Translations under genes and position numbers: made by a program
The notes under the pieces: model-generated
Told to the model about the DNA's origin: nothing
Seen by the model: the letters and a program-made list of their open reading frames with translations, nothing else
Database searches by the model: none
Assembly (NCBI GenBank): GCA_031274995.1
Contig: JAISPJ010000033.1
Span: 18,810-82,809, forward strand
Length of the DNA: 64,000 bases
Direction of reading: 5' to 3'
Source of the DNA: Azoarcus sp.
GTDB taxonomy: Bacteria > Pseudomonadota > Gammaproteobacteria > Burkholderiales > Rhodocyclaceae
Shown here: piece by piece, positions 1 to 64,000 of the stretch
Layout: every line of letters starts with the position of its first letter
Position numbering within the stretch: the first letter of the stretch is position 1

Positions 1-1
1 G

Positions 2-469
2 GAAAATTCATGGCTCCGGCAAGCGCGTGATGGTTGGGAAGCCGTCGCAACGCGATGGAACCGGCTGGTCGTCGCATACGATGGCAGCCAACAACGCGAT
101 TTGCTGAAATCCTTCGGCCTGGAGGGTTTTTCTCCGTTGAAGGCCCTCGGCGGGGCTTCCATTGCCATTGCCATTCTGATGGCCGCGTTTTACGGCTGGG
201 CGCAACTTTGCCGCGATGATGGCAGACGCGACCCGCTCGACAAGATTTGGGCGCGATTCTCGGCACGGCTTGCTCCGTTCGGCCTTGCCCGCACACCTGC
301 CGAAGGTCCGCTCGATTATGCCCGGAGACTGGCTTCCGCCCGCCCCGTCGATGCCGATGCGCTCACCTTGATCTGTACCCGATACGCTTGTTTGCGTTAT
401 CGTTTACCGCCTTTACGCGCGGAAGTCGATGCGCTGGCGCGTGCTATTGCTGCCTTGAGCCTTAGATAG
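2..469 (+). CDS. C-terminal part of TgpA-like transglutaminase (DUF4129-type tail), truncated by window start
   Basis: Frame 2 is open from the window edge: ENSWLRQARDGWEAVATRWNRLVVAYDGSQQRDLLKSFGL... then a TM segment and ...DPLDKIWARFSARLAPFGLARTPAEGPLDYARRLA, typical of the TgpA C-terminus. Confidence 0.75.
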   Translation, partial: ENSWLRQARDGWEAVATRWNRLVVAYDGSQQRDLLKSFGLEGFSPLKALGGASIAIAILMAAFYGWAQLCRDDGRRDPLDKIWARFSARLAPFGLARTPAEGPLDYARRLASARPVDADALTLICTRYACLRYRLPPLRAEVDALARAIAALSLR

Positions 470-550
470 AAAGAAAGCGCCGGTACGGTCGGCACACAAT
501 CAGCAGTCAGTCTTTGCGCCGGAACAATACTTGCTTGGCGGGCAGAGTTT

Positions 551-1735
551 ATGATGAGGAGCTTTTTTCAGATGAAATCCAAAACCCTTGCCTCCCTGTT
601 TTGCCTGGGTGTTACTTTCCTTGTGTTCACCTTCGGGTCGGCCTGCGCGCGCGCGGATTTCACGACGCGCGAAGACGTCGCCGCTTTCATCGAAGAAATC
701 GCTACGCGCAATGAGCTTGATGCCGCTCCAATCTATGTGGCGCTTTCCCGCGCCAGTTATCTTCCGCGAGTCATCGAGCTGATAACACCGCCCGCGAAAC
801 GCGGCGTGCGGTCATGGTACCGTTATCGCAGCCAGTTTCTCGGCAACATGCATATCGAAGCCGGACTCAAAACCTGGGTGCAATATGAAGGCGAATTGCG
901 CCGTGCTGAAAAACAATACGGAGTGCCGCCGGAAATCATTCTGGGCATTCTCGGGGTAGAAACGATCTATGGCCGAAACACTGGCAATTTTGAGACGCTT
1001 TCCGCGCTTGCCACGCTGGCTTTCGACTATCCGCCGCGCGCTGAATTATTCCGTAGTGAATTGGAGTCGCTCTTTCTGCTCGCCAGGGACCAGAAACGCA
1101 ACCCGGCCAGTTACACCGGCTCCTACGCGGGCGCAATCGGCTGGCCGCAATTCCTGCCGAGCAGCATCCTCCGCTACGCGGTGGATTTCAACGGCGACGG
1201 AAAAATCGACTTCGACAGCGATGCGGTTGACGCCATCGGCAGCATTGCCAATTACCTGCACGAGCACGGCTGGGAGGCAGGCACGCCTGTGGCGGTGAGA
1301 GTCCGGCTTGCTCCCGGCGCGAATCCCGCGCCACTCATTGAGGCGGGCATTGAACCCAGCTTGAGTCAGGTTCAATTGCTGGAAGCCGGCATCCGTCCAT
1401 TTACCGATTCCCTGCCTGCCGTCGGCGAAGCCACGTTCGTCGATCTCGAAACGCCGGGAGTGGATACCGAGTACTGGCTTGGCTATCGCAATTTCTACGT
1501 CATCACGCGCTACAACCGCAGCAGTTTTTACGCAATGGCGGTATTCCAGTTGGCGGATGCGCTACGGGCGGCACATGGCGACGGCGGTGGCAGTATCGGT
1601 GTCGATACCGCATCCCGGAAAGCGAAGCCTGCGGCAGCGCGCAAGGCGTCATCAGGTACCGGGGCGAGCAAACCATCCAGGGCAGCGACACCGCACAAGA
1701 AGCAAAAGCCACGGCCTGCACGCCGGAAAAAGTGA
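551..1735 (+). CDS. mltB: Lytic murein transglycosylase B (MltB family)
   Basis: Signal peptide; GILGVETIYGRNTGNFETLSALATLAFDYPPRAELFRSEL and YAGAIGWPQFLPSSI motifs. Actual start may be the ATG at 572. Confidence 0.9.
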   Translation: MMRSFFQMKSKTLASLFCLGVTFLVFTFGSACARADFTTREDVAAFIEEIATRNELDAAPIYVALSRASYLPRVIELITPPAKRGVRSWYRYRSQFLGNMHIEAGLKTWVQYEGELRRAEKQYGVPPEIILGILGVETIYGRNTGNFETLSALATLAFDYPPRAELFRSELESLFLLARDQKRNPASYTGSYAGAIGWPQFLPSSILRYAVDFNGDGKIDFDSDAVDAIGSIANYLHEHGWEAGTPVAVRVRLAPGANPAPLIEAGIEPSLSQVQLLEAGIRPFTDSLPAVGEATFVDLETPGVDTEYWLGYRNFYVITRYNRSSFYAMAVFQLADALRAAHGDGGGSIGVDTASRKAKPAAARKASSGTGASKPSRAATPHKKQKPRPARRKK

Positions 1736-1780
1736 CAAAAGGCCGGGGGAGGCAAGTTCAGCCACTCCCGTTCGGTTCAT

Positions 1781-1814
1781 CGGGCCACGCCGGCCTGAAG
1801 GCCGACGTGGCCCG
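1781..1814. terminator. Long inverted repeat between convergent genes, probable bidirectional terminator
   Basis: CGGGCCACG-C-CGGCC TGAA GGCCG-A-CGTGGCCCG: ~15 bp stem with one mismatch and a 4 nt loop. Confidence 0.7.
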
Positions 1815-1822
1815 ACGCGTAT

Positions 1823-2083
1823 TCAAAGCAGCGTCACCAGCACATTCCCCTCGTTGACCGAATCGCCTTCGGCAACCAGCACCTCCTGCACGATTCCAGC
1901 CCAGGGCGAAGAAATATCGAGCGCGACTTTGCCGGTTTCCAAAATGAGGACAGGCTCGTCGCACGCGACACGGTCGCCGGGCGCGACGAGGATTTCGAGC
2001 ACAGACACCTCACCTTGCCCGCAACATCCGCAAGTCTCCCAACACTCGGGGAACTTGGGCATACGAATTTCCTTGAACGGCAT
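1823..2083 (-). CDS. Stand-alone biotinyl/lipoyl-domain protein with Cys-rich N-terminus
   Basis: ...VSVLEILVAPGDRVACDEPVLILETGKVALDISSPWAGIVQEVLVAEGDSVNEGNVLVTLL; start taken at MPFKEIRMPKF (2083) or MPKF (2062). Confidence 0.8.
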   Translation of the reverse strand: MPFKEIRMPKFPECWETCGCCGQGEVSVLEILVAPGDRVACDEPVLILETGKVALDISSPWAGIVQEVLVAEGDSVNEGNVLVTLL

Positions 2084-2134
2084 GGCGGCGACACATCGGG
2101 TAGAATTTCTGGCAGGCATTATAATTTCAACTAC

Positions 2135-2163
2135 TTTACAGACGCGGAAACGCACACTACAAT
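2135..2163 (+). promoter_or_regulatory. Sigma70-like promoter for tRNA-Ala/tRNA-Glu
   Basis: TTTACA (2135-2140), 17 bp spacer, TACAAT (2158-2163), about 17 bp before the tRNA. Confidence 0.6.
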
Positions 2164-2179
2164 GCGCCCTCTTTTGTCG

Positions 2180-2255
<76 letters not shown>

Positions 2256-2279
2256 GAAAGAAAAGGTTTCTGTATCTGC

Positions 2280-2355
2280 GTCCCCATCGTCTAGAGGCCT
2301 AGGACACCGCCCTTTCACGGCGATAACCGGGGTTCGAATCCCCGTGGGGACGCCA
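2280..2355 (+). tRNA. tRNA-Glu (TTC), CCA encoded
   Basis: GTCCCCATCGTCTAGAGGCCTAGGACACCGCCCTTTCACGGCGATAACCGGGGTTCGAATCCCCGTGGGGACGCCA. Confidence 0.97.
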
Positions 2356-2698
2356 CCTGTTCCCCGCTTTTATGCGGGCCGAGTCGGAGGAAAATTTCCG
2401 TCTCGAAGCTGGTGGCGTCAAGGACGACACGGTCTACCGTTCGTCTCAGCACGTCGGCCAGCCCTTCATGGGCTGCGCCGGAGATGCTTTCGGCAATTCC
2501 TTTCAAAACGCGCTTCACGTCCGCTGCGGTAATGCTCCGAAGCACACGGGCGCTTTCCTTCTCGGCTTCCATCGTTTCACGTTTATGGATGAGGGATTCG
2601 CGCTCATCTTCTCCGGCTTCGATTTGACGAAACAGCGCAGCTTCGGCGTCATCGTCGCGCTTTCCAACCTGTCTGACACAGAATATGTACCATCTTGA
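2356..2698 (-). pseudogene. C-terminal remnant of a large serine recombinase/integrase-like protein abutting tRNA-Glu
   Basis: Minus-strand frame reads ...DDDAEAALFRQIEAGEDERESLIHKRETMEAEKESARVLRSITAADVKRVLKGIAESISGAAHEGLADVLRRTVDRVVLDATSFETEIFLRL, a coiled coil plus tail style; no N-terminal domain; the ORF runs into the tRNA antisense. Confidence 0.5.
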
Positions 2699-2708
2699 TC
2701 GACCCTAT

Positions 2709-3023
2709 CTACGCCGTGACCGCTTCCTCATAGCGTTGGATGCGCGGCAGGATGTTGGCCAATTTCACGCGGGTACGCGCCGTGTCGTAGTCAGATTGCA
2801 GGCCCATCCAGAATTCTGCCGTGGTGCCGAAGAACCGCGACAGGCGAAGCGCGGTATCTGCCGTCACCGCGCGCCGTTCGCGCACGATGTCGTTGATGCG
2901 CGGTGCGGGTACCTGCAAACCCATCGCCAAAGCATGGGCAGACATTCCAAGCGGGGTCAGGAATTCTTCTCGCAGGACTTCGCCAGGGTGAATGGGCCTC
3001 ATGCCGTTTTCAATGTGTGCCAT
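2709..3023 (-). CDS. higA: HigA-family antitoxin (XRE, addiction module)
   Basis: MRPIHPGEVLREEFLTPLGMSAHALAMGLQVPAPRINDIVRERRAVTADTALRLSRFFGTTAEFWMGLQSDYD. Confidence 0.93.
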   Translation of the reverse strand: MAHIENGMRPIHPGEVLREEFLTPLGMSAHALAMGLQVPAPRINDIVRERRAVTADTALRLSRFFGTTAEFWMGLQSDYDTARTRVKLANILPRIQRYEEAVTA

Positions 3024-3035
3024 CGCAAAACCTCT

Positions 3036-3314
3036 TCAGTGATAATCAACAATCTCAACGTCAAACGCATGGCCTTCCCGCCACACAAAGCACACGCGCC
3101 ACTGATCGTTGATGCGGATGCTGTGCTGCTCCTTGCGATCCCCCTTCAAGGCTTCAAGCCGGTTATTGGGCGGGATGCGCAGATCGTCCAGCATGACCGC
3201 ACGGTGGAGCATTTGCAGCTTGCGTTCAGCAACGTTGCGAATATTGACGAAACGCGCCGCGCTGTGTCCGGCGAACAGGTCATGGGTGATCGGGCATTTG
3301 AACGATTGGATCAT
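3036..3314 (-). CDS. higB: HigB/RelE-family toxin
   Basis: MIQSFKCPITHDLFAGHSAARFVNIRNVAERKLQMLHRAVMLDDLRIPPNNRLEALKGDRKEQHSIRINDQWRVCFVW; immediately upstream of higA. Confidence 0.92.
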   Translation of the reverse strand: MIQSFKCPITHDLFAGHSAARFVNIRNVAERKLQMLHRAVMLDDLRIPPNNRLEALKGDRKEQHSIRINDQWRVCFVWREGHAFDVEIVDYH

Positions 3315-3644
3315 GGTTTGAATTATATAACGTCTTTCGTTAAACGACAAGTGATAAATCGTATTTTATTCGAACACACGCGAAACCCCAACTCTTGGAT
3401 TCTCAAGCCCATTGAATAACTACAAGTCGGCCTTGATCCAGAGAATTTGCGATAAATTTTAACCATTGCCAAAATTTTTTCGTGCATATCTCACTACGAC
3501 AAGCCAAAGCACACACCATCATCGGTATGCGAAATTTTTTCGCACATCGTCCGCGCCTGCGGCCGAGCGGCGTTCGATTCCAAATCCTGGCAAAGCCCGC
3601 TTCCGCCAGATGCAAATGCAAATGGCAGGTACTGCCTTAGGTGG

Positions 3645-3749
3645 CTAATGGCGCTTGCCCGACCAGAGAATCGTCACTACAATCGGCAATGCCCTGATAA
3701 TAATAAGGCAACGCCATAAACCGCCTTGTACTGGCAGTTTCGCCTGCAA
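3645..3749 (-). CDS. Copy A of a duplicated small hydrophobic protein, possibly degraded start
   Basis: TTG/GCG-start frame LQAKLPVQGGLWRCLIIIRALPIVVTILWSGKRH*; AAGGAGG directly upstream; homologous to 5087..5179. Confidence 0.5.
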   Translation of the reverse strand: MQAKLPVQGGLWRCLIIIRALPIVVTILWSGKRH

Positions 3750-3816
3750 GCCTCCTTCGGGGAGACTGGTTGGCAAAAGCGCCCCGTGCGCATCAACTGG
3801 ATGAGAAGGACGAAAA

Positions 3817-4599
3817 ATGACACTCCCTTCACAGATGCTGCCTTGGCCGATCACTTGGGAGGGCGTCGCGCTCATCGCCCAATCCGAAGGGTGCCGCCTG
3901 AATGCGTACCAGGACGCGGTGGGCATCTGGACAATTGGATGGGGCGAGACCCTCAACGTGCGCAAAGGCATGGCATGGACGCAGCAACAGGCTGACGAGG
4001 CGCTCTGCGCACGCCTGAAAGAATTCGCCGTCGGCGTCCTGCGCACAATCACCAACCCCGGCACAACACCGTTGCAGCTCGCCGCCTTCGTGAGCCTTGC
4101 CTACAACATAGGAGAGGCCGCGTTCGGAGGCTCCAGTGCGCTACGGCTCCACAACCAGGGAAAATACCCGGAGGCCGCCGCGGCAATCAAGCTCTGGAAC
4201 AAGGCAGGCGGCAAAGTGCTTGCCGGCCTTGTGACGCGAAGGGCCAAAGAGGCGGAGCTATATCTCGAAGGCGTGCCCGTCCAGGTCGTTGCGCAGGTTG
4301 ACGAGCCGCTTGACGAGCCGCTTGACGAGCCTATCAACCCTATCAACGGCGTGCCGGACGCGGACGCGGATTGCGAAAAGCCGCTCTACCAATCGACCTC
4401 GATGCAGGCCGGGACGGTCACTGCGGTGATATCAGGGCTTGCCGTGGCGACGGAGGTATCAAGGCAGGTTGCCGGCGACCCGTACTCGGCCAGCCTGATC
4501 CCGCACTGGCTGATCCCCGCGCTGCTCTGCGTTGTGCTGGCAGCGGGGATCGTCGTCATGGTCCGCGCCTGGAAGCGAAAGCAAGAGGGCAGGTCATGA
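3817..4599 (+). CDS. Phage-type GH24 lysozyme (endolysin) with C-terminal TM segment
   Basis: WEGVALIAQSEGCRLNAYQDAVGIWTIGWGET...LQLAAFVSLAYNIGEAAFGGSS; C-terminal HWLIPALLCVVLAAGIVVMVRAWKRK; AGAAGG RBS. Confidence 0.88.
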   Translation: MTLPSQMLPWPITWEGVALIAQSEGCRLNAYQDAVGIWTIGWGETLNVRKGMAWTQQQADEALCARLKEFAVGVLRTITNPGTTPLQLAAFVSLAYNIGEAAFGGSSALRLHNQGKYPEAAAAIKLWNKAGGKVLAGLVTRRAKEAELYLEGVPVQVVAQVDEPLDEPLDEPINPINGVPDADADCEKPLYQSTSMQAGTVTAVISGLAVATEVSRQVAGDPYSASLIPHWLIPALLCVVLAAGIVVMVRAWKRKQEGRS

Positions 4600-4872
4600 T
4601 TGGCGCTTGGCCGAAGTAACTTTCAGTGCGCTGCCGGAGTTAAGCATGGTCTTCCATGTTAATCTATCCGCCATGTTTTCTCTTCACGCCCTGTTTTGTG
4701 GAAACAGCATGTTGCGCACAATCGCATGAACGGCTATCATCCGCGCCTCTTGTTGTGCGGCACAGCCACACGAACAGACCGGCGGAAACCGGGATATTGG
4801 ATTATTGAATAAATCCAATCCCTTGAAGCCGGCAAATTTTCTGGCGTGCTGCTACAATGTGGCACCCCACGC

Positions 4873-4949
4873 GGAGTGGTAGTTCAGTTGGTTAGAATAC
4901 CGGCCTGTCACGCCGGGGGTCGCGGGTTCGAGCCCCGTCCACTCCGCCA
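4873..4949 (+). tRNA. tRNA-Asp (GTC), CCA encoded
   Basis: GGAGTGGTAGTTCAGTTGGTTAGAATACCGGCCTGTCACGCCGGGGGTCGCGGGTTCGAGCCCCGTCCACTCCGCCA. Confidence 0.97.
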
Positions 4950-5086
4950 CTTTTATTTTGCGTAGCATCTTGATTCATAAAAGAAAAAAGCTGCTGCCGT
5001 CATCGGACAAATCGAAGGTTTACGCTGAGCCTTGATAAAGCCCGCACCTCACCAAACGGCAAGGGGCGGGGTACTGCTTTCGGTGA

Positions 5087-5179
5087 TTAATGACACTTGC
5101 CAGACCACAGCAGCAACACTAGAATGACTACTGCCCTAATCAGGCAACGCCAGAAACCACCTTGCGACGGTAGTTTCAC
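5087..5179 (-). CDS. Copy B of a duplicated ~30-aa hydrophobic protein
   Basis: GTG start, VKLPSQGGFWRCLIRAVVILVLLLWSGKCH*; AAAGGAGG (5189-5196) 9 nt upstream; paralogous to 3645..3749. Confidence 0.55.
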   Translation of the reverse strand: MKLPSQGGFWRCLIRAVVILVLLLWSGKCH

Positions 5180-5211
5180 TACAAACCACCTCCTTTGAGG
5201 AGCGTGTTTGG

Positions 5212-5244
5212 CGAAAGCGCCCCGACGCAAACGGGGCGCTTTCG
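5212..5244. repeat. Perfect 13-bp inverted repeat in the leader of small ORF copy B
   Basis: CGAAAGCGCCCCG ACGCAAA CGGGGCGCTTTCG. Confidence 0.85.
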
Positions 5245-5373
5245 TTTGCGCCCCGCACGCATTTTCTCATACTTTTGTCATTATATGCCAAGGGCATTCC
5301 CTCCTGTTGGACGGCAGATTGCCGCCTCTACAGTCGTTTGTATTAGGATTCGGTCTGACCCAAGGTTACGCCG

Positions 5374-5499
5374 ATGCCAAACCATAATGATGAGATTTTC
5401 AACCGGGTCATGAGCGACAAGTAATTCCGCAACGCCGCCCACGAGCATCTGGCACGTGAGGTTTATGAGCGCATTCGTGGTGGGGATCGGAAAAACTGA
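5374..5499 (+). pseudogene. Degraded C-terminal remnant resembling a type I restriction R subunit
   Basis: MPNHNDEIFNRVMSDK*FRNAAHEHLAREVYERIRGGDRKN* with an in-frame TAA. Confidence 0.4.
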
Positions 5500-6392
5500 G
5501 TTTCTTCCGTGAACTGGCCCTGCGCAAGGGCATCCAGCAACACTTTATTGACCTCGATCTGCTGGCGCTGCCAGTGGGCCAGGTCGCCGGGGGAGATGCC
5601 GGGCTGGCTGTCCAGTGCGCTGAGCCAGCGTTTCCAGTGGGTGCGGTAGCGGTGAATGGATACTTCTCCGGTGATGTCGCTCCCGATGAGACGCGGCGCG
5701 GCGGCACCGATGATGGAGAGCAGGCCATCGAGCGGCATCTGTCCCTGATCCCAATTGGTACGCGCTACGTTCTCGCTCAGGACGTCCTTGTCGATGGAGA
5801 GGTACAGGGGGGCGTGTGTGCCGGAAAGCTCACGGCACAGCGCCGAGATGAGGCTTTTGGCATTGTCGAAATTGCGTGCGGCATCGCGCAGGCCCAGGGC
5901 GCGCATCCAGCCGAGCTTCGCGCCTATCGTCCAATACCGGATACGTTTTCGGGCGAGCGGCCACAGATGGTTTTCCCAGGCGTGTGTCCAGCCAACGTCC
6001 GGGGAGCAGATGCCGATTACGTCGACACATGCGACGTGTGGCATGCGCGCAATATGCGCGACCCACGACCCGCAGTGGATGCCGAAAGGGAAACGCATGT
6101 TGTCCGGGTGGTTGTCGCAGACCAGGACATGTAAGCCAGTGTGTCGGTGTTGCCGCGCAATCAGAAGGGCGCTTATATGGTGAAAATCCCCGCTGCCCGT
6201 CAGCACGGGGCCGTACACATCGGGAAACAGGGTTTCGAGATGCGCCGAAAACGTGCGCCACTCGCGCCCTGTGCATCCGAAGCGGATGCGCTCTTGCCAG
6301 TCGGCCAGTTCGATGCGCGTAAGGCCGGATCGTTCCATCGTGCGTAACGAACCGTCCAGGTCGAGCACGAGCGGGGCAAGGTTTCCGTTCAT
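5463..6392 (-). CDS. Arginase/ureohydrolase-fold protein
   Basis: MNGNLAPLVLDLDGSLRTM...VCDNHPDNMRFPFGIHCGSW (DxHxD-like)...LYLSIDKDVLS (SxDxD); ATGA overlap with the upstream gene. Confidence 0.7.
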   Translation of the reverse strand: MNGNLAPLVLDLDGSLRTMERSGLTRIELADWQERIRFGCTGREWRTFSAHLETLFPDVYGPVLTGSGDFHHISALLIARQHRHTGLHVLVCDNHPDNMRFPFGIHCGSWVAHIARMPHVACVDVIGICSPDVGWTHAWENHLWPLARKRIRYWTIGAKLGWMRALGLRDAARNFDNAKSLISALCRELSGTHAPLYLSIDKDVLSENVARTNWDQGQMPLDGLLSIIGAAAPRLIGSDITGEVSIHRYRTHWKRWLSALDSQPGISPGDLAHWQRQQIEVNKVLLDALAQGQFTEETQFFRSPPRMRS

Positions 6393-7504
6393 TGGCCGGG
6401 CGTTGGCGATGACGGGGCGTTTGAACCGTCGAACCATTGCCTGTCCGGTTCAAAATGTCCGGCAATGCGCCGCAGAAGAGGGCGCAGCAAGGGATTGCGC
6501 ACGTATACGGCGTGGCGCGTCGGAGTGAAACGCGCACCGAGGGCAGCCTTGACGGCGGGATCTGTCCAGCCCGCAATGTAGAAACGCAATCCCTCGCGCT
6601 TCGCGTAAGCGAGGTTTTCCATCCAGCTCACAAAATACAGGTTGCACTCGCGCGCCATGGGATAGCGAAAACCGATGTACTTGTCGACGAGCATGCCGTC
6701 ATGGATGAAACACAGGTTGTGCCCGATGAGCCTGTCTTCCTGGTAGTACAGGAAAATACGCCCGTTGAGCGAGGAGTCATGCAGCATCGCCCTGAAAAAT
6801 TCAGGAGAAAGCAGGTCGAAGTGAGTCGTGCTCTGGATATAGACCTCCAGGTATTGCGTGTAGAGTTCTACCGCAAGGGCCGGTTCCTCAAGGCACGGGT
6901 CGCCCGTGGCGACGATTTCAACGTGCACTTCCCGGCGGCGGCTGCGCAGTTTGCGGCGAATGTCGCGGCGGCGGCTGGCAGAGAGCCGCGCCAGATAATC
7001 GTCCTCATCGGCAAAGTCGATGGGAACCCAGGCCAGCGCCTGTCCTTCGACCATGAAAAATCCATTGGCCTTGCAGGCATCGGCGAGTTGATCGGCAAGA
7101 CGGTTGGCCTGCCCGGAGAGAAAAGGCGCGTCGCAGGGGATGTCCTTGACGATCAGCAAGGCGGATTTTCGGCCCCAGGCCTGAAACATGCCCTGTACGA
7201 GCGCCTCTGCTTCCATATGTGGCAACGGGCAATATTCACTGACGGGAGTGCCCATAAAACATGTGCGCCATTTCAGCAGGTGGCGCAGATACCGGTTGCC
7301 GGGTATTTTTCCGATCATGGACAGTGCCCGTTCATCCGCCGTGGTGAGCAGGTCGAACATCGTCCAGAAACCGGGTTGGCCGGTCACGCAGGTGAGCGGC
7401 TCGAACTCCTTTTGTGGATAGCGCATGAAATAGTCGACCAGCGCACCGGGTTCCACGCTGGTCAGCCAGCGTGGCGTGCCGGGTGCGGATGGTTTCCCGT
7501 TCAT
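6389..7504 (-). CDS. GNAT/BioF2-like acyltransferase
   Basis: MNGKPSAPGTPRWL...DYLARLSASRRRDIRRKLRSRR...IFLYYQEDRLIGHNLCFIHDGMLVDKYIGFRYPMARECNLYFVSWMENLAYAKREGLRFYIAG; ATGA overlap with the DegT gene. Confidence 0.7.
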   Translation of the reverse strand: MNGKPSAPGTPRWLTSVEPGALVDYFMRYPQKEFEPLTCVTGQPGFWTMFDLLTTADERALSMIGKIPGNRYLRHLLKWRTCFMGTPVSEYCPLPHMEAEALVQGMFQAWGRKSALLIVKDIPCDAPFLSGQANRLADQLADACKANGFFMVEGQALAWVPIDFADEDDYLARLSASRRRDIRRKLRSRRREVHVEIVATGDPCLEEPALAVELYTQYLEVYIQSTTHFDLLSPEFFRAMLHDSSLNGRIFLYYQEDRLIGHNLCFIHDGMLVDKYIGFRYPMARECNLYFVSWMENLAYAKREGLRFYIAGWTDPAVKAALGARFTPTRHAVYVRNPLLRPLLRRIAGHFEPDRQWFDGSNAPSSPTPGQ

Positions 7505-8691
7505 GCCACTTGTTCCAATACACTTGCAATCCGCGCAAAACCGGCATCGTCCAGCCACAGGCTGTTGGAAATGGTCATTGAGCGTGCCGCAAGGTCGCGG
7601 GCGTTGGGACAGACATCCTGTGGCACACAGGGACGCAGGTAATCGTAATCAGGCAAGGCATGGATGAACATGCACGTCACCCCCAGGCCCGCGCCCCATA
7701 ACATGTCGAGCGCACGATCCCGTCTGTGCTGATCCGGCAGGCGCAACATGAGGCAGGGCCAGACGCCTTTTTCACTCTCCTTGTCGCGGAAAACCCACAC
7801 GCCCGGCAGATGTCCGAGCATGGCAAGGCGGCGCTCCGCCTGGGCCGTTGTTTGCTCCTGGAACGCCCGGAGCCTGGAAAGCGCCCGCCGCCCGACTCCC
7901 TGCCGCCAGCCGCTGACACGATGTAGCGGAATCTTCGGAGAAAAAACATCCCCTGCCGCGCTTGGCAGATCGCCCTTTTTCAATGCGCGGCGCAACGGCA
8001 CGCCATACACCCAGGGCAAAAAGGCCGGGCGATAAAGCAGCGCATAAGCCGCCAGTTCAAGGCAGCGCCGGAATTCCTGCCAGCCATCCCGCGAGACGAG
8101 TTCGTCGTGCGCCCGCTCTATGGCCGGTGCCAGGGCCGGATCATGCGTTATCCACAGTCCGCCTTCATACAGGCTCAACCCTTTTCCGGCGGCAAAACTA
8201 AAAAACCCGGCATCGCCCTCCAGCCCTACGCTCTGTCCGTCCTGGCGCGCGCCAAAGGACTGCGCGGCGTCTTCTATGACAAACGCGCCGCATTCGCGTG
8301 CGAGCAGCAGCACAGGAGCCACGTGGGCCACACGTCCGGCAAGGTGTGTGGGTACGATGGCCAGCGTGTCTTCATCGCACAGGCCGGAGAGCATCGTCAT
8401 GTCGAAATCGAGGCTGTCGGCAGCCAGATCGCACAAACGCAATCTCAGCCCGCAGTGTGCGACAGCCAGCGCCACCAGTGGGCAGGTGTAGGCCGGAACG
8501 ACGACCGTCCGGCGCCCGGACAGTCGATGCAGGGCGATAAGAATGAGCACGAAACAAGCCGTACCTGAGTTGGCCAGCCCGGCATAGGGCGCGCCTACAT
8601 AATCCTGCGCGGCGCGCGCAAATCCTCCCCTTGCGCCAAAGAGTTCCAACGGCGAGAGCGGCAGGCCCGCCGTGGGAGGCGCCTCTCGCAT
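7501..8691 (-). CDS. DegT/DnrJ/EryC1-type PLP aminotransferase
   Basis: GLANSGTACFVLILIAL...VVPAYTCPLVALAV...VIEDAAQSFGARQDGQSVGLEGDAGFFSFAAGKGLSLYEGG. Confidence 0.85.
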   Translation of the reverse strand: MREAPPTAGLPLSPLELFGARGGFARAAQDYVGAPYAGLANSGTACFVLILIALHRLSGRRTVVVPAYTCPLVALAVAHCGLRLRLCDLAADSLDFDMTMLSGLCDEDTLAIVPTHLAGRVAHVAPVLLLARECGAFVIEDAAQSFGARQDGQSVGLEGDAGFFSFAAGKGLSLYEGGLWITHDPALAPAIERAHDELVSRDGWQEFRRCLELAAYALLYRPAFLPWVYGVPLRRALKKGDLPSAAGDVFSPKIPLHRVSGWRQGVGRRALSRLRAFQEQTTAQAERRLAMLGHLPGVWVFRDKESEKGVWPCLMLRLPDQHRRDRALDMLWGAGLGVTCMFIHALPDYDYLRPCVPQDVCPNARDLAARSMTISNSLWLDDAGFARIASVLEQVA

Positions 8692-9098
8692 CAATGGTTC
8701 TCCTCCACCGTACTCCCCGGAGGGTAATTCGGCTCGCCATACGCCAGACAAAGCACGCCGGCCACGATCAGCACCGCGCCAAGGTATTGGACCCAGGAGA
8801 GGACTTCACCAAAAAGAGGAACGGAAATCACGACTACCCCGACCACCTCCAGATGCGTAGCGGCAAATGCCGGACCCACGGGAATATGGCGCAATATCAC
8901 TATCCAGGTCACGAACGCGCAGGCATAGCCCAGGATCGCGCAATACACCCACGGCGCGGAAAATGCGCGCGCCAACCACGGCAAATCGAAGGTGAGCGGG
9001 GCGGCATGCAGGGCAGTGAGCTTGAAACACACCTGCGCAAAAGTGTCGAAAACAAGCAAGGCCAGGAGGCCGCCGATGAAATAAGTGCGCGAGCTCAT
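8691..9098 (-). CDS. EamA/SMR-type half-transporter subunit 1
   Basis: MSSRTYFIGGLLALLVFDTFAQVCFKLTAL...EVVGVVVISVPLFGEVLSWVQYLGAVLIVAGVLCLAYGE; TGATG overlap with the DegT gene. Confidence 0.8.
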   Translation of the reverse strand: MSSRTYFIGGLLALLVFDTFAQVCFKLTALHAAPLTFDLPWLARAFSAPWVYCAILGYACAFVTWIVILRHIPVGPAFAATHLEVVGVVVISVPLFGEVLSWVQYLGAVLIVAGVLCLAYGEPNYPPGSTVEENH

Positions 9099-9102
9099 GC
9101 GC

Positions 9103-9465
9103 TCATCCCCCCAGACCGACCAGCGCCACGCCTGCCAAGATCAGGCTGATCCCGATGATGCGTGGGCGCGTAAAGTGTTCCTTGAACCACAACCGCCCGC
9201 CTATCATTACCGTGACGATACCGGCCATGCCCAGTAACACCCCCTCCGGCAGCGTCACCGTCGAAAGAAATGCCAACCAGGCGACGAATTCACCGACGTA
9301 CAAAACCGCGCCAAGATAAATCCACGGGCGCTTCAACATGTGCCGCCAGTGTTCCCACCCTTTCGCTTCTTTGTTCTCGATGGCGGCCGCCTTGAACGCC
9401 AGTTGCCCGCCAGTGTCGGTCACCAGATTGATGATCCACAACAAAATGATCGTGACCGTGTTCAT
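9103..9465 (-). CDS. EamA/SMR-type half-transporter subunit 2
   Basis: MNTVTIILLWIINLVTDTGGQLAFKAAAIEN...TLPEGVLLGMAGIVTVMIGGRLWFKEHFTRPRIIGISLILAGVALVGLGG. Confidence 0.78.
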   Translation of the reverse strand: MNTVTIILLWIINLVTDTGGQLAFKAAAIENKEAKGWEHWRHMLKRPWIYLGAVLYVGEFVAWLAFLSTVTLPEGVLLGMAGIVTVMIGGRLWFKEHFTRPRIIGISLILAGVALVGLGG

Positions 9466-9611
9466 GCTTTCAGATGGGTCAAATTCAAAAAACAGGGTTG
9501 TGAAAGCCTGTCGATGGCAAAATAGCACCTATCTTCAACAATTCCTTCATTTGCGTAAGTTTGGCGCCCCATGTGAGATGGATCAGTCAAGGTGCCTCCA
9601 AGATAAAAACT

Positions 9612-10442
9612 ATGACAACTTCACACAAGGTGCCGTCCGGCAGCGCCGGGGTTTTATTGATCCACGGACTGACAGGAACCCCGAACGAATTGCGCTACGT
9701 GGCGCGCGGCCTGCAAGCAGCGGGTTTTGAAACCGAATGTGTGCGCTTGGCCGGGCACTGCGGAACTGAAGCGGATCTGCTCGCCACGGGCTGGAAGGAC
9801 TGGTTTGCCAGCGTCGAACAAGCCGCCGGCGAGTTGCGCAAAAAAGTAAGGCACCTCTTTGTGGCGGGGCTTTCGATGGGAGCCGTGCTGGCATTGAAAT
9901 ACGCGATCGAGTACCCCGACAAGGTCGACGGGTTGGGCCTGTACGGCACGACTTTTTTCTACGACGGCTGGAGCATCCCCTGGCATGGCCGGCATCTGAC
10001 TTTTCTGTTTCCGCTTGTCATCGCCTTGGGGATCGGGCGGCGCAAGCGTTTCGTGGAAACTTATCCCTTCGGGCTCAAGAACGAACGGTTGCGGCAGGCG
10101 ATTTCCGGCAAGATGCACGCGGGAGACTCCGAAGCCGCCGGATTGCCTGGCAACCCTTGGCCTTCGCTGGAGCAGTTTTATCGGCTGTCTTCCGACGTGC
10201 AGAAAAACCTGCATCGTGTGCGTGTTCCTGCTATTGCCGTCCACGCGCGCGAAGATGACGTGGCGAGTCTCGCCAACGTGCATGTCCTCGAACGCCGCCT
10301 GAGCGGGCCGGTCGAAACGATCATCCTCGCCAACAGCTACCATATGGTGACGGTCGATCAGGAAAAGGCCACCTTGGTTGACCGTTCGGTGGATTTCTTC
10401 AGCCGCATCGTTGCCCGCATGGTCTTGAGGGAAAAGCCCTGA
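9612..10442 (+). CDS. Alpha/beta-hydrolase, Est30-like carboxylesterase
   Basis: GVLLIHGLTGTPNELRYVARGLQAAGFE...LFVAGLSMGAVLALKYA. Confidence 0.88.
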   Translation: MTTSHKVPSGSAGVLLIHGLTGTPNELRYVARGLQAAGFETECVRLAGHCGTEADLLATGWKDWFASVEQAAGELRKKVRHLFVAGLSMGAVLALKYAIEYPDKVDGLGLYGTTFFYDGWSIPWHGRHLTFLFPLVIALGIGRRKRFVETYPFGLKNERLRQAISGKMHAGDSEAAGLPGNPWPSLEQFYRLSSDVQKNLHRVRVPAIAVHAREDDVASLANVHVLERRLSGPVETIILANSYHMVTVDQEKATLVDRSVDFFSRIVARMVLREKP

Positions 10443-10471
10443 GAAGTCGAAATCCGCCCCTGTTCCCACGA

Positions 10472-11839
10472 TCATCCCCGCTTGGCGCGCGTGATGAGTT
10501 GATCGAGCAACGCAATCGCCAGTTCGATCTCTTCTTCGCTGATGAACAGTGAGGGCGCAAATGTGATGACGTTCTTGTAATAGCCGCCTACGTCCAGAAT
10601 AAGCCCCATCCGCTTGCCATTGTGCTCCAGAGTGCCCGCCAGGCCGATGTCCACCATCCTGTCGAGCAGGCGTTTGTTGGGCGTAAATCCATCGGCCTCG
10701 CAAATCTCGGTGCGCAGCGCAAGCCCCAGGCCATCTACATCGCCGATCTCGGGGTGGCGCTTTTGCAGGTCGCGCAGCCCCGCGAGAAAAAGCTCGCCCG
10801 CCTTCATGACAATCGGCTCAAAATCCATCTCGGCCAGCATCCTCATCGTCTCCAGGCCCACTGCCGTACCAAGGGGATTGGAGGCGAACGTCGAGTGCGT
10901 CGATCCGGGTGGAAAAATCTGCGGATTGATGAGTTCCTCACGCGCCCACAAACCGGCCAGCGGGTTCAGCCCGTTGGTCAGCGCCTTCCCAAAGACCAGC
11001 ACGTCCGGCGTCACGCCAAAGTGTTCAATCGCCCAGAGTTTGCCAGTACGATAAAAACCCATCTGGATTTCATCGACGACAAGCAAAATACCGTACTTAT
11101 CCAGTACGCGCTTGATTCCCTTGAAAAAATTGGGCGGCGGAATGATATATCCACCCGTTCCCTGGATCGGTTCGGCGTAAAAAGCGGCATATTCCGACTG
11201 CTCCGCCTTCGGATCCCACACGCCGTTGTATTCCGACTCGAACAGGCGCTCAAATTGCTGCACACAGTGCTCGCCGTACTCTTCCTTGCTCATCCCTTTG
11301 GGGCCGCGAAAATGATAGGGGAAGGGAATGAAATACGCACGATCCCCGAAATGCCCATAGCGGCGGCGATAGCGGTAACTCGACGTAATGGCCGAGGCGC
11401 CCAGCGTGCGGCCGTGATATCCTCCCTCGAACGCAAACATCAGGCTCTTGCCCTGTTTGGCATTGCGCACGAGTTTCAACGAATCGTCGATGGATTGCGA
11501 ACCGCCGACGTTGAAATGGATGCGCCCGTCAAGGCCCCATTTCTTCTTCGCGTCCTGCGCGATCATTTTCGACAGTTCGATCTTGGTGGGATGCAGATAC
11601 TGGCTCGCCACCTGTGGCAAAGTGTCGATCTGCTGCTTGAGCGCGGCATTCAGGCGCGGATTGGCATAGCCGAAACAGACGGCTGAATACCACATTTGCA
11701 GGTCGAGAAACGGCGTGCCCTCGCCGTCGTACAGATAGCTGCCTTCACAGCGGCTAAAGATCTTGGGTTCAGAATAGTGAACGGTGTCACCGAACGAACA
11801 ATACCGGGCCTCGTCAGCCAACAGGGCAGATTCATGCAT
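10472..11839 (-). CDS. Class III PLP-dependent aminotransferase
   Basis: YLYDGEGTPFLDLQMWYSAVCFGYANPRL...GILLVVDEIQMGFYRTGKLWAIEHFGVTPDVLVFGKALTNGLNPLAGLWA. Confidence 0.93.
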   Translation of the reverse strand: MHESALLADEARYCSFGDTVHYSEPKIFSRCEGSYLYDGEGTPFLDLQMWYSAVCFGYANPRLNAALKQQIDTLPQVASQYLHPTKIELSKMIAQDAKKKWGLDGRIHFNVGGSQSIDDSLKLVRNAKQGKSLMFAFEGGYHGRTLGASAITSSYRYRRRYGHFGDRAYFIPFPYHFRGPKGMSKEEYGEHCVQQFERLFESEYNGVWDPKAEQSEYAAFYAEPIQGTGGYIIPPPNFFKGIKRVLDKYGILLVVDEIQMGFYRTGKLWAIEHFGVTPDVLVFGKALTNGLNPLAGLWAREELINPQIFPPGSTHSTFASNPLGTAVGLETMRMLAEMDFEPIVMKAGELFLAGLRDLQKRHPEIGDVDGLGLALRTEICEADGFTPNKRLLDRMVDIGLAGTLEHNGKRMGLILDVGGYYKNVITFAPSLFISEEEIELAIALLDQLITRAKRG

Positions 11840-11860
11840 GTACTGAATGCTCCAGAAAAA

Positions 11861-12532
11861 TCAAATGAGGGTGGGTTCAAATTCGGCCAGCTCAGGGATC
11901 ATGCGTATGGCGTCATCGAATCCGAAAACGGGAATGTGAGGAAGGCATTTGTCAACGCAATAGGTGATGAGATTGTTTTTTGCAAACACAAAATCCACGT
12001 TGCCCGCGACGCAGAAATCCGAACGCCCGTCGCCGATCATCAACACCTTGTTGCCTGCTGCCCGCGCACGGTGCGCGAAAGCGCACTTGCACAGGCCGGA
12101 AGCCGAATAGCACGTCGTATCTGCCGCATAAGGAGAATCAAGCTTCCAGGTCCGTGCGCCGGTCTGCACAAGATGATTGGCGTAAAATGGCAACGCGGGC
12201 AAGCGGTGCCGTTGCAGAATACGCCGGATCGCATAATCAAGCCCGTCACTGACAATGGACAATTCCCAACCGTGTGCAATGATGGCATCGACGAACGCCG
12301 CAAAGGCTCCGTCCACGTCGATGGCGTCGATGGCTTCATCGAGTTCTTCTTTTGAAGCATCGAGACAGGCTATCTGCTGCTGCATGCACACGCGGGAACC
12401 GATGCGCCCCGCGAGCCATTCAGCTTCGATCTCCTGCCAACCCGGTTTGCCGAATGCCTCCAGCAACGTATCGGTGGCATCGCTCGTCGAGACCGTTCCA
12501 TCAAAATCGCACAGTACAGACCAGACAGCCAA
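11861..12532 (-). CDS. HAD-IB phosphatase (MtnX/SerB-like)
   Basis: VLCDFDGTVSTSDATDTLLEAF...LSIVSDGLDYAIRRIL...KVLMIGDGRSDFCVAGNVDFVFAK. Confidence 0.87.
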   Translation of the reverse strand: MAVWSVLCDFDGTVSTSDATDTLLEAFGKPGWQEIEAEWLAGRIGSRVCMQQQIACLDASKEELDEAIDAIDVDGAFAAFVDAIIAHGWELSIVSDGLDYAIRRILQRHRLPALPFYANHLVQTGARTWKLDSPYAADTTCYSASGLCKCAFAHRARAAGNKVLMIGDGRSDFCVAGNVDFVFAKNNLITYCVDKCLPHIPVFGFDDAIRMIPELAEFEPTLI

Positions 12533-12660
12533 ACTGTATTCTCCTCAGGGACACTAGCTATTGAACCTTTCAAATTCAGCCGGATCTTTTCATCATGGAC
12601 TTGTTTGCGTTTTCGGTGTTTCTCCCATACTTGTGGCACCGTGACGAATTTCAGCCAACC

Positions 12661-13479
12661 ATGGTCTTCATGACAAGAACCCGCGTCAAAATACTCATCG
12701 CCAGCCTGGCTTGCATGAGCCATCCGACCGCTGTCCATGCGCAAACAGATTCCACGCACACTGAGCAAAAAACGCAGAATGATATCACTTGGGCCATCGG
12801 CGCTGGTGGTATGCGCTCGCCGGCCTGGCTGGGTTCATCGCGAGTGCGCAATGATTTTTTGCCCTATTTTGCGTTCAACTGGCATGACATTGTTGAACTG
12901 AGCGTCACCGATGGGCTGAACATCGACTTGGTGCGTGGCAGCGCTTGGCACGGTGGGTTGATCGGCACATGGCGCCGGGGCCGCACGTCGCGCGACTTGG
13001 GCGCACTTGCCAAGGCGGGCGTAGCCTCCCTGTCCCATACTTGGCAGGCGGGAGTTTACCTGGAACATGTTCCCGTCAAGAACCTGACGCTGGGTGCCAG
13101 CCTCAGCCACGATATTCAGTCGACAGGGAGCGCCTACGGTAATGTCTATATCGAATGGGACATCCCGGCACTGAAACCCGTCGAGCATTCTCTCAAGCTC
13201 AATGGCGAATTCATGAACCGTTCAGCCATGCGGCGGTATTTCAGCGTTCCTGCCGATACGGCAGCAGCGCTTGGCGTACAGGCTTACCACCCCTCGGAGG
13301 GCGCGAGCGGAACCCGGCTGAGTTACGAAGCCTTCCTCCCCACGAGCCGTTCGACAGGGATCTCCCTCGGATTTCACTGGACGCGGCTGGCATCGAAACC
13401 TGCCGCCAGCCCGCTGGTACGCGACTACGGCGACAGAATGCAGCGTTTTTATCTTGCGGCATTTCTGGTGCATTTCTGA
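12661..13479 (+). CDS. MipA/OmpV-family outer-membrane protein
   Basis: Signal peptide; AIGAGGMRSPAWLGSSRVRNDFLPYFAFNW...SHDIQSTGSAYGNVYIEW; C-terminal ...FYLAAFLVHF. Confidence 0.82.
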   Translation: MVFMTRTRVKILIASLACMSHPTAVHAQTDSTHTEQKTQNDITWAIGAGGMRSPAWLGSSRVRNDFLPYFAFNWHDIVELSVTDGLNIDLVRGSAWHGGLIGTWRRGRTSRDLGALAKAGVASLSHTWQAGVYLEHVPVKNLTLGASLSHDIQSTGSAYGNVYIEWDIPALKPVEHSLKLNGEFMNRSAMRRYFSVPADTAAALGVQAYHPSEGASGTRLSYEAFLPTSRSTGISLGFHWTRLASKPAASPLVRDYGDRMQRFYLAAFLVHF

Positions 13480-13595
13480 AAGGGCAAGATGTTGTAATTC
13501 CACTACATTTCTTTTGGCGCATTGCTCCGGCGCGTTGTTTTGCTCCTTGCTCGTATGTAGATTGGGCCTCCCGTTTTGTTCATCAAGGAACCATC

Positions 13596-13895
13596 ATGTT
13601 GTCCCGTTTCTTCCGTTTCCTGATTTTGGCGCTGGCATTGAGCCCGATGGCCGCGATGGCCGCAAATCTTGTCAATATCAATACCGCCGGCGTAGCAACC
13701 TTGCGGCATGTCAAAGGTCTTAACACGGCCAGAGCCAATGCCATCGTCGAATACCGCGAAACCAACGGGCGTTTTACTTCCGTCAACCAATTGGTCAGGG
13801 TTCGGGGCATCGGCTCAAAGACGCTGGAAAAGGTCAGGCCGCATGTCACTGTCGGCAAAACAGCCAAGACCAGGCACCATCCTCACCACTATTGA
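13596..13895 (+). CDS. ComEA-like helix-hairpin-helix secreted protein
   Basis: Signal peptide then NLVNINTAGVATLRHVKGLNTARANAIVEYRETNGRFTSVNQLVRVRGIGSKTLEKVRPHVTV. Confidence 0.88.
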   Translation: MLSRFFRFLILALALSPMAAMAANLVNINTAGVATLRHVKGLNTARANAIVEYRETNGRFTSVNQLVRVRGIGSKTLEKVRPHVTVGKTAKTRHHPHHY

Positions 13896-13967
13896 ACTCT
13901 GTTCAGGCGTGATCCTTGCCATCCCATGAGGGGGTGGGCCGGGGGATGCCCGTTTAAGAAAAACCAA

Positions 13968-14004
13968 CCCCCCAAAAGCCGGACGCCGATCCAGCTTTGG
14001 GGGG
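13968..14004. terminator. Bidirectional terminator-like hairpin
   Basis: CCCCCCAAAAGC ... GCTTTGGGGGG between convergent genes. Confidence 0.65.
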
Positions 14005-14036
14005 GATTCAAAGACGGGGAGATTTTCCGATACGGG

Positions 14037-14807
14037 TCAGGGCAGACGGTAATGATCCTGCGTCATGAGATCGACGCCGCACTGTAGCCCCTCGATCCAA
14101 TCGATGAAGCGATTGACCATCGTCCTGCCCACGAAACGTGCCCCGTGTTGCGGCACGATTTGTTCAATGTCGAGTTGCCGTACCATCTGCGCCCAATAGC
14201 GGCAAATTCTGTTGGAAATCATGTAGCGGCGGTGAAAACCGGCCATGAAATCGATGTGGGCATCGAAATCGGCGACTGGCTTGGCCGCGTCGGCATGATC
14301 GAGCAACGAAACGCCAAGGTCGCCTGAAAAAAGTATCTTGGAGATCGGGTCGTAGATCTGAAAATTGCCTTCCGAATGCAGGAAGTGGGCCGGAACGGCC
14401 TTCAGCTTGCAATTTCCTAGCGGAACCGACATGCCTTCATCGGGAATGCCGATGATGCGGTCGGTGTAATTGCGCCCGGTGGTGAAGTGCGGCAAGAAGC
14501 GCGACCACAGCTTGGAAATCAACACCCTGCAATTGGTTGTCACCATCCACTTGTTGGCCGAAGCGATAATGTCCGGGTCTTGGTGTGAAGCGAAGATGTA
14601 ATCAAGGTCACGAGAATAGAAGTAACGTGCCATGCTCATCAGCAGGCCGTTGTAGGTCATGTTGCCACCTGGCTCAAGCAATGCGCCATGCTCGCCGTCG
14701 ACGATCAAGAACTGGTTACACTGCACCGCGTGATCCGATGCCTCATCGACGAGATCATAAAAAGCCAGGCACACATGCCTTCCGTCGTTGAAAAGCTCAA
14801 CAGCCAT
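14037..14807 (-). CDS. MBL-fold metalloprotein, ODP/flavodiiron-like
   Basis: QFLIVDGEHGALLEPGG...IFASHQDPDIIAS...VPAHFLHSEGNFQIYDPISKILFSGDLG...IVPQHGARF. Confidence 0.85.
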   Translation of the reverse strand: MAVELFNDGRHVCLAFYDLVDEASDHAVQCNQFLIVDGEHGALLEPGGNMTYNGLLMSMARYFYSRDLDYIFASHQDPDIIASANKWMVTTNCRVLISKLWSRFLPHFTTGRNYTDRIIGIPDEGMSVPLGNCKLKAVPAHFLHSEGNFQIYDPISKILFSGDLGVSLLDHADAAKPVADFDAHIDFMAGFHRRYMISNRICRYWAQMVRQLDIEQIVPQHGARFVGRTMVNRFIDWIEGLQCGVDLMTQDHYRLP

Positions 14808-14942
14808 AATATTTAGTTGTCCAAAAAAGACACCGCACATGCGGCCATAGGCGCGTACTCTAACGCAGAAGGGCTACATCCGTCACCTTGATATCCCTTA
14901 ATTTCATGGAATCCTACACTTTTTCCACTTTGCGCCGCCCTC

Positions 14943-16370
14943 ATGTCACCATCTACCGATCCTGATCCGGCATACTCCCCCGTGCGCTCTTCACTTTCTG
15001 GCAGGAAAAACGCCCGCTCGCTGCGCATGCGCATGGGCTGGGTGCGCCACATATTACCCCTATTTTCGTTACGTAGTTGGCGAAAAAATCTGCTTCTCAT
15101 GGGCGCGGCGCTGGTTGCGGCAACACTTTCCATCTTGTTTGCCATTGGCGCGGATAACGCCATTGAAATCCACCGGGGGCTGATCCGTGACCACGCCTGG
15201 GCTGCGCTTTTCATCGCACCCGCAGGTTTTGCCGCCATGGCTTGGCTGGCCTTTCGCTTTTTCCCCGGCACAGAGGGGAGCGGCATTCCGCAGGCCATCG
15301 CCGCCTCGCTCTCCGATGAGCCCGAAATACGTCGGCAGTTCCTGTCGCTGCGTCTTGCCGTTTCCAAGGTTTTTCTCACTCTCGGCGGATTGCTCGCCGG
15401 TGCCTCCATTGGCCGCGAAGGCCCTTCCGTGCAAGTGGGCGCATCCGTGATGCACACGCTTGCCGGGTTTCGCCGTTTCGGCCACATCGGATCGAGCCGT
15501 GATCTGATCGCTGCGGGTGCTGGCGCAGGCATTGCCGCCGCATTCAATACCCCGCTCGGCGGAATCATGTTCGCTATTGAAGAAATGTGCCGCTACCGCA
15601 CGTTCCGTACCAACGGCGCAACCTTGGTCTCGGTCATTCTCGCCGGTCTGGCCTCGCTGGCAATCCTTGGCAGCTACAATTACTTTGGCCGTACTACGGC
15701 AACTCTTACCTTTGGCTGGTCGGCTGGCGGATGGCCGGTATTGGCGGCAGGGGTGTTTGGCGGTTTTCTGGGCGGCGGATTTGCCCGCCTGCTGATTGCC
15801 TCCACATACGGCATTCCCGGCAACGCCGGCAAGCTTGCCCGGCAGCGCCCGGTTGCTTTCGCTGCCCTCTGCGGGCTGGGAACCGCCATTCTGGGGTTGA
15901 TGAGTGGCGGCATCGTCTATGGCACGGGCTATGCCGAAGCGCGCGCCGCGCTCGAAGGGAACGCGCAACTGCCGCTCTATTTCATGTTCGCCAAAATGGC
16001 GGTGATCTGGCTGGCCTTCGCCGCACGCATTCCAGGCGGCATATTCGCCCCCGCGCTTGCCGTCGGAGTTGGCCTGGGCACGATCATTACCGCGTTCCTG
16101 CCGGAAATTCCTGTTGGAGATCAGGCCGCCATACTCGTGCTTGGTATGGGAGGGTTCCTGGCCGCGATGACACAAGCGCCGATTACCTCCTTCGTCATCG
16201 TCATGGAAATGACCGCCAATCACGAGATGCTGCTGCCGCTCATGGCGACGGCTGTGATTGCCCACAGCATTTCAAAATCGGTTTGCCGCGTACCGCTTTA
16301 CCACGCCTTGGCCACGCCAGCTCTCTACCGCGCGGAGCGCAAGCGGCGTGCGCAGGAAAGCGTCCCCTGA
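14943..16370 (+). CDS. ClC-family voltage-gated chloride channel/transporter
   Basis: GTEGSGIPQAIA, GASIGREGPSVQVGASVMH, AGAGAGIAAAFNTPLGGIMFAIEE. Confidence 0.93.
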   Translation: MSPSTDPDPAYSPVRSSLSGRKNARSLRMRMGWVRHILPLFSLRSWRKNLLLMGAALVAATLSILFAIGADNAIEIHRGLIRDHAWAALFIAPAGFAAMAWLAFRFFPGTEGSGIPQAIAASLSDEPEIRRQFLSLRLAVSKVFLTLGGLLAGASIGREGPSVQVGASVMHTLAGFRRFGHIGSSRDLIAAGAGAGIAAAFNTPLGGIMFAIEEMCRYRTFRTNGATLVSVILAGLASLAILGSYNYFGRTTATLTFGWSAGGWPVLAAGVFGGFLGGGFARLLIASTYGIPGNAGKLARQRPVAFAALCGLGTAILGLMSGGIVYGTGYAEARAALEGNAQLPLYFMFAKMAVIWLAFAARIPGGIFAPALAVGVGLGTIITAFLPEIPVGDQAAILVLGMGGFLAAMTQAPITSFVIVMEMTANHEMLLPLMATAVIAHSISKSVCRVPLYHALATPALYRAERKRRAQESVP

Positions 16371-16378
16371 ACAGACGT

Positions 16379-17224
16379 TTACTCGATATGGCAATCTAGC
16401 TCGAACCCCGCGCCGTCATCCGTGCCAAGCGCCCCGGCAAGCCACGGTAGCGCCGCTTGCAGGCGTTCCGGCAATACCCACGGCGGATTGATGACATACA
16501 AGCCGCTGCCGAACATGCCGACCCCTTCCTGCGGGGCGTGACTGATCCGAAAGCGCACATCCAGCCAACTCCCCGCCCCGAGTTCCGCCAGTTGCTTCGG
16601 CAACCGCCGGGACTCGGCACGCGCCAGCAACGGATACCAGAGCACGAAACACCCGGTCGCAAACCGCCGCAACGCCTTGGTGAGCGTTGTTATCACGCGC
16701 GAATAATCGGTTTTCACCTCGTAGGACGGATCGATCAGCACCACGGCCCGGCGTGATGGCGGCGGCAACAGCGCGTCGAGTCCGGCCAGCCCGTCACTGC
16801 CACGCACATGGACGCGGCGCGGCTCGGTACTGAAAGTTTGATGCAACGTCCGCAAGTCTTCGGGATGCAGCTCGAACAATTGCAGGTTGTCCCGTTCTCG
16901 CGCGAAAGTCATCGCCACGGCAGGTGAACCGGGATAAAGCAGCAGCCGGCCGCCGGGATTGAACTGGCGCACGACCTCCACATAAGCCGCCAGCGGTTCC
17001 GGCAGATCGCTGCGTCCCCACAACAGCCCGAACCCTCCGGAAAATTCCCCGGTCTTACCCGCAACCTCGCTGTTCAGCACATAACAGCCCGCGCCCGCAT
17101 GTGTATCGATATACGTCCAGGGCTTATCCTTCTTTTGGTAATAAGCGAGCAGTTCGGTCAGTACGAAATGTTTGATGACATCGGCGTGATTTCCGGCATG
17201 GAATGCGTGGCGGTAACTTAACAT
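16379..17224 (-). CDS. rlmJ: 23S rRNA (adenine2030-N6)-methyltransferase
   Basis: MLSYRHAFHAGNHADVIKHFVLTELLAYYQKKDKPWTYIDTHAGAGCY...VLIDPSYEVKTDY. Confidence 0.94.
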   Translation of the reverse strand: MLSYRHAFHAGNHADVIKHFVLTELLAYYQKKDKPWTYIDTHAGAGCYVLNSEVAGKTGEFSGGFGLLWGRSDLPEPLAAYVEVVRQFNPGGRLLLYPGSPAVAMTFARERDNLQLFELHPEDLRTLHQTFSTEPRRVHVRGSDGLAGLDALLPPPSRRAVVLIDPSYEVKTDYSRVITTLTKALRRFATGCFVLWYPLLARAESRRLPKQLAELGAGSWLDVRFRISHAPQEGVGMFGSGLYVINPPWVLPERLQAALPWLAGALGTDDGAGFELDCHIE

Positions 17225-17563
17225 TTGGACATGTGTCGGGCGCGAATGGGTTGTTGAACGGATTCATGGCATTGGCCGGGGGAAAACTGAAAATATATGC
17301 CTGTGTGATTCCAGGTCAAAGTTTCCGGAAAAAGAGAAGAGAGATTTTCTGGTTTTGCAGGTGATAAGGCAACGATCCAATTGCAAGCATGGTGGATGGT
17401 ATTTTTTGTTTTTGTAAAGATTTGATCGCTACTGTGAAGCATTGCTACTGTTACTGTCACAACATTACTTGGTAAACTCCGCCCCTGCGCTGCCTTGGTA
17501 CTTACCAGAAACTGCCCGTATGGAGCGCGAGTCCGTACGGAGCGTAAAATCCTGTCTCCCGCC

Positions 17564-19003
17564 ATGACCACTCAAAACACCCCGTCTCCCGAATCCACGA
17601 AAACCTGGTCTGGACGTTTCAACGAACCCGTGTCGGAACTGGTCAAGCGCTATACCGCCTCGGTCTTCTTCGACCACCGCATGGCGGCGCAGGACATCCG
17701 GGGTTCGCTGGCCCACGCGCGGATGCTCGCCCGGCAGGGAATCCTTTCCGGGGACGACCTCGCCGCCATCGAACGCGGCATGTCGCAGATCGCGGACGAA
17801 ATCGCGCGTGGAGATTTCCAGTGGAATCTCGATGACGAGGACGTGCACCTCAACATTGAAAAGCGCCTGATCGCGCTCATAGGCGACGCGGGCAAGCGCC
17901 TGCACACGGGCCGCAGCCGCAATGACCAGGTAGCGACCGACATCCGTCTATGGCTGCGGGAAACCATCGACGACATCCTCGAACTCATCATCGTCTTTCA
18001 ATGCCGCCTGCTCGACGTGGCGGAGGCACACGCCGCCACGCCGATGCCCGGTTTTACACATCTTCAGGTCGCGCAACCGGTAACGTTCGGCCACCACCTG
18101 CTCGCCTATTACGAGATGGCCCGCCGGGATTTTGAGCGTTTCACGGACTGCCGCCGTCGCGTAAACCACCTTCCGCTGGGCGCGGCGGCGCTGGCCGGGG
18201 CCAGTTACCCGATCGACCGCGAATCGGTTGCCGCCGAACTGGGTTTCGATGAAGTCTGCCGCAACTCGATGGATGCCGTGAGCGACCGCGACTTTGCCAT
18301 CGAATTCTGCGCGGCTGCCGCACTGCTGATGACGCACCTGTCCCGGCTGTCGGAAGAAATCATTTTTTGGATGAGCCCGCGCGTCAGCTTCATCGACCTC
18401 GCCGACCGCTTCTGTACCGGTTCTTCGATCATGCCGCAAAAGAAAAACCCGGACGTGCCCGAACTCGTGCGCGGCAAGACCGGGCGCGTCAATGGGCATC
18501 TCATGGCGCTGCTCACCCTCATGAAAGGCCAGCCGCTGGCCTACAACAAAGACAACCAGGAAGACAAGGAACCGCTGTTCGACACGGCGGATACCGTGAT
18601 CGACACCCTGCGCATCTACGCCGACATGATCGGCGGCATCCGGGTCAAACCCGATGGCATGCGCGTGGCGCTTGCGCAGGGGCATGCCACTGCCACCGAC
18701 CTTGCCGATTATCTGGTGAAAAAGGGGTTGCCCTTCCGCGACGCGCACGAAGCCGTGGCGCGGGCGGTACGCGCCGCCGAAGAACGCGGTCTCGACCTTT
18801 CCCGTCTGAACCTCGGCGAGTTGAGGACGGCGCTCACCCATGTGCCCGGTGCAGCCGAACGGCTGGATGAGGGCGCCCTTACGGCCATTTCCATCGAAGG
18901 CTCGCTTTGTGCGCGTGCCCACATCGGCGGCACGGCTCCCGACGCGGTGCGCGCGGCCATCACCCGCGCCCGCGACGAACTGGGTGTACAAAAAGGCGCG
19001 TGA
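17564..19003 (+). CDS. argH: Argininosuccinate lyase
   Basis: [22 protein letters not shown]...[19 protein letters not shown]...[21 protein letters not shown]. Confidence 0.97.
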
Positions 19004-20304
19004 TGGACATCGAGCAGATCGGCAAATACGAAATCCGCCGCCTGCTTGGCACAGGGGCGACAAGCAGCGTTTATCTGGCCTGGGACCCATTCAATCAGCG
19101 CGAAGTCGCGGTCAAACGGATCAACCCCGTTTTTTTCAAGCCTCCTCACCGTGGACGCCTGTTCCGGCAACTCCTGGTCAACGAAGCATCGCTCGCGGGC
19201 AAACTCAAGCACCCGCACATCATCCAGATCTATGATGCGGTCGTCGATGCCAATGATGCCTACGTGGCGATGGAATACGTCCCCGGCGGGACCTTGGAAC
19301 CGCTGGCGCATCCCGGCAGGCTGGCTCCGTTCGAACGTGTCATTGAAATCATCTTCAAATGCACGCGGGCGTTCGATTACGCTTTTCACAGCGGCATCAT
19401 CCACCGCGACATCAAGCCCGCCAATATCCTGCTCTCCACGGCGGAGGGCAGCGACATTCGCATCTCGGACTTCGGCGCGGCCTTCCAGGCGACTGGCGAT
19501 GTCACGCAAATCGCCAACCTCGGTTCGCCTGCGTACATGTCGCCGCAACAAGTACGTGAAATACAGATCGATCACCGCGCGGACATTTACTCGCTCGGTG
19601 TGGTGATGTACCAGTTGCTTACGGGGCATCTGCCGTTCGAGAGCGACAACAACTACAACCTCATTTACCGCATCATCAACGAAATACCGCCTGCCATTGC
19701 CGAATACCGGCCAAAAATCCCCGAAGCGCTCGAAGCCATCGTGCGCCGCGCGATGGAGAAGGATGTCGAGCGACGCTACCAGAGTTGGACTGAGTTCTCG
19801 CACGATCTCACCCTCGCTTTCCGAAACTGTGTTCAGAAACCAGGCCAGGCGGAATTGCCCGAAACCGAAAAATTCCGTTTCCTGCGGACGCTTCCCTTCT
19901 TCAGTACATTTTCAGATGCCGAACTGTGGGAAACCATCGGCTTTTCGCAATGGGATCAATTCAATCCCGGCACGGTCATCCTCAAAGAAGGCGAAGCGGG
20001 CGATCATTTCTGCTTTCTGGTCGAAGGCGAAGCCAAGGTCAACAGAAACCGCGCCCTGCTCGGCGTATTGACTCCCGGAGACTGTTTCGGCGAAATCGCC
20101 CTGTTCTCCAGCGGCAAGGGCGTGCGCTCCGCCTCGGTCGAAGCGACTTCCACAGTGCGGATCATGACGATCCGCGGGCAAGCCCTCGAACACGCGTCCG
20201 ACGCTTGCCGCATGCACTTCTACGGGGCTTTCCTCACTGTGCTGGCTACCCGGCTGTCACTGGCCAGCTCGCGCATCGCCAATTTCGAGATTCAACGCCC
20301 GTAG
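19003..20304 (+). CDS. Eukaryotic-like Ser/Thr protein kinase fused to a C-terminal cyclic-nucleotide-binding domain
   Basis: YEIRRLLGTGATSSVYLAWDPFNQREVAVKRI; HRDIKPANILL; ISDFGAAF; then LPFFSTFSDAELWETIGFSQWDQFNPGTVILKEGEAGDHFCFLVEGEAKV...LTPGDCFGEIALF; TGATG overlap with argH. Confidence 0.92.
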   Translation: MDIEQIGKYEIRRLLGTGATSSVYLAWDPFNQREVAVKRINPVFFKPPHRGRLFRQLLVNEASLAGKLKHPHIIQIYDAVVDANDAYVAMEYVPGGTLEPLAHPGRLAPFERVIEIIFKCTRAFDYAFHSGIIHRDIKPANILLSTAEGSDIRISDFGAAFQATGDVTQIANLGSPAYMSPQQVREIQIDHRADIYSLGVVMYQLLTGHLPFESDNNYNLIYRIINEIPPAIAEYRPKIPEALEAIVRRAMEKDVERRYQSWTEFSHDLTLAFRNCVQKPGQAELPETEKFRFLRTLPFFSTFSDAELWETIGFSQWDQFNPGTVILKEGEAGDHFCFLVEGEAKVNRNRALLGVLTPGDCFGEIALFSSGKGVRSASVEATSTVRIMTIRGQALEHASDACRMHFYGAFLTVLATRLSLASSRIANFEIQRP

Positions 20305-20331
20305 GGCGAGTAATCTTGCGTCTACCGGCGC

Positions 20332-20793
20332 TTACGCCCACCGGCGCACGCGCTTGGTATAGCCGTCATATTCCGCCCCGAAATGCGCACGAAGCGCTTT
20401 CTCTTCGGGAATTATTTGAAAGCGCGTCAAATACGCGACAAAGAGCGGCAGGAAGAGCCAGGCAGAAAGTTTGGCCAACAACAAAGCCCCCGCCGACAAC
20501 ATCAAGAACCCGCCCAAATACATGGGGTTGCGCGTATAGCCATAAATACCCGTGACCACCAGGGATGAAGCCGTCGAGGGCATGGTTGGACTTAAAGAAG
20601 TTCGAGCCTTGAGAAACAGCCTTGCCCCTGTTGCGAGCAAGGAAAAGCCCAAAAGGAACAGGATCCCGAAACCTGTCCAACGCGCAATGCCGGATATGGG
20701 CAGCATGAGTACGGCCGGAGAAAACCACATACCCAAAAAACAGGCAAACCCAACCACCAAGGGTGGAATCTTCAGTTCAAGAAAAGACATCAT
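20332..20793 (-). CDS. Isoprenylcysteine carboxyl methyltransferase (ICMT)/PEMT-like integral membrane methyltransferase
   Basis: MMSFLELKIPPLVVGFACFLGMWF...LVVTGIYGYTRNPMYLGGFLML...FQIIPEEKALRAHFGAEYDGYTKRVRRWA. Confidence 0.85.
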   Translation of the reverse strand: MMSFLELKIPPLVVGFACFLGMWFSPAVLMLPISGIARWTGFGILFLLGFSLLATGARLFLKARTSLSPTMPSTASSLVVTGIYGYTRNPMYLGGFLMLSAGALLLAKLSAWLFLPLFVAYLTRFQIIPEEKALRAHFGAEYDGYTKRVRRWA

Positions 20794-20891
20794 GCGTTTC
20801 ACAAGGCTCTCCGTCAGCGTGAGATCAGGGCGTTTTTGGTTCAAATCCGAACTGTATGGTCGAAAAAATTTTGCTCCTGCAACACATTTGC

Positions 20892-22424
20892 TCATCGTCC
20901 CGCAACCGGAATCTTCCCGATCTTTGCCTGCCATTCTTTTGGCCCGGTCTGGTGCACGCTGACACCGGCGGAGTCGACCGCCACCGTTACGGGCATGTCT
21001 TCGACGGTGAATTCGTAGATGGCTTCCATGCCGAGATCGGCAAAGGCGACGACCTTTGCGGCTTTGATGGCCTTGGAGACGAGATAGGCCGCGCCGCCCA
21101 CGGCCATGAGGTAGGCGGACCGGTTGTCGCGGATGGCTTCGATGGCGGCAGGGCCGCGTTCGGATTTGCCGATCATGGTGATGAGGCCGGTCTTCTCCAG
21201 CATCATGCGGGTAAATTTGTCCATCCGCGTGGCGGTGGTCGGGCCTGCAGGGCCGACGACTTCATCGCGCACGGGGTCGACCGGGCCGACGTAATAGATG
21301 GCGCGGTTGGTGAAGTCGACGGGCAGTGTTTCGCCCCTGGCGAGCATGTCCTGGATGCGTTTGTGCGCGGCGTCGCGCCCGGTGAGCATCCTGCCGTTCA
21401 GCAGCAGCGATTGGCCGGGTTTCCATGCGGCGACTTCTTCTTTCGTCAGGGTGTCGAGATTGACGCGGGTGGCAGATTGGGTGTCGGGTTTCCAGGTGAT
21501 TTGCGGCCAGTCTTCGAGTTTCGGCGGGGTGAGGACGGCCGGCCCGGTTCCGTCGAGGTGGAAGTGGACGTGCCGGGTGGCGGCGCAGTTGGGAATCATC
21601 GCCACGGGCTTGGAGGCGGCGTGCGTGGGGTAGTCGAGCACTTTCACGTCGACCACGGCGGTCAGGCCGCCCAAGCCCTGCGCACCGATGCCAAGGGCAT
21701 TTACTTTTTCCATCAGTTCGAGCCGGAGTTCTTCGGCACGGGAAAGCGTTGCGCCGCTGGCTGCTTTTTCGCGCAAAAGGTGGATATCGACCGGAGCCAT
21801 CAGGGATTCCTTGGCAAGAAGCACGGCTTTTTCCGGTGTGCCGCCGATGCCTACCCCAAGGATGCCCGGCGGGCACCAGCCCGCGCCCATCGCGGGGACG
21901 GTCTTGAGTACCCAGTCGACGATGTCGTCGGACGGGTTGAGCATGGCGACCTTGGTCTTGTTCTCGGAGCCGCCCCCCTTGGCCGCGCAGATCACTTCCA
22001 GATGGTTGCCGGGAACGATTTCGTAATGGACGATTGCCGGGGTGTTGTCGCGGCTGTTCTGGCGTTTGCCCGCCGGGTCGAGCAGTACGGAGGCGCGCAG
22101 TTTGTTGTCCGGGTCGTTGTAGGCGCGGCGCACGCCTTCGTCGACCATCTCCTGCACGCTGCGTTGTGTTTGCCATTGAACGTTCATGCCCACCTTAAGG
22201 AAGACGACGGCAATTCCGGTGTCCTGGCAAATCGGACGGCGGCCCTCCGCGCTCATGCGGGAGTTGGTGAGTATCTGGGCAATGGCGTCTTTCGCCGCAG
22301 GGTTTTCTTCACGCGCCCAGGCTTCGCCGAGCGCCTGGACGAAGTCGAGTGGGTGATAGCAACTGATGAACTGGAAGGCGTCGGCGATGGACTGAATGAA
22401 GTCTTCTTCGCGGATGGTGGTCAT
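20892..22424 (-). CDS. Class I fumarate hydratase (Fe-S)
   Basis: GRRPICQDTGIAVVFLKVGMNV...AAKGGGSENKTKVAMLNPSDDIVDWV...CPPGILGVGIGGTPEKAVLLAKES. Confidence 0.95.
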   Translation of the reverse strand: MTTIREEDFIQSIADAFQFISCYHPLDFVQALGEAWAREENPAAKDAIAQILTNSRMSAEGRRPICQDTGIAVVFLKVGMNVQWQTQRSVQEMVDEGVRRAYNDPDNKLRASVLLDPAGKRQNSRDNTPAIVHYEIVPGNHLEVICAAKGGGSENKTKVAMLNPSDDIVDWVLKTVPAMGAGWCPPGILGVGIGGTPEKAVLLAKESLMAPVDIHLLREKAASGATLSRAEELRLELMEKVNALGIGAQGLGGLTAVVDVKVLDYPTHAASKPVAMIPNCAATRHVHFHLDGTGPAVLTPPKLEDWPQITWKPDTQSATRVNLDTLTKEEVAAWKPGQSLLLNGRMLTGRDAAHKRIQDMLARGETLPVDFTNRAIYYVGPVDPVRDEVVGPAGPTTATRMDKFTRMMLEKTGLITMIGKSERGPAAIEAIRDNRSAYLMAVGGAAYLVSKAIKAAKVVAFADLGMEAIYEFTVEDMPVTVAVDSAGVSVHQTGPKEWQAKIGKIPVAGR

Positions 22425-22546
22425 GGGGGTCTCCTCCTGTGTGGCGGTCGAGTTTCAATCTCAAACAAAAAATTCTACAACGATTACCCCGCGCGGTTTC
22501 GGGTGGGTGTTTTGGGCTGTGGCGGGGCTTTGCTATCATTCGTCCG

Positions 22547-23383
22547 ATGAATGCAGACCTCCATTGCCATTCCGTTGTTTCGGACGGTTGCCTTGAACCG
22601 GCAACCCTTGTGCGCAGGGCGCATATTAATGGCATTTCATTGTTTTCCCTCACCGATCACGATGAACTGGGCGGCACTGCGGAAGCAGCGCGCGAGGCGG
22701 CAGCGTTGGGCGTGCGCTTTGTGCCGGGGGTCGAAATCTCGGTGACGTATCGGGATGTGGCGGTGCATGTGGTGGGGCTGGGAGTCGATCCTGAAAACCC
22801 GGCGCTCCAGGCGGGTCTTGAGCGTGTGCGCGCGGGACGTGAGGAACGGGCGCGGCGCATGGCGGACGCGCTGGCGCGGGTGGGGCTGGGCGGGGCGCTC
22901 GCCGGGGCGAGGCGTTTTGCGCGCAATCCGTCGATGATCGGGCGGGCGCACTTTGCCCGGCATCTGGTGGCGAGCGGGGTCATGCCGGATGTGCGGACGG
23001 TGTTCAATCATTATCTTTCGCACGGCAAACCCGGTTTTGTTCCGCTCCGTTGGGCCGATCTGGAAGAGGCGGTGGACTGGATACGGGGCGCGGGCGGCAT
23101 CGCGGTGATGGCGCACCCGGCGCGGTATTGCCAACGGCTTTCAACGGCGGCGTTCGATCTGTTGTTTGATGTTTTCATGGCTGCCGGCGGCGAAGCCGTA
23201 GAGGTAGTGGCCGGGGCGCACAGCCCGGAAGAGGCTGGGCGTTTTGCCACCGTTGCCCGGCGGCGGGGTTTGCTGGCGTCGGTCGGTTCGGATTTTCATG
23301 AAGAAGGCGAAAGCCCGGTCGATGTCGGGCGCTGCAATCCGTTGCCACCGGATCTGGAGCCGGTCTGGTCCCGTCTGGTCTGA
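22547..23383 (+). CDS. PHP-domain phosphoesterase (RNase AM/YciV-like)
   Basis: MNADLHCHSVVSDGCLEPATLVRRAHINGISLFSLTDHDELGG...VPGVEISVTYR. Confidence 0.92.
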   Translation: MNADLHCHSVVSDGCLEPATLVRRAHINGISLFSLTDHDELGGTAEAAREAAALGVRFVPGVEISVTYRDVAVHVVGLGVDPENPALQAGLERVRAGREERARRMADALARVGLGGALAGARRFARNPSMIGRAHFARHLVASGVMPDVRTVFNHYLSHGKPGFVPLRWADLEEAVDWIRGAGGIAVMAHPARYCQRLSTAAFDLLFDVFMAAGGEAVEVVAGAHSPEEAGRFATVARRRGLLASVGSDFHEEGESPVDVGRCNPLPPDLEPVWSRLV

Positions 23384-23390
23384 GAGAAAC

Positions 23391-24026
23391 ATGGCCCAGT
23401 TTTTTTCTCTCGTTCCCGAATCGCCTCAGCCACGATTGATACGGCAGGCGGCGAACATCGTCCGCGGGGGCGGGTTGATTGCGTTCCCGACGGATTCCGC
23501 GTATGCGCTGGGCGGCCATTTGGGAGATGCGGCGCTGCTTGATCGCATCCGCCGTTTGCGCGAGGTGGACCTGCGGCACCAGTTTACGCTGTTGTGCCGT
23601 GACCTGTCGGAAATTGCGAACTTTGCCCGGGTTGACAATGTGCAGTATCGGATACTGAAGGCAAACACGCCCGGCCCGTTCTCGTTCATTCTTGAAGCCA
23701 CGCGCGAATTGCCACGCCGGGTACTGCATCCGAAGCGCAAGACGATCGGCATCCGCGTGCCGGAGCATCCGGTGGTGGGGGCGTTGCTGGAGGAGCTTGG
23801 CGAGCCGTTGCTGTCTTCAACCTTGCTGTTGCCGGGAGAGGAAACGCCCCTCACGGATGCTTGGGAAATCCGCGAACGGCTGGAGAAAGAGCTCGATCTG
23901 GTGATCGAGGCCGGTGGCTGCCGTCCCGAGGCGACGACGGTGATTGACCTTTCGAACGGCACGCCGGTATTGCTGCGGAAGGGGTGCGGTAGCCTGGAAC
24001 CCTTCGGGTTGGCCGCGAGCTGTTAA
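23391..24026 (+). CDS. L-threonylcarbamoyladenylate synthase (Sua5/YciO/YrdC)
   Basis: IRQAANIVRGGGLIAFPTDSAYALGGHLGD...TPGPFSFILEATRELPRRV...KTIGIRVPEHPVV. Confidence 0.92.
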   Translation: MAQFFSLVPESPQPRLIRQAANIVRGGGLIAFPTDSAYALGGHLGDAALLDRIRRLREVDLRHQFTLLCRDLSEIANFARVDNVQYRILKANTPGPFSFILEATRELPRRVLHPKRKTIGIRVPEHPVVGALLEELGEPLLSSTLLLPGEETPLTDAWEIRERLEKELDLVIEAGGCRPEATTVIDLSNGTPVLLRKGCGSLEPFGLAASC

Positions 24027-24041
24027 GAAAACGGGGACGGA

Positions 24042-24686
24042 ATGGCTGAAATCATCAGGGATGTCATGATCTGGGCCGTGCCGGTGATTCTGGCGATCAC
24101 CGTGCATGAAGCGGCGCACGGGTACGTGGCGCGCTATTTTGGCGATCCGACCGCCGAGCAGGCCGGACGCATTTCGCTTGACCCGTTTCGCCATATCGAC
24201 CCGGTGGGCACGGTGATCGTGCCTCTGTGCATTTTTGTGTTTTCCTACATGGCAGGCACCCCGTGGACGTTCGGTTGGGCGAAACCGGTTCCGGTCGATT
24301 TCAGACGCTTGCGCAAACCCAAAGCGGACATGCTTTGGGTGGCGGCAGCGGGTCCCTTTGCAAATTTTGTCATGGCGATAATATGGGCGATGATCTTCGC
24401 GTTCATTGCGGGCAAAACGCCGCAATTCTTTATCTCGATGGCCGTTGCCGGGATGAAAATCAATGGCGCGTTGCTCTTCCTGAACCTGCTGCCAATTCCG
24501 CCGCTCGACGGCGGGCGTATCATGGTCAGCCTGCTGCCGAATCGTCTGGCCTGGAAATACGCGCGCATCGAGCCTTACGGTTTTCTTATTTTGATTGCCC
24601 TGATCGCAACCAAAAAACTGGGTGTCATCCTTTGGCCGTTACTGGACGGTTTTTTGCTCGGGTTGCTGAAGTTGTTCGGGCACTGA
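24042..24686 (+). CDS. Site-2 protease family (M50) protein
   Basis: ITVHEAAHGYVARYFGDPTAEQAGRISLDP...LFLNLLPIPPLDGGRI. Confidence 0.93.
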   Translation: MAEIIRDVMIWAVPVILAITVHEAAHGYVARYFGDPTAEQAGRISLDPFRHIDPVGTVIVPLCIFVFSYMAGTPWTFGWAKPVPVDFRRLRKPKADMLWVAAAGPFANFVMAIIWAMIFAFIAGKTPQFFISMAVAGMKINGALLFLNLLPIPPLDGGRIMVSLLPNRLAWKYARIEPYGFLILIALIATKKLGVILWPLLDGFLLGLLKLFGH

Positions 24687-24693
24687 GACGATC

Positions 24694-25536
24694 ATGATGG
24701 AAAGCCGGAACCTGACGGAAGAAACCTGCACGGTTTCGCATGTGGAGGATGAAGCGGCGAACGATGCGCTGGCGCGACTCTACGGCGAACCGATGCTGGA
24801 GATGCCGAAGGATTTGTACATCCCTCCCGATGCGCTGCGCGTGTTCCTGGAAGCTTTCGAGGGACCGCTCGATTTGCTGCTCTATCTCATCCGCCGCGCC
24901 AATATCAACGTGCTCGACATCCCGATGGCCCCGCTGACCGTGCAGTACCTTGAATACGTTGAGGCCATGCGCGCGAGCAATCTGGAACTGGCTGCGGAGT
25001 ATTTGCTGATGGCCGCGATGCTGCTGGAAATCAAATCGCGGATGCTGCTGCCACGCCTGCCGCGCGAGGAAGCCATCGAGACCGACCCCAGGGTTGAACT
25101 GGTGCGCAGGCTGCTCGAATACGAACAGTCCAGGCTTGCCGCGGCGCGGCTCGATGCTTTGCCCAGGATGGGGCGTGATTTCGAGGGCGTGGGCGTGTTC
25201 GTGACGGAAAAGATTGTCGAGCGCCTGCCGGAGGTGAGCCTGCATGATTTGCAACTGGCCTGGTTACGGCTGATGAAGCGGGCGCGGCTTGTGCGGCATC
25301 ATCGGATCGAACGTGAGACATTGTCGGTACGCGAGCACATGACGCTCATCCTGAGAAAACTGCATGGCGGCGCGTTTGTCGTTTTCGATATGCTGTTCGA
25401 TGTGGAAAAAGGACCGGCCGGACTGGTGGTGAGTTTTCTCGCCATGCTGGAACTGGTCAAGGAGACCTTGGTGGTCGTCACCCAGAACGAGGCGTTTGCG
25501 CCGATTTACGTCAAGCTGGCCGATAGTGGGCACTGA
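24694..25536 (+). CDS. scpA: Segregation and condensation protein A
   Basis: [38 protein letters not shown]...[21 protein letters not shown]. Confidence 0.94.
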
Positions 25537-26122
25537 AGAAAATACCCCGGCGGCGGTCAAGCGCATTCTCGAAGCGGCGCTCTTTGCCAGTGCCGTGCCG
25601 CAGCCGGTGGGTGTCTTGCGCCAGTTGTTCGAGCAAGACCCCGGCCCCGAGGCCGTGCGCCGCCTGCTCGACGAACTGCGTGCGGATTGGGATGCGGCAG
25701 GGCGGGGCGTGGAACTCGTGCAAACGGCCAGCGGCTGGCGCTTTCAGACCCGGGCTGAGTTGCAACCTTGGCTGGACAGGCTGAAGAACGAAAAACCGCC
25801 GCGTTATTCGAGGGCGGTCATGGAAACGCTGGCGATTATCGCTTATCGTCAACCGGTCACGCGAGGCGGTATCGAGGAGATTCGCGGCGTGGCTGTCTCG
25901 CCCACCGTGCTCAAGACATTGGAGTCGCGTGGCTGGATCGATATTGTGGGTCATCGTGACACACCGGGGCGTCCGGCGCTTTTCGCCACTACTAGGCGTT
26001 TTCTCGACGACATGGGCCTGCGCAGCCTGACCGAATTGCCTGCCTTGCCTGAAATTGAAAGGATGATGGAACTTGTCGACACCACGCATTTCGAGGCGGA
26101 CGCCCCTGCGGCCGCCGAATAA
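25526..26122 (+). CDS. scpB: Segregation and condensation protein B
   Basis: [18 protein letters not shown]...[68 protein letters not shown]. Confidence 0.94.
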
Positions 26123-27044
26123 AAGTAAGGCCCAATTCGTTTGGCCTGACAGGCAGGATTCGAAGCCGGGCAGCCTGGATGACGATACGCGCGGCAAACC
26201 GGGCGGGCGGCTCAATCGTCGCGGGACGCAAATTCCGCGCGATGGCGGCGGTGAGCCGGAACGGCTGCAAAAGGCGCTTGCCCGCGCTGGCGTGGCCTCG
26301 CGCCGTCAGATCGAGGAATGGGTAGAGGAAGGCCGTATTCTGGTCAACGATCAGCCAGCCAGCCTCGGCCAGAAAATCGGCAAAGGGGACAGGGTAAAAC
26401 TCAATGGCCGCCTGATTCGGCTGCGCTTCGACGCACGCTCACCGAGGGTCTTGATCTACCACAAGCCCGAAGGCGAGATCGTTTCCCGAAGCGACCCACA
26501 GGACCGCCCCTCGGTGTTCGAACGCCTGCCCGTCCTGCGGCGCGGGCGCTGGCTCGCCATCGGGCGGCTGGATTTCAACACGTCCGGGCTGCTGCTCTTC
26601 ACTGACGACGGCAACCTTGCCAACCGGATGATGCACCCGCGCTACGGGTTCGAGCGCGAATACGCGGTGAGGCTTCTTGGTGAGCTTGGCGACGAACAAA
26701 TCCGGGCGCTGACCGAAGGCATCGTGCTCGAAGACGGCCCTGCCCGTTTCAGTTCCCTGCGTGCCGAGGGAGGGGAGGGAGCAAACCGCTGGTACAGGGT
26801 CGTCCTCCCGGAAGGCCGCAATCGCGAAGTGCGCCGCATGTTCGAGTCCGTAGGTTTTACCGTGAGCCGGTTGATGAGGGTGCGCTATGGCCCGGTTGAA
26901 CTGCCGCCCAGGCTCAAGCGCGGCATGTGGATGGAAATGCCGGAAGCCGACGCCTGCCGCCTGGCGGGCCTGCCCGTGCCGCAAAAGAGTGGGGCTGAGA
27001 AGGAGCGTCCGCCCAAATTGCGGCGGACGATGGTGAGAAAGTAA
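26073..27044 (+). CDS. rluB: 23S rRNA pseudouridine synthase (RluB family)
   Basis: [30 protein letters not shown]...[38 protein letters not shown]. Confidence 0.93.
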
Positions 27045-27069
27045 CAATAAAAGCCAAGGAAATCGGGTT

Positions 27070-28131
27070 TTATCTCAAAAGCATGCCTGCCTGGCTGGTA
27101 TAGAGCCATTCCCCGTTGTGCCAGAATTGCGCCTTGCCATTTTCGTCGAAACGTAATTTTTCGTTGGGCGCGTCGAGGAAATACCAGGCATTGGTGAGCA
27201 CGTCAGGGGTGGTGGCAGAAGCATTATCGGCCGGCATCAGCGCTGTTGCGTTGAGGGCGACCTGAACCCCACCGCTGTTATATCTTGCCTGGACCGGCTT
27301 GACGAGGCGGGGGGGGATGATTTCCTTGCCGTTGCTGTCGTAATAGCCATATCTCCGGTTGAGGGCAACCAACAGCATGCGGGCATCGGTGGTCGAAAAA
27401 ATGGCATCGAAAGCCGGAGGGATGATGATGTCGCCAGCGGTATTGATGACGCCCCATCTCTTGTTTACTTCGACTTTTGCCAATCCTTTCTGGAATTCAG
27501 TCGCCTTGTCGAAAACGGGTTTGATGATTGTCTCGCCACGAGGGGTGACGTAACCCCATTTCCCCTGGAGTTGCACTGCTGAAAGCTCGTCGCGCCAGAG
27601 CCCCGACACTGCGTCGAAATTGATGGGAACCGCGACCTGCCCCTGGGCGTTGAAGTAGCCCCATTTGTTGTGCAGTCTGACGGGAACCAGGCCGAAATCG
27701 AAATCTCCCACTTCGTCGAAGTGCAACGGAATGACTTCTTCGGCCTTGAGGTTGACATACCCCCATTTGCCGTTTCGGCTGACTTTTGCCAGACCGTTGT
27801 TTCCGAATTTCTCCGCGATATCAAATTTGGGCGCAATGATCGAGTCCTTGCTGCATTCCCCAAAGTTTAGCGAATAACCCCATTTGCCATCTTTGTTGCG
27901 GCTCCTGATCGTCTCAGGAACCAGTATCTTGGGGCACGATTCCATGCTTGGCGGCCAGGCGCGTTCAGCCCTGATGCATTGCTTTACCCTGTCGCAGTTC
28001 GTCTTGATGACGGATGGAGTTACCGACTCCATCCGGGACTGAACCCAGAAAATACCCGCCGCAGTGAGCAGCAGGACGCAAATGAGGATAGGTAAACGGT
28101 ATTTCATCTTGAACACGAGCAAGCCATTCAT
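27070..28131 (-). CDS. WG-repeat-containing secreted or anchored protein
   Basis: N-terminal TM; repeated NGKWGYVN, HNKWGYFNAQGQVAVPINFD, QGKWGYVTPRGETIIKPVFD, NKRWGVINTAGDIIIPPAFD, NRRYGYYDSNGKEIIPP. Confidence 0.88.
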   Translation of the reverse strand: MNGLLVFKMKYRLPILICVLLLTAAGIFWVQSRMESVTPSVIKTNCDRVKQCIRAERAWPPSMESCPKILVPETIRSRNKDGKWGYSLNFGECSKDSIIAPKFDIAEKFGNNGLAKVSRNGKWGYVNLKAEEVIPLHFDEVGDFDFGLVPVRLHNKWGYFNAQGQVAVPINFDAVSGLWRDELSAVQLQGKWGYVTPRGETIIKPVFDKATEFQKGLAKVEVNKRWGVINTAGDIIIPPAFDAIFSTTDARMLLVALNRRYGYYDSNGKEIIPPRLVKPVQARYNSGGVQVALNATALMPADNASATTPDVLTNAWYFLDAPNEKLRFDENGKAQFWHNGEWLYTSQAGMLLR

Positions 28132-28361
28132 GGCAGGAAGACACCTCTTCCCTCAAGATAAAACCACACAGCCCCCCAGCTTAGTTGCGGGGACAACTTT
28201 TATTTTGATTATTATATCACGACATTAACGTATCGAAACATCGTAATTATACGTATGTATGGTACTGTTTGCCTTGGATTGATCCTATTTTATAGGTACA
28301 TATAATGTCCCGGTCAACTTTCCGGTAGCAGACAGGCGAGACAGGCGATAATGTTGCCTCC

Positions 28362-29471
28362 ATGCGTCCTTGCATGAATCCATTTTCTTCGGAGCCGACA
28401 TTGAGCCGCCCCAAAAACGATACTTTGCTGCGTGCGCTGCTGCGCGAACCCACCGAATATACCCCTGTCTGGCTGATGCGCCAGGCGGGCCGCTACCTGC
28501 CCGAATACCGCGAAACCCGCAAGCGCGCGGGCAGTTTCCTCGGGCTGTGCAAGAACCCGTCACTGGCCTGCGAAGTCACCATGCAACCGCTGGCGCGTTT
28601 CGATCTGGATGCCGCCATTCTTTTCTCCGACATTCTGACCATCCCGGATGCGATGGGGCTCGGCCTGTATTTTGTTGAGGGCGAAGGCCCGAAATTCGAA
28701 CGCCCGCTTACGCGGGAATGGGAAATACGCAATCTCTCCGTACCCGACCCCTATGCCGAACTGCGCTACATGACGGACGCGGTAACCGAAATCCGTCGGG
28801 CGCTCGATGGCAGCGTGCCGTTGATCGGTTTTGTCGGCAGCCCTTGGACGCTCGCCTGCTATATGGTCGAGGGCGGGTCGAGCGATGACTATCGTGCCGT
28901 CAAGACCCTGGCCTACACCCGTCCCGATCTCATGCATCACATCCTCGATGTCACCGCACGGGCCGTCACGGCTTGCCTGAATGCCCAGATCGAATCCGGG
29001 GCGCAGGCCGTGATGGTGTTCGATTCTTGGGGTGGCACGCTTTCCGATTCCGCTTGGCGCGAATTCTCTCTCGCTTATCTGCGGAAAATCGCCACGGGCC
29101 TCATCCGCGAGCGGGAAGGGCAGCGTGTGCCCGCCATCGTTTTCACCAAGGGAGGCGGCCTCTGGCTGGACGCGCTTGCCGACAGCGGGTTCGACGCGGT
29201 CGGGCTTGACTGGACGATGGATATCGGCCGCGCCCGTGAACAGGCAGGCAATCGTGTCGCGCTCCAGGGTAATATTGACCCCGCTGTCCTGTTTGCCACG
29301 CCGGAAGTGGTTGCCGCCGAAGCGCGCAAGGTGCTTGATGCCTTCGGTCCGCACCCGGGCCATGTGTTCAACCTGGGGCATGGCATCTCACAGCATACGC
29401 CGCCCGAGAACGTCGTCGCGCTGGTTGACACCGTGCATGAGTACAGCCGAAAAGCAAACCGGAATACATGA
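28362..29471 (+). CDS. hemE: Uroporphyrinogen decarboxylase
   Basis: [33 protein letters not shown]...[19 protein letters not shown]...FDSWGGTLS. Confidence 0.97.
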
Positions 29472-29525
29472 AACACATAACAACTCGTGTATCTCCCCGG
29501 CTGGGCGAGGGTTTGCAGTCTTGAC

Positions 29526-29698
29526 TTATGCACACAATGGTTTTTTGTGCATTGCGCAAGAGGCTTATTGTAGGTGCGCTATAACATACTGATTAATCAA
29601 TAAGTTTTTTTGCCCTATCATGGAGCAAAACGTGGAGTTTGTCACAATGGTGCAGGATGCCGGACGCTGTACCAAGTTTTCCCACAAAGTTATCCACA
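29526..29698. promoter_or_regulatory. Candidate DnaA-binding/origin region in the hemE-priA intergenic gap
   Basis: TTATGCACA at 29526-29534 and TTATCCACA at 29690-29698 (both TTATNCACA), AT-rich GATTAATCAATAAGTTTTTTT between, flanking TTTTCCCACAA / TTGTGGGGAAA half-sites. Confidence 0.5.
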
Positions 29699-29860
29699 GC
29701 AATTGTGGGGAAACCGGAGACCCCTTTTTGCGGCAGAGGCTTACTTGGGTTTACGTGAATTGCCTTCAGGTTTTCCGGCTAACTCCTTGAAGTAAAAATG
29801 CCTCTCTGGAACAACTCCGGGTTTTTCGTAGCAAGCCCTTGTTCTTCTGCAACATTCGTC

Positions 29861-32047
29861 ATGCCCGTTGTCCGCGTAGCGATTCCCGCCCCCCTGCCGC
29901 AACTCTTTGACTATCTGGCCGAAGACGCCACGGCAGCGGATATTGGCCGTTGCGTGCGGGTTCCGTTTGGCCGTGGGGAAAAAAGCGGATTGATTCTTGC
30001 CTTGCCTGAAACCGCCGGAATCAATCCTGCGCGGTTAAAGCCGGTGATCCGCATCCAGCGCGATATGCCCCGACTGCCGCCCGACTGGATGGAATTGGCC
30101 GAATTCACTGTCCGTTACTACCATGCCCCGCCTGGCGAAGTCGTCGCGCTCGCGCTGCCGCCGGGGCTGCGTCAGGCCAATGCGCTTTGCGGTGACGAAC
30201 CCGATCCCCTGCTCGCCCTGACCGATGCGGGCCGTGCGGCGCTTACTGAACGCCGCCGTAACAGCCGTGCGCTGGTGCTCGTGCGCGAACTGGTTGCGCG
30301 TGGCGAACATGCGCCCCCTTTGCGCCGTAGCGCCATCCGCCAGCTTGCCGCCGGTAGCGCGACGGGCGATGCGCTCGTGCGCGGCTGGCTGGCAACCTGT
30401 GCCGCCGACACTCCTGATTGCTGCCGTACCGGCACACTGCCTACCCTTACCACCGATCAGGCCGACGTGCTGGCGATCTGCCGTGGCGCCCCTTCCGGCT
30501 TTGCCGCATGGCTGCTCGCGGGGGTTACAGGCAGCGGCAAGACCGAAATCTATCTGCGTCTGGCTGCCGACACGCTGGCCGCCGACGGGCAGGTGTTGAT
30601 GCTGGTTCCTGAAATTGCGCTCACGCCCCAACTGGAAGAACGGGTACGCGCGCGTTTTCCCGCCGCCTGTATTGTCAGCATGCACTCCGAACTTGCCACA
30701 GGCGCACGGGCGCGTGGGTTCAGGCAAGCCCTGGACGGGAAGGCCGGTATCGTGCTCGGCACCCGGCTCGCGGTGTTTACCCCGCTACCGAGGCTGGGGC
30801 TGATCCTGATCGACGAAGAACATGACGCTTCCTACAAGCAACAGGAAGGCATCCGCTATTCGGCGCGCGATCTCGCAGTCTGGCGGGCGCATCGGCGTAA
30901 TATACCGGTGGTATTGGGTTCTGCCACGCCTTCGCTGGAAAGCTGGAGGCACGCGCAGAACGGCCATTACCGTCTTTTGAGGCTGCCTGCCAGGGCACTC
31001 TCCAGCGCATTGCCTGCGGTCAGGATCATCGATATCCGCCGCTGTCGCCTCGACGAAGGCATCAGCCCGCCTTTGCGTGAAGCCATTGCCGTGCGGCTTG
31101 AGCGCGGCGAGCAAAGCCTGATATTCCTCAACCGGCGGGGCTATGCTCCGGTACTGGCCTGCCCGGCCTGCGGTTGGGTGAGCCGATGCCGGCATTGCTC
31201 GGCCAATCGGGTCGTCCATCTCGCCGACCGACGGCTGCGCTGCCACCATTGCGGCGCGGACAGCCCGCTCCCCCGCGCCTGCCCGGTCTGCGGCAACCAG
31301 GACATCCGGCCTTTCGGGCGCGGCACGCAGCGAATCGAGGCCAGACTTGCCGAACTTTTTCCCGACGCGCGGGTGCTTCGGATCGACCGCGACGCAGCCC
31401 GTACCCCGGCACGCCGTGAATCGCTGCTGGCGAGCATTGCTGCCGGTGAGGCTGACATCCTCGTCGGAACCCAGATGATGGCCAAGGGCCACGACTTTCC
31501 TCTTCTCACTCTGGTCGGTGTCCTGGGTGCGGATGCCTCGCTGCATGCCGCCGATTTTCGTGCGCCAGAGCGCCTGTTTCAGCAATTGATGCAGGTTGGT
31601 GGCCGCGCAGGCCGCGCGGAATTGCCCGGCGAAGTCTTGGTTCAGACGGAATATCCGGCACATCCGCTCTACCGCTGCCTCGTTCGCCACGATTTCGATG
31701 CTTTCGCCCGCATGGAACTCGACCAGCGCCTTGCCGCAAATTTTCCACCGTTCTCGCGTCAGGCCATGTTGCGGGCCGATGCGCCGGAATTGGCGACGGC
31801 GACGGACTTCCTGCGCCGGGCCAGGGATGAGGCCGTTTTGCTTGCCACATCGACAATCCGTCTCTTCGACCCCGTGCCGATGCGCCTCACGCGCCTGGCG
31901 CGGCGCGAACGCGCCCAGTTATTGGTTGAGGCCGACCAGCGCACCGTACTACAGGATTTCCTTACGCGCTGGCTGGAGCGCATCCGCGCACTGCCCGCGC
32001 CGCGCGGGTTGCGCTGGCAAATCGACGTTGACCCGCTGGAAGTGTGA
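29861..32047 (+). CDS. priA: Primosomal replication protein N' (helicase PriA)
   Basis: LLAGVTGSGKTEIYLRLAA...LILIDEEHDASYKQQEGIRYSARDLAVWRA; zinc-cluster cysteines CPACGWVSRCRHCS...CHHCG...CPVCG. Confidence 0.96.
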   Translation: MPVVRVAIPAPLPQLFDYLAEDATAADIGRCVRVPFGRGEKSGLILALPETAGINPARLKPVIRIQRDMPRLPPDWMELAEFTVRYYHAPPGEVVALALPPGLRQANALCGDEPDPLLALTDAGRAALTERRRNSRALVLVRELVARGEHAPPLRRSAIRQLAAGSATGDALVRGWLATCAADTPDCCRTGTLPTLTTDQADVLAICRGAPSGFAAWLLAGVTGSGKTEIYLRLAADTLAADGQVLMLVPEIALTPQLEERVRARFPAACIVSMHSELATGARARGFRQALDGKAGIVLGTRLAVFTPLPRLGLILIDEEHDASYKQQEGIRYSARDLAVWRAHRRNIPVVLGSATPSLESWRHAQNGHYRLLRLPARALSSALPAVRIIDIRRCRLDEGISPPLREAIAVRLERGEQSLIFLNRRGYAPVLACPACGWVSRCRHCSANRVVHLADRRLRCHHCGADSPLPRACPVCGNQDIRPFGRGTQRIEARLAELFPDARVLRIDRDAARTPARRESLLASIAAGEADILVGTQMMAKGHDFPLLTLVGVLGADASLHAADFRAPERLFQQLMQVGGRAGRAELPGEVLVQTEYPAHPLYRCLVRHDFDAFARMELDQRLAANFPPFSRQAMLRADAPELATATDFLRRARDEAVLLATSTIRLFDPVPMRLTRLARRERAQLLVEADQRTVLQDFLTRWLERIRALPAPRGLRWQIDVDPLEV

Positions 32048-32075
32048 GGGGGCGCAACCCGGGAACAGTCCGTTT

Positions 32076-32768
32076 TTACTGCACCGGCATGTCAGTGCCG
32101 CGTCGACGCTTGCCGCTCATCCAGAACATGCGCGCAATCGCATTGCGGGCCTGTTCGGTGGCGTCCTCACGGCCACGGGCGCTCACCTTGAGATCGTTGA
32201 CCAGCCCATCTTGCAGGCTGTAGCACCATGCGTGCACGGTGACATCCTGCCCGCGCAGCCAGGCGTCCCGCAGCACCGTGGTCTGGCTGATATTGATTGC
32301 CTGATGAATGGCATTGAGCTCGCACAGGCGGTTGTGCCGCCATGAGAAATCATCTACCTGCGCGAGTTGGCCGGCGTAGCGTTCGCGCACGTCCTGCACA
32401 TGGCGCAACCAGTTATCGACGAGGCCATGCTTCTCATCATTGATCGCCGCCTTGACCCCCCCGCAGCCGTAATGGCCCACAACCAGAATATGCTTGACCT
32501 GCAAGACATCTACAGCGAACTGGATGACCGAGAGCGCGTTGAGGTCGCTGTGCGCGACCACGTTGGCGATATTGCGGTGGACAAAAACCTTGCCCGGATC
32601 GAGGCCGATGATCTGGTTGGCGGGCACGCGGCTGTCGGAGCAACCGATCCATAAATATTCCGGCGCTTGCTGCCGTACCAACCTCAGGAAATAGGCGGGG
32701 TCTTCGGCTTGCATGCGGTCAGACCACGTCCGGTTGTTGGCGAAGAGTTGGGCAATCGCGTCACTCAT
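32076..32768 (-). CDS. can: Beta-class carbonic anhydrase
   Basis: PEYLWIGCSDSRVPANQIIGLDPGKVFVHRNIANVV...HILVVGHYGCGGVKAA. Confidence 0.95.
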   Translation of the reverse strand: MSDAIAQLFANNRTWSDRMQAEDPAYFLRLVRQQAPEYLWIGCSDSRVPANQIIGLDPGKVFVHRNIANVVAHSDLNALSVIQFAVDVLQVKHILVVGHYGCGGVKAAINDEKHGLVDNWLRHVQDVRERYAGQLAQVDDFSWRHNRLCELNAIHQAINISQTTVLRDAWLRGQDVTVHAWCYSLQDGLVNDLKVSARGREDATEQARNAIARMFWMSGKRRRGTDMPVQ

Positions 32769-32838
32769 GTGTTCTCCCGGTAACGGCACGAATCAAAACG
32801 GGAGCGATTATCACCGATTCTTGTCAGAACATTCATCA

Positions 32839-33579
32839 TCAGTTCGTCCATACGCCCAGTTCGGCCAGTTGCCGACTTGCTGCCTCGGCCCATCCACGGT
32901 TGGCCGCCGGGCTGGCCGGGCTTGGGTGCAGGATGCGGCCGATTTTTACATTGCCCGATATACCCAGCGCCTCGCGCGCGCGCGCTTCGGCCCACCCGCC
33001 GACGCCGATCACCCATTCCGGTTCGAGCTTTGTTACAAGCGTGCGCAGATGCGCGTCGCAAGCCGCCAGCAACGGTTCCTGTTCCGCCGCCGGGAGTTTG
33101 TCCGGCGTGAGGTTGCGCCCGCCATCGAAAAAGGCGAGCGGGCAGTAATTGGCAACGAAATGCTCGGCGAAAAACGCATTCGCCGACCCGAACCGCTCCT
33201 GGAACAAACCCCACAAGCGCCGCCCGCTCACTTCCGAGCGCGTACAGGCGAAGCCTTCGACGGGGCGTTTGGGGTTGCTCCGCTCCGGCGGGTTGACCGG
33301 CCCTTCCAGACCAAGCCAGTCTCGCACGGCGGACACTTCGCCAAACGGCACGCCGGTTTGCGCCATGCCGAAAGGCCCCGGGTTCATGCCCAGAAAAACG
33401 ACCCGTTTGAGGCTGTCCCCATAACGGGAGAGGTAACGTTCATGAGTCTCCCAAGCGTAGTCGAGCGGGTTGTAAATATGCGTCACCGGCGGGGCGAAAC
33501 GCATCTTTCCAAGCGTGGCGGACAAATCGCGGGCAGCGGTTATCAGGGCGGCAGTGGTCGTAGTCATCGCTATATCCAT
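32839..33579 (-). CDS. SMUG1-like uracil-DNA glycosylase family protein
   Basis: YLSRYGDSLKRVVFLGMNPGPFGMAQTGVPFGEV...EGFACTRSEVSGRRLWGLF...ILHPSPASPAANRGW. Confidence 0.87.
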   Translation of the reverse strand: MDIAMTTTTAALITAARDLSATLGKMRFAPPVTHIYNPLDYAWETHERYLSRYGDSLKRVVFLGMNPGPFGMAQTGVPFGEVSAVRDWLGLEGPVNPPERSNPKRPVEGFACTRSEVSGRRLWGLFQERFGSANAFFAEHFVANYCPLAFFDGGRNLTPDKLPAAEQEPLLAACDAHLRTLVTKLEPEWVIGVGGWAEARAREALGISGNVKIGRILHPSPASPAANRGWAEAASRQLAELGVWTN

Positions 33580-33691
33580 AACCGATTACTGGAACATAGA
33601 AGTATAAAAATTTCATGATTCCACACTCTCAAGAAAATTGCCTCAACCGCCGTAGCAGTAGCACGTCGTAACCGCGTTTCGGACAACTGCC

Positions 33692-34705
33692 ATGAAAATC
33701 ACTCAGTCCCAGCTCTCATTCTCCACCTCGCACCTCGCTACCAAGGAAAGCCGTACCCAGGAATCCTTCAAGTTTGCGAAACCAAATTCAAATCCAACTC
33801 CCGGCCTTAATTCTGCCGCGCCGGGCAAGGAAGGCGCCGCTTCGCCCGTGCAGATCTCGGATGCAGGGCGGCAAAACCTGCAAGCGGAAGGCACGCGCCG
33901 CACCAGCAACCCAAGCCGCCAGACGGACAGTGACCCAAAGCTGACGCTGTTGCGCATGGCCATCGAAATGTTCACCGGCAAGAAAGTCAACGTTTGCGAT
34001 GCTGAACTGCGTGATCCCCAATCCGCTGCCGGGAATGGAGGCGGCATCGGCATGTCTTACGAGCGGCACAGTTCCTACACCGAAACGGAAATGAGCTCCT
34101 TCTCGGCGCAAGGCATGGTGCGCACCGCCGACGGGATGGAAATCAATTTCCAATTGGATCTCACCATGTTCCGCGCCTACCACGCCGAGGAACACGTCGA
34201 ATTCAGCATGGGGGCGCTGCAGGATCCGCTGGTGCTCAATTTCGCCGGTACAGCGGCGGAACTTTCGGACATGACGTTCAAGTTCGATCTCCTCGGGAAC
34301 GGACGGGAAGTAGACATGCGCGCGCTCCAGCCCGGTAGCGGTTTCCTCGTGTTCGACCGTAACGGCGACGGCAAGGTGAACGACGGGCGCGAACTGTTCG
34401 GAGCCACGACCGGCAACGGCTTTGCCGAACTGGCGGCGCTTGACGATGACGGCAACGGCTGGATCGACGAAAACGACCGTGCGTTCAGTTCCCTTTATAT
34501 CTGGAGCAAGAATGCCGACGGCAATGACGTGCTGACAAGCCTGAAAGACGCCGGCGTGGGTGCGCTCGCTCTCAGCTACGCGAACACGCCGTTTTCCCTC
34601 AAGGACGCCAACAACAAATTGCTTGGGCAGATCACCGACACCAGCGTTTTTCTGATGGAAAAAGGCGGCGTGGGGACGGTGCAGAAGGTGGATGTCGTGG
34701 TGTAG
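33692..34705 (+). CDS. Hypothetical protein with two EF-hand-like Ca2+ loops
   Basis: FLVFDRNGDGKVNDGRELFG and LDDDGNGWIDENDRAF; N-terminus low-complexity/polar without a signal peptide. Confidence 0.7.
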   Translation: MKITQSQLSFSTSHLATKESRTQESFKFAKPNSNPTPGLNSAAPGKEGAASPVQISDAGRQNLQAEGTRRTSNPSRQTDSDPKLTLLRMAIEMFTGKKVNVCDAELRDPQSAAGNGGGIGMSYERHSSYTETEMSSFSAQGMVRTADGMEINFQLDLTMFRAYHAEEHVEFSMGALQDPLVLNFAGTAAELSDMTFKFDLLGNGREVDMRALQPGSGFLVFDRNGDGKVNDGRELFGATTGNGFAELAALDDDGNGWIDENDRAFSSLYIWSKNADGNDVLTSLKDAGVGALALSYANTPFSLKDANNKLLGQITDTSVFLMEKGGVGTVQKVDVVV

Positions 34706-34711
34706 GGTCCA

Positions 34712-36583
34712 TTACTGGCTGCTGCTTGCCTTTTCCTCGTTCACGGACGGAGCGGAGGGCGGTGAACCGCTCCAGGGCGCGACCTTGAAAAGAAGCAGCA
34801 TGCCCGGAATGCCAAGGAAAAAACAGAACCAGAAAAAATACAGCCATCCACCCATGCCTTCCACCAGCCATCCGGCGGTTGCGCTGATGAGGGTTCGCGG
34901 CAAGGCCATCAGGCTGGTAAAGAGCGCAAGTTGGGTGGCGGTGTAGGCAGGGTGGGTCGTGCGCGCCATGAAGGCGACAAAAGCGGCGCTTCCAAGCCCG
35001 ACCCCCAGGGCTTCAAAACCAATGACCAGTGCCAACGCAAAAAGCGCCCAAAAGTCCGTTTTGATTTGTCCCCTGATCCATTCAATCAGGCCATTCATGC
35101 CCATGGTGTACAGTTTGTCGGCGAAGGCTTCGCGGTAGCTTTCCGGCAAGCTCTGTCCGTCTGCGACGATATCGAACACTTTCCAGCCTTGTTCCGTTTT
35201 TTCCAGCAAAAAATTGACTGCAATGGTTTGTGCATCCCCCTGATGTATCACGGTACTGACTGTCGCCTCTTGGGCGTCGGGCGCGGTGGCCGACGGTTTT
35301 GTTTTGGCGGTCCAGTCGCAATGCCGGAAGATCGAACCGGCCCAGTCGCGCACGAGCAGGGCATGGAAGGCAGCGGTGAAATTCTTTCGCTGTTCCCTGG
35401 AAGCTTCTTTCCAACTGGCGCCCGCCGCCAGACCGGCCATACGGTCGAAATTGAAGTAACGCCGCAGCGAGTTATCAAGCAGCGTGTGCGCATTTTTCGC
35501 GTTGTCCGTCAAAATCGCCCGGTTGGCGCATACATTGGCAAATACATCGCTGGTGACGGCCTGCACGAACGCTTCGGGCGGTATTCCGGCGTGATCCCTG
35601 GGCGCGACGAACGGAGGCCCTGTCCAGGCCAAGGCAGCGAAGCCGAGGATGCTGATGAGCTGTACCACGCCGAACAGCCATAGGGCGCGGTTGATGCCCA
35701 GCCGGATCATCCAGAGGCCACCGAGAATCCCGCCGGCCACCGAAGCCCATAGCCCCGCGTTCTTGGCGACGATACCGATCTCGGTCATGCTGAAACCGAT
35801 GTCCAGATAAAACGGCGTGGCAAGCGCCGTGCACAGCGAGTCGCCCAGTTTGTACAAAAAGAGGAAAGCCAGCACCAGCAACGCCGACTTCACGCCGTGA
35901 CGGCTGAAGAATTCGCTGAAAGGCTCAACCACCGCGGCGCGCAAGGTACGCGGCGTTCCCTTCGCCACGGCAGGTTCCCTGATAAGCAGAGTCATGGCGA
36001 GGCCTGGAAGCATGAAGGCCGCAGTGATTGCAAATACCCATCCCCACGGTATTTTGTCGGCCAGAATGAGCGACAGGGAACCAGGAATCAGACCCGCGAT
36101 GCGATAGGCATTGACGTGAATGGCGTTGCCAAGCCCCAATTCTTCATCCGGCAGGATTTCCCGGCGAAAAGCATCGAGCGCGATGTCCTGCGTTGCCGAG
36201 AGAAAAGCGATCACGCTGGCCAGAATGAATGCCAGCCAAGGGAAACCCTGGCTGGATATGCTGGTCTGCCCCAGCCAGGCGATGGCGGCAAGCAGCCCGG
36301 TCTGTGTCACAAACATCCAACTGCGCCGGCGTCCCAGCCAAGACACGATGTTGTAACGGTCGAGCAACGGCGCCCACAGGAACTTCCAGGTAAAAGGGAA
36401 CTGCGCCAAGGTGAACACGCCGATTACTGTCAGCGGCACGTTTCCATTCTTCAACCATGCCGGTACCAGGTTGAGCAACAGGTAGAGCGGCAGGCCGGAA
36501 GAAAACCCGGTAAAGATGCAGATCAGCATCCGGCGATTGAAGATGGCACGTCGCCAATCAGGAGAGGAAGTCGTCTGGGGCAC
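34712..36583 (-). CDS. AmpG-family muropeptide permease carrying an inserted MlaC-like domain
   Basis: 12-TM MFS frame (FTGFSSGLPLYLLLNLVPAWL...FLSATQDIALDAFRREIL...) interrupted at aa ~330-508 by FVQAVTSDVFANV...RRYFNFDRMAGLAAGASWKEASREQRKNFTAAFHALLVRDW...GWKVFDIVADGQSLPESYREAFADKL. Confidence 0.85.
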   Translation of the reverse strand: MPQTTSSPDWRRAIFNRRMLICIFTGFSSGLPLYLLLNLVPAWLKNGNVPLTVIGVFTLAQFPFTWKFLWAPLLDRYNIVSWLGRRRSWMFVTQTGLLAAIAWLGQTSISSQGFPWLAFILASVIAFLSATQDIALDAFRREILPDEELGLGNAIHVNAYRIAGLIPGSLSLILADKIPWGWVFAITAAFMLPGLAMTLLIREPAVAKGTPRTLRAAVVEPFSEFFSRHGVKSALLVLAFLFLYKLGDSLCTALATPFYLDIGFSMTEIGIVAKNAGLWASVAGGILGGLWMIRLGINRALWLFGVVQLISILGFAALAWTGPPFVAPRDHAGIPPEAFVQAVTSDVFANVCANRAILTDNAKNAHTLLDNSLRRYFNFDRMAGLAAGASWKEASREQRKNFTAAFHALLVRDWAGSIFRHCDWTAKTKPSATAPDAQEATVSTVIHQGDAQTIAVNFLLEKTEQGWKVFDIVADGQSLPESYREAFADKLYTMGMNGLIEWIRGQIKTDFWALFALALVIGFEALGVGLGSAAFVAFMARTTHPAYTATQLALFTSLMALPRTLISATAGWLVEGMGGWLYFFWFCFFLGIPGMLLLFKVAPWSGSPPSAPSVNEEKASSSQ

Positions 36584-36610
36584 GAGGGTCGTCCGGTAAA
36601 ATTTGTCGGA

Positions 36611-36671
36611 TTATCCCAGATGAAACAGGGAAGGGGGAGGCGATTTCGCAGCGGAAACCGACTGTGGATAA
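36611..36671. promoter_or_regulatory. DnaA-box-containing dnaA upstream region
   Basis: TGTGGATAA (36663-36671, consensus) and TTATCCCAG (36611-36619, near-consensus). Confidence 0.6.
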
Positions 36672-36853
36672 GTTGGCGGTGGGCGGGAAAAGCGGGTAAA
36701 ATTCGGTGCAAGTTTGGCCGAAGCCGCGCTTCGGCACTTCAGATGTTTTCCCGGATCTGGCCGTAAGGCCGTGTGTTTGCCGCCCGGAGTCCCGGAGTGG
36801 CGCGTATTTGTATCTCTTTGAACGCCGTGCCCCAAACGCAAACCGTCCCCTCC

Positions 36854-38317
36854 ATGCAACAGGAATTCTGGCCCTACTGTTTGGCGCGCCTTGAACAGGA
36901 ATTGCCTGCGCAGCAGTTCAATACCTGGATCAAGCCGCTGCCTGTCGAATATGTCGACGATGGCGGCGGCGGCAGCCCCGGCCTGACGCTGATGGCTCCC
37001 AACCACTTTGTCCTGCAATGGGTGCGCGAGCGTTACCTGCGCCGGATCGGTGAACTGGGCGAGGAATTCTACGGCGTGCCCCTGCGGCTCGGCCTGCAAC
37101 TGTCCTCTGCGTCGGTCGCTCTTGTGGTGCCGGTTGCCTCTTCTTCCGCTGCGCCGCCTCCTGCCACGGATGGCGACACGGCAGCGGGCAAGAATCCTTC
37201 CCGGTCATCCGCTCCCGTCGCGCACAAGATACCGCCCGCGCCCGAAGACGCCGCCAAAACGGCACCGGGCGCGACGGGCATCGAACTCGCTTACGAAAAA
37301 ACCCGCCTCAATCCCGACTTCACCTTCGAGACCCTCGTTACTGGCCGCGCCAACGACCTGGCCCGTGCCGCCGCGATGCAGGTTGCCCAGAATCCCGGCA
37401 CTTCCTATAACCCGCTTTTCATTTATGGCGGCGTCGGCCTGGGCAAGACACACCTTGTGCACGCCATCGGCAATGCCGTGTTCCGGCTCAACCCGCGTGC
37501 GGTGGTGCGTTACGTGCATTCCGAGGATTTTGGCTCCGATGTTGTGCGCGCCTACCAGCAAAAGAGCTTCGATGCCCTCAAACGCTACTACCGCTCGCTC
37601 GACCTTCTTATCATCGACGACATCCAGTTCTTCCGTACCAAGGAACGGACGAAAGAAGAATTTTTCCATGCCTTCAATGCGCTGACCGAAGCGAAAAAGC
37701 AGATCATCATCACCTGCGACACCTATCCCAAGGATATACAAGGGCTTGAAGACCGTCTCATCTCGCGCTTCGACTGGGGGCTGACGGTTCAGATCGAGGC
37801 GCCCGAACTGGAAATGCGTGTCGCCATCCTGCAAAAGAAGGCCGAGGCGCTACAGGTCCAACTCGATGGCGATGTGGCTTTTCTGATTGCCAAGAACCTG
37901 CGCTCGAACGTGCGCGAACTCGAAGGCGCACTCAACAAGGTCGTGGCCTACGCGCGTTTCCACAAACGCAACATCTCGCTCGACCTCGCCCGCGAGGCGC
38001 TCAAGGACTTGCTCAATGCCTACAATCGCCAACTGTCGATTGAGCACATCCAGAAAACCGTCGCCGATTATTACAAGATCAAGACCAACGACATGCATTC
38101 CAGGAAACGCACCCGCCTCATCGCTCGTCCGCGCCAAGTGGCCATGTGGCTGGCCAAGGAACTGACCGCCATGTCCCTGCCGGCGATTGGCGAGGCGTTC
38201 GGCGGGCGCGACCACACCACGGTCCTGCACGCCTGCCGCACGGTGGTTGACCTGCGCCAGCGTGACCAGCAACTCAACCACGATGTTCATGTGCTCACTC
38301 AGGTTCTGCGGGGTTGA
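36854..38317 (+). CDS. dnaA: Chromosomal replication initiator protein DnaA
   Basis: FWPYCLARLEQELPAQQFNTWIKPL...NPLFIYGGVGLGKTHLVHAIGNAV...IIDDIQFF...AFGGRDHTTVLHACRTV. Confidence 0.97.
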   Translation: MQQEFWPYCLARLEQELPAQQFNTWIKPLPVEYVDDGGGGSPGLTLMAPNHFVLQWVRERYLRRIGELGEEFYGVPLRLGLQLSSASVALVVPVASSSAAPPPATDGDTAAGKNPSRSSAPVAHKIPPAPEDAAKTAPGATGIELAYEKTRLNPDFTFETLVTGRANDLARAAAMQVAQNPGTSYNPLFIYGGVGLGKTHLVHAIGNAVFRLNPRAVVRYVHSEDFGSDVVRAYQQKSFDALKRYYRSLDLLIIDDIQFFRTKERTKEEFFHAFNALTEAKKQIIITCDTYPKDIQGLEDRLISRFDWGLTVQIEAPELEMRVAILQKKAEALQVQLDGDVAFLIAKNLRSNVRELEGALNKVVAYARFHKRNISLDLAREALKDLLNAYNRQLSIEHIQKTVADYYKIKTNDMHSRKRTRLIARPRQVAMWLAKELTAMSLPAIGEAFGGRDHTTVLHACRTVVDLRQRDQQLNHDVHVLTQVLRG

Positions 38318-38377
38318 GCCATCTTGACCCCGATTTTTCTCTGCCCTTGTCCTCATTCAACTTGAATCGGATCGACC

Positions 38378-42101
<3,724 letters not shown>

Positions 42102-42128
42102 AACCTTCAAGGGCAACCACTGGCCGGA

Positions 42129-42485
42129 TCATTCCTGCTCCACTTCCCGGTTCGTCCGCCAGTTTTCCATGACTGCCTTGAACTGTTCCTCGTAGCCCAG
42201 TACGTCGGGATATACGCGGACGCGGGCGATCATGCCGAAGACAATTTGCATGTCGGCCACGATCACGGCGTCGATCGCCCACAGGTTGGTAATGTCGAAA
42301 TGGCCACAGTTCACGGAATCCCACCAGGACAGCAGAAAGTCCGCGACGATCATGCTTTGGTGGGTGCTGCCCTGGGACATGCTTCCACCGGGATCATTCG
42401 CGCAGGCGATCGCAATCAGCCGTTCAAGCGCCGCGATCTCTTCCGGCCGCATACTGGGGACTTCCGGCGTGATGATGGTTTCCAT
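42129..42485 (-). CDS. Conserved hypothetical protein (DUF7673-like)
   Basis: ALERLIAIACANDPGGSMSQGSTHQSMIVADFLLSWWDSVNCGHFDITNLWAIDAVIVADMQIVFGMIARVRVYPDVLGYEEQFKAVMENW. Confidence 0.6.
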   Translation of the reverse strand: METIITPEVPSMRPEEIAALERLIAIACANDPGGSMSQGSTHQSMIVADFLLSWWDSVNCGHFDITNLWAIDAVIVADMQIVFGMIARVRVYPDVLGYEEQFKAVMENWRTNREVEQE

Positions 42486-42518
42486 GGTGTGATCTCCTTG
42501 TTTTATCAATCACCGTAA

Positions 42519-44018
42519 TCATTCGGCGCGCATTTGCGGGAACAGGATGACATCGCGGATCGCGGGGCTGTCGGTGAGCAACATCGCCAGACGGTCGATG
42601 CCGATGCCACAGCCGCCGGCGGGAGGCATGCCGATTTCGAGCGCGCGGATGTAGTCGGCGTCGTAGTACATCGCTTCTTCGTCGCCCGCATCCCTGGCCG
42701 TCGCTTGGGTACGGAAGCGGGCGGCCTGGTCTTCAGGGTCGTTGAGTTCGGAAAATCCGTTGGCAATTTCGCGACCGGCGATGAACAATTCGAAGCGTTC
42801 GGTGATCTCGGGGTTACCGCCGGAGGCGCGGGCCAGCGGCGAGACTTCGACCGGATAGTCGATGATAAAAGTGGGGTCCCACAATTCGGCTTCCGTCGAG
42901 GCTTCAAAAAGCTGGAGTTGCAGGCTGCCCAGGCCGCCGGGTTTGGCCTTTTCGCCGAAGTCCTGGATTTTCTGCGTGAGCCAGGCGGGATCGGCAAGCT
43001 GCGCTTCGGAAAAACCGGGATGGACTTTGCGGATCGCGCCCGTGATGGTGAGGCGGACGAAGGAGGCGGAGAAATCGAGCGTGCGCCCTTGGTAGACGAA
43101 AGTTTCAGCGCCGAGCGCCTCACGCGCGGACAGACGGATCAGTCCCTCTGTGAAGTCCATCAGCGTGCGGTAGTTCGCGTAGGCTTCGTAGAACTCCATC
43201 ATGGTGAACTCGGGGTTGTGCCGTGGCGATAAACCTTCGTTCCTGAAATTGCGGTTGATCTCGAAGACTTTCTCGAAACCGCCCACGACAAGCCGCTTGA
43301 GGTAAAGCTCGGGCGCGACGCGCAGGTAGAGCGCCATGTCGAGGGCGTTGTGATGGGTCACGAAGGGTTTGGCGGCGGCTCCGCCCGGAATGGGATGCAT
43401 CATGGGTGTTTCGACTTCGAGGAAGCCGTGGCCGCACATGTAATTGCGGATCGACTGCACCAACCGGCTGCGGGCAACGAAGGTGAAACGCGACTCTTCG
43501 CTCATGATGAGGTCGATATAGCGTTGCCGGTATCTGGATTCAGTGTCGGTGAGGCCGTGAAATTTGTCGGGCAGGGGACGCAGGCTCTTGGTGAGCAGGC
43601 GCAGCGTTTCGGCCTTGACGGTCAACTCGCCCGTCTTGGTCTTGAACAACGTGCCGACGCAGCCGACGATATCGCCAATGTCCCAGCGTTTGAAGTCGGC
43701 ATAGACTTCGTCGCCGAGCATGTCGCGCCCCACGTAAAGCTGGATTTTTCCGGACAAATCCTGAATGGTGACGAAGCTCGCCTTGCCCATGACGCGCTTG
43801 AGCATGATCCGCCCGGCAACCTTGACTTCGACCGGGATTGCTTCCAGCGCCCCGGTGTCTTTGTCCGCATACAACTCATCGAGCTTGCCGGCGGTGTTTT
43901 CGCGTGCAAAGTCGTTCGGAAACGCCCGCCCGGTGGTTCGCCATTGAGCCAGTTTCTCCCGGCGCTCGGCGATGATGTGATTTTCGTCAGGAGAGGCAGA
44001 GGCGTTGAGATCGGCCAT
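42519..44018 (-). CDS. lysS: Lysyl-tRNA synthetase class II
   Basis: [27 protein letters not shown]...[71 protein letters not shown]. Confidence 0.97.
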
Positions 44019-44293
44019 GATTTGTCGCATGAAGAAAATCATGATTGTCGCAGGCATGAACGCCCGGAGCAAATCAGGCCGCGCAAAACCCGGCTTGACC
44101 ACCGGTCTCGTCGGCACGGATAAACCATGTTATCTTTATAAGCCCGTAGGTTGTATCTTGGGTTGTATCCTGTTCCTGTAATAGAGCATCGTCGGTGCGC
44201 TGGTTTTATGCCGTGTACGACGTACGGCAGAGCCTCAAAAGAAGGAAGGCCCGTATTTAAGTATTTACTTTATTTTTGCGCTATATATAGGGG

Positions 44294-46423
44294 ATGAAAA
44301 TGGGTATCGCGAATGCCTTTGGGTGGGTTGGGGGTGCGTTGGGGCGGCTCTTCGGTGTGAAGGTGGCGGCTGCCGCCCGTTCGCGAAAAACATCGTCCGG
44401 GTCGATGATCGAACCGGTTCTGCTGGATTTGCAAAATTGCATGGAGCAGCCGAGGCTGTTCCATGAGTTTCATTTCTCCGGAAGGGCGACGCGCTACGTC
44501 ATGAACGAGTCGCTGTGGCGCGATTTCGAGGTGTTTTATCGTGCGCCGCAGGCTTTGTCGTGGTGGTTGATTACCGGGAAGGCGGGGTCGGGCAAAAGCC
44601 GCGCGGCGCTCGAATTTTGCAGGGCGCTGGAAACGGGCAAGGCCGAGTTCCGCTTCCCGGCCGAATCCGCCGCCGAGCCTGTCGAGGTCAAACCGCTTTC
44701 GGGTGAGGATTTCTCAAACTGGAAAACCGGGTTCCTGGATCTTATGGGAACGCCTTTTTCAACCTGGAAAGACTGGAAACCCGAGCAGCACACTTTGCTG
44801 GTATTCGACCGGGCGACCAGGCACTACAACGATAGCTCCCGTTTCTGCACGGGATGGCAGAACGGCGAAGATGTTCGGCATCGTTTCAATGCCGCCGAAA
44901 TCATCAGGCTTCTCGCCGATAAGGCGAAACAGGGCGATTTCGGCCCGTTCCGTGTGCGCTTGCTGCTGCTGGAGCGGGAACACCGGCAGGAGGGCTGGGA
45001 TTGGTACAGGGATTTGTCCCTGGATCCGTCTTCACGTTTCAGGGAAGAGCCAACGCTGCTGCCGCCCATGACACCGGAAGGACTGTTTGGGATTGCGCAG
45101 GATGTATGGAAAAACGTCGGGTGGGAGGGTTCGGGCGCAGCCTGTACAACTTCTGATGCTTTCCTGGACAAACTGTGTTCTGTGGATAGTGACCGGAGAG
45201 CATTGTTCGCCATGCTGTTGGCCGCCGCGATGACTACGGACGCCGAAGCCGCGTTTACACGGCGTGATGTGCTGAAGCGGGCCCTTGATGGCGGATATGA
45301 ACGAATAATGCAACTCGCCGGAAAAGAAAGTGCCGCGCAAGCCGTGAGAATCCTGGTGCTCTCTACCCTGACGGGCGGCAGGCTGGGCGCTTGCGACTTG
45401 GACAAGGACCATGTCTTGTGGAATTCCGGCTTGGGACATGCGGCGAACGGTGAAGAGGGTATTTTCTATCCTTGGCCTGCCGAACCGGAACTGCTCGGGG
45501 AAGGCTTCATTCTGGATGATATGAAGCAAGACGGCATTCCTGAAGACGCACGCATCGGTGACGATGAGATGCGTGCCTTGATCGCCAAGGCGTGGGAGAC
45601 TTGTTCTCCCGAAATGGCGTATTTTTTTGAGTGTTGCGGGCAGGATTTTTCGTCCGACCCAACCTGGATCGAGACGCGGTTCCTGAACTGCCGCCTGGCC
45701 GATGTGGACACCCCGCTCTACATGCGAACCGCCGTGAATCTGGTTACCTGGTTCGGCAAGGGGCAGCTCGACGCGGCACGCAAGATTTACGAGCATATGA
45801 ACAGTGTCGGGAACGCGGGGATGTTTTGCCGCGAACGCGCCGAAGTATCGGCAAACCTGATTCGCATCTACTGCGAGGCAGGAATGTTCGATGAGGCTTC
45901 CCCGATATTTCTGGCCATGAATGTCTTGGGGGACTCGGAAGAGGTTCGGCGTTGCCGTGCCGCAGCCTCGGTTTACCTGATCGGGGAATTGTGCAAGGTA
46001 GGAGAACTTGTACGGGCAAGGGTGATGTTCGAGGGGGCGCTGGCCTTCGAGGAGGCCGGGGAGTACCAGATTCCGAAAACCTTGGCACTGATAAGCCTGA
46101 TAAACGGTTATGCCAAGGTGGGAGATTTTGGCGAGTCGCGCGAATTATTTGATAGCCTGGTGATTTACGGGGATTCGGAAGTGATGCGGGTGCAGCGCGC
46201 CAAAGCGTCCGTCAACATGATCGTCTGTTACAGCAAGGCAGGGCGTTTCAAAGATGCGCGCGCGGTCTTCGAGAGCATGGCCTCGCTCGGGGATGAGCCG
46301 AAAGTGCGCGCGGAATACATCAAGGCATCCAGGTTTCTGGGCTTTTTTGCCTCCGCTAAACAGACAGAGAGCGAAGAAGACGAGGAAAGAGAGGAGAAAC
46401 AGTCCGTGGTGGCGTCCGCCTGA
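44294..46423 (+). CDS. STAND-like P-loop NTPase with C-terminal TPR/PPR-like helical repeats
   Basis: WWLITGKAGSGKSRAALEFCRAL (Walker A), HTLLVFDRAT (Walker B-like); C-terminal repeats such as YEHMNSVGNAGMFCRERAEVSANLIRIYCEAGMFDEASPIFLAMNVLGDSEEVRRCRAAASVYLIGELCKVGELVRARVMFEGAL. Confidence 0.72.
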   Translation: MKMGIANAFGWVGGALGRLFGVKVAAAARSRKTSSGSMIEPVLLDLQNCMEQPRLFHEFHFSGRATRYVMNESLWRDFEVFYRAPQALSWWLITGKAGSGKSRAALEFCRALETGKAEFRFPAESAAEPVEVKPLSGEDFSNWKTGFLDLMGTPFSTWKDWKPEQHTLLVFDRATRHYNDSSRFCTGWQNGEDVRHRFNAAEIIRLLADKAKQGDFGPFRVRLLLLEREHRQEGWDWYRDLSLDPSSRFREEPTLLPPMTPEGLFGIAQDVWKNVGWEGSGAACTTSDAFLDKLCSVDSDRRALFAMLLAAAMTTDAEAAFTRRDVLKRALDGGYERIMQLAGKESAAQAVRILVLSTLTGGRLGACDLDKDHVLWNSGLGHAANGEEGIFYPWPAEPELLGEGFILDDMKQDGIPEDARIGDDEMRALIAKAWETCSPEMAYFFECCGQDFSSDPTWIETRFLNCRLADVDTPLYMRTAVNLVTWFGKGQLDAARKIYEHMNSVGNAGMFCRERAEVSANLIRIYCEAGMFDEASPIFLAMNVLGDSEEVRRCRAAASVYLIGELCKVGELVRARVMFEGALAFEEAGEYQIPKTLALISLINGYAKVGDFGESRELFDSLVIYGDSEVMRVQRAKASVNMIVCYSKAGRFKDARAVFESMASLGDEPKVRAEYIKASRFLGFFASAKQTESEEDEEREEKQSVVASA

Positions 46424-46463
46424 TGTTTTTCACAACACGTCCGTTCGTTTGGCATGCGCAGAA

Positions 46464-46495
46464 CGCCCACTTCGCCATGGATGGCGAAGTGGGCG
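46464..46495. repeat. Perfect 15-bp inverted repeat
   Basis: CGCCCACTTCGCCAT GG ATGGCGAAGTGGGCG. Confidence 0.9.
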
Positions 46496-46522
46496 GGACA
46501 AGCGTTTATGGAGGCGAAGGCT

Positions 46523-46554
46523 CGTCTGAGCCTCCGGTCGTCTGAGCCTCCGGT
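46523..46554. repeat. Two tandem 16-bp repeats
   Basis: CGTCTGAGCCTCCGGT x2. Confidence 0.9.
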
Positions 46555-46604
46555 CTTCAGGCCGGGATGACTCAAAGCCACTGCCCCCTGTTGGCTCTGC
46601 CGGT

Positions 46605-47075
46605 TTATTTTTCGAGCAGGCTGCGTAGCATCCAGGCCGTTTTTTCGTGGACTTGCAGGCGTTGGGTCAGAAGATCACGCGTAGGTTCGTCGCCGGCTTT
46701 TTCGGTCAGGGACGCGATAGAGCGGGCTGTCTTGGCAACATCCTCATGGTTGCTCAGGAGTTGCTGGATCATGCCTTCTGCGTCGGACACTTTCTCCGGT
46801 TGCTGCAAGCTGGTGAGTTTTTCAAACTCTTTGAAAGAACCCGGCGCAGGGAACCCGAGGGCACGGATGCGCTCGGCAATGAGATCCACGGCTTCCGAGA
46901 GTTCGGTGTACTGCCCTTCGAACATTTGGTGCAGGGTATTGAACATTGGCCCCGTCACGTTCCAGTGGAAGTTGTGCGTGGTCAAGTACAGGGTGTAGCT
47001 GTCTGCGAGCAACCGCGACAGACCCTTGGCAATTTTGGCACGGTCTTCCTTGCTGATGCCGATGTCGATTTCCAT
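46605..47075 (-). CDS. dps: Dps-family ferritin-like DNA-protection protein
   Basis: [57 protein letters not shown]. Confidence 0.94.
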
Positions 47076-47232
47076 ACTTTCCTCCTCCTGTGTGTGGTTT
47101 CCATGTTTGGCAAGCCGAATGATCTGCCGTGATATTGCGGCGCCGCGCTTGTTATTCATGGAGTACAAAAAAGCGTCTACCACCCGGATAGCCGCAGGCT
47201 ATGTAACTCATGCAGATGACTCTACATTCATG

Positions 47233-48186
47233 CTATGTCATGCGGTTATGCCTTTTTGCACACGCCAGCATAGACCCGATTGGATGAACTCCGGGCAGCG
47301 AGCAGTCCAGGATCGCCATGCGCAGCATGTCAACCACCCCGCTGCGCGGATAGGTCACCCGCCAGGCCAAGGCTGCCCGGCGCACGGGTTCGGGGCAGGC
47401 AAAGGGGCGAACCGCCACGAGCGGGTTATTAGCCTCAAGCCCGTCCGCCGCCGTGCTTGGCAACACCGTTACCCCCAGGCCGGTGGAAACCGCGTGGCGG
47501 ATGGTTTCAAGCGAACTGCCTTCGAGCGTGCGTTGCAGGCCACTGATGTTCTGGCAGTCCGGGCAAACTTCCAGAACCTGATCGCGGAAACAGTTGCCTG
47601 CGCCAAGCAGCAACAATTGCTCACCAGCAAGCATCTCGGGAGTGATTTCTTTTTGCTCGACCCACGGATGTTGAGCCGGTATCAGCACACGGAAGGGTTC
47701 GTCATACAGCGGCTGCGTGACGATACCCGGCTCGACAAATGGCAGGCTGATGATAATGACATCCAGATCGGCGCACTTGAGCGCCTCGGCCAGATTGGCC
47801 GTGTAGTTTTCCTGGATGATGAGCGGCATGTGCGGCGCACGCTGGTGCACCTTCGGGATCAAATGCGGGAGCAAGTATGGCCCGATAGTGTAGATCACCC
47901 CCACGCGAAGCGGCCCGACGAGCGGGTCCTTGCTGGTAGTGGCAATTTCATGAATATGATTGACGCCTATCAGCACCTTTTCGGCTTGAATCACGACGCG
48001 GCGGCCAACTTCGGTGATTCTGACATTGTTGGCCGCACGTTCAAAGAGTTGGGAGCCAAGTTCCTCTTCGAGCTTCTTGATCGCAACAGAAAGTGTCGGC
48101 TGCGAGACACGGCATCTCTCCGCCGCGCGGCCAAAGTGCCTCTCACGGGCTAGGGCTACAAGGTAACGCAAATACGTTAACGTCAT
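47233..48186 (-). CDS. oxyR: LysR-family hydrogen-peroxide regulator OxyR
   Basis: MTLTYLRYLVALARERHFGRAAERCRVSQPTLSVAIKKLEEELGSQLFER; redox Cys motif GNCFRDQVLEVCP. Confidence 0.9.
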   Translation of the reverse strand: MTLTYLRYLVALARERHFGRAAERCRVSQPTLSVAIKKLEEELGSQLFERAANNVRITEVGRRVVIQAEKVLIGVNHIHEIATTSKDPLVGPLRVGVIYTIGPYLLPHLIPKVHQRAPHMPLIIQENYTANLAEALKCADLDVIIISLPFVEPGIVTQPLYDEPFRVLIPAQHPWVEQKEITPEMLAGEQLLLLGAGNCFRDQVLEVCPDCQNISGLQRTLEGSSLETIRHAVSTGLGVTVLPSTAADGLEANNPLVAVRPFACPEPVRRAALAWRVTYPRSGVVDMLRMAILDCSLPGVHPIGSMLACAKRHNRMT

Positions 48187-48426
48187 CAATATTCCCGGCA
48201 CACCCATGCTGGGCATGGTTATATCACGTATTGTGACCTTTTTGAGGATGCCTTGTCTGCATGCTTAATGCAAGAGAAATGTCACCTTTAAGTACCTTTT
48301 TTTTGCTTTGCATGCCACCCCGTCAAGTGCCGGGAACCTCATGACAAAACAGCAGTCGAATGGCGGTGCCATTACAGAAGCGATTCTTTCTTGTTATCCT
48401 TAAAACCTTGCACCAAGGAATACCTT

Positions 48427-49878
48427 ATGAGAAAAAATTTCTTTATCGCGGCTTTGGCCCTTGGTCTGGCCGCCTGTCTCCCCGAGGAAGGCGTGGGGCC
48501 GGTTCTCTCCAGGGCCCATGCCGATAACACGCCTGCGGCGGCCATCCAGCGCGGCCTGCCCAATTTTGCCGATCTGGTCGAGAAGGTCAGCCTTGCCGTG
48601 GTCAATATCAGCGTGGATCAAGCCATTCAGCCAGGCGATGACGACAACCCTTTTGCGGGTGATCCTTTCTTCGATTTCCTGCGCCGTTTCGGCGTACCGA
48701 CGCCATATCCGGGTTTGCCTCCAAGCCACCCGAGCGTTCCCCGTACAAAACAGGGGATCGGTTCCGGTTTTATCGTCAGTGACGATGGTTACGTACTGAC
48801 CAACGCGCATGTGGTCGGCAGCAGCAAGGCGGAAGTCACCGTCAAGTTGAGCGACAAGCGCGAGTTCAAGGCCAGGGTCGTCGGTATCGACCGCCGTACC
48901 GACGTGGCTGTCGTCAAGATCGATGCCAAGAATCTGCCTACCGTCGTGATCGGCAATCCCGACAGCGCCCGTGTCGGCGAATGGGTTGCAGCCATCGGAT
49001 CGCCTTTCGGTTTCGAGCATTCCGTCACCGCAGGCATCATCTCGGCCAAGGCGCGCCGCCTGCCGGACGAGAACTACGTGCCTTTCATCCAGACCGATGT
49101 GGCCATCAATCCTGGCAACTCGGGAGGCCCGCTCTTTGATCTCGATGGCCGGGTCATCGGGGTCAACTCGCAGATTTATTCGCGCTCCGGTGGTTTTATG
49201 GGTATTTCCTTCGCCATTCCCATCGATGTCGCCATGAAAGTGAAGGAGCAGCTCGTTCAGCATGGCCGCGTGCAGCGTGGCCGCCTGGGCGTTTATATCC
49301 AGGACATGAGCCCGGAACTGGCGCCTTCGTTCGGACTGAACGCGCCACGCGGCGCATTGGTGGCGCAGGTCGAACCCGGCAGCGCCGCCGCGCGCGCAGG
49401 GATGAAACCGGGCGATATCGTGCTCAAGGCCGATGGCAAGGAAGTGAACGAATCCAATGAATTGCAGCGCGCTATCGGCGACAAACAACCGGGCAGCAAG
49501 ATCAAGCTCGAAATCTGGCGCGAGGGCAAGAGACGGGAACTGGCCGCCGTGCTTGACGAACTACCGTATGAGGAAACCGTGCGGGATACGAGCGACCAAG
49601 GCAAAGCCCCGCGCGACGCGCTTGGGCTCAGCCTGCGTCCCCTCGACTCACGCGAGGCAGCAAACCTCGGCGTGGCAAGCGGCTTGCTGGTCGAAGCCAT
49701 CAACGGGCAAGCGGCACGCGCCGGCCTGCGTAACGGCGATGTGATCCTGAGCCTGAACAATCAACCGGTTACATCCTTGGCGCAATTTCGGCGATTGGTT
49801 GAAAAAGCGGGCAAACAGTTTGCCCTGTTGATCCAACGTGGTGACGCGAGGCTTTTCGTCCCGTTCAAGTTCAACTGA
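48427..49878 (+). CDS. DegP/MucD-like Do-family periplasmic serine endopeptidase with two PDZ domains
   Basis: GIGSGFIVSDDGYVLTNAHVV...VRTDVAVVKIDAK-type motif...QTDVAINPGNSGGPLFDLDG; PDZ GIMKPGDIV-like repeats. Confidence 0.94.
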   Translation: MRKNFFIAALALGLAACLPEEGVGPVLSRAHADNTPAAAIQRGLPNFADLVEKVSLAVVNISVDQAIQPGDDDNPFAGDPFFDFLRRFGVPTPYPGLPPSHPSVPRTKQGIGSGFIVSDDGYVLTNAHVVGSSKAEVTVKLSDKREFKARVVGIDRRTDVAVVKIDAKNLPTVVIGNPDSARVGEWVAAIGSPFGFEHSVTAGIISAKARRLPDENYVPFIQTDVAINPGNSGGPLFDLDGRVIGVNSQIYSRSGGFMGISFAIPIDVAMKVKEQLVQHGRVQRGRLGVYIQDMSPELAPSFGLNAPRGALVAQVEPGSAAARAGMKPGDIVLKADGKEVNESNELQRAIGDKQPGSKIKLEIWREGKRRELAAVLDELPYEETVRDTSDQGKAPRDALGLSLRPLDSREAANLGVASGLLVEAINGQAARAGLRNGDVILSLNNQPVTSLAQFRRLVEKAGKQFALLIQRGDARLFVPFKFN

Positions 49879-49922
49879 ACATAAGGAATACGCAGCCGGA
49901 CGTTATCAGGATTGTGGGTAGA

Positions 49923-50999
49923 TCAAGCAGCTTGCTCAAGCAGCTTGGCGAATGCCTGTTCAAATTGCACAAGCCCGTCGGCCTGGAGGGTTTCGCCAAC
50001 CTCGGCAAGATCGATGCCATGCGCGGCAAGCCGGTCGATGAGCGCGTGCGCGGCGGCCACGTCGCGCTTCAGGGTTTCATCGACGTGGCCGTGATCGCGC
50101 AGGGCGGCCAAAGTGGCGTCGGGCAGGGTCGTGACCGTTTCCGCGCCAATCAGAGGTTCGACATAGAGCAAATCGCTGTAGGCGGGGTTTTTCGTGCCGG
50201 TGCTTGCCCACAGCAGATATTGCGGGCGTGCGCCCGCCGTGCGCAGCGCCGCGAAGTCCGGGCCATGAAAACGCTCGTGCCAGGCCTGATAGGCGAGCCG
50301 TGCCATTGCAACCGCCGCTTGCCCGCGTAGCGGCAGCGCTTCGCCGCCACGCGCTTCGAGACGCGCATCGACCAGCGTGTCGACCCGTGACAGGAAAAGG
50401 CTCGCTACCGACATGGCACACCCTGTTGCGCCGCCCGCCGCCCGCAGACGCTCAAGCCCGCGCAGGTAGGCATCCGCCGCCGCGCGGGCGTGTGCAAGCG
50501 AAAACAGCAATGTGACGTTGACGTTGATGCCTTCGCCAGTCAGCCGCTCGACCGCGATCAGACCGGCGGGTGTGCCGGGAACTTTGATGAGCAGGTTGGG
50601 ACGCCCGGTTTGTGCGTGGAGGCGTTTGCCCGCCGCCACCGTACCTTCGGCATCATGAGCCAACGCGGGCGAGACTTCGAGGCTCACGTATCCGGCGTTG
50701 CCGCGCGATTGCTCAAACAGTGGACGCAGCAAATCACAGGCGCGTTGCACATCCACGATGACCAGTTGCTCGTAGCGTTCTTCAGCCGAAATCGGCTGTT
50801 GTCTGAGACGGGCGAGGTCGTCTTCGTAGTCGCGCCCGCTGGCAAAGGCTTTCTGGAAAATCGCCGGGTTGGTGGTAATCCCGGCAATGCCATCCTCAGA
50901 AATGAAGCGCACAAGATCCCCCTCGTTGAGCAGGGCGCGGGACAGGTTGTCGAGCCATATCTGCTGGCCGAGGGTACGGATTTGAAGCAGCGGATTCAT
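49923..50999 (-). CDS. tal: Transaldolase
   Basis: LGQQIWLDNLSRALLNEGDLVRFISEDGIAGITTNPAIFQKAF...VSLEVSPALAHD...LLIKVPGTPAGL. Confidence 0.95.
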   Translation of the reverse strand: MNPLLQIRTLGQQIWLDNLSRALLNEGDLVRFISEDGIAGITTNPAIFQKAFASGRDYEDDLARLRQQPISAEERYEQLVIVDVQRACDLLRPLFEQSRGNAGYVSLEVSPALAHDAEGTVAAGKRLHAQTGRPNLLIKVPGTPAGLIAVERLTGEGINVNVTLLFSLAHARAAADAYLRGLERLRAAGGATGCAMSVASLFLSRVDTLVDARLEARGGEALPLRGQAAVAMARLAYQAWHERFHGPDFAALRTAGARPQYLLWASTGTKNPAYSDLLYVEPLIGAETVTTLPDATLAALRDHGHVDETLKRDVAAAHALIDRLAAHGIDLAEVGETLQADGLVQFEQAFAKLLEQAA

Positions 51000-51002
51000 G
51001 GA

Positions 51003-51587
51003 TCAGGCGAAGTTTTTCTCTGCGAAATCCCAATTTGCCAATTTGTCGAGAAAAGCGGTGACAAAATCGGGTCGGCGGTTGCGGTAGTCGACGTAATAGG
51101 CGTGCTCCCATACGTCGATGGTGATGAGTGGCTTGTCGCCCGTGGTGAGCGGTGTTCCGGCATTACTGGTGTTGACGATGTCGAGGCTGCCATCGGGTTT
51201 TCCCACCAGCCACGTCCACCCGGAACCGAAATTGCCTGTCGCGGAGGCCAGGAAAGCTTTCCTGAATTCCGCGAATGAGCCCCATTTTTTGGCAATGGCC
51301 GCCGCCAGCGCACCGGAGGGTTCCCCGCCGCCATCGGGTTTGAGGCTGTTCCAGAAAAAGGTGTGGTTCCAGACCTGCGCCGCGTTGTTGAAAATGCCGC
51401 CCGCAGGCGCCTTTTTGATGACCGCTTCGAGGCCGATCTCATCAAACTCGGTGCCCTTGGTCAGATTGTTGAGGTTGTTTACATAAGCCTGATGGTGCTT
51501 GCCATAATGAAACTCCAAGGTTTCCGCCGAGATGTGGGGAGCCAGGGCGTCCTGGGCATAAGGCAGGGGGGGAAGTGTGAATGCCAT
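51003..51587 (-). CDS. sodB: Fe/Mn superoxide dismutase
   Basis: [40 protein letters not shown]...[17 protein letters not shown]...[21 protein letters not shown]. Confidence 0.96.
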
Positions 51588-51768
51588 GTCAAAGTGTCTC
51601 CTGTTGGTTTTGCATGAACGCGAAAGTGATCCGCATTCGCTGAGTATGGACAGGTTGTCGCGCCCAAAAATTCCGGGTACAGGCCAACATTCTAAAACAA
51701 AACCTGTAATGCCTGAATTCATGCGGATTTTGATGTGACAAATACGCGCACGCTAATATACGCGCGCG

Positions 51769-53409
51769 CTAATTCACTTCCTCATAGGTCGCAACGGCGT
51801 CCTCATGGCGCGTAACCTTTAGCTTGCCGGCGCCACCGTAGATTTCGTTACCGTTGATGAAGAAGGTTCTGCCGTCTTCGTTTGGGTTTTCGATTTTAAA
51901 GCCCAGTTTTTCGGCAATAAGCTTGGCGATTTCGTAATTCGTTGGGCGGGTTAGCGCCTTGATTTTCTCGAAGAACGATTCGTCGACGTTTACGCCATCG
52001 AAGATGGCGGGCGTATCCGCAGTTTCGGGCAGCAGGTGGCCGTGGCCCCATTTGCCACGCTCACCCAACAGTTCGCCGTGGTCGGCAACCAGGAAAATGT
52101 AAGTTGGTATGGTTTCGGCTTCGTTCTTGAAGGCGCGGAGGATTTTTGCCTGCACCATGTCATTGTAACGCATGGCATTATCATAGTTATTGATCTTCGC
52201 TTCGTATTTGGAAGCGCCTTCGGGTACCGGAAAGTGCTCGTAGCGTGTTTTGTCCGGTTCGTTCCGGTAGGCGTTTTCGTAAGGGCTGTGCATGTTCCGC
52301 TGGTGAACCATGATGAAACGCCGTCCGCCTGTCGGAATGGTTTTAATCTTGTCCAGCAGGAGGGTTTCGCCTTTTTCCTCCAGTTCTTCGGTGTAGTCTT
52401 CTTTCGTCAGGGTTTTGTCTGCCCAACCGGAGCCGACGCCGTTCAAGGACGAGTTCGCCTGCGCGGAGACAATGTAGGTTTTAAAGCCGTGCTTCTTCGC
52501 CAACCGAAACAGATTGGCCTGGGGGTTCGACAGCATCTGGTGGAAACCCGGCTCTCTCAGGACGTTCATGAACAAAGGAATGGAGCTCAGCGTCGCCACG
52601 CCGCCGGCAATCGCTGGCCGGGCAATAAAATACTGGCCGGTTTTCTGAAGCGATTCCAGTTCTGGCGTCGTCGGTCGCTCGTAACCGAAAAGCGACATGT
52701 GCCGCGCATTCAGACTTTCGCCCATGATGAGTACGACCGTCAGTTCCGGTTCTGTTTGAATTTCCTTGATGTCGTAAAGCGCGTAGTCGTTTTTGGGAAA
52801 ATCCGTGCCTTTGAGCATCCCGGGAAGAATGGCGAACAGGTAGCCTGAGGCGCTTCTTACGCCGTTATACAGCGACAGGCGACCACTCACCGCCATCATG
52901 TTGTTGATCCCCATGCCTTCATTTATCGTCCGGCAGGGGAAGACCGCAAGGAGGATCAGCAGCGGAAAGTATGCCATCCAGCTTTTCTGCCGTTTTTGGT
53001 TCAGGCGAAAGAAGACTAAACCCATTGCCAGATAGGGTACGAGTATCAGCAGCCAGACAGGCACGAGTTCCTTCCATGCGGAGAGGAAGCCTTCAGCCGT
53101 GTCTTTGTGTTCCGCCAAACCCCAGGCAATACCGTAGGGCGACAGAGGGCTTTCGAAGAACTCGATGTGCAGTAGTTGGGTCGACTGGAGAATGAAGAAA
53201 AAACCGGTGACGGCGATGAAAACCGGCCTGTTGGGGATGAACGCCAGCGTCACGGCCATGCCAGCCAGCCAAGCGAGAAAATCGTATTCCAGACGGATAT
53301 GATATTCCGGTTTTAAAAAAACCAGAAACCAGTCGGGCAGCAGAAATCCGACGAAGCAGGCCGCTGCGGCCATCAGCGAAGCAAACCATGCTTTCCGAAA
53401 CAGACTCAT
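51769..53409 (-). CDS. Membrane phosphoethanolamine transferase-like sulfatase-fold protein (EptA/CptA type)
   Basis: N-terminal TM helices; [57 protein letters not shown]. Confidence 0.87.
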
Positions 53410-53627
53410 TGTTTTTCATTCTTTGCATCGGATGCTTCTGATTCTTCGCCCTCTGCTGAACCCGCTATCCGGTACTCTCCTGATGCCCAGGCTCCGAGGT
53501 CGATCTGCTTGCAGCGCACCGAACAGAAGGGGCGGTACGGGTTGACTCCGCTCCATTCGGTTTCCTTGCCACATCGGGGGCAGCGCACGAGGCGCCTCCC
53601 GGCTTCGGATACGTCGGGCGTGCTCAC
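53406..53627 (-). CDS. yacG: DNA gyrase inhibitor YacG-like zinc protein
   Basis: [44 protein letters not shown] start assumed. Confidence 0.93.
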
Positions 53628-53640
53628 GGACACGGAGCGT

Positions 53641-54396
53641 TTACAGGCCGCAGAAAGTGAGTTCAAACGGCAGGTCGCGCTCGAGCGGACGAGGGCGCAC
53701 CTGCGTTTCGGGCAACATGAAGCGGATGTTGAGCGCGTATTTGTTCGCGCTGATTTCGGGCACGGCCGCTTCGGTGCGGGCAATGCCGACACGGATCATC
53801 TGCGCGGTGCTGCCGCTCATGGGCATCTGGAACGTTCCCCCGCGCGCAACCTGCGATTCCATCCGCCCGCTTGAACGCAGCAGCCGCAGCACGATGGCCA
53901 GCGCCTCCCCGATGGGTTTCATCGGTTTGGCCCAGGCATCGAGGTCACGGTGGCGGCTTTGAGCGTCACGGCTGAGCCAATAGTGGTAGGAAGGCAGATC
54001 GAATTCGCATGCGCCGCCCGGAATGGAGGCGCGGTTGCGGATGCTCGTCAACCACTCGTTTTCGCGCAGGTGCTGGCCGAAGCGCCCTGTCATCGCCAGC
54101 AGGTTCGACGAGGCCTGTTCGATTTCCTTGAGGGCATCGCGGAGCGCGTCCTCGGAAATTTCCGGGTTATCGCGGAACGACAGCAATATCTGACGCTGTC
54201 TTTCAAGCTCCTGGACGAGATCGATCTTGAGGTCGGCGCGTCCGGCGACTTCGACGGTTTCAAACAGGGCAAGAATAGCCACATGGTGATGCAGTGGCTC
54301 GTCGCTATCGCGGAAATGGACGCTTCTCTGGAGCAAATCTTCCAGGCGCAGCAAAGTGCGGATGCGCTCGCTGAAGGGATATTCGTAAGTAATCAC
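53641..54396 (-). CDS. zapD: Cell division protein ZapD
   Basis: [28 protein letters not shown]...[29 protein letters not shown]. Confidence 0.94.
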
Positions 54397-54493
54397 GCGC
54401 GTTCCGGGAAAAGAGTCAAGTCTTACGGCGATGCAGAGTAACAAACAACTTCGAACGCGAATGATAACACGCTATTCACAAAGGCGAATTGAG

Positions 54494-55150
54494 TCACTCC
54501 GGCCTCGAATTCGGGGATTTTGCCCGGCTTGCGGACGGCGTGGCGGCGGCAAGGGCAAGGTAGAGGGTATGCAGAGCGTCGACCCGCGCCTGAAGCGCAT
54601 CCAGCGTATTGCTGTTATCGATTATGTCATCAGCGATGGACAGCCTTGTTTCGCGGCTGGCCTGGGCGGCGAGAATGGCTTCGGTTTCGTCCTGCGAGTG
54701 TCCGTCGCGCGTGGCGGCCCTGGCGATTTGTAGTGCGCGCGGGCAGTCGACCACGCAGATACGGTCGCAATACCCGCGCCAACGGCCCGTCTCGGCCAGC
54801 AAGGGAACATCGATGACGACGTAAGGGCTACGGGCCGCGCTACAGCGGCGCAGGCCCTCGGTCTCGATCAGCGGATGCAGGATACTTTCGAGGCGCGCGC
54901 GCGCAACGGGATCGGCAAAAGCCAGCGCGCGCATACGGGGACGATCCAGCCCGCCGTCGGCGGCAATCACCGATTCACCAAAAGCGGCACGCAAAGCGGG
55001 AACCGCCACGCCACCGGACGCAGCCAGCTTGCGGGCAATGGCGTCGGTATCGACGATCTCAATGCCGTGACTGGCGAAACGTGCTGCCACCGTGCTTTTG
55101 CCGCTGCCAAGGCCACCAGTCAGACCTATTTTCAGGGCGACGCCACTCAT
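54494..55150 (-). CDS. coaE: Dephospho-CoA kinase
   Basis: KIGLTGGLGSGKSTVAARFASHGIEIVDTDAIARKL. Confidence 0.96.
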   Translation of the reverse strand: MSGVALKIGLTGGLGSGKSTVAARFASHGIEIVDTDAIARKLAASGGVAVPALRAAFGESVIAADGGLDRPRMRALAFADPVARARLESILHPLIETEGLRRCSAARSPYVVIDVPLLAETGRWRGYCDRICVVDCPRALQIARAATRDGHSQDETEAILAAQASRETRLSIADDIIDNSNTLDALQARVDALHTLYLALAAATPSASRAKSPNSRPE

Positions 55151-55827
55151 GGCGAGCACGGTTTGTGGCGTTTGGCAAAAGATTGCCCGCTCAGCACGGC
55201 TTCGGCCTTTTCCTTGCTGACAGTAGCTTCTATGCGGCGCTCCGTGGTGTTGCGGGGCTCGATACTGGCATTAATGCCTTTGGCGTTCATCGTTTCGAGA
55301 TGGCGTTCGGCGCCCTTGCGGTTCCTGAACGGTTCACCAAGCACGATCAGGAATTTGTTGTCTCCGGTTTCTTCTATTTGGATGCTGTTTTTTTCCACAC
55401 CCAATTCGACCATGTTGTCTGCCAGGATTTCAGCCGCTTCATTGGTACCCAAAGGCGGAGTGCGCACCACTCTCCATGTTGAGGCAACCTGAACGTCCCG
55501 CGTGGTAGTCTGAATATTCGCGGTAGAAAAGAGCGATATCAATTTGTTGTTCTGGACAGGGCTCAGGCCGCTCCATGCCAGGCAGGCCACGGACGGTTCC
55601 GTTGCTGTTGTTGTGTTTGCAGGAGCGACTGATGGAAACGTGTCACCGGTTTGCGCGGTTTCCGGCGGGGGCGTGTGTCCGAGAATATTGATGCGTTCCG
55701 GGTTTAATTCAATGGCAATCTTGCCTGATTCCACCGATGGGCCGAAACCGAGCCAGCCATGTGTGGCGGCGAAGAACAAGACATTGAGTAGCGCGAAAAG
55801 AATAAACAGGAAACGTGTCGTGGTCAT
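55147..55827 (-). CDS. SPOR-domain membrane protein
   Basis: N-terminal TM; C-terminal FLIVLGEPFRNRKGAERHLETMNAKGINASIEPRN. Confidence 0.65.
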   Translation of the reverse strand: MTTTRFLFILFALLNVLFFAATHGWLGFGPSVESGKIAIELNPERINILGHTPPPETAQTGDTFPSVAPANTTTATEPSVACLAWSGLSPVQNNKLISLFSTANIQTTTRDVQVASTWRVVRTPPLGTNEAAEILADNMVELGVEKNSIQIEETGDNKFLIVLGEPFRNRKGAERHLETMNAKGINASIEPRNTTERRIEATVSKEKAEAVLSGQSFAKRHKPCSP

Positions 55828-55833
55828 GGCATG

Positions 55834-56547
55834 TCAAGTGGCGCGCGCAATCTGGTGCAGGCCGTCGAGAACGAGGTTGTCGATCCTCTGGAAAGGAATG
55901 TCAAGCAATGGTTCGATTTCATCTGCTGCCCCGCCGCTTAACAGGCAAACGGCACCGGGGGCATCCATGTGGCGGAAAATGCGCCCGATCGCGCCCGCTT
56001 GCGCGTTGAGGCAGCCTGAGACGATGGCGTCGGCGGTATCACGCGGATGGTTGCGGTAACGTCCTCCCGTCGACGGCAATTGCGCCGTGCCATGACTGAG
56101 CGCCTGCCGCATCAGTTCCACTCCGGGCAGGATATGCCCGCCTGTGAAACGACCGTCCGCGCCCAGAATATCCAGTGTCGTCGCGGTTCCTGCCATGACG
56201 ACCAAAACGTCCCGGTTGCGGTGATGGCTGCGCGCACCGATCAGGGCTGCCCAACGATCCGCGCCGAGCCGCGAGGGATGTGTATACATGTTGTGAACGC
56301 CGCAACGTTGTGCGCCGGCGTTGATCCATTCCGGGGTGAGGCCCCGCCGGGCGATGATTGCCGCAATGGCTTCCCCCCTGACCGGGCCTGTCACGTTGCA
56401 GCCCAATACCCGTGTGATACCCGGCGTTTCGGTACAGACTGCCAGATCATTGGGCGCGTCATGCGTGCATGTGCCCGAAGCGTGGATGTTCTCGCCCACC
56501 AGACGCCATTTGATCCGGCTGTTGCCAGCGTCGATGAGCAGTATCAT
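55834..56547 (-). CDS. coaX: Type III pantothenate kinase
   Basis: MILLIDAGNSRIKWRLV...HPSRLGADRWAALIGARSH...GTATTLDILGADGRFTGGHILPG. Confidence 0.95.
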   Translation of the reverse strand: MILLIDAGNSRIKWRLVGENIHASGTCTHDAPNDLAVCTETPGITRVLGCNVTGPVRGEAIAAIIARRGLTPEWINAGAQRCGVHNMYTHPSRLGADRWAALIGARSHHRNRDVLVVMAGTATTLDILGADGRFTGGHILPGVELMRQALSHGTAQLPSTGGRYRNHPRDTADAIVSGCLNAQAGAIGRIFRHMDAPGAVCLLSGGAADEIEPLLDIPFQRIDNLVLDGLHQIARAT

Positions 56548-57374
56548 GGCGCGGTCCGCAGGGAAACGTCGCCCGCGTACACGCGATGCGTATCTTCATT
56601 GACGCGCACGAGCAGGGCACCCTCGTCGTCCACGCCCAGGCAAAGCCCTGCTATGTCCGACCCTTCGCCGCTGATTCGCACCGGCAAATTGGCAAAGGCG
56701 TTGCGCTGTTGCCAAGCGTTGCGCAACAGGCCAAAGCCTGTACCGGCGTAAGTCGTGAGCACAGGATGGAGTTCGGACAGGATGGCGGCGAGCAGCGCCT
56801 CGCACGTTGGCGGCTTGCCCAGTTCTCGGGCCAGGTCGGTCACGTCACCTTCCTGGCCGGGAATTGCGGCGTCTGCGGGCAGGGCGAGGTTCAGGCCAAT
56901 ACCGATGATCGCCGTGAGCGCCCTTCCACGTTCCGGAAATACTTCCACCAGTACGCCGGCGAGTTTCGCGCCATGCACGAGCACGTCGTTGGGCCATTTG
57001 AGGGTGACGGCGGCAACACCAAGTTTTTCGAGCGTACACGCCAAGGCCAGCCCGACTGCCAGAGACAATCCGGCGGGCGCAGGCGTGTCCGGGGCGAAAC
57101 GCCACAGCACCGAAAACGTCAGGCTCGCCCCCGGCCAGGCCAGCCATTGCCGCCCGCGCCGCCCGCGTCCGGCGCTTTGCCGCGTGGCGACAAGTACATG
57201 CGTTCGCCCGTCGTTTTTGGGAGGCGAATCCAGCAGGACGGAATTGGTTGATGCGCACTCCTCTACCCAGTCAATGTCGAAAGCCGTCGCGAGCGAACCC
57301 AATGCCGCAGTGAGCGCGGCCAGATCGGGGGCAGGGAGGGGGGAGAGGAATGTATTCATGGGAGAGCGGCGCAC
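56544..57374 (-). CDS. birA: Biotin-[acetyl-CoA-carboxylase] ligase
   Basis: ATRQSAGRGRRGRQWLAWPGASLTFSVLWRF...LKWPNDVLVHGAKLAGVLVE. Confidence 0.94.
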   Translation of the reverse strand: MRRSPMNTFLSPLPAPDLAALTAALGSLATAFDIDWVEECASTNSVLLDSPPKNDGRTHVLVATRQSAGRGRRGRQWLAWPGASLTFSVLWRFAPDTPAPAGLSLAVGLALACTLEKLGVAAVTLKWPNDVLVHGAKLAGVLVEVFPERGRALTAIIGIGLNLALPADAAIPGQEGDVTDLARELGKPPTCEALLAAILSELHPVLTTYAGTGFGLLRNAWQQRNAFANLPVRISGEGSDIAGLCLGVDDEGALLVRVNEDTHRVYAGDVSLRTAP

Positions 57375-57432
57375 AAGATTATTATTACATCTACGAAGAC
57401 GGACGGCACGGAGAGGTGCATCACGCTTCGAA

Positions 57433-58434
57433 TCACAATTTTTCTGTCAAGCGTTCGATCATCTTCCAGACCGCTTCGATTTGCGGCGCGTCGCGGGTAT
57501 GGTAAGCGGAGCCGGTGTAGCCCCACCAGTCCCAACAGCCGTTCGCATCCCTGGCATTGGAGGTTTGCGGATAGAGAACGAGCAGGCGGTTGGTTTCAGC
57601 CCATTCGTTGTAACCGGACTGATGGGCCCAGGTCTCTCCTGCTGTGGCGACGTTCTGGCGGCAACCGTGGAAAGCGACGTGGATACGGCAGCCGCCGACG
57701 CGGCAGGCAGCCGGGATATAGACATAAGCGGTATCGTTCATGCCCGCTTCCCGCCGGGCGAACCCGGACTGGTCGAATGCGAGCAGTTCGCCGTTTGCCG
57801 CTTGCGCCTTGGGGCGCAATTCGCCGAGCAGGTGCGCGAGCAGACGGCCAGGCGCGTCGAAATCACCACAATGATTGATGTAGGGCGGTCCCGTTAGCCC
57901 GCAGGCGATTTTCGCCGAGGGGACAATCATGGCGTGACCGGCATCCGGCAGGCGCTCATAGGCGACGGACGATTCGGGCAGCCATTGCAGGTAAAACGCG
58001 CGGGCGGCATCCACGACGGCGCTTTTCACCATGCCGTCTCTCCCGCCGGAGAACAGCCAGACCCGGCTGCCACGCAAGCCTTCCAACGGGTCGATGTGCC
58101 CGGCTGCCGCCTGTTTTTCGGCTTCCGCCCGTAATTTGTCCGGCTTGGGAGGAGGCGTGAAGAAATTGGGCGATATGCAGGACGACAGGGCTTTGAGGAC
58201 GCTTCCCCCGGCGCAGTAGTATGGCCCTCCTGCCAGGATGCCTGCTCCGCGTACCCGTGCGGAATGCGCGACGTGGAATTGCGCCGCCATGAACGCGCCC
58301 GAAGAAAACCCTGAGACGGTCACGTTTTCGGATTTGGCGGCCAGAGCGGGTAGCGGTTCGGCAGCATGGACAACGGCGAAGGAGAAGAAGCACGCTGCCG
58401 CGAAGCCGGCAAAGCGTGCCTTGGTCTGCTTCAT
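57433..58434 (-). CDS. Secreted PHB/PHA depolymerase-family esterase
   Basis: Signal peptide; VTVSGFSSGAFMAAQFHVAHS...CRIHVAFHGCRQNVATAGETWAHQSGYNEWAETNRLLVLYPQT. Confidence 0.88.
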   Translation of the reverse strand: MKQTKARFAGFAAACFFSFAVVHAAEPLPALAAKSENVTVSGFSSGAFMAAQFHVAHSARVRGAGILAGGPYYCAGGSVLKALSSCISPNFFTPPPKPDKLRAEAEKQAAAGHIDPLEGLRGSRVWLFSGGRDGMVKSAVVDAARAFYLQWLPESSVAYERLPDAGHAMIVPSAKIACGLTGPPYINHCGDFDAPGRLLAHLLGELRPKAQAANGELLAFDQSGFARREAGMNDTAYVYIPAACRVGGCRIHVAFHGCRQNVATAGETWAHQSGYNEWAETNRLLVLYPQTSNARDANGCWDWWGYTGSAYHTRDAPQIEAVWKMIERLTEKL

Positions 58435-60149
58435 GTGGAATGCCCGTCCTGTTCTACAGGACGGAAGCGTTCGACGACGTGGTTGCTCATGCTCTTGGCA
58501 AGTTCTTCCTCGCCGTAAAAGATCTTGTCGATGCCTTCGCCGTGCAGCAGGCGGGATTCTTCTTCGCTGTGGGTGCGCACCACGATTTCGATGTCAGGGT
58601 TCAGCGTGCGCGCCGCTTCGGCCATCTTGTGCACATCCAATGGGGAGGGCGTGGCGACCACCAGTATGGCGGCGTTGGCGATGTGGGCCTGGATCAGAAC
58701 GGCGGGATCGATTGCGTCGCCATATACGGCGGCTTTTCCTTTTTTGCGCAGATCCTCCACGCATTCACGGTTTTGTTCCGCCACCACGTAGGGGATGTTG
58801 CGTTCTTCGAGCGCTTGGGCGATGCGCTGCCCAACCCGGCCATAACCTACCAGCACCACTTGGCCTTCCAGGTATTTGCGGTCGGTGCTCATCGGCAACT
58901 GCGCGTAAGGTTCCTCGCGCTGCTCGAGATTGCGCACGAATTCAAATCGAGCCAGCAGCCACCGTTTCAACGGATTGACCGCCATGAACATCACTGGATT
59001 GAGGGCGATGGAAATCAATGCCCCGGCCAGGACCAGACTTTGGGTTTCCTCCGGCATCAGTTTCACACGGACGGCTTCTGCGGCGAGGATGAAAGAGAAT
59101 TCGCCAATCTGCGCCAGACTGGCGGCAACCGTCAGGGCCGTGTTCATCGGGTAACGGAAGGCCAGCACCAGAAAGACGGCGGCCAGCGTCTTGCCCAGCA
59201 TGATGATCCCGACCACCGCAAGCACACGCAAGGGTTGTTCCACCAGAATCAAGGGTTTGAACAGCATTCCGACCGCGACAAAAAACAGCACGGAGAAGGC
59301 GTCCCGGAAAGGCAAAGACTCCTCCGCCGCGCGATGGCTGAGCTTCGATTCCCGCAACACCATGCCCGCGAAGAATGCGCCAAGGGCGGGAGACACGTTG
59401 AACAGCACCAGCGCGCCATAGGCAATACCGATGGCAATAGAGACGACCGCCAGGGTGAAGAGCTCACGTGAGCCGGTGCGTGCCACCTGCCACAGCAACC
59501 AGGGAATGACCCGCTGACCTGCCACCAGCATCAAAAAGATGAAGGCTGCCACGTACAGTATGGTCTTTGTGAGCATTGCCCAGAGCGAACCCTGTGTCCC
59601 GAGGGTTTCGATCCCGCCGCTGTCGCCAAGATACAGCTTTGCGAGGGGCGGCAGCAGCACCAGTGCCAGCACCGTGGCCAGGTCTTCCACCACCAGCCAG
59701 CCCACCGCAATGCGCCCGTTCATGGTTTCCAGTATGCCGCGCGTCTCCAGCGCCTTGATTAGCACGACCGTGCTGGCGCAGGACAGGGACAATCCAAACA
59801 CGAGTGCTTCGCCGTGGTTCCATCCCCAGAATTCCGAGACAATCATGCCCAGGATAGTTGCCAACCCCATCTGGGCTACCGCACCCGGAACGGCGATGCG
59901 TTTGACCGACATCAAATCGCCGAGCGAGAAATGCAGCCCCACCCCGAACATCAGCAACATCACGCCAAGTTCCGAGAGCTGGTTGGCAATCTCCTGGTCT
60001 CCCACAAAGCCCGGTGTTGCCGGCCCGATGATGATGCCCGCGAGCAGGTAGCCCACAAGAGCGGGGATGCGCAGGCGCTCGGCGATGAAACCCAGTATCA
60101 GGGCCATGCCGAAACCAAAAGCGATTGTCGAGATCAAGTGGTGTTCCAT
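58431..60149 (-). CDS. Kef-type cation/proton antiporter with RCK/TrkA-N domain (YbaL-like)
   Basis: LGFIAERLRIPALVGYLLAGIIIGPATPGFVGD...GQVVLVGYGRVGQRIAQALEERNIPYVVAEQN. Confidence 0.94.
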   Translation of the reverse strand: MEHHLISTIAFGFGMALILGFIAERLRIPALVGYLLAGIIIGPATPGFVGDQEIANQLSELGVMLLMFGVGLHFSLGDLMSVKRIAVPGAVAQMGLATILGMIVSEFWGWNHGEALVFGLSLSCASTVVLIKALETRGILETMNGRIAVGWLVVEDLATVLALVLLPPLAKLYLGDSGGIETLGTQGSLWAMLTKTILYVAAFIFLMLVAGQRVIPWLLWQVARTGSRELFTLAVVSIAIGIAYGALVLFNVSPALGAFFAGMVLRESKLSHRAAEESLPFRDAFSVLFFVAVGMLFKPLILVEQPLRVLAVVGIIMLGKTLAAVFLVLAFRYPMNTALTVAASLAQIGEFSFILAAEAVRVKLMPEETQSLVLAGALISIALNPVMFMAVNPLKRWLLARFEFVRNLEQREEPYAQLPMSTDRKYLEGQVVLVGYGRVGQRIAQALEERNIPYVVAEQNRECVEDLRKKGKAAVYGDAIDPAVLIQAHIANAAILVVATPSPLDVHKMAEAARTLNPDIEIVVRTHSEEESRLLHGEGIDKIFYGEEELAKSMSNHVVERFRPVEQDGHST

Positions 60150-60300
60150 ACGCTGGATTCTTACATATCTGGCGTTAAACCTTATAATTCTATTTCATTA
60201 ACAATAGTATCAGGGGGTTGAACCCTCTTTTTTCAGGAAAAGCGACGCCTTTTCCGTACCACGTACCATATTGTCCGACCATGCCGGAACTGTGAAACCC

Positions 60301-61590
60301 ATGACACCACAACGCATTCTTACCGGTATTACCCCCTCGGGAACGCCTCACCTCGGCAACTACGCGGGTGCAATCCGTCCAGCGGTAGAAGCCAGCCAGC
60401 GTCCTGGCGTCGAGAGCTTCTACTTCCTCTCCGACTACCACGCGCTCATCAAGACCGCCAATCCTGAACGGGTACAGCGCTCCACACTGGAAATCGCCGC
60501 TACTTGGCTGGCCGCCGGGCTGCGCCCGGAGCGCGCGTGGTTCTACCGCCAGTCCGATGTTCCCGAAATCACTGAACTTGCCTGGCTGCTTGCCTGCGTG
60601 ACCGGCAAGGGGCTGCTCAACCGTGCGCACGCCTACAAGGCTGCCGTCGACAAGAACCTTGCCGAAGCCGAAGAGCCGGACGCCGGGGTGACAATGGGAC
60701 TGTTCATGTATCCTGTGCTGATGGCCGCCGATATCCTTATGTTCAACGCGCACAAGGTTCCCGTAGGGCGCGATCAGGTCCAGCACCTGGAAATGGCGCG
60801 CGACATCGCCGCGAGTTTCAACCATCGCTACGGCGAATACTTTGTATTGCCTGAAGCGGCGGTTGACGAATCCGTCGCAACGCTGCCGGGGCTGGACGGG
60901 CAGAAGATGAGCAAGAGTTACGACAACATCATTCCGCTCTTTGCTTCCCGAAACATGTTGAAAAAACTGGTATTTGGCGTTGTTACCGACTCGAAGGCCC
61001 CCGGCGAGCCGAAAGAGACTGAAGGTTCCGCGCTGTTCCAACTCTTTCAGGCATTTGCCACGCCCGCCGAAACCGAAACGATGCGCGCCCGCTTCACGGA
61101 GGGCATCGCTTGGGGAGAAGCCAAGGAAGCCCTCTTCCAAAAACTGGAATCGGTCATTGCGCCGATGCGGGTACGCTACGAAGAATTGATCGCCGAACCT
61201 GCGCGCATTGAACAGGTGTTGAAGAGCGGCGCGGCGGCGCTACGCGCGAAATACGCGGCCCCTTTCATTGCCCGCCTGCGCGAAGCCACCGGATTGCGCA
61301 AGCTTGACCAACTTCCCGTGATACCTGCGGATTCACGCGCAAAACCCAAGGCACAAGCCAAACCCCAATTCAAGCAATACCGCGAGGCGGATGGGCTCTT
61401 CTACTTCAAGCTCGTTGACGGCGATGGCCGTCTGTGCCTGCAAAGCCGGGGCTTTGCTTCTGCCCGCGAGGCCGGGCAGGCCGTAGCGGGCATTAAAAAC
61501 AACGAAGGCTACAGTCAATGGGGCGTACCTGCGCCCGGCGCGAGCGAGGTCGACATCCGGCAGGCCATTGATGCTCTCCGCGCAGATTGA
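60301..61590 (+). CDS. trpS: Tryptophanyl-tRNA synthetase
   Basis: [33 protein letters not shown]...[19 protein letters not shown]. Confidence 0.96.
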
Positions 61591-62614
61591 CGCTGATTTG
61601 ACAGCGTTGAACACCTTCGGGCTGCCCGCGCGGGCGAGGTATCTGCTGCGTGTGCGTTCAGAAGAAGAAGCGCGACAGGCGCACGTCTTCCTTGCGGGCC
61701 GTCCGGGGGGCGTTCCCGGTTCGAGCGTGATTCTGGGTGGCGGCAGTAACCTCGTCCTGCGCGGCGAACCGCTCGATATCGTCCTCAAAGTCGAAATTCC
61801 CGGACGGCGCAGGCTTGATGAAACCTCCTCGTCCACATCCGTCCTCGTCGAAGCGGGGGCGGGCGAAAACTGGCACGATTTCGTCCGCTGGACGCTCGAT
61901 CAGGGCTGGCCGGGGCTGGAAAATCTCTCCTTCATCCCCGGAACCGTGGGGGCGGCCCCTGTCCAGAACATCGGCGCTTACGGCCTGGAAGTGGCCGAAC
62001 GCATCGAATCGCTCGACGCACTGGACCTCGCCAGCGGCGAGTTCAGGCAATTCGATTCCGCCGCCTGCCGGTTTGATTACCGCGACAGCGTTTTCAAGCG
62101 CCAACCGGGGCGCTGGCTCATTACGGCAGTGCGCTTTCGCCTGCCGCTCGATTGGCAGCCCCTTACCCGCTACGGCGAACTTGCGTGCGAACTGGCCGGA
62201 CACGGTTTCAACGATTCCAGCCCTCCCTCTCCCCTCCAGGTGTCGGACGCCGTTATCGCGCTGCGACGGCGCAAACTGCCCGACCCTGCCGAACTCGGCA
62301 GCGCGGGCAGCTTCTTCAAAAATCCCGCCATCGAGGCTGGACGATGCGCGGCCCTGCTTACCGCCCATCCCGACTTACCGCATTACCCGCAGTCCGATGG
62401 CCGGGAAAAACTCGCTGCCGGGTGGCTGATTGAACAATGCGGCTGGAAGGGACGCCGCCTCGGCCCCGTGGGTTGCCACGTCCAGCACGCGCTCGTCCTT
62501 GTTAACCACGGTGGCGCGACCGGCGCAGACATACTGCGGCTGGCCGCGAGCATCCAGAACGACGTATTCAGGCGCTTCGGCGTGGAACTGGAGCCGGAGC
62601 CTGTGTTTGTATAG
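61571..62614 (+). CDS. murB: UDP-N-acetylmuramate dehydrogenase
   Basis: [27 protein letters not shown]...[13 protein letters not shown]...[22 protein letters not shown]...[10 protein letters not shown]. Confidence 0.96.
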
Positions 62615-62615
62615 C

Positions 62616-63431
62616 ATGTCAACATATGCAATCGGCGACATCCAGGGCTGTTACGGCGCATTGCGGCGCCTGCTTGATCTTTGCTCGTTCAATCCCGCCG
62701 CCGACCGGCTCTGGCTCGTTGGCGATCTCGTCAATCGCGGCCCGGAATCGCTCCAGGTGCTGCGTTTCGTCGCAGGCCTCGGAGATGCCGTCACCGTTGT
62801 GCTCGGCAATCATGATCTCTACCTGTTGATGCTCCACGCCGGTCTCGGCTCCCGAAAGGCCGGCGACAATCTGAACGACATCCTGACCGCGCCGGACTGC
62901 GACGAACTGCTGCATTGGCTTGTCCGTCGCCCCCTGCTGTACGTCGAAGACCAATATGTGCTCGTGCACGCGGGGCTGCTGCCACAATGGACAGTCCCCA
63001 AAGCCCGGGCGCTGGCCGAAGAAGTTCAGGCCGCGCTTACAGGCAGGAATTCGAAAAATTTTCTCCTGCACCTCATGGGCAGCCGACCGGATCACTGGGA
63101 AGACCGCCTCAGGGGGTGGGGTCGCCTGCGTGTCATTGTCAACGCCTTCACGCGCATGCGTTTCTGCACTCCCGAGGGTCACATGGTGATGCGCGCCAAA
63201 GGCTCTCCAGATACTGCTCCCGAAGGCACCTTCCCATGGTTTGCGCTTCCGGGGCGTGCCAACCGTACCCACACCATCATTTTCGGCCACTGGTCAGCGC
63301 TGGGTTTTTACCGCGAAAAAGGCTTGATCGCCCTCGATTCCGGCTATGTATGGGGTGGCCCGCTCACCGCGCTGCGGATTGAAGATGGCGAAGTTTTTCA
63401 AGTCACTGTGAATTACAACGATAAACGCTAA
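62616..63431 (+). CDS. apaH: Symmetrical bis(5'-nucleosyl)-tetraphosphatase
   Basis: MSTYAIGDIQGCYGALRRLLDLCSFNPAADRLWLVGDLVNRGPESLQVLRFV...VVLGNHDLYLL. Confidence 0.96.
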   Translation: MSTYAIGDIQGCYGALRRLLDLCSFNPAADRLWLVGDLVNRGPESLQVLRFVAGLGDAVTVVLGNHDLYLLMLHAGLGSRKAGDNLNDILTAPDCDELLHWLVRRPLLYVEDQYVLVHAGLLPQWTVPKARALAEEVQAALTGRNSKNFLLHLMGSRPDHWEDRLRGWGRLRVIVNAFTRMRFCTPEGHMVMRAKGSPDTAPEGTFPWFALPGRANRTHTIIFGHWSALGFYREKGLIALDSGYVWGGPLTALRIEDGEVFQVTVNYNDKR

Positions 63432-63441
63432 AAATTCGCCT

Positions 63442-63999
63442 TTACCGTGTTTGCTGGTTGTGCTGCTGGTCGTGCGAAACTTGCCTTTCTTCCCGGATTT
63501 CCACGCCGGGGATCGGCTCGCCCCGCTCGATGTGCGCGGCAATATTGTGGCGCACCCGCGCCATGATGAAATTGCTGTGCTGGCGCATTGCGCTGTCCGT
63601 CTCCACCTTTGCCTCTATTGCCCGCAGGCTGGCGTAGGCGGGGGCAAGTTCCGGGTGTTGCTGTACCGCCTGGTCAATCGGCTCGCGCCGGAAAACTTCA
63701 GCGGCCAGCCCCGCCTTTGCCTGCTTTTGCAGGTTCTCCATATAGGCAAATTCTTGCGCCGAAGCATTACGTTCTGGCCGTGCCATCAGCTTTGCAAGGG
63801 TCTCAAAACCCTTTACGTATTCCCGGCGCTCATGCAAGGTCATTTCACGGCTGCGCTCGAATTCGAGTGCTTCGCGGGCTTGAGGTGTTTTCGCCCATTG
63901 CCCGTGCTGAAGTTCGTTTGAATACACAACTTCAGCCCCGCGCCGGTAGATGGTCATGCGGTCGGCCAGCTTCTCGCGCTCGATGCGCTCGACAGTCAC
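63442..63999 (-). CDS. C-terminal part of a charged KfrB/relaxase-associated-like protein, runs off window end
   Basis: ...VFRREPIDQAVQQHPELAPAYASLRAIEAKVETDSAMRQHSNFIMARVRHNIAAHIERGEPIPGVEIREERQ; minus-strand frame open to the window edge. Confidence 0.4.
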   Translation of the reverse strand: MTVERIEREKLADRMTIYRRGAEVVYSNELQHGQWAKTPQAREALEFERSREMTLHERREYVKGFETLAKLMARPERNASAQEFAYMENLQKQAKAGLAAEVFRREPIDQAVQQHPELAPAYASLRAIEAKVETDSAMRQHSNFIMARVRHNIAAHIERGEPIPGVEIREERQVSHDQQHNQQTR

Positions 64000-64000
64000 G

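What the first reader, a model, noticed from the sequence alone, without database searches (positions are those of the whole stretch)
3645..5285. Duplicated ~30-aa hydrophobic ORF on the minus strand, candidate small-toxin/membrane-peptide family
Two divergent ~170-bp elements on the minus strand (about 3627-3795 and 5071-5285) encode related peptides: A = LQAKLPVQGGLWRCLIIIRALPIVVTILWSGKRH, B = VKLPSQGGFWRCLIRAVVILVLLLWSGKCH. Seen directly: the only indel inside the frame is 6 nt (two Ile codons). The only non-triplet difference (2 nt) lies in the spacer between a conserved AAGGAGG and the start. Several differences are synonymous (CTG/CTA Leu, CCA/CCG Pro, GGC/GGT Gly, CTT/CTG Leu, CTC/CTG Leu, TCG/TCT Ser). 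This pattern fits protein-level conservation. Both end in an invariant LWSGKxH-stop. Copy B has TATAAT on the minus strand (5280-5285) and a strongly structured leader. Inference: a short single-TM peptide behind a structured leader in a mobile-element scar resembles type I toxin or phage small-membrane-protein loci. Copy A's GTG has become GCG, so A may rely on an upstream TTG or be decaying.
Basis: partly seen in the sequence, partly recalled or inferred. Interest (0 to 1): 0.72.

Follow-up and report, generated by a model that had tools for sequence, protein, structure and literature searches.

The report
New type I toxin–antitoxin family candidate
The two look-alike stretches are copies of a tiny gene for a membrane peptide whose own coding sequence hides a backward-facing promoter for an RNA that would silence it; this looks like an undescribed family of RNA-controlled toxin genes in termite-gut relatives of Azoarcus and in Neisseria-like bacteria, with one copy intact and one decayed here.

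Summary
Observation confirmed. Copy B (ORF 5087-5179, minus) is intact. Copy A (3645-3743) is a decayed paralogue: GTG start changed to GCG, sense promoter and 5' leader arms gone. Homologous elements occur in 15 of 22 genomes of the genus (termite-gut 'Azoarcus' MAGs), in three other Rhodocyclaceae genera, and in a second family rich in Neisseria uptake sequences. They encode several different 29-38 aa peptides (basic N-terminus, one hydrophobic stretch) on one conserved RNA chassis: a sense -10 box, a leader hairpin and a Shine-Dalgarno (SD) hairpin, both covarying, and a terminator. Inside the ORF, on the opposite strand, lies a sigma70 promoter (TTGnnn, 17-18 bp, TAnnnT), present in 46 of 49 unique ORFs against about 6 expected from synonymous-codon resampling. 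Its predicted ~115-nt RNA would cover codons 1-16, the SD and the leader. This is type I toxin-antitoxin architecture, closest to aapA/IsoA of Helicobacter. Pfam, NCBIfam, PHROGs and Rfam have no matching family. Not shown: that the antisense RNA is made, that it represses, that the peptide is toxic.

The parts
5087..5179 (-). Copy B ORF: GTG start, VKLPSQGGFWRCLIRAVVILVLLLWSGKCH, stop
   Evidence: translation checked; homologues in many genomes; dN/dS mostly 0.3-0.55
5261..5269 (-). Sense extended -10 box TGAGAAAAT; transcript start expected near 5254
   Evidence: box conserved at the same distance from the leader in aligned elements, as GAGAAT, TAGAAT, TATAAT; no transcript data
5249..5257 (-). 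5' segment TGCGGGGCG at the expected mRNA 5' end; can pair with the leader's GCCCCG or with the 3' CCCCGC
   Evidence: pairing with the leader possible in nearly all members but almost invariant; pairing with the 3' end is inference
5212..5244 (-). Leader hairpin CGAAAGCGCCCC..GGGGCGCTTTCG; on the + strand it would act as terminator of the antisense RNA
   Evidence: covariation; terminator role inferred
5182..5212 (-). Hairpin that holds the Shine-Dalgarno sequence AAAGGAGGTGG (5186-5196)
   Evidence: covariation incl. double changes in all 5 outer pairs with Neisseriaceae copies added; low SD accessibility in folding
5097..5125 (+). Antisense sigma70 promoter inside the ORF: TTGCCA (5097-5102), 17 bp, TAGAAT (5120-5125)
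   Evidence: only promoter-like site found in 5000-5320; conserved in 46 of 49 unique ORFs against about 6 expected
5132..5246 (+). Predicted antisense RNA, about 115 nt, covering codons 1-16, SD and leader
   Evidence: inferred from promoter and hairpin positions; folds at -51 kcal/mol; no transcript data
5033..5071 (-). Intrinsic-terminator-like hairpin after the ORF (CCCCGCCCC..GGTGCGGG CTTTATCA)
   Evidence: sequence; equivalent hairpins follow the ORF in relatives
3645..3743 (-). Copy A remnant frame AKLPVQGGLWRCLIIIRALPIVVTILWSGKRH, stop; GCG (3741-3743) in place of the start
3751..3757 (-). Copy A Shine-Dalgarno AAGGAGG, retained
3655..3683 (+). Copy A antisense promoter TTGCCC, 17 bp, TACAAT, retained; no leader terminator left, so transcription could run towards the lysozyme gene at 3817
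   Evidence: read-through is inference

Best explanation
Copy B is a type I toxin-antitoxin module and copy A its decayed relative. The sense strand makes a ~220-nt, highly folded mRNA for a 30-residue peptide with a basic N-terminus and one hydrophobic helix. Its SD, a near-perfect match to the 16S tail, is held in a hairpin. A sigma70 promoter embedded in codons 19-28, facing the other way, makes a short antisense RNA over the first half of the ORF, the SD and the leader, which pairs with the mRNA, blocks translation and leads to decay of the duplex. When antisense supply falls, mRNA that has refolded or been processed is translated and the peptide acts on the inner membrane. Shown: peptide conservation, conservation of the in-ORF antisense promoter beyond codon constraint, covarying leader and SD hairpins. 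Inferred: that the antisense RNA is made, that it represses, and that the peptide is toxic.
For: Homologues across a genus, other genera of the family and a second family. Several sequence-unrelated basic/hydrophobic peptides of 29-38 aa on the same RNA chassis. Purifying selection. In-ORF antisense promoter in 33/35 unique Rhodocyclaceae ORFs against 1.3-4.0 expected with the peptide held fixed, and 13/14 in Neisseriaceae against 2.0; only the 17-bp spacer is strongly enriched in the first set. Leader and SD hairpins covary, 0 of 500 shuffles reach the observed score. B mRNA folds 8 SD below shuffles. Tandem copies and frequent decayed copies. Same layout as aapA3/IsoA3: 225-nt mRNA, 30-aa peptide, antisense -10 box inside the ORF, SD hairpins (PMC6733600).
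Against: No transcript, translation or toxicity data. The sequences are related, so counts are not independent trials. Two ORFs of genus g74 (L152, L161) and one Neisseriaceae ORF (L181) lack the promoter motif. The 5'-3' long-distance pairing typical of aapA and hok is possible but unproven here.
Confidence: 0.8

Rival explanations
1. A non-toxic small membrane protein under cis-antisense control, for example a regulator of a membrane enzyme or transporter. The antisense RNA and SD hairpin tune its level.
For: The sequence evidence shows antisense control and peptide selection, not toxicity.
Against: Several unrelated peptides share the chassis, patchy presence, tandem copies and frequent decay fit a toxin better than a housekeeping partner; no shared neighbour genes apart from one 29-residue match.
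Confidence: 0.14
2. A leader peptide or attenuator that controls a downstream gene.
For: Strong leader hairpins and terminators.
Against: Terminator directly after the ORF, different neighbours at different loci, hydrophobic conserved peptide and an antisense promoter, neither of which attenuation needs.
Confidence: 0.02
3. A noncoding structured repeat (BIME-like or mobile RNA element) in which the ORF is incidental.
For: Repeat-like multi-copy occurrence and covarying stems.
Against: dN/dS mostly 0.3-0.55, in-frame indels between most copies, unrelated sequences that all keep SD, start, basic/hydrophobic profile and stop.
Confidence: 0.02
4. A phage lysis gene (holin or spanin type) left by the prophage that brought the lysozyme.
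For: Phage-type lysozyme at 3817-4599 between the copies.
Against: The lysozyme has only one weak match elsewhere in the genus while the elements are common; elements face the other way; no phage or plasmid record matches.
Confidence: 0.02

Closest known systems
[quoted passage not shown]
   Same: 30-aa membrane peptide, ~220-nt structured mRNA, SD sequestered in hairpins, antisense promoter -10 inside the toxin ORF, several chromosomal copies
   Different: Different peptides and leader sequence, different class of bacteria; 3'-end processing and 5'-3' pairing not demonstrated here
hok/Sok (plasmid R1 and chromosomal)
   Same: Basic/hydrophobic small toxin, cis antisense RNA, possible metastable 5' hairpin; decayed chromosomal copies (PMC8309996). 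The start MKLP and a W-C-LI pattern recall Hok from memory only
   Different: No Pfam hit to the Hok family; peptide ends right after the helix; antisense promoter lies in the toxin ORF; no mok-like frame was looked for
Fst/Ldr superfamily of type I toxins
   Same: Short single-helix membrane toxins, often in tandem copies
   Different: The PXXXGC motif (PMC8309996) is absent; family I has only PxxxG ahead of the helix

Membership tests
Type I toxin-antitoxin systems (general) | Small (<60 aa) hydrophobic peptide under selection | tested here: met
   29-38 aa, hydrophobic 15-mer 1.65-3.25 on the Kyte-Doolittle scale, dN/dS mostly 0.3-0.55
Type I toxin-antitoxin systems (general) | Antisense RNA gene overlapping the toxin mRNA | tested here: inconclusive
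   Promoter conserved beyond codon constraint; the RNA itself cannot be seen with these tools
Type I toxin-antitoxin systems (general) | Primary transcript with sequestered SD | tested here: met
   In silico only: covarying SD hairpin and low SD accessibility
Type I toxin-antitoxin systems (general) | Peptide toxic, neutralised by the RNA | not testable with these tools
   needs expression experiments
aapA/IsoA | Antisense promoter inside the toxin ORF | tested here: met
   paper facts
aapA/IsoA | 5'-3' long-distance interaction removed by 3' processing | tested here: inconclusive
   complementary segments present, no covariation test possible on near-invariant sequence
aapA/IsoA | Sequence homology to AapA peptides | not tested
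   no AapA sequence was compared
hok/Sok | Match to the Hok protein family | tested here: not met
   no hit in Pfam at E up to 10, though HMMER filters drop most weak matches
Fst/Ldr | PXXXGC motif | tested here: not met
   absent in the aligned peptides

The most novel reading that the evidence does not exclude
One ancestral RNA chassis (leader hairpin, SD hairpin, in-ORF antisense promoter) spans Rhodocyclaceae and Neisseriaceae and carries interchangeable, sequence-unrelated membrane peptides: a type I TA superfamily defined by its RNA rather than by its toxin, not described in the literature I could search.
Probability: 0.5. Interest if true: 0.72.

Novelty: new member of a known kind. Interest (0 to 1): 0.62.

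Why it matters
Type I systems are known from few lineages, partly because the usual searches rely on sequence features of known loci (PMC12390103). Here a model of the RNA chassis found several peptide families at once, including in Neisseria-like genomes, for which the papers searched showed no type I system. It gives a search handle (leader model plus promoter-in-ORF test) and a clean experiment: synonymous mutation of the antisense -10 box.

Tried and rejected
Viral-contig DNA pattern scan: two hits, both in the same start region of what reads as an integrase gene, chance matches. Phage and plasmid collections: nothing relevant. Rfam: no family for the element. Pfam, NCBIfam, PHROGs: none for the peptides. 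Weak leader-model hits in other genera: the five inspected (L154, L156, L158-L160) were plain terminators and were discarded, as were three of five order-level hits. Class-level search of 274 genomes: only the own genome. Model R2 folded to an odd consensus and was not used. A start-codon hairpin within family I ORFs is only weakly supported against non-cognate pairing (about 0.05). No structure prediction was run: a 30-residue helix would not decide between the explanations.

Full report
Observation. The two minus-strand elements are real. B has a complete gene anatomy. A keeps the SD, the frame and the antisense promoter, but has GCG in place of GTG and has lost the sense promoter and the first arms of the leader.

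Relatives. A DNA search of 41 related genomes found strong homologues only within the genus. A peptide profile and then a covariance model of the leader (R1) found elements in 15 of 22 genomes of the genus at E below 1e-6. Public titles of some of these contigs are 'Azoarcus sp.' and betaproteobacterial or proteobacterial MAGs; their termite-gut origin is my reading of the isolate names, not a tool result. Among 399 genomes of the family, real elements (leader, SD, ORF) occur in genera g69, g74 and g77. Among 399 genomes of the order only one further family, f44, had real elements; a survey of that family gave hits in 14 of 83 genomes. Loci of f44 carry 54 copies of the 10-mer GCCGTCTGAA in 55.5 kb against 1 of its reverse. 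This is the Neisseria DNA uptake sequence (established knowledge), so f44 is taken to be Neisseriaceae (inference).

Peptides. Family I reads M-K-x-P ... C-L-I-R-A, hydrophobic stretch, S-G-K-C. Family II reads M-K-P-T ... R-W-R-R, hydrophobic stretch, Y-S-K. Others look unrelated in sequence, such as MGKSDNSGQSARRVWKLVVKFILAAILFFFNTPAG (L076), MEDTTRGNSRRRRILRYVVMCILAMLLAMCNTPVW (L155) and MKHTTRTGRSWLRLRTVIRIILTLFLLLVN (L165). All have a positive N-terminus and one hydrophobic stretch. dN/dS between equal-length family I copies is mostly 0.3-0.55; synonymous sites are themselves constrained, so the true protein constraint may be stronger.

Antisense promoter. Opposite each ORF lies TTGnnn-17-TAnnnT. 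The simple consensus scan finds it in B at 5097-5125 as the only promoter-like site of the region. With each peptide held fixed and synonymous codons resampled from window codon usage, 33 of 35 ORFs have it against 1.3 expected, and 17 bp is the only strongly enriched spacer. With uniform or element-pooled codons and spacers of 17 or 18 bp the figures are 33 of 35 against 4.0, and 13 of 14 against 2.0 in f44; six of the f44 ORFs use 18 bp. The same position holds in peptides of unrelated sequence. The sequences share ancestry, so these are not independent trials.

RNA structure. Leader and SD hairpins covary: 27 double-change cells against 7.8 in shuffles, and 44 against 14.8 once f44 is added, with slid controls far lower. 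B's mRNA folds 8 SD below shuffles. A rival 5' hairpin (5' end with the first leader arm) is possible in nearly all members but almost invariant, so covariation says nothing about it; by analogy with hok it could be a metastable nascent structure (inference).

Context. Eight loci share no neighbour genes apart from one 29-residue match. Tandem copies occur. Decayed copies are frequent: frameshifts, lost or premature stops, lost promoter. In the window a lone phage-type lysozyme lies between A and B; only one weak match exists elsewhere in the genus.

Mechanism. By analogy with aapA3/IsoA3 (PMC6733600) the antisense RNA should block translation and trigger decay of the duplex, and the SD hairpin should prevent early translation. 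The peptide should act at the inner membrane. These steps are inferred.

Verdict. A new, unnamed family of type I TA-like loci. The architecture is known; the family is new as far as the resources searched here show. T1TAdb could not be checked.

Noticed in passing
window 3817-4599 (+): Lone phage-type lysozyme (GH24-like, PF00959) with a hydrophobic C-terminal stretch, between the two copies; in the genus only one weak match in another genome.
   Followed up: partly
window 3655-3683 (+): The antisense promoter of decayed copy A survives without its leader terminator and points at the lysozyme gene, so it may now drive that gene.
   Followed up: no
window 2709-3350 (-): HigB-like toxin (PF05015) and HTH antitoxin pair, a type II TA, next to copy A.
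   Followed up: partly
L076 783 and 1489; L151, L152, L153, L157, L161: A second leader class: CCGGGCG at the 5' end, complementary to CGCCCGG just before the SD, and a hairpin loop CACCT complementary to AGGTG; same kind of peptides.
   Followed up: partly
L173 2155-2242 (+): Rfam match to sRNA-Xcc1 (RF02221, 88 bits) in a Neisseriaceae locus near an element.
   Followed up: no
window 16944-17031 (-): ARAGORN reports a tRNA with a 4-base anticodon (gccg); not listed by Rfam, probably spurious.
   Followed up: no
window 5463-6437 (-): ORF of 324 aa with only a sub-threshold arginase-family match.
   Followed up: no
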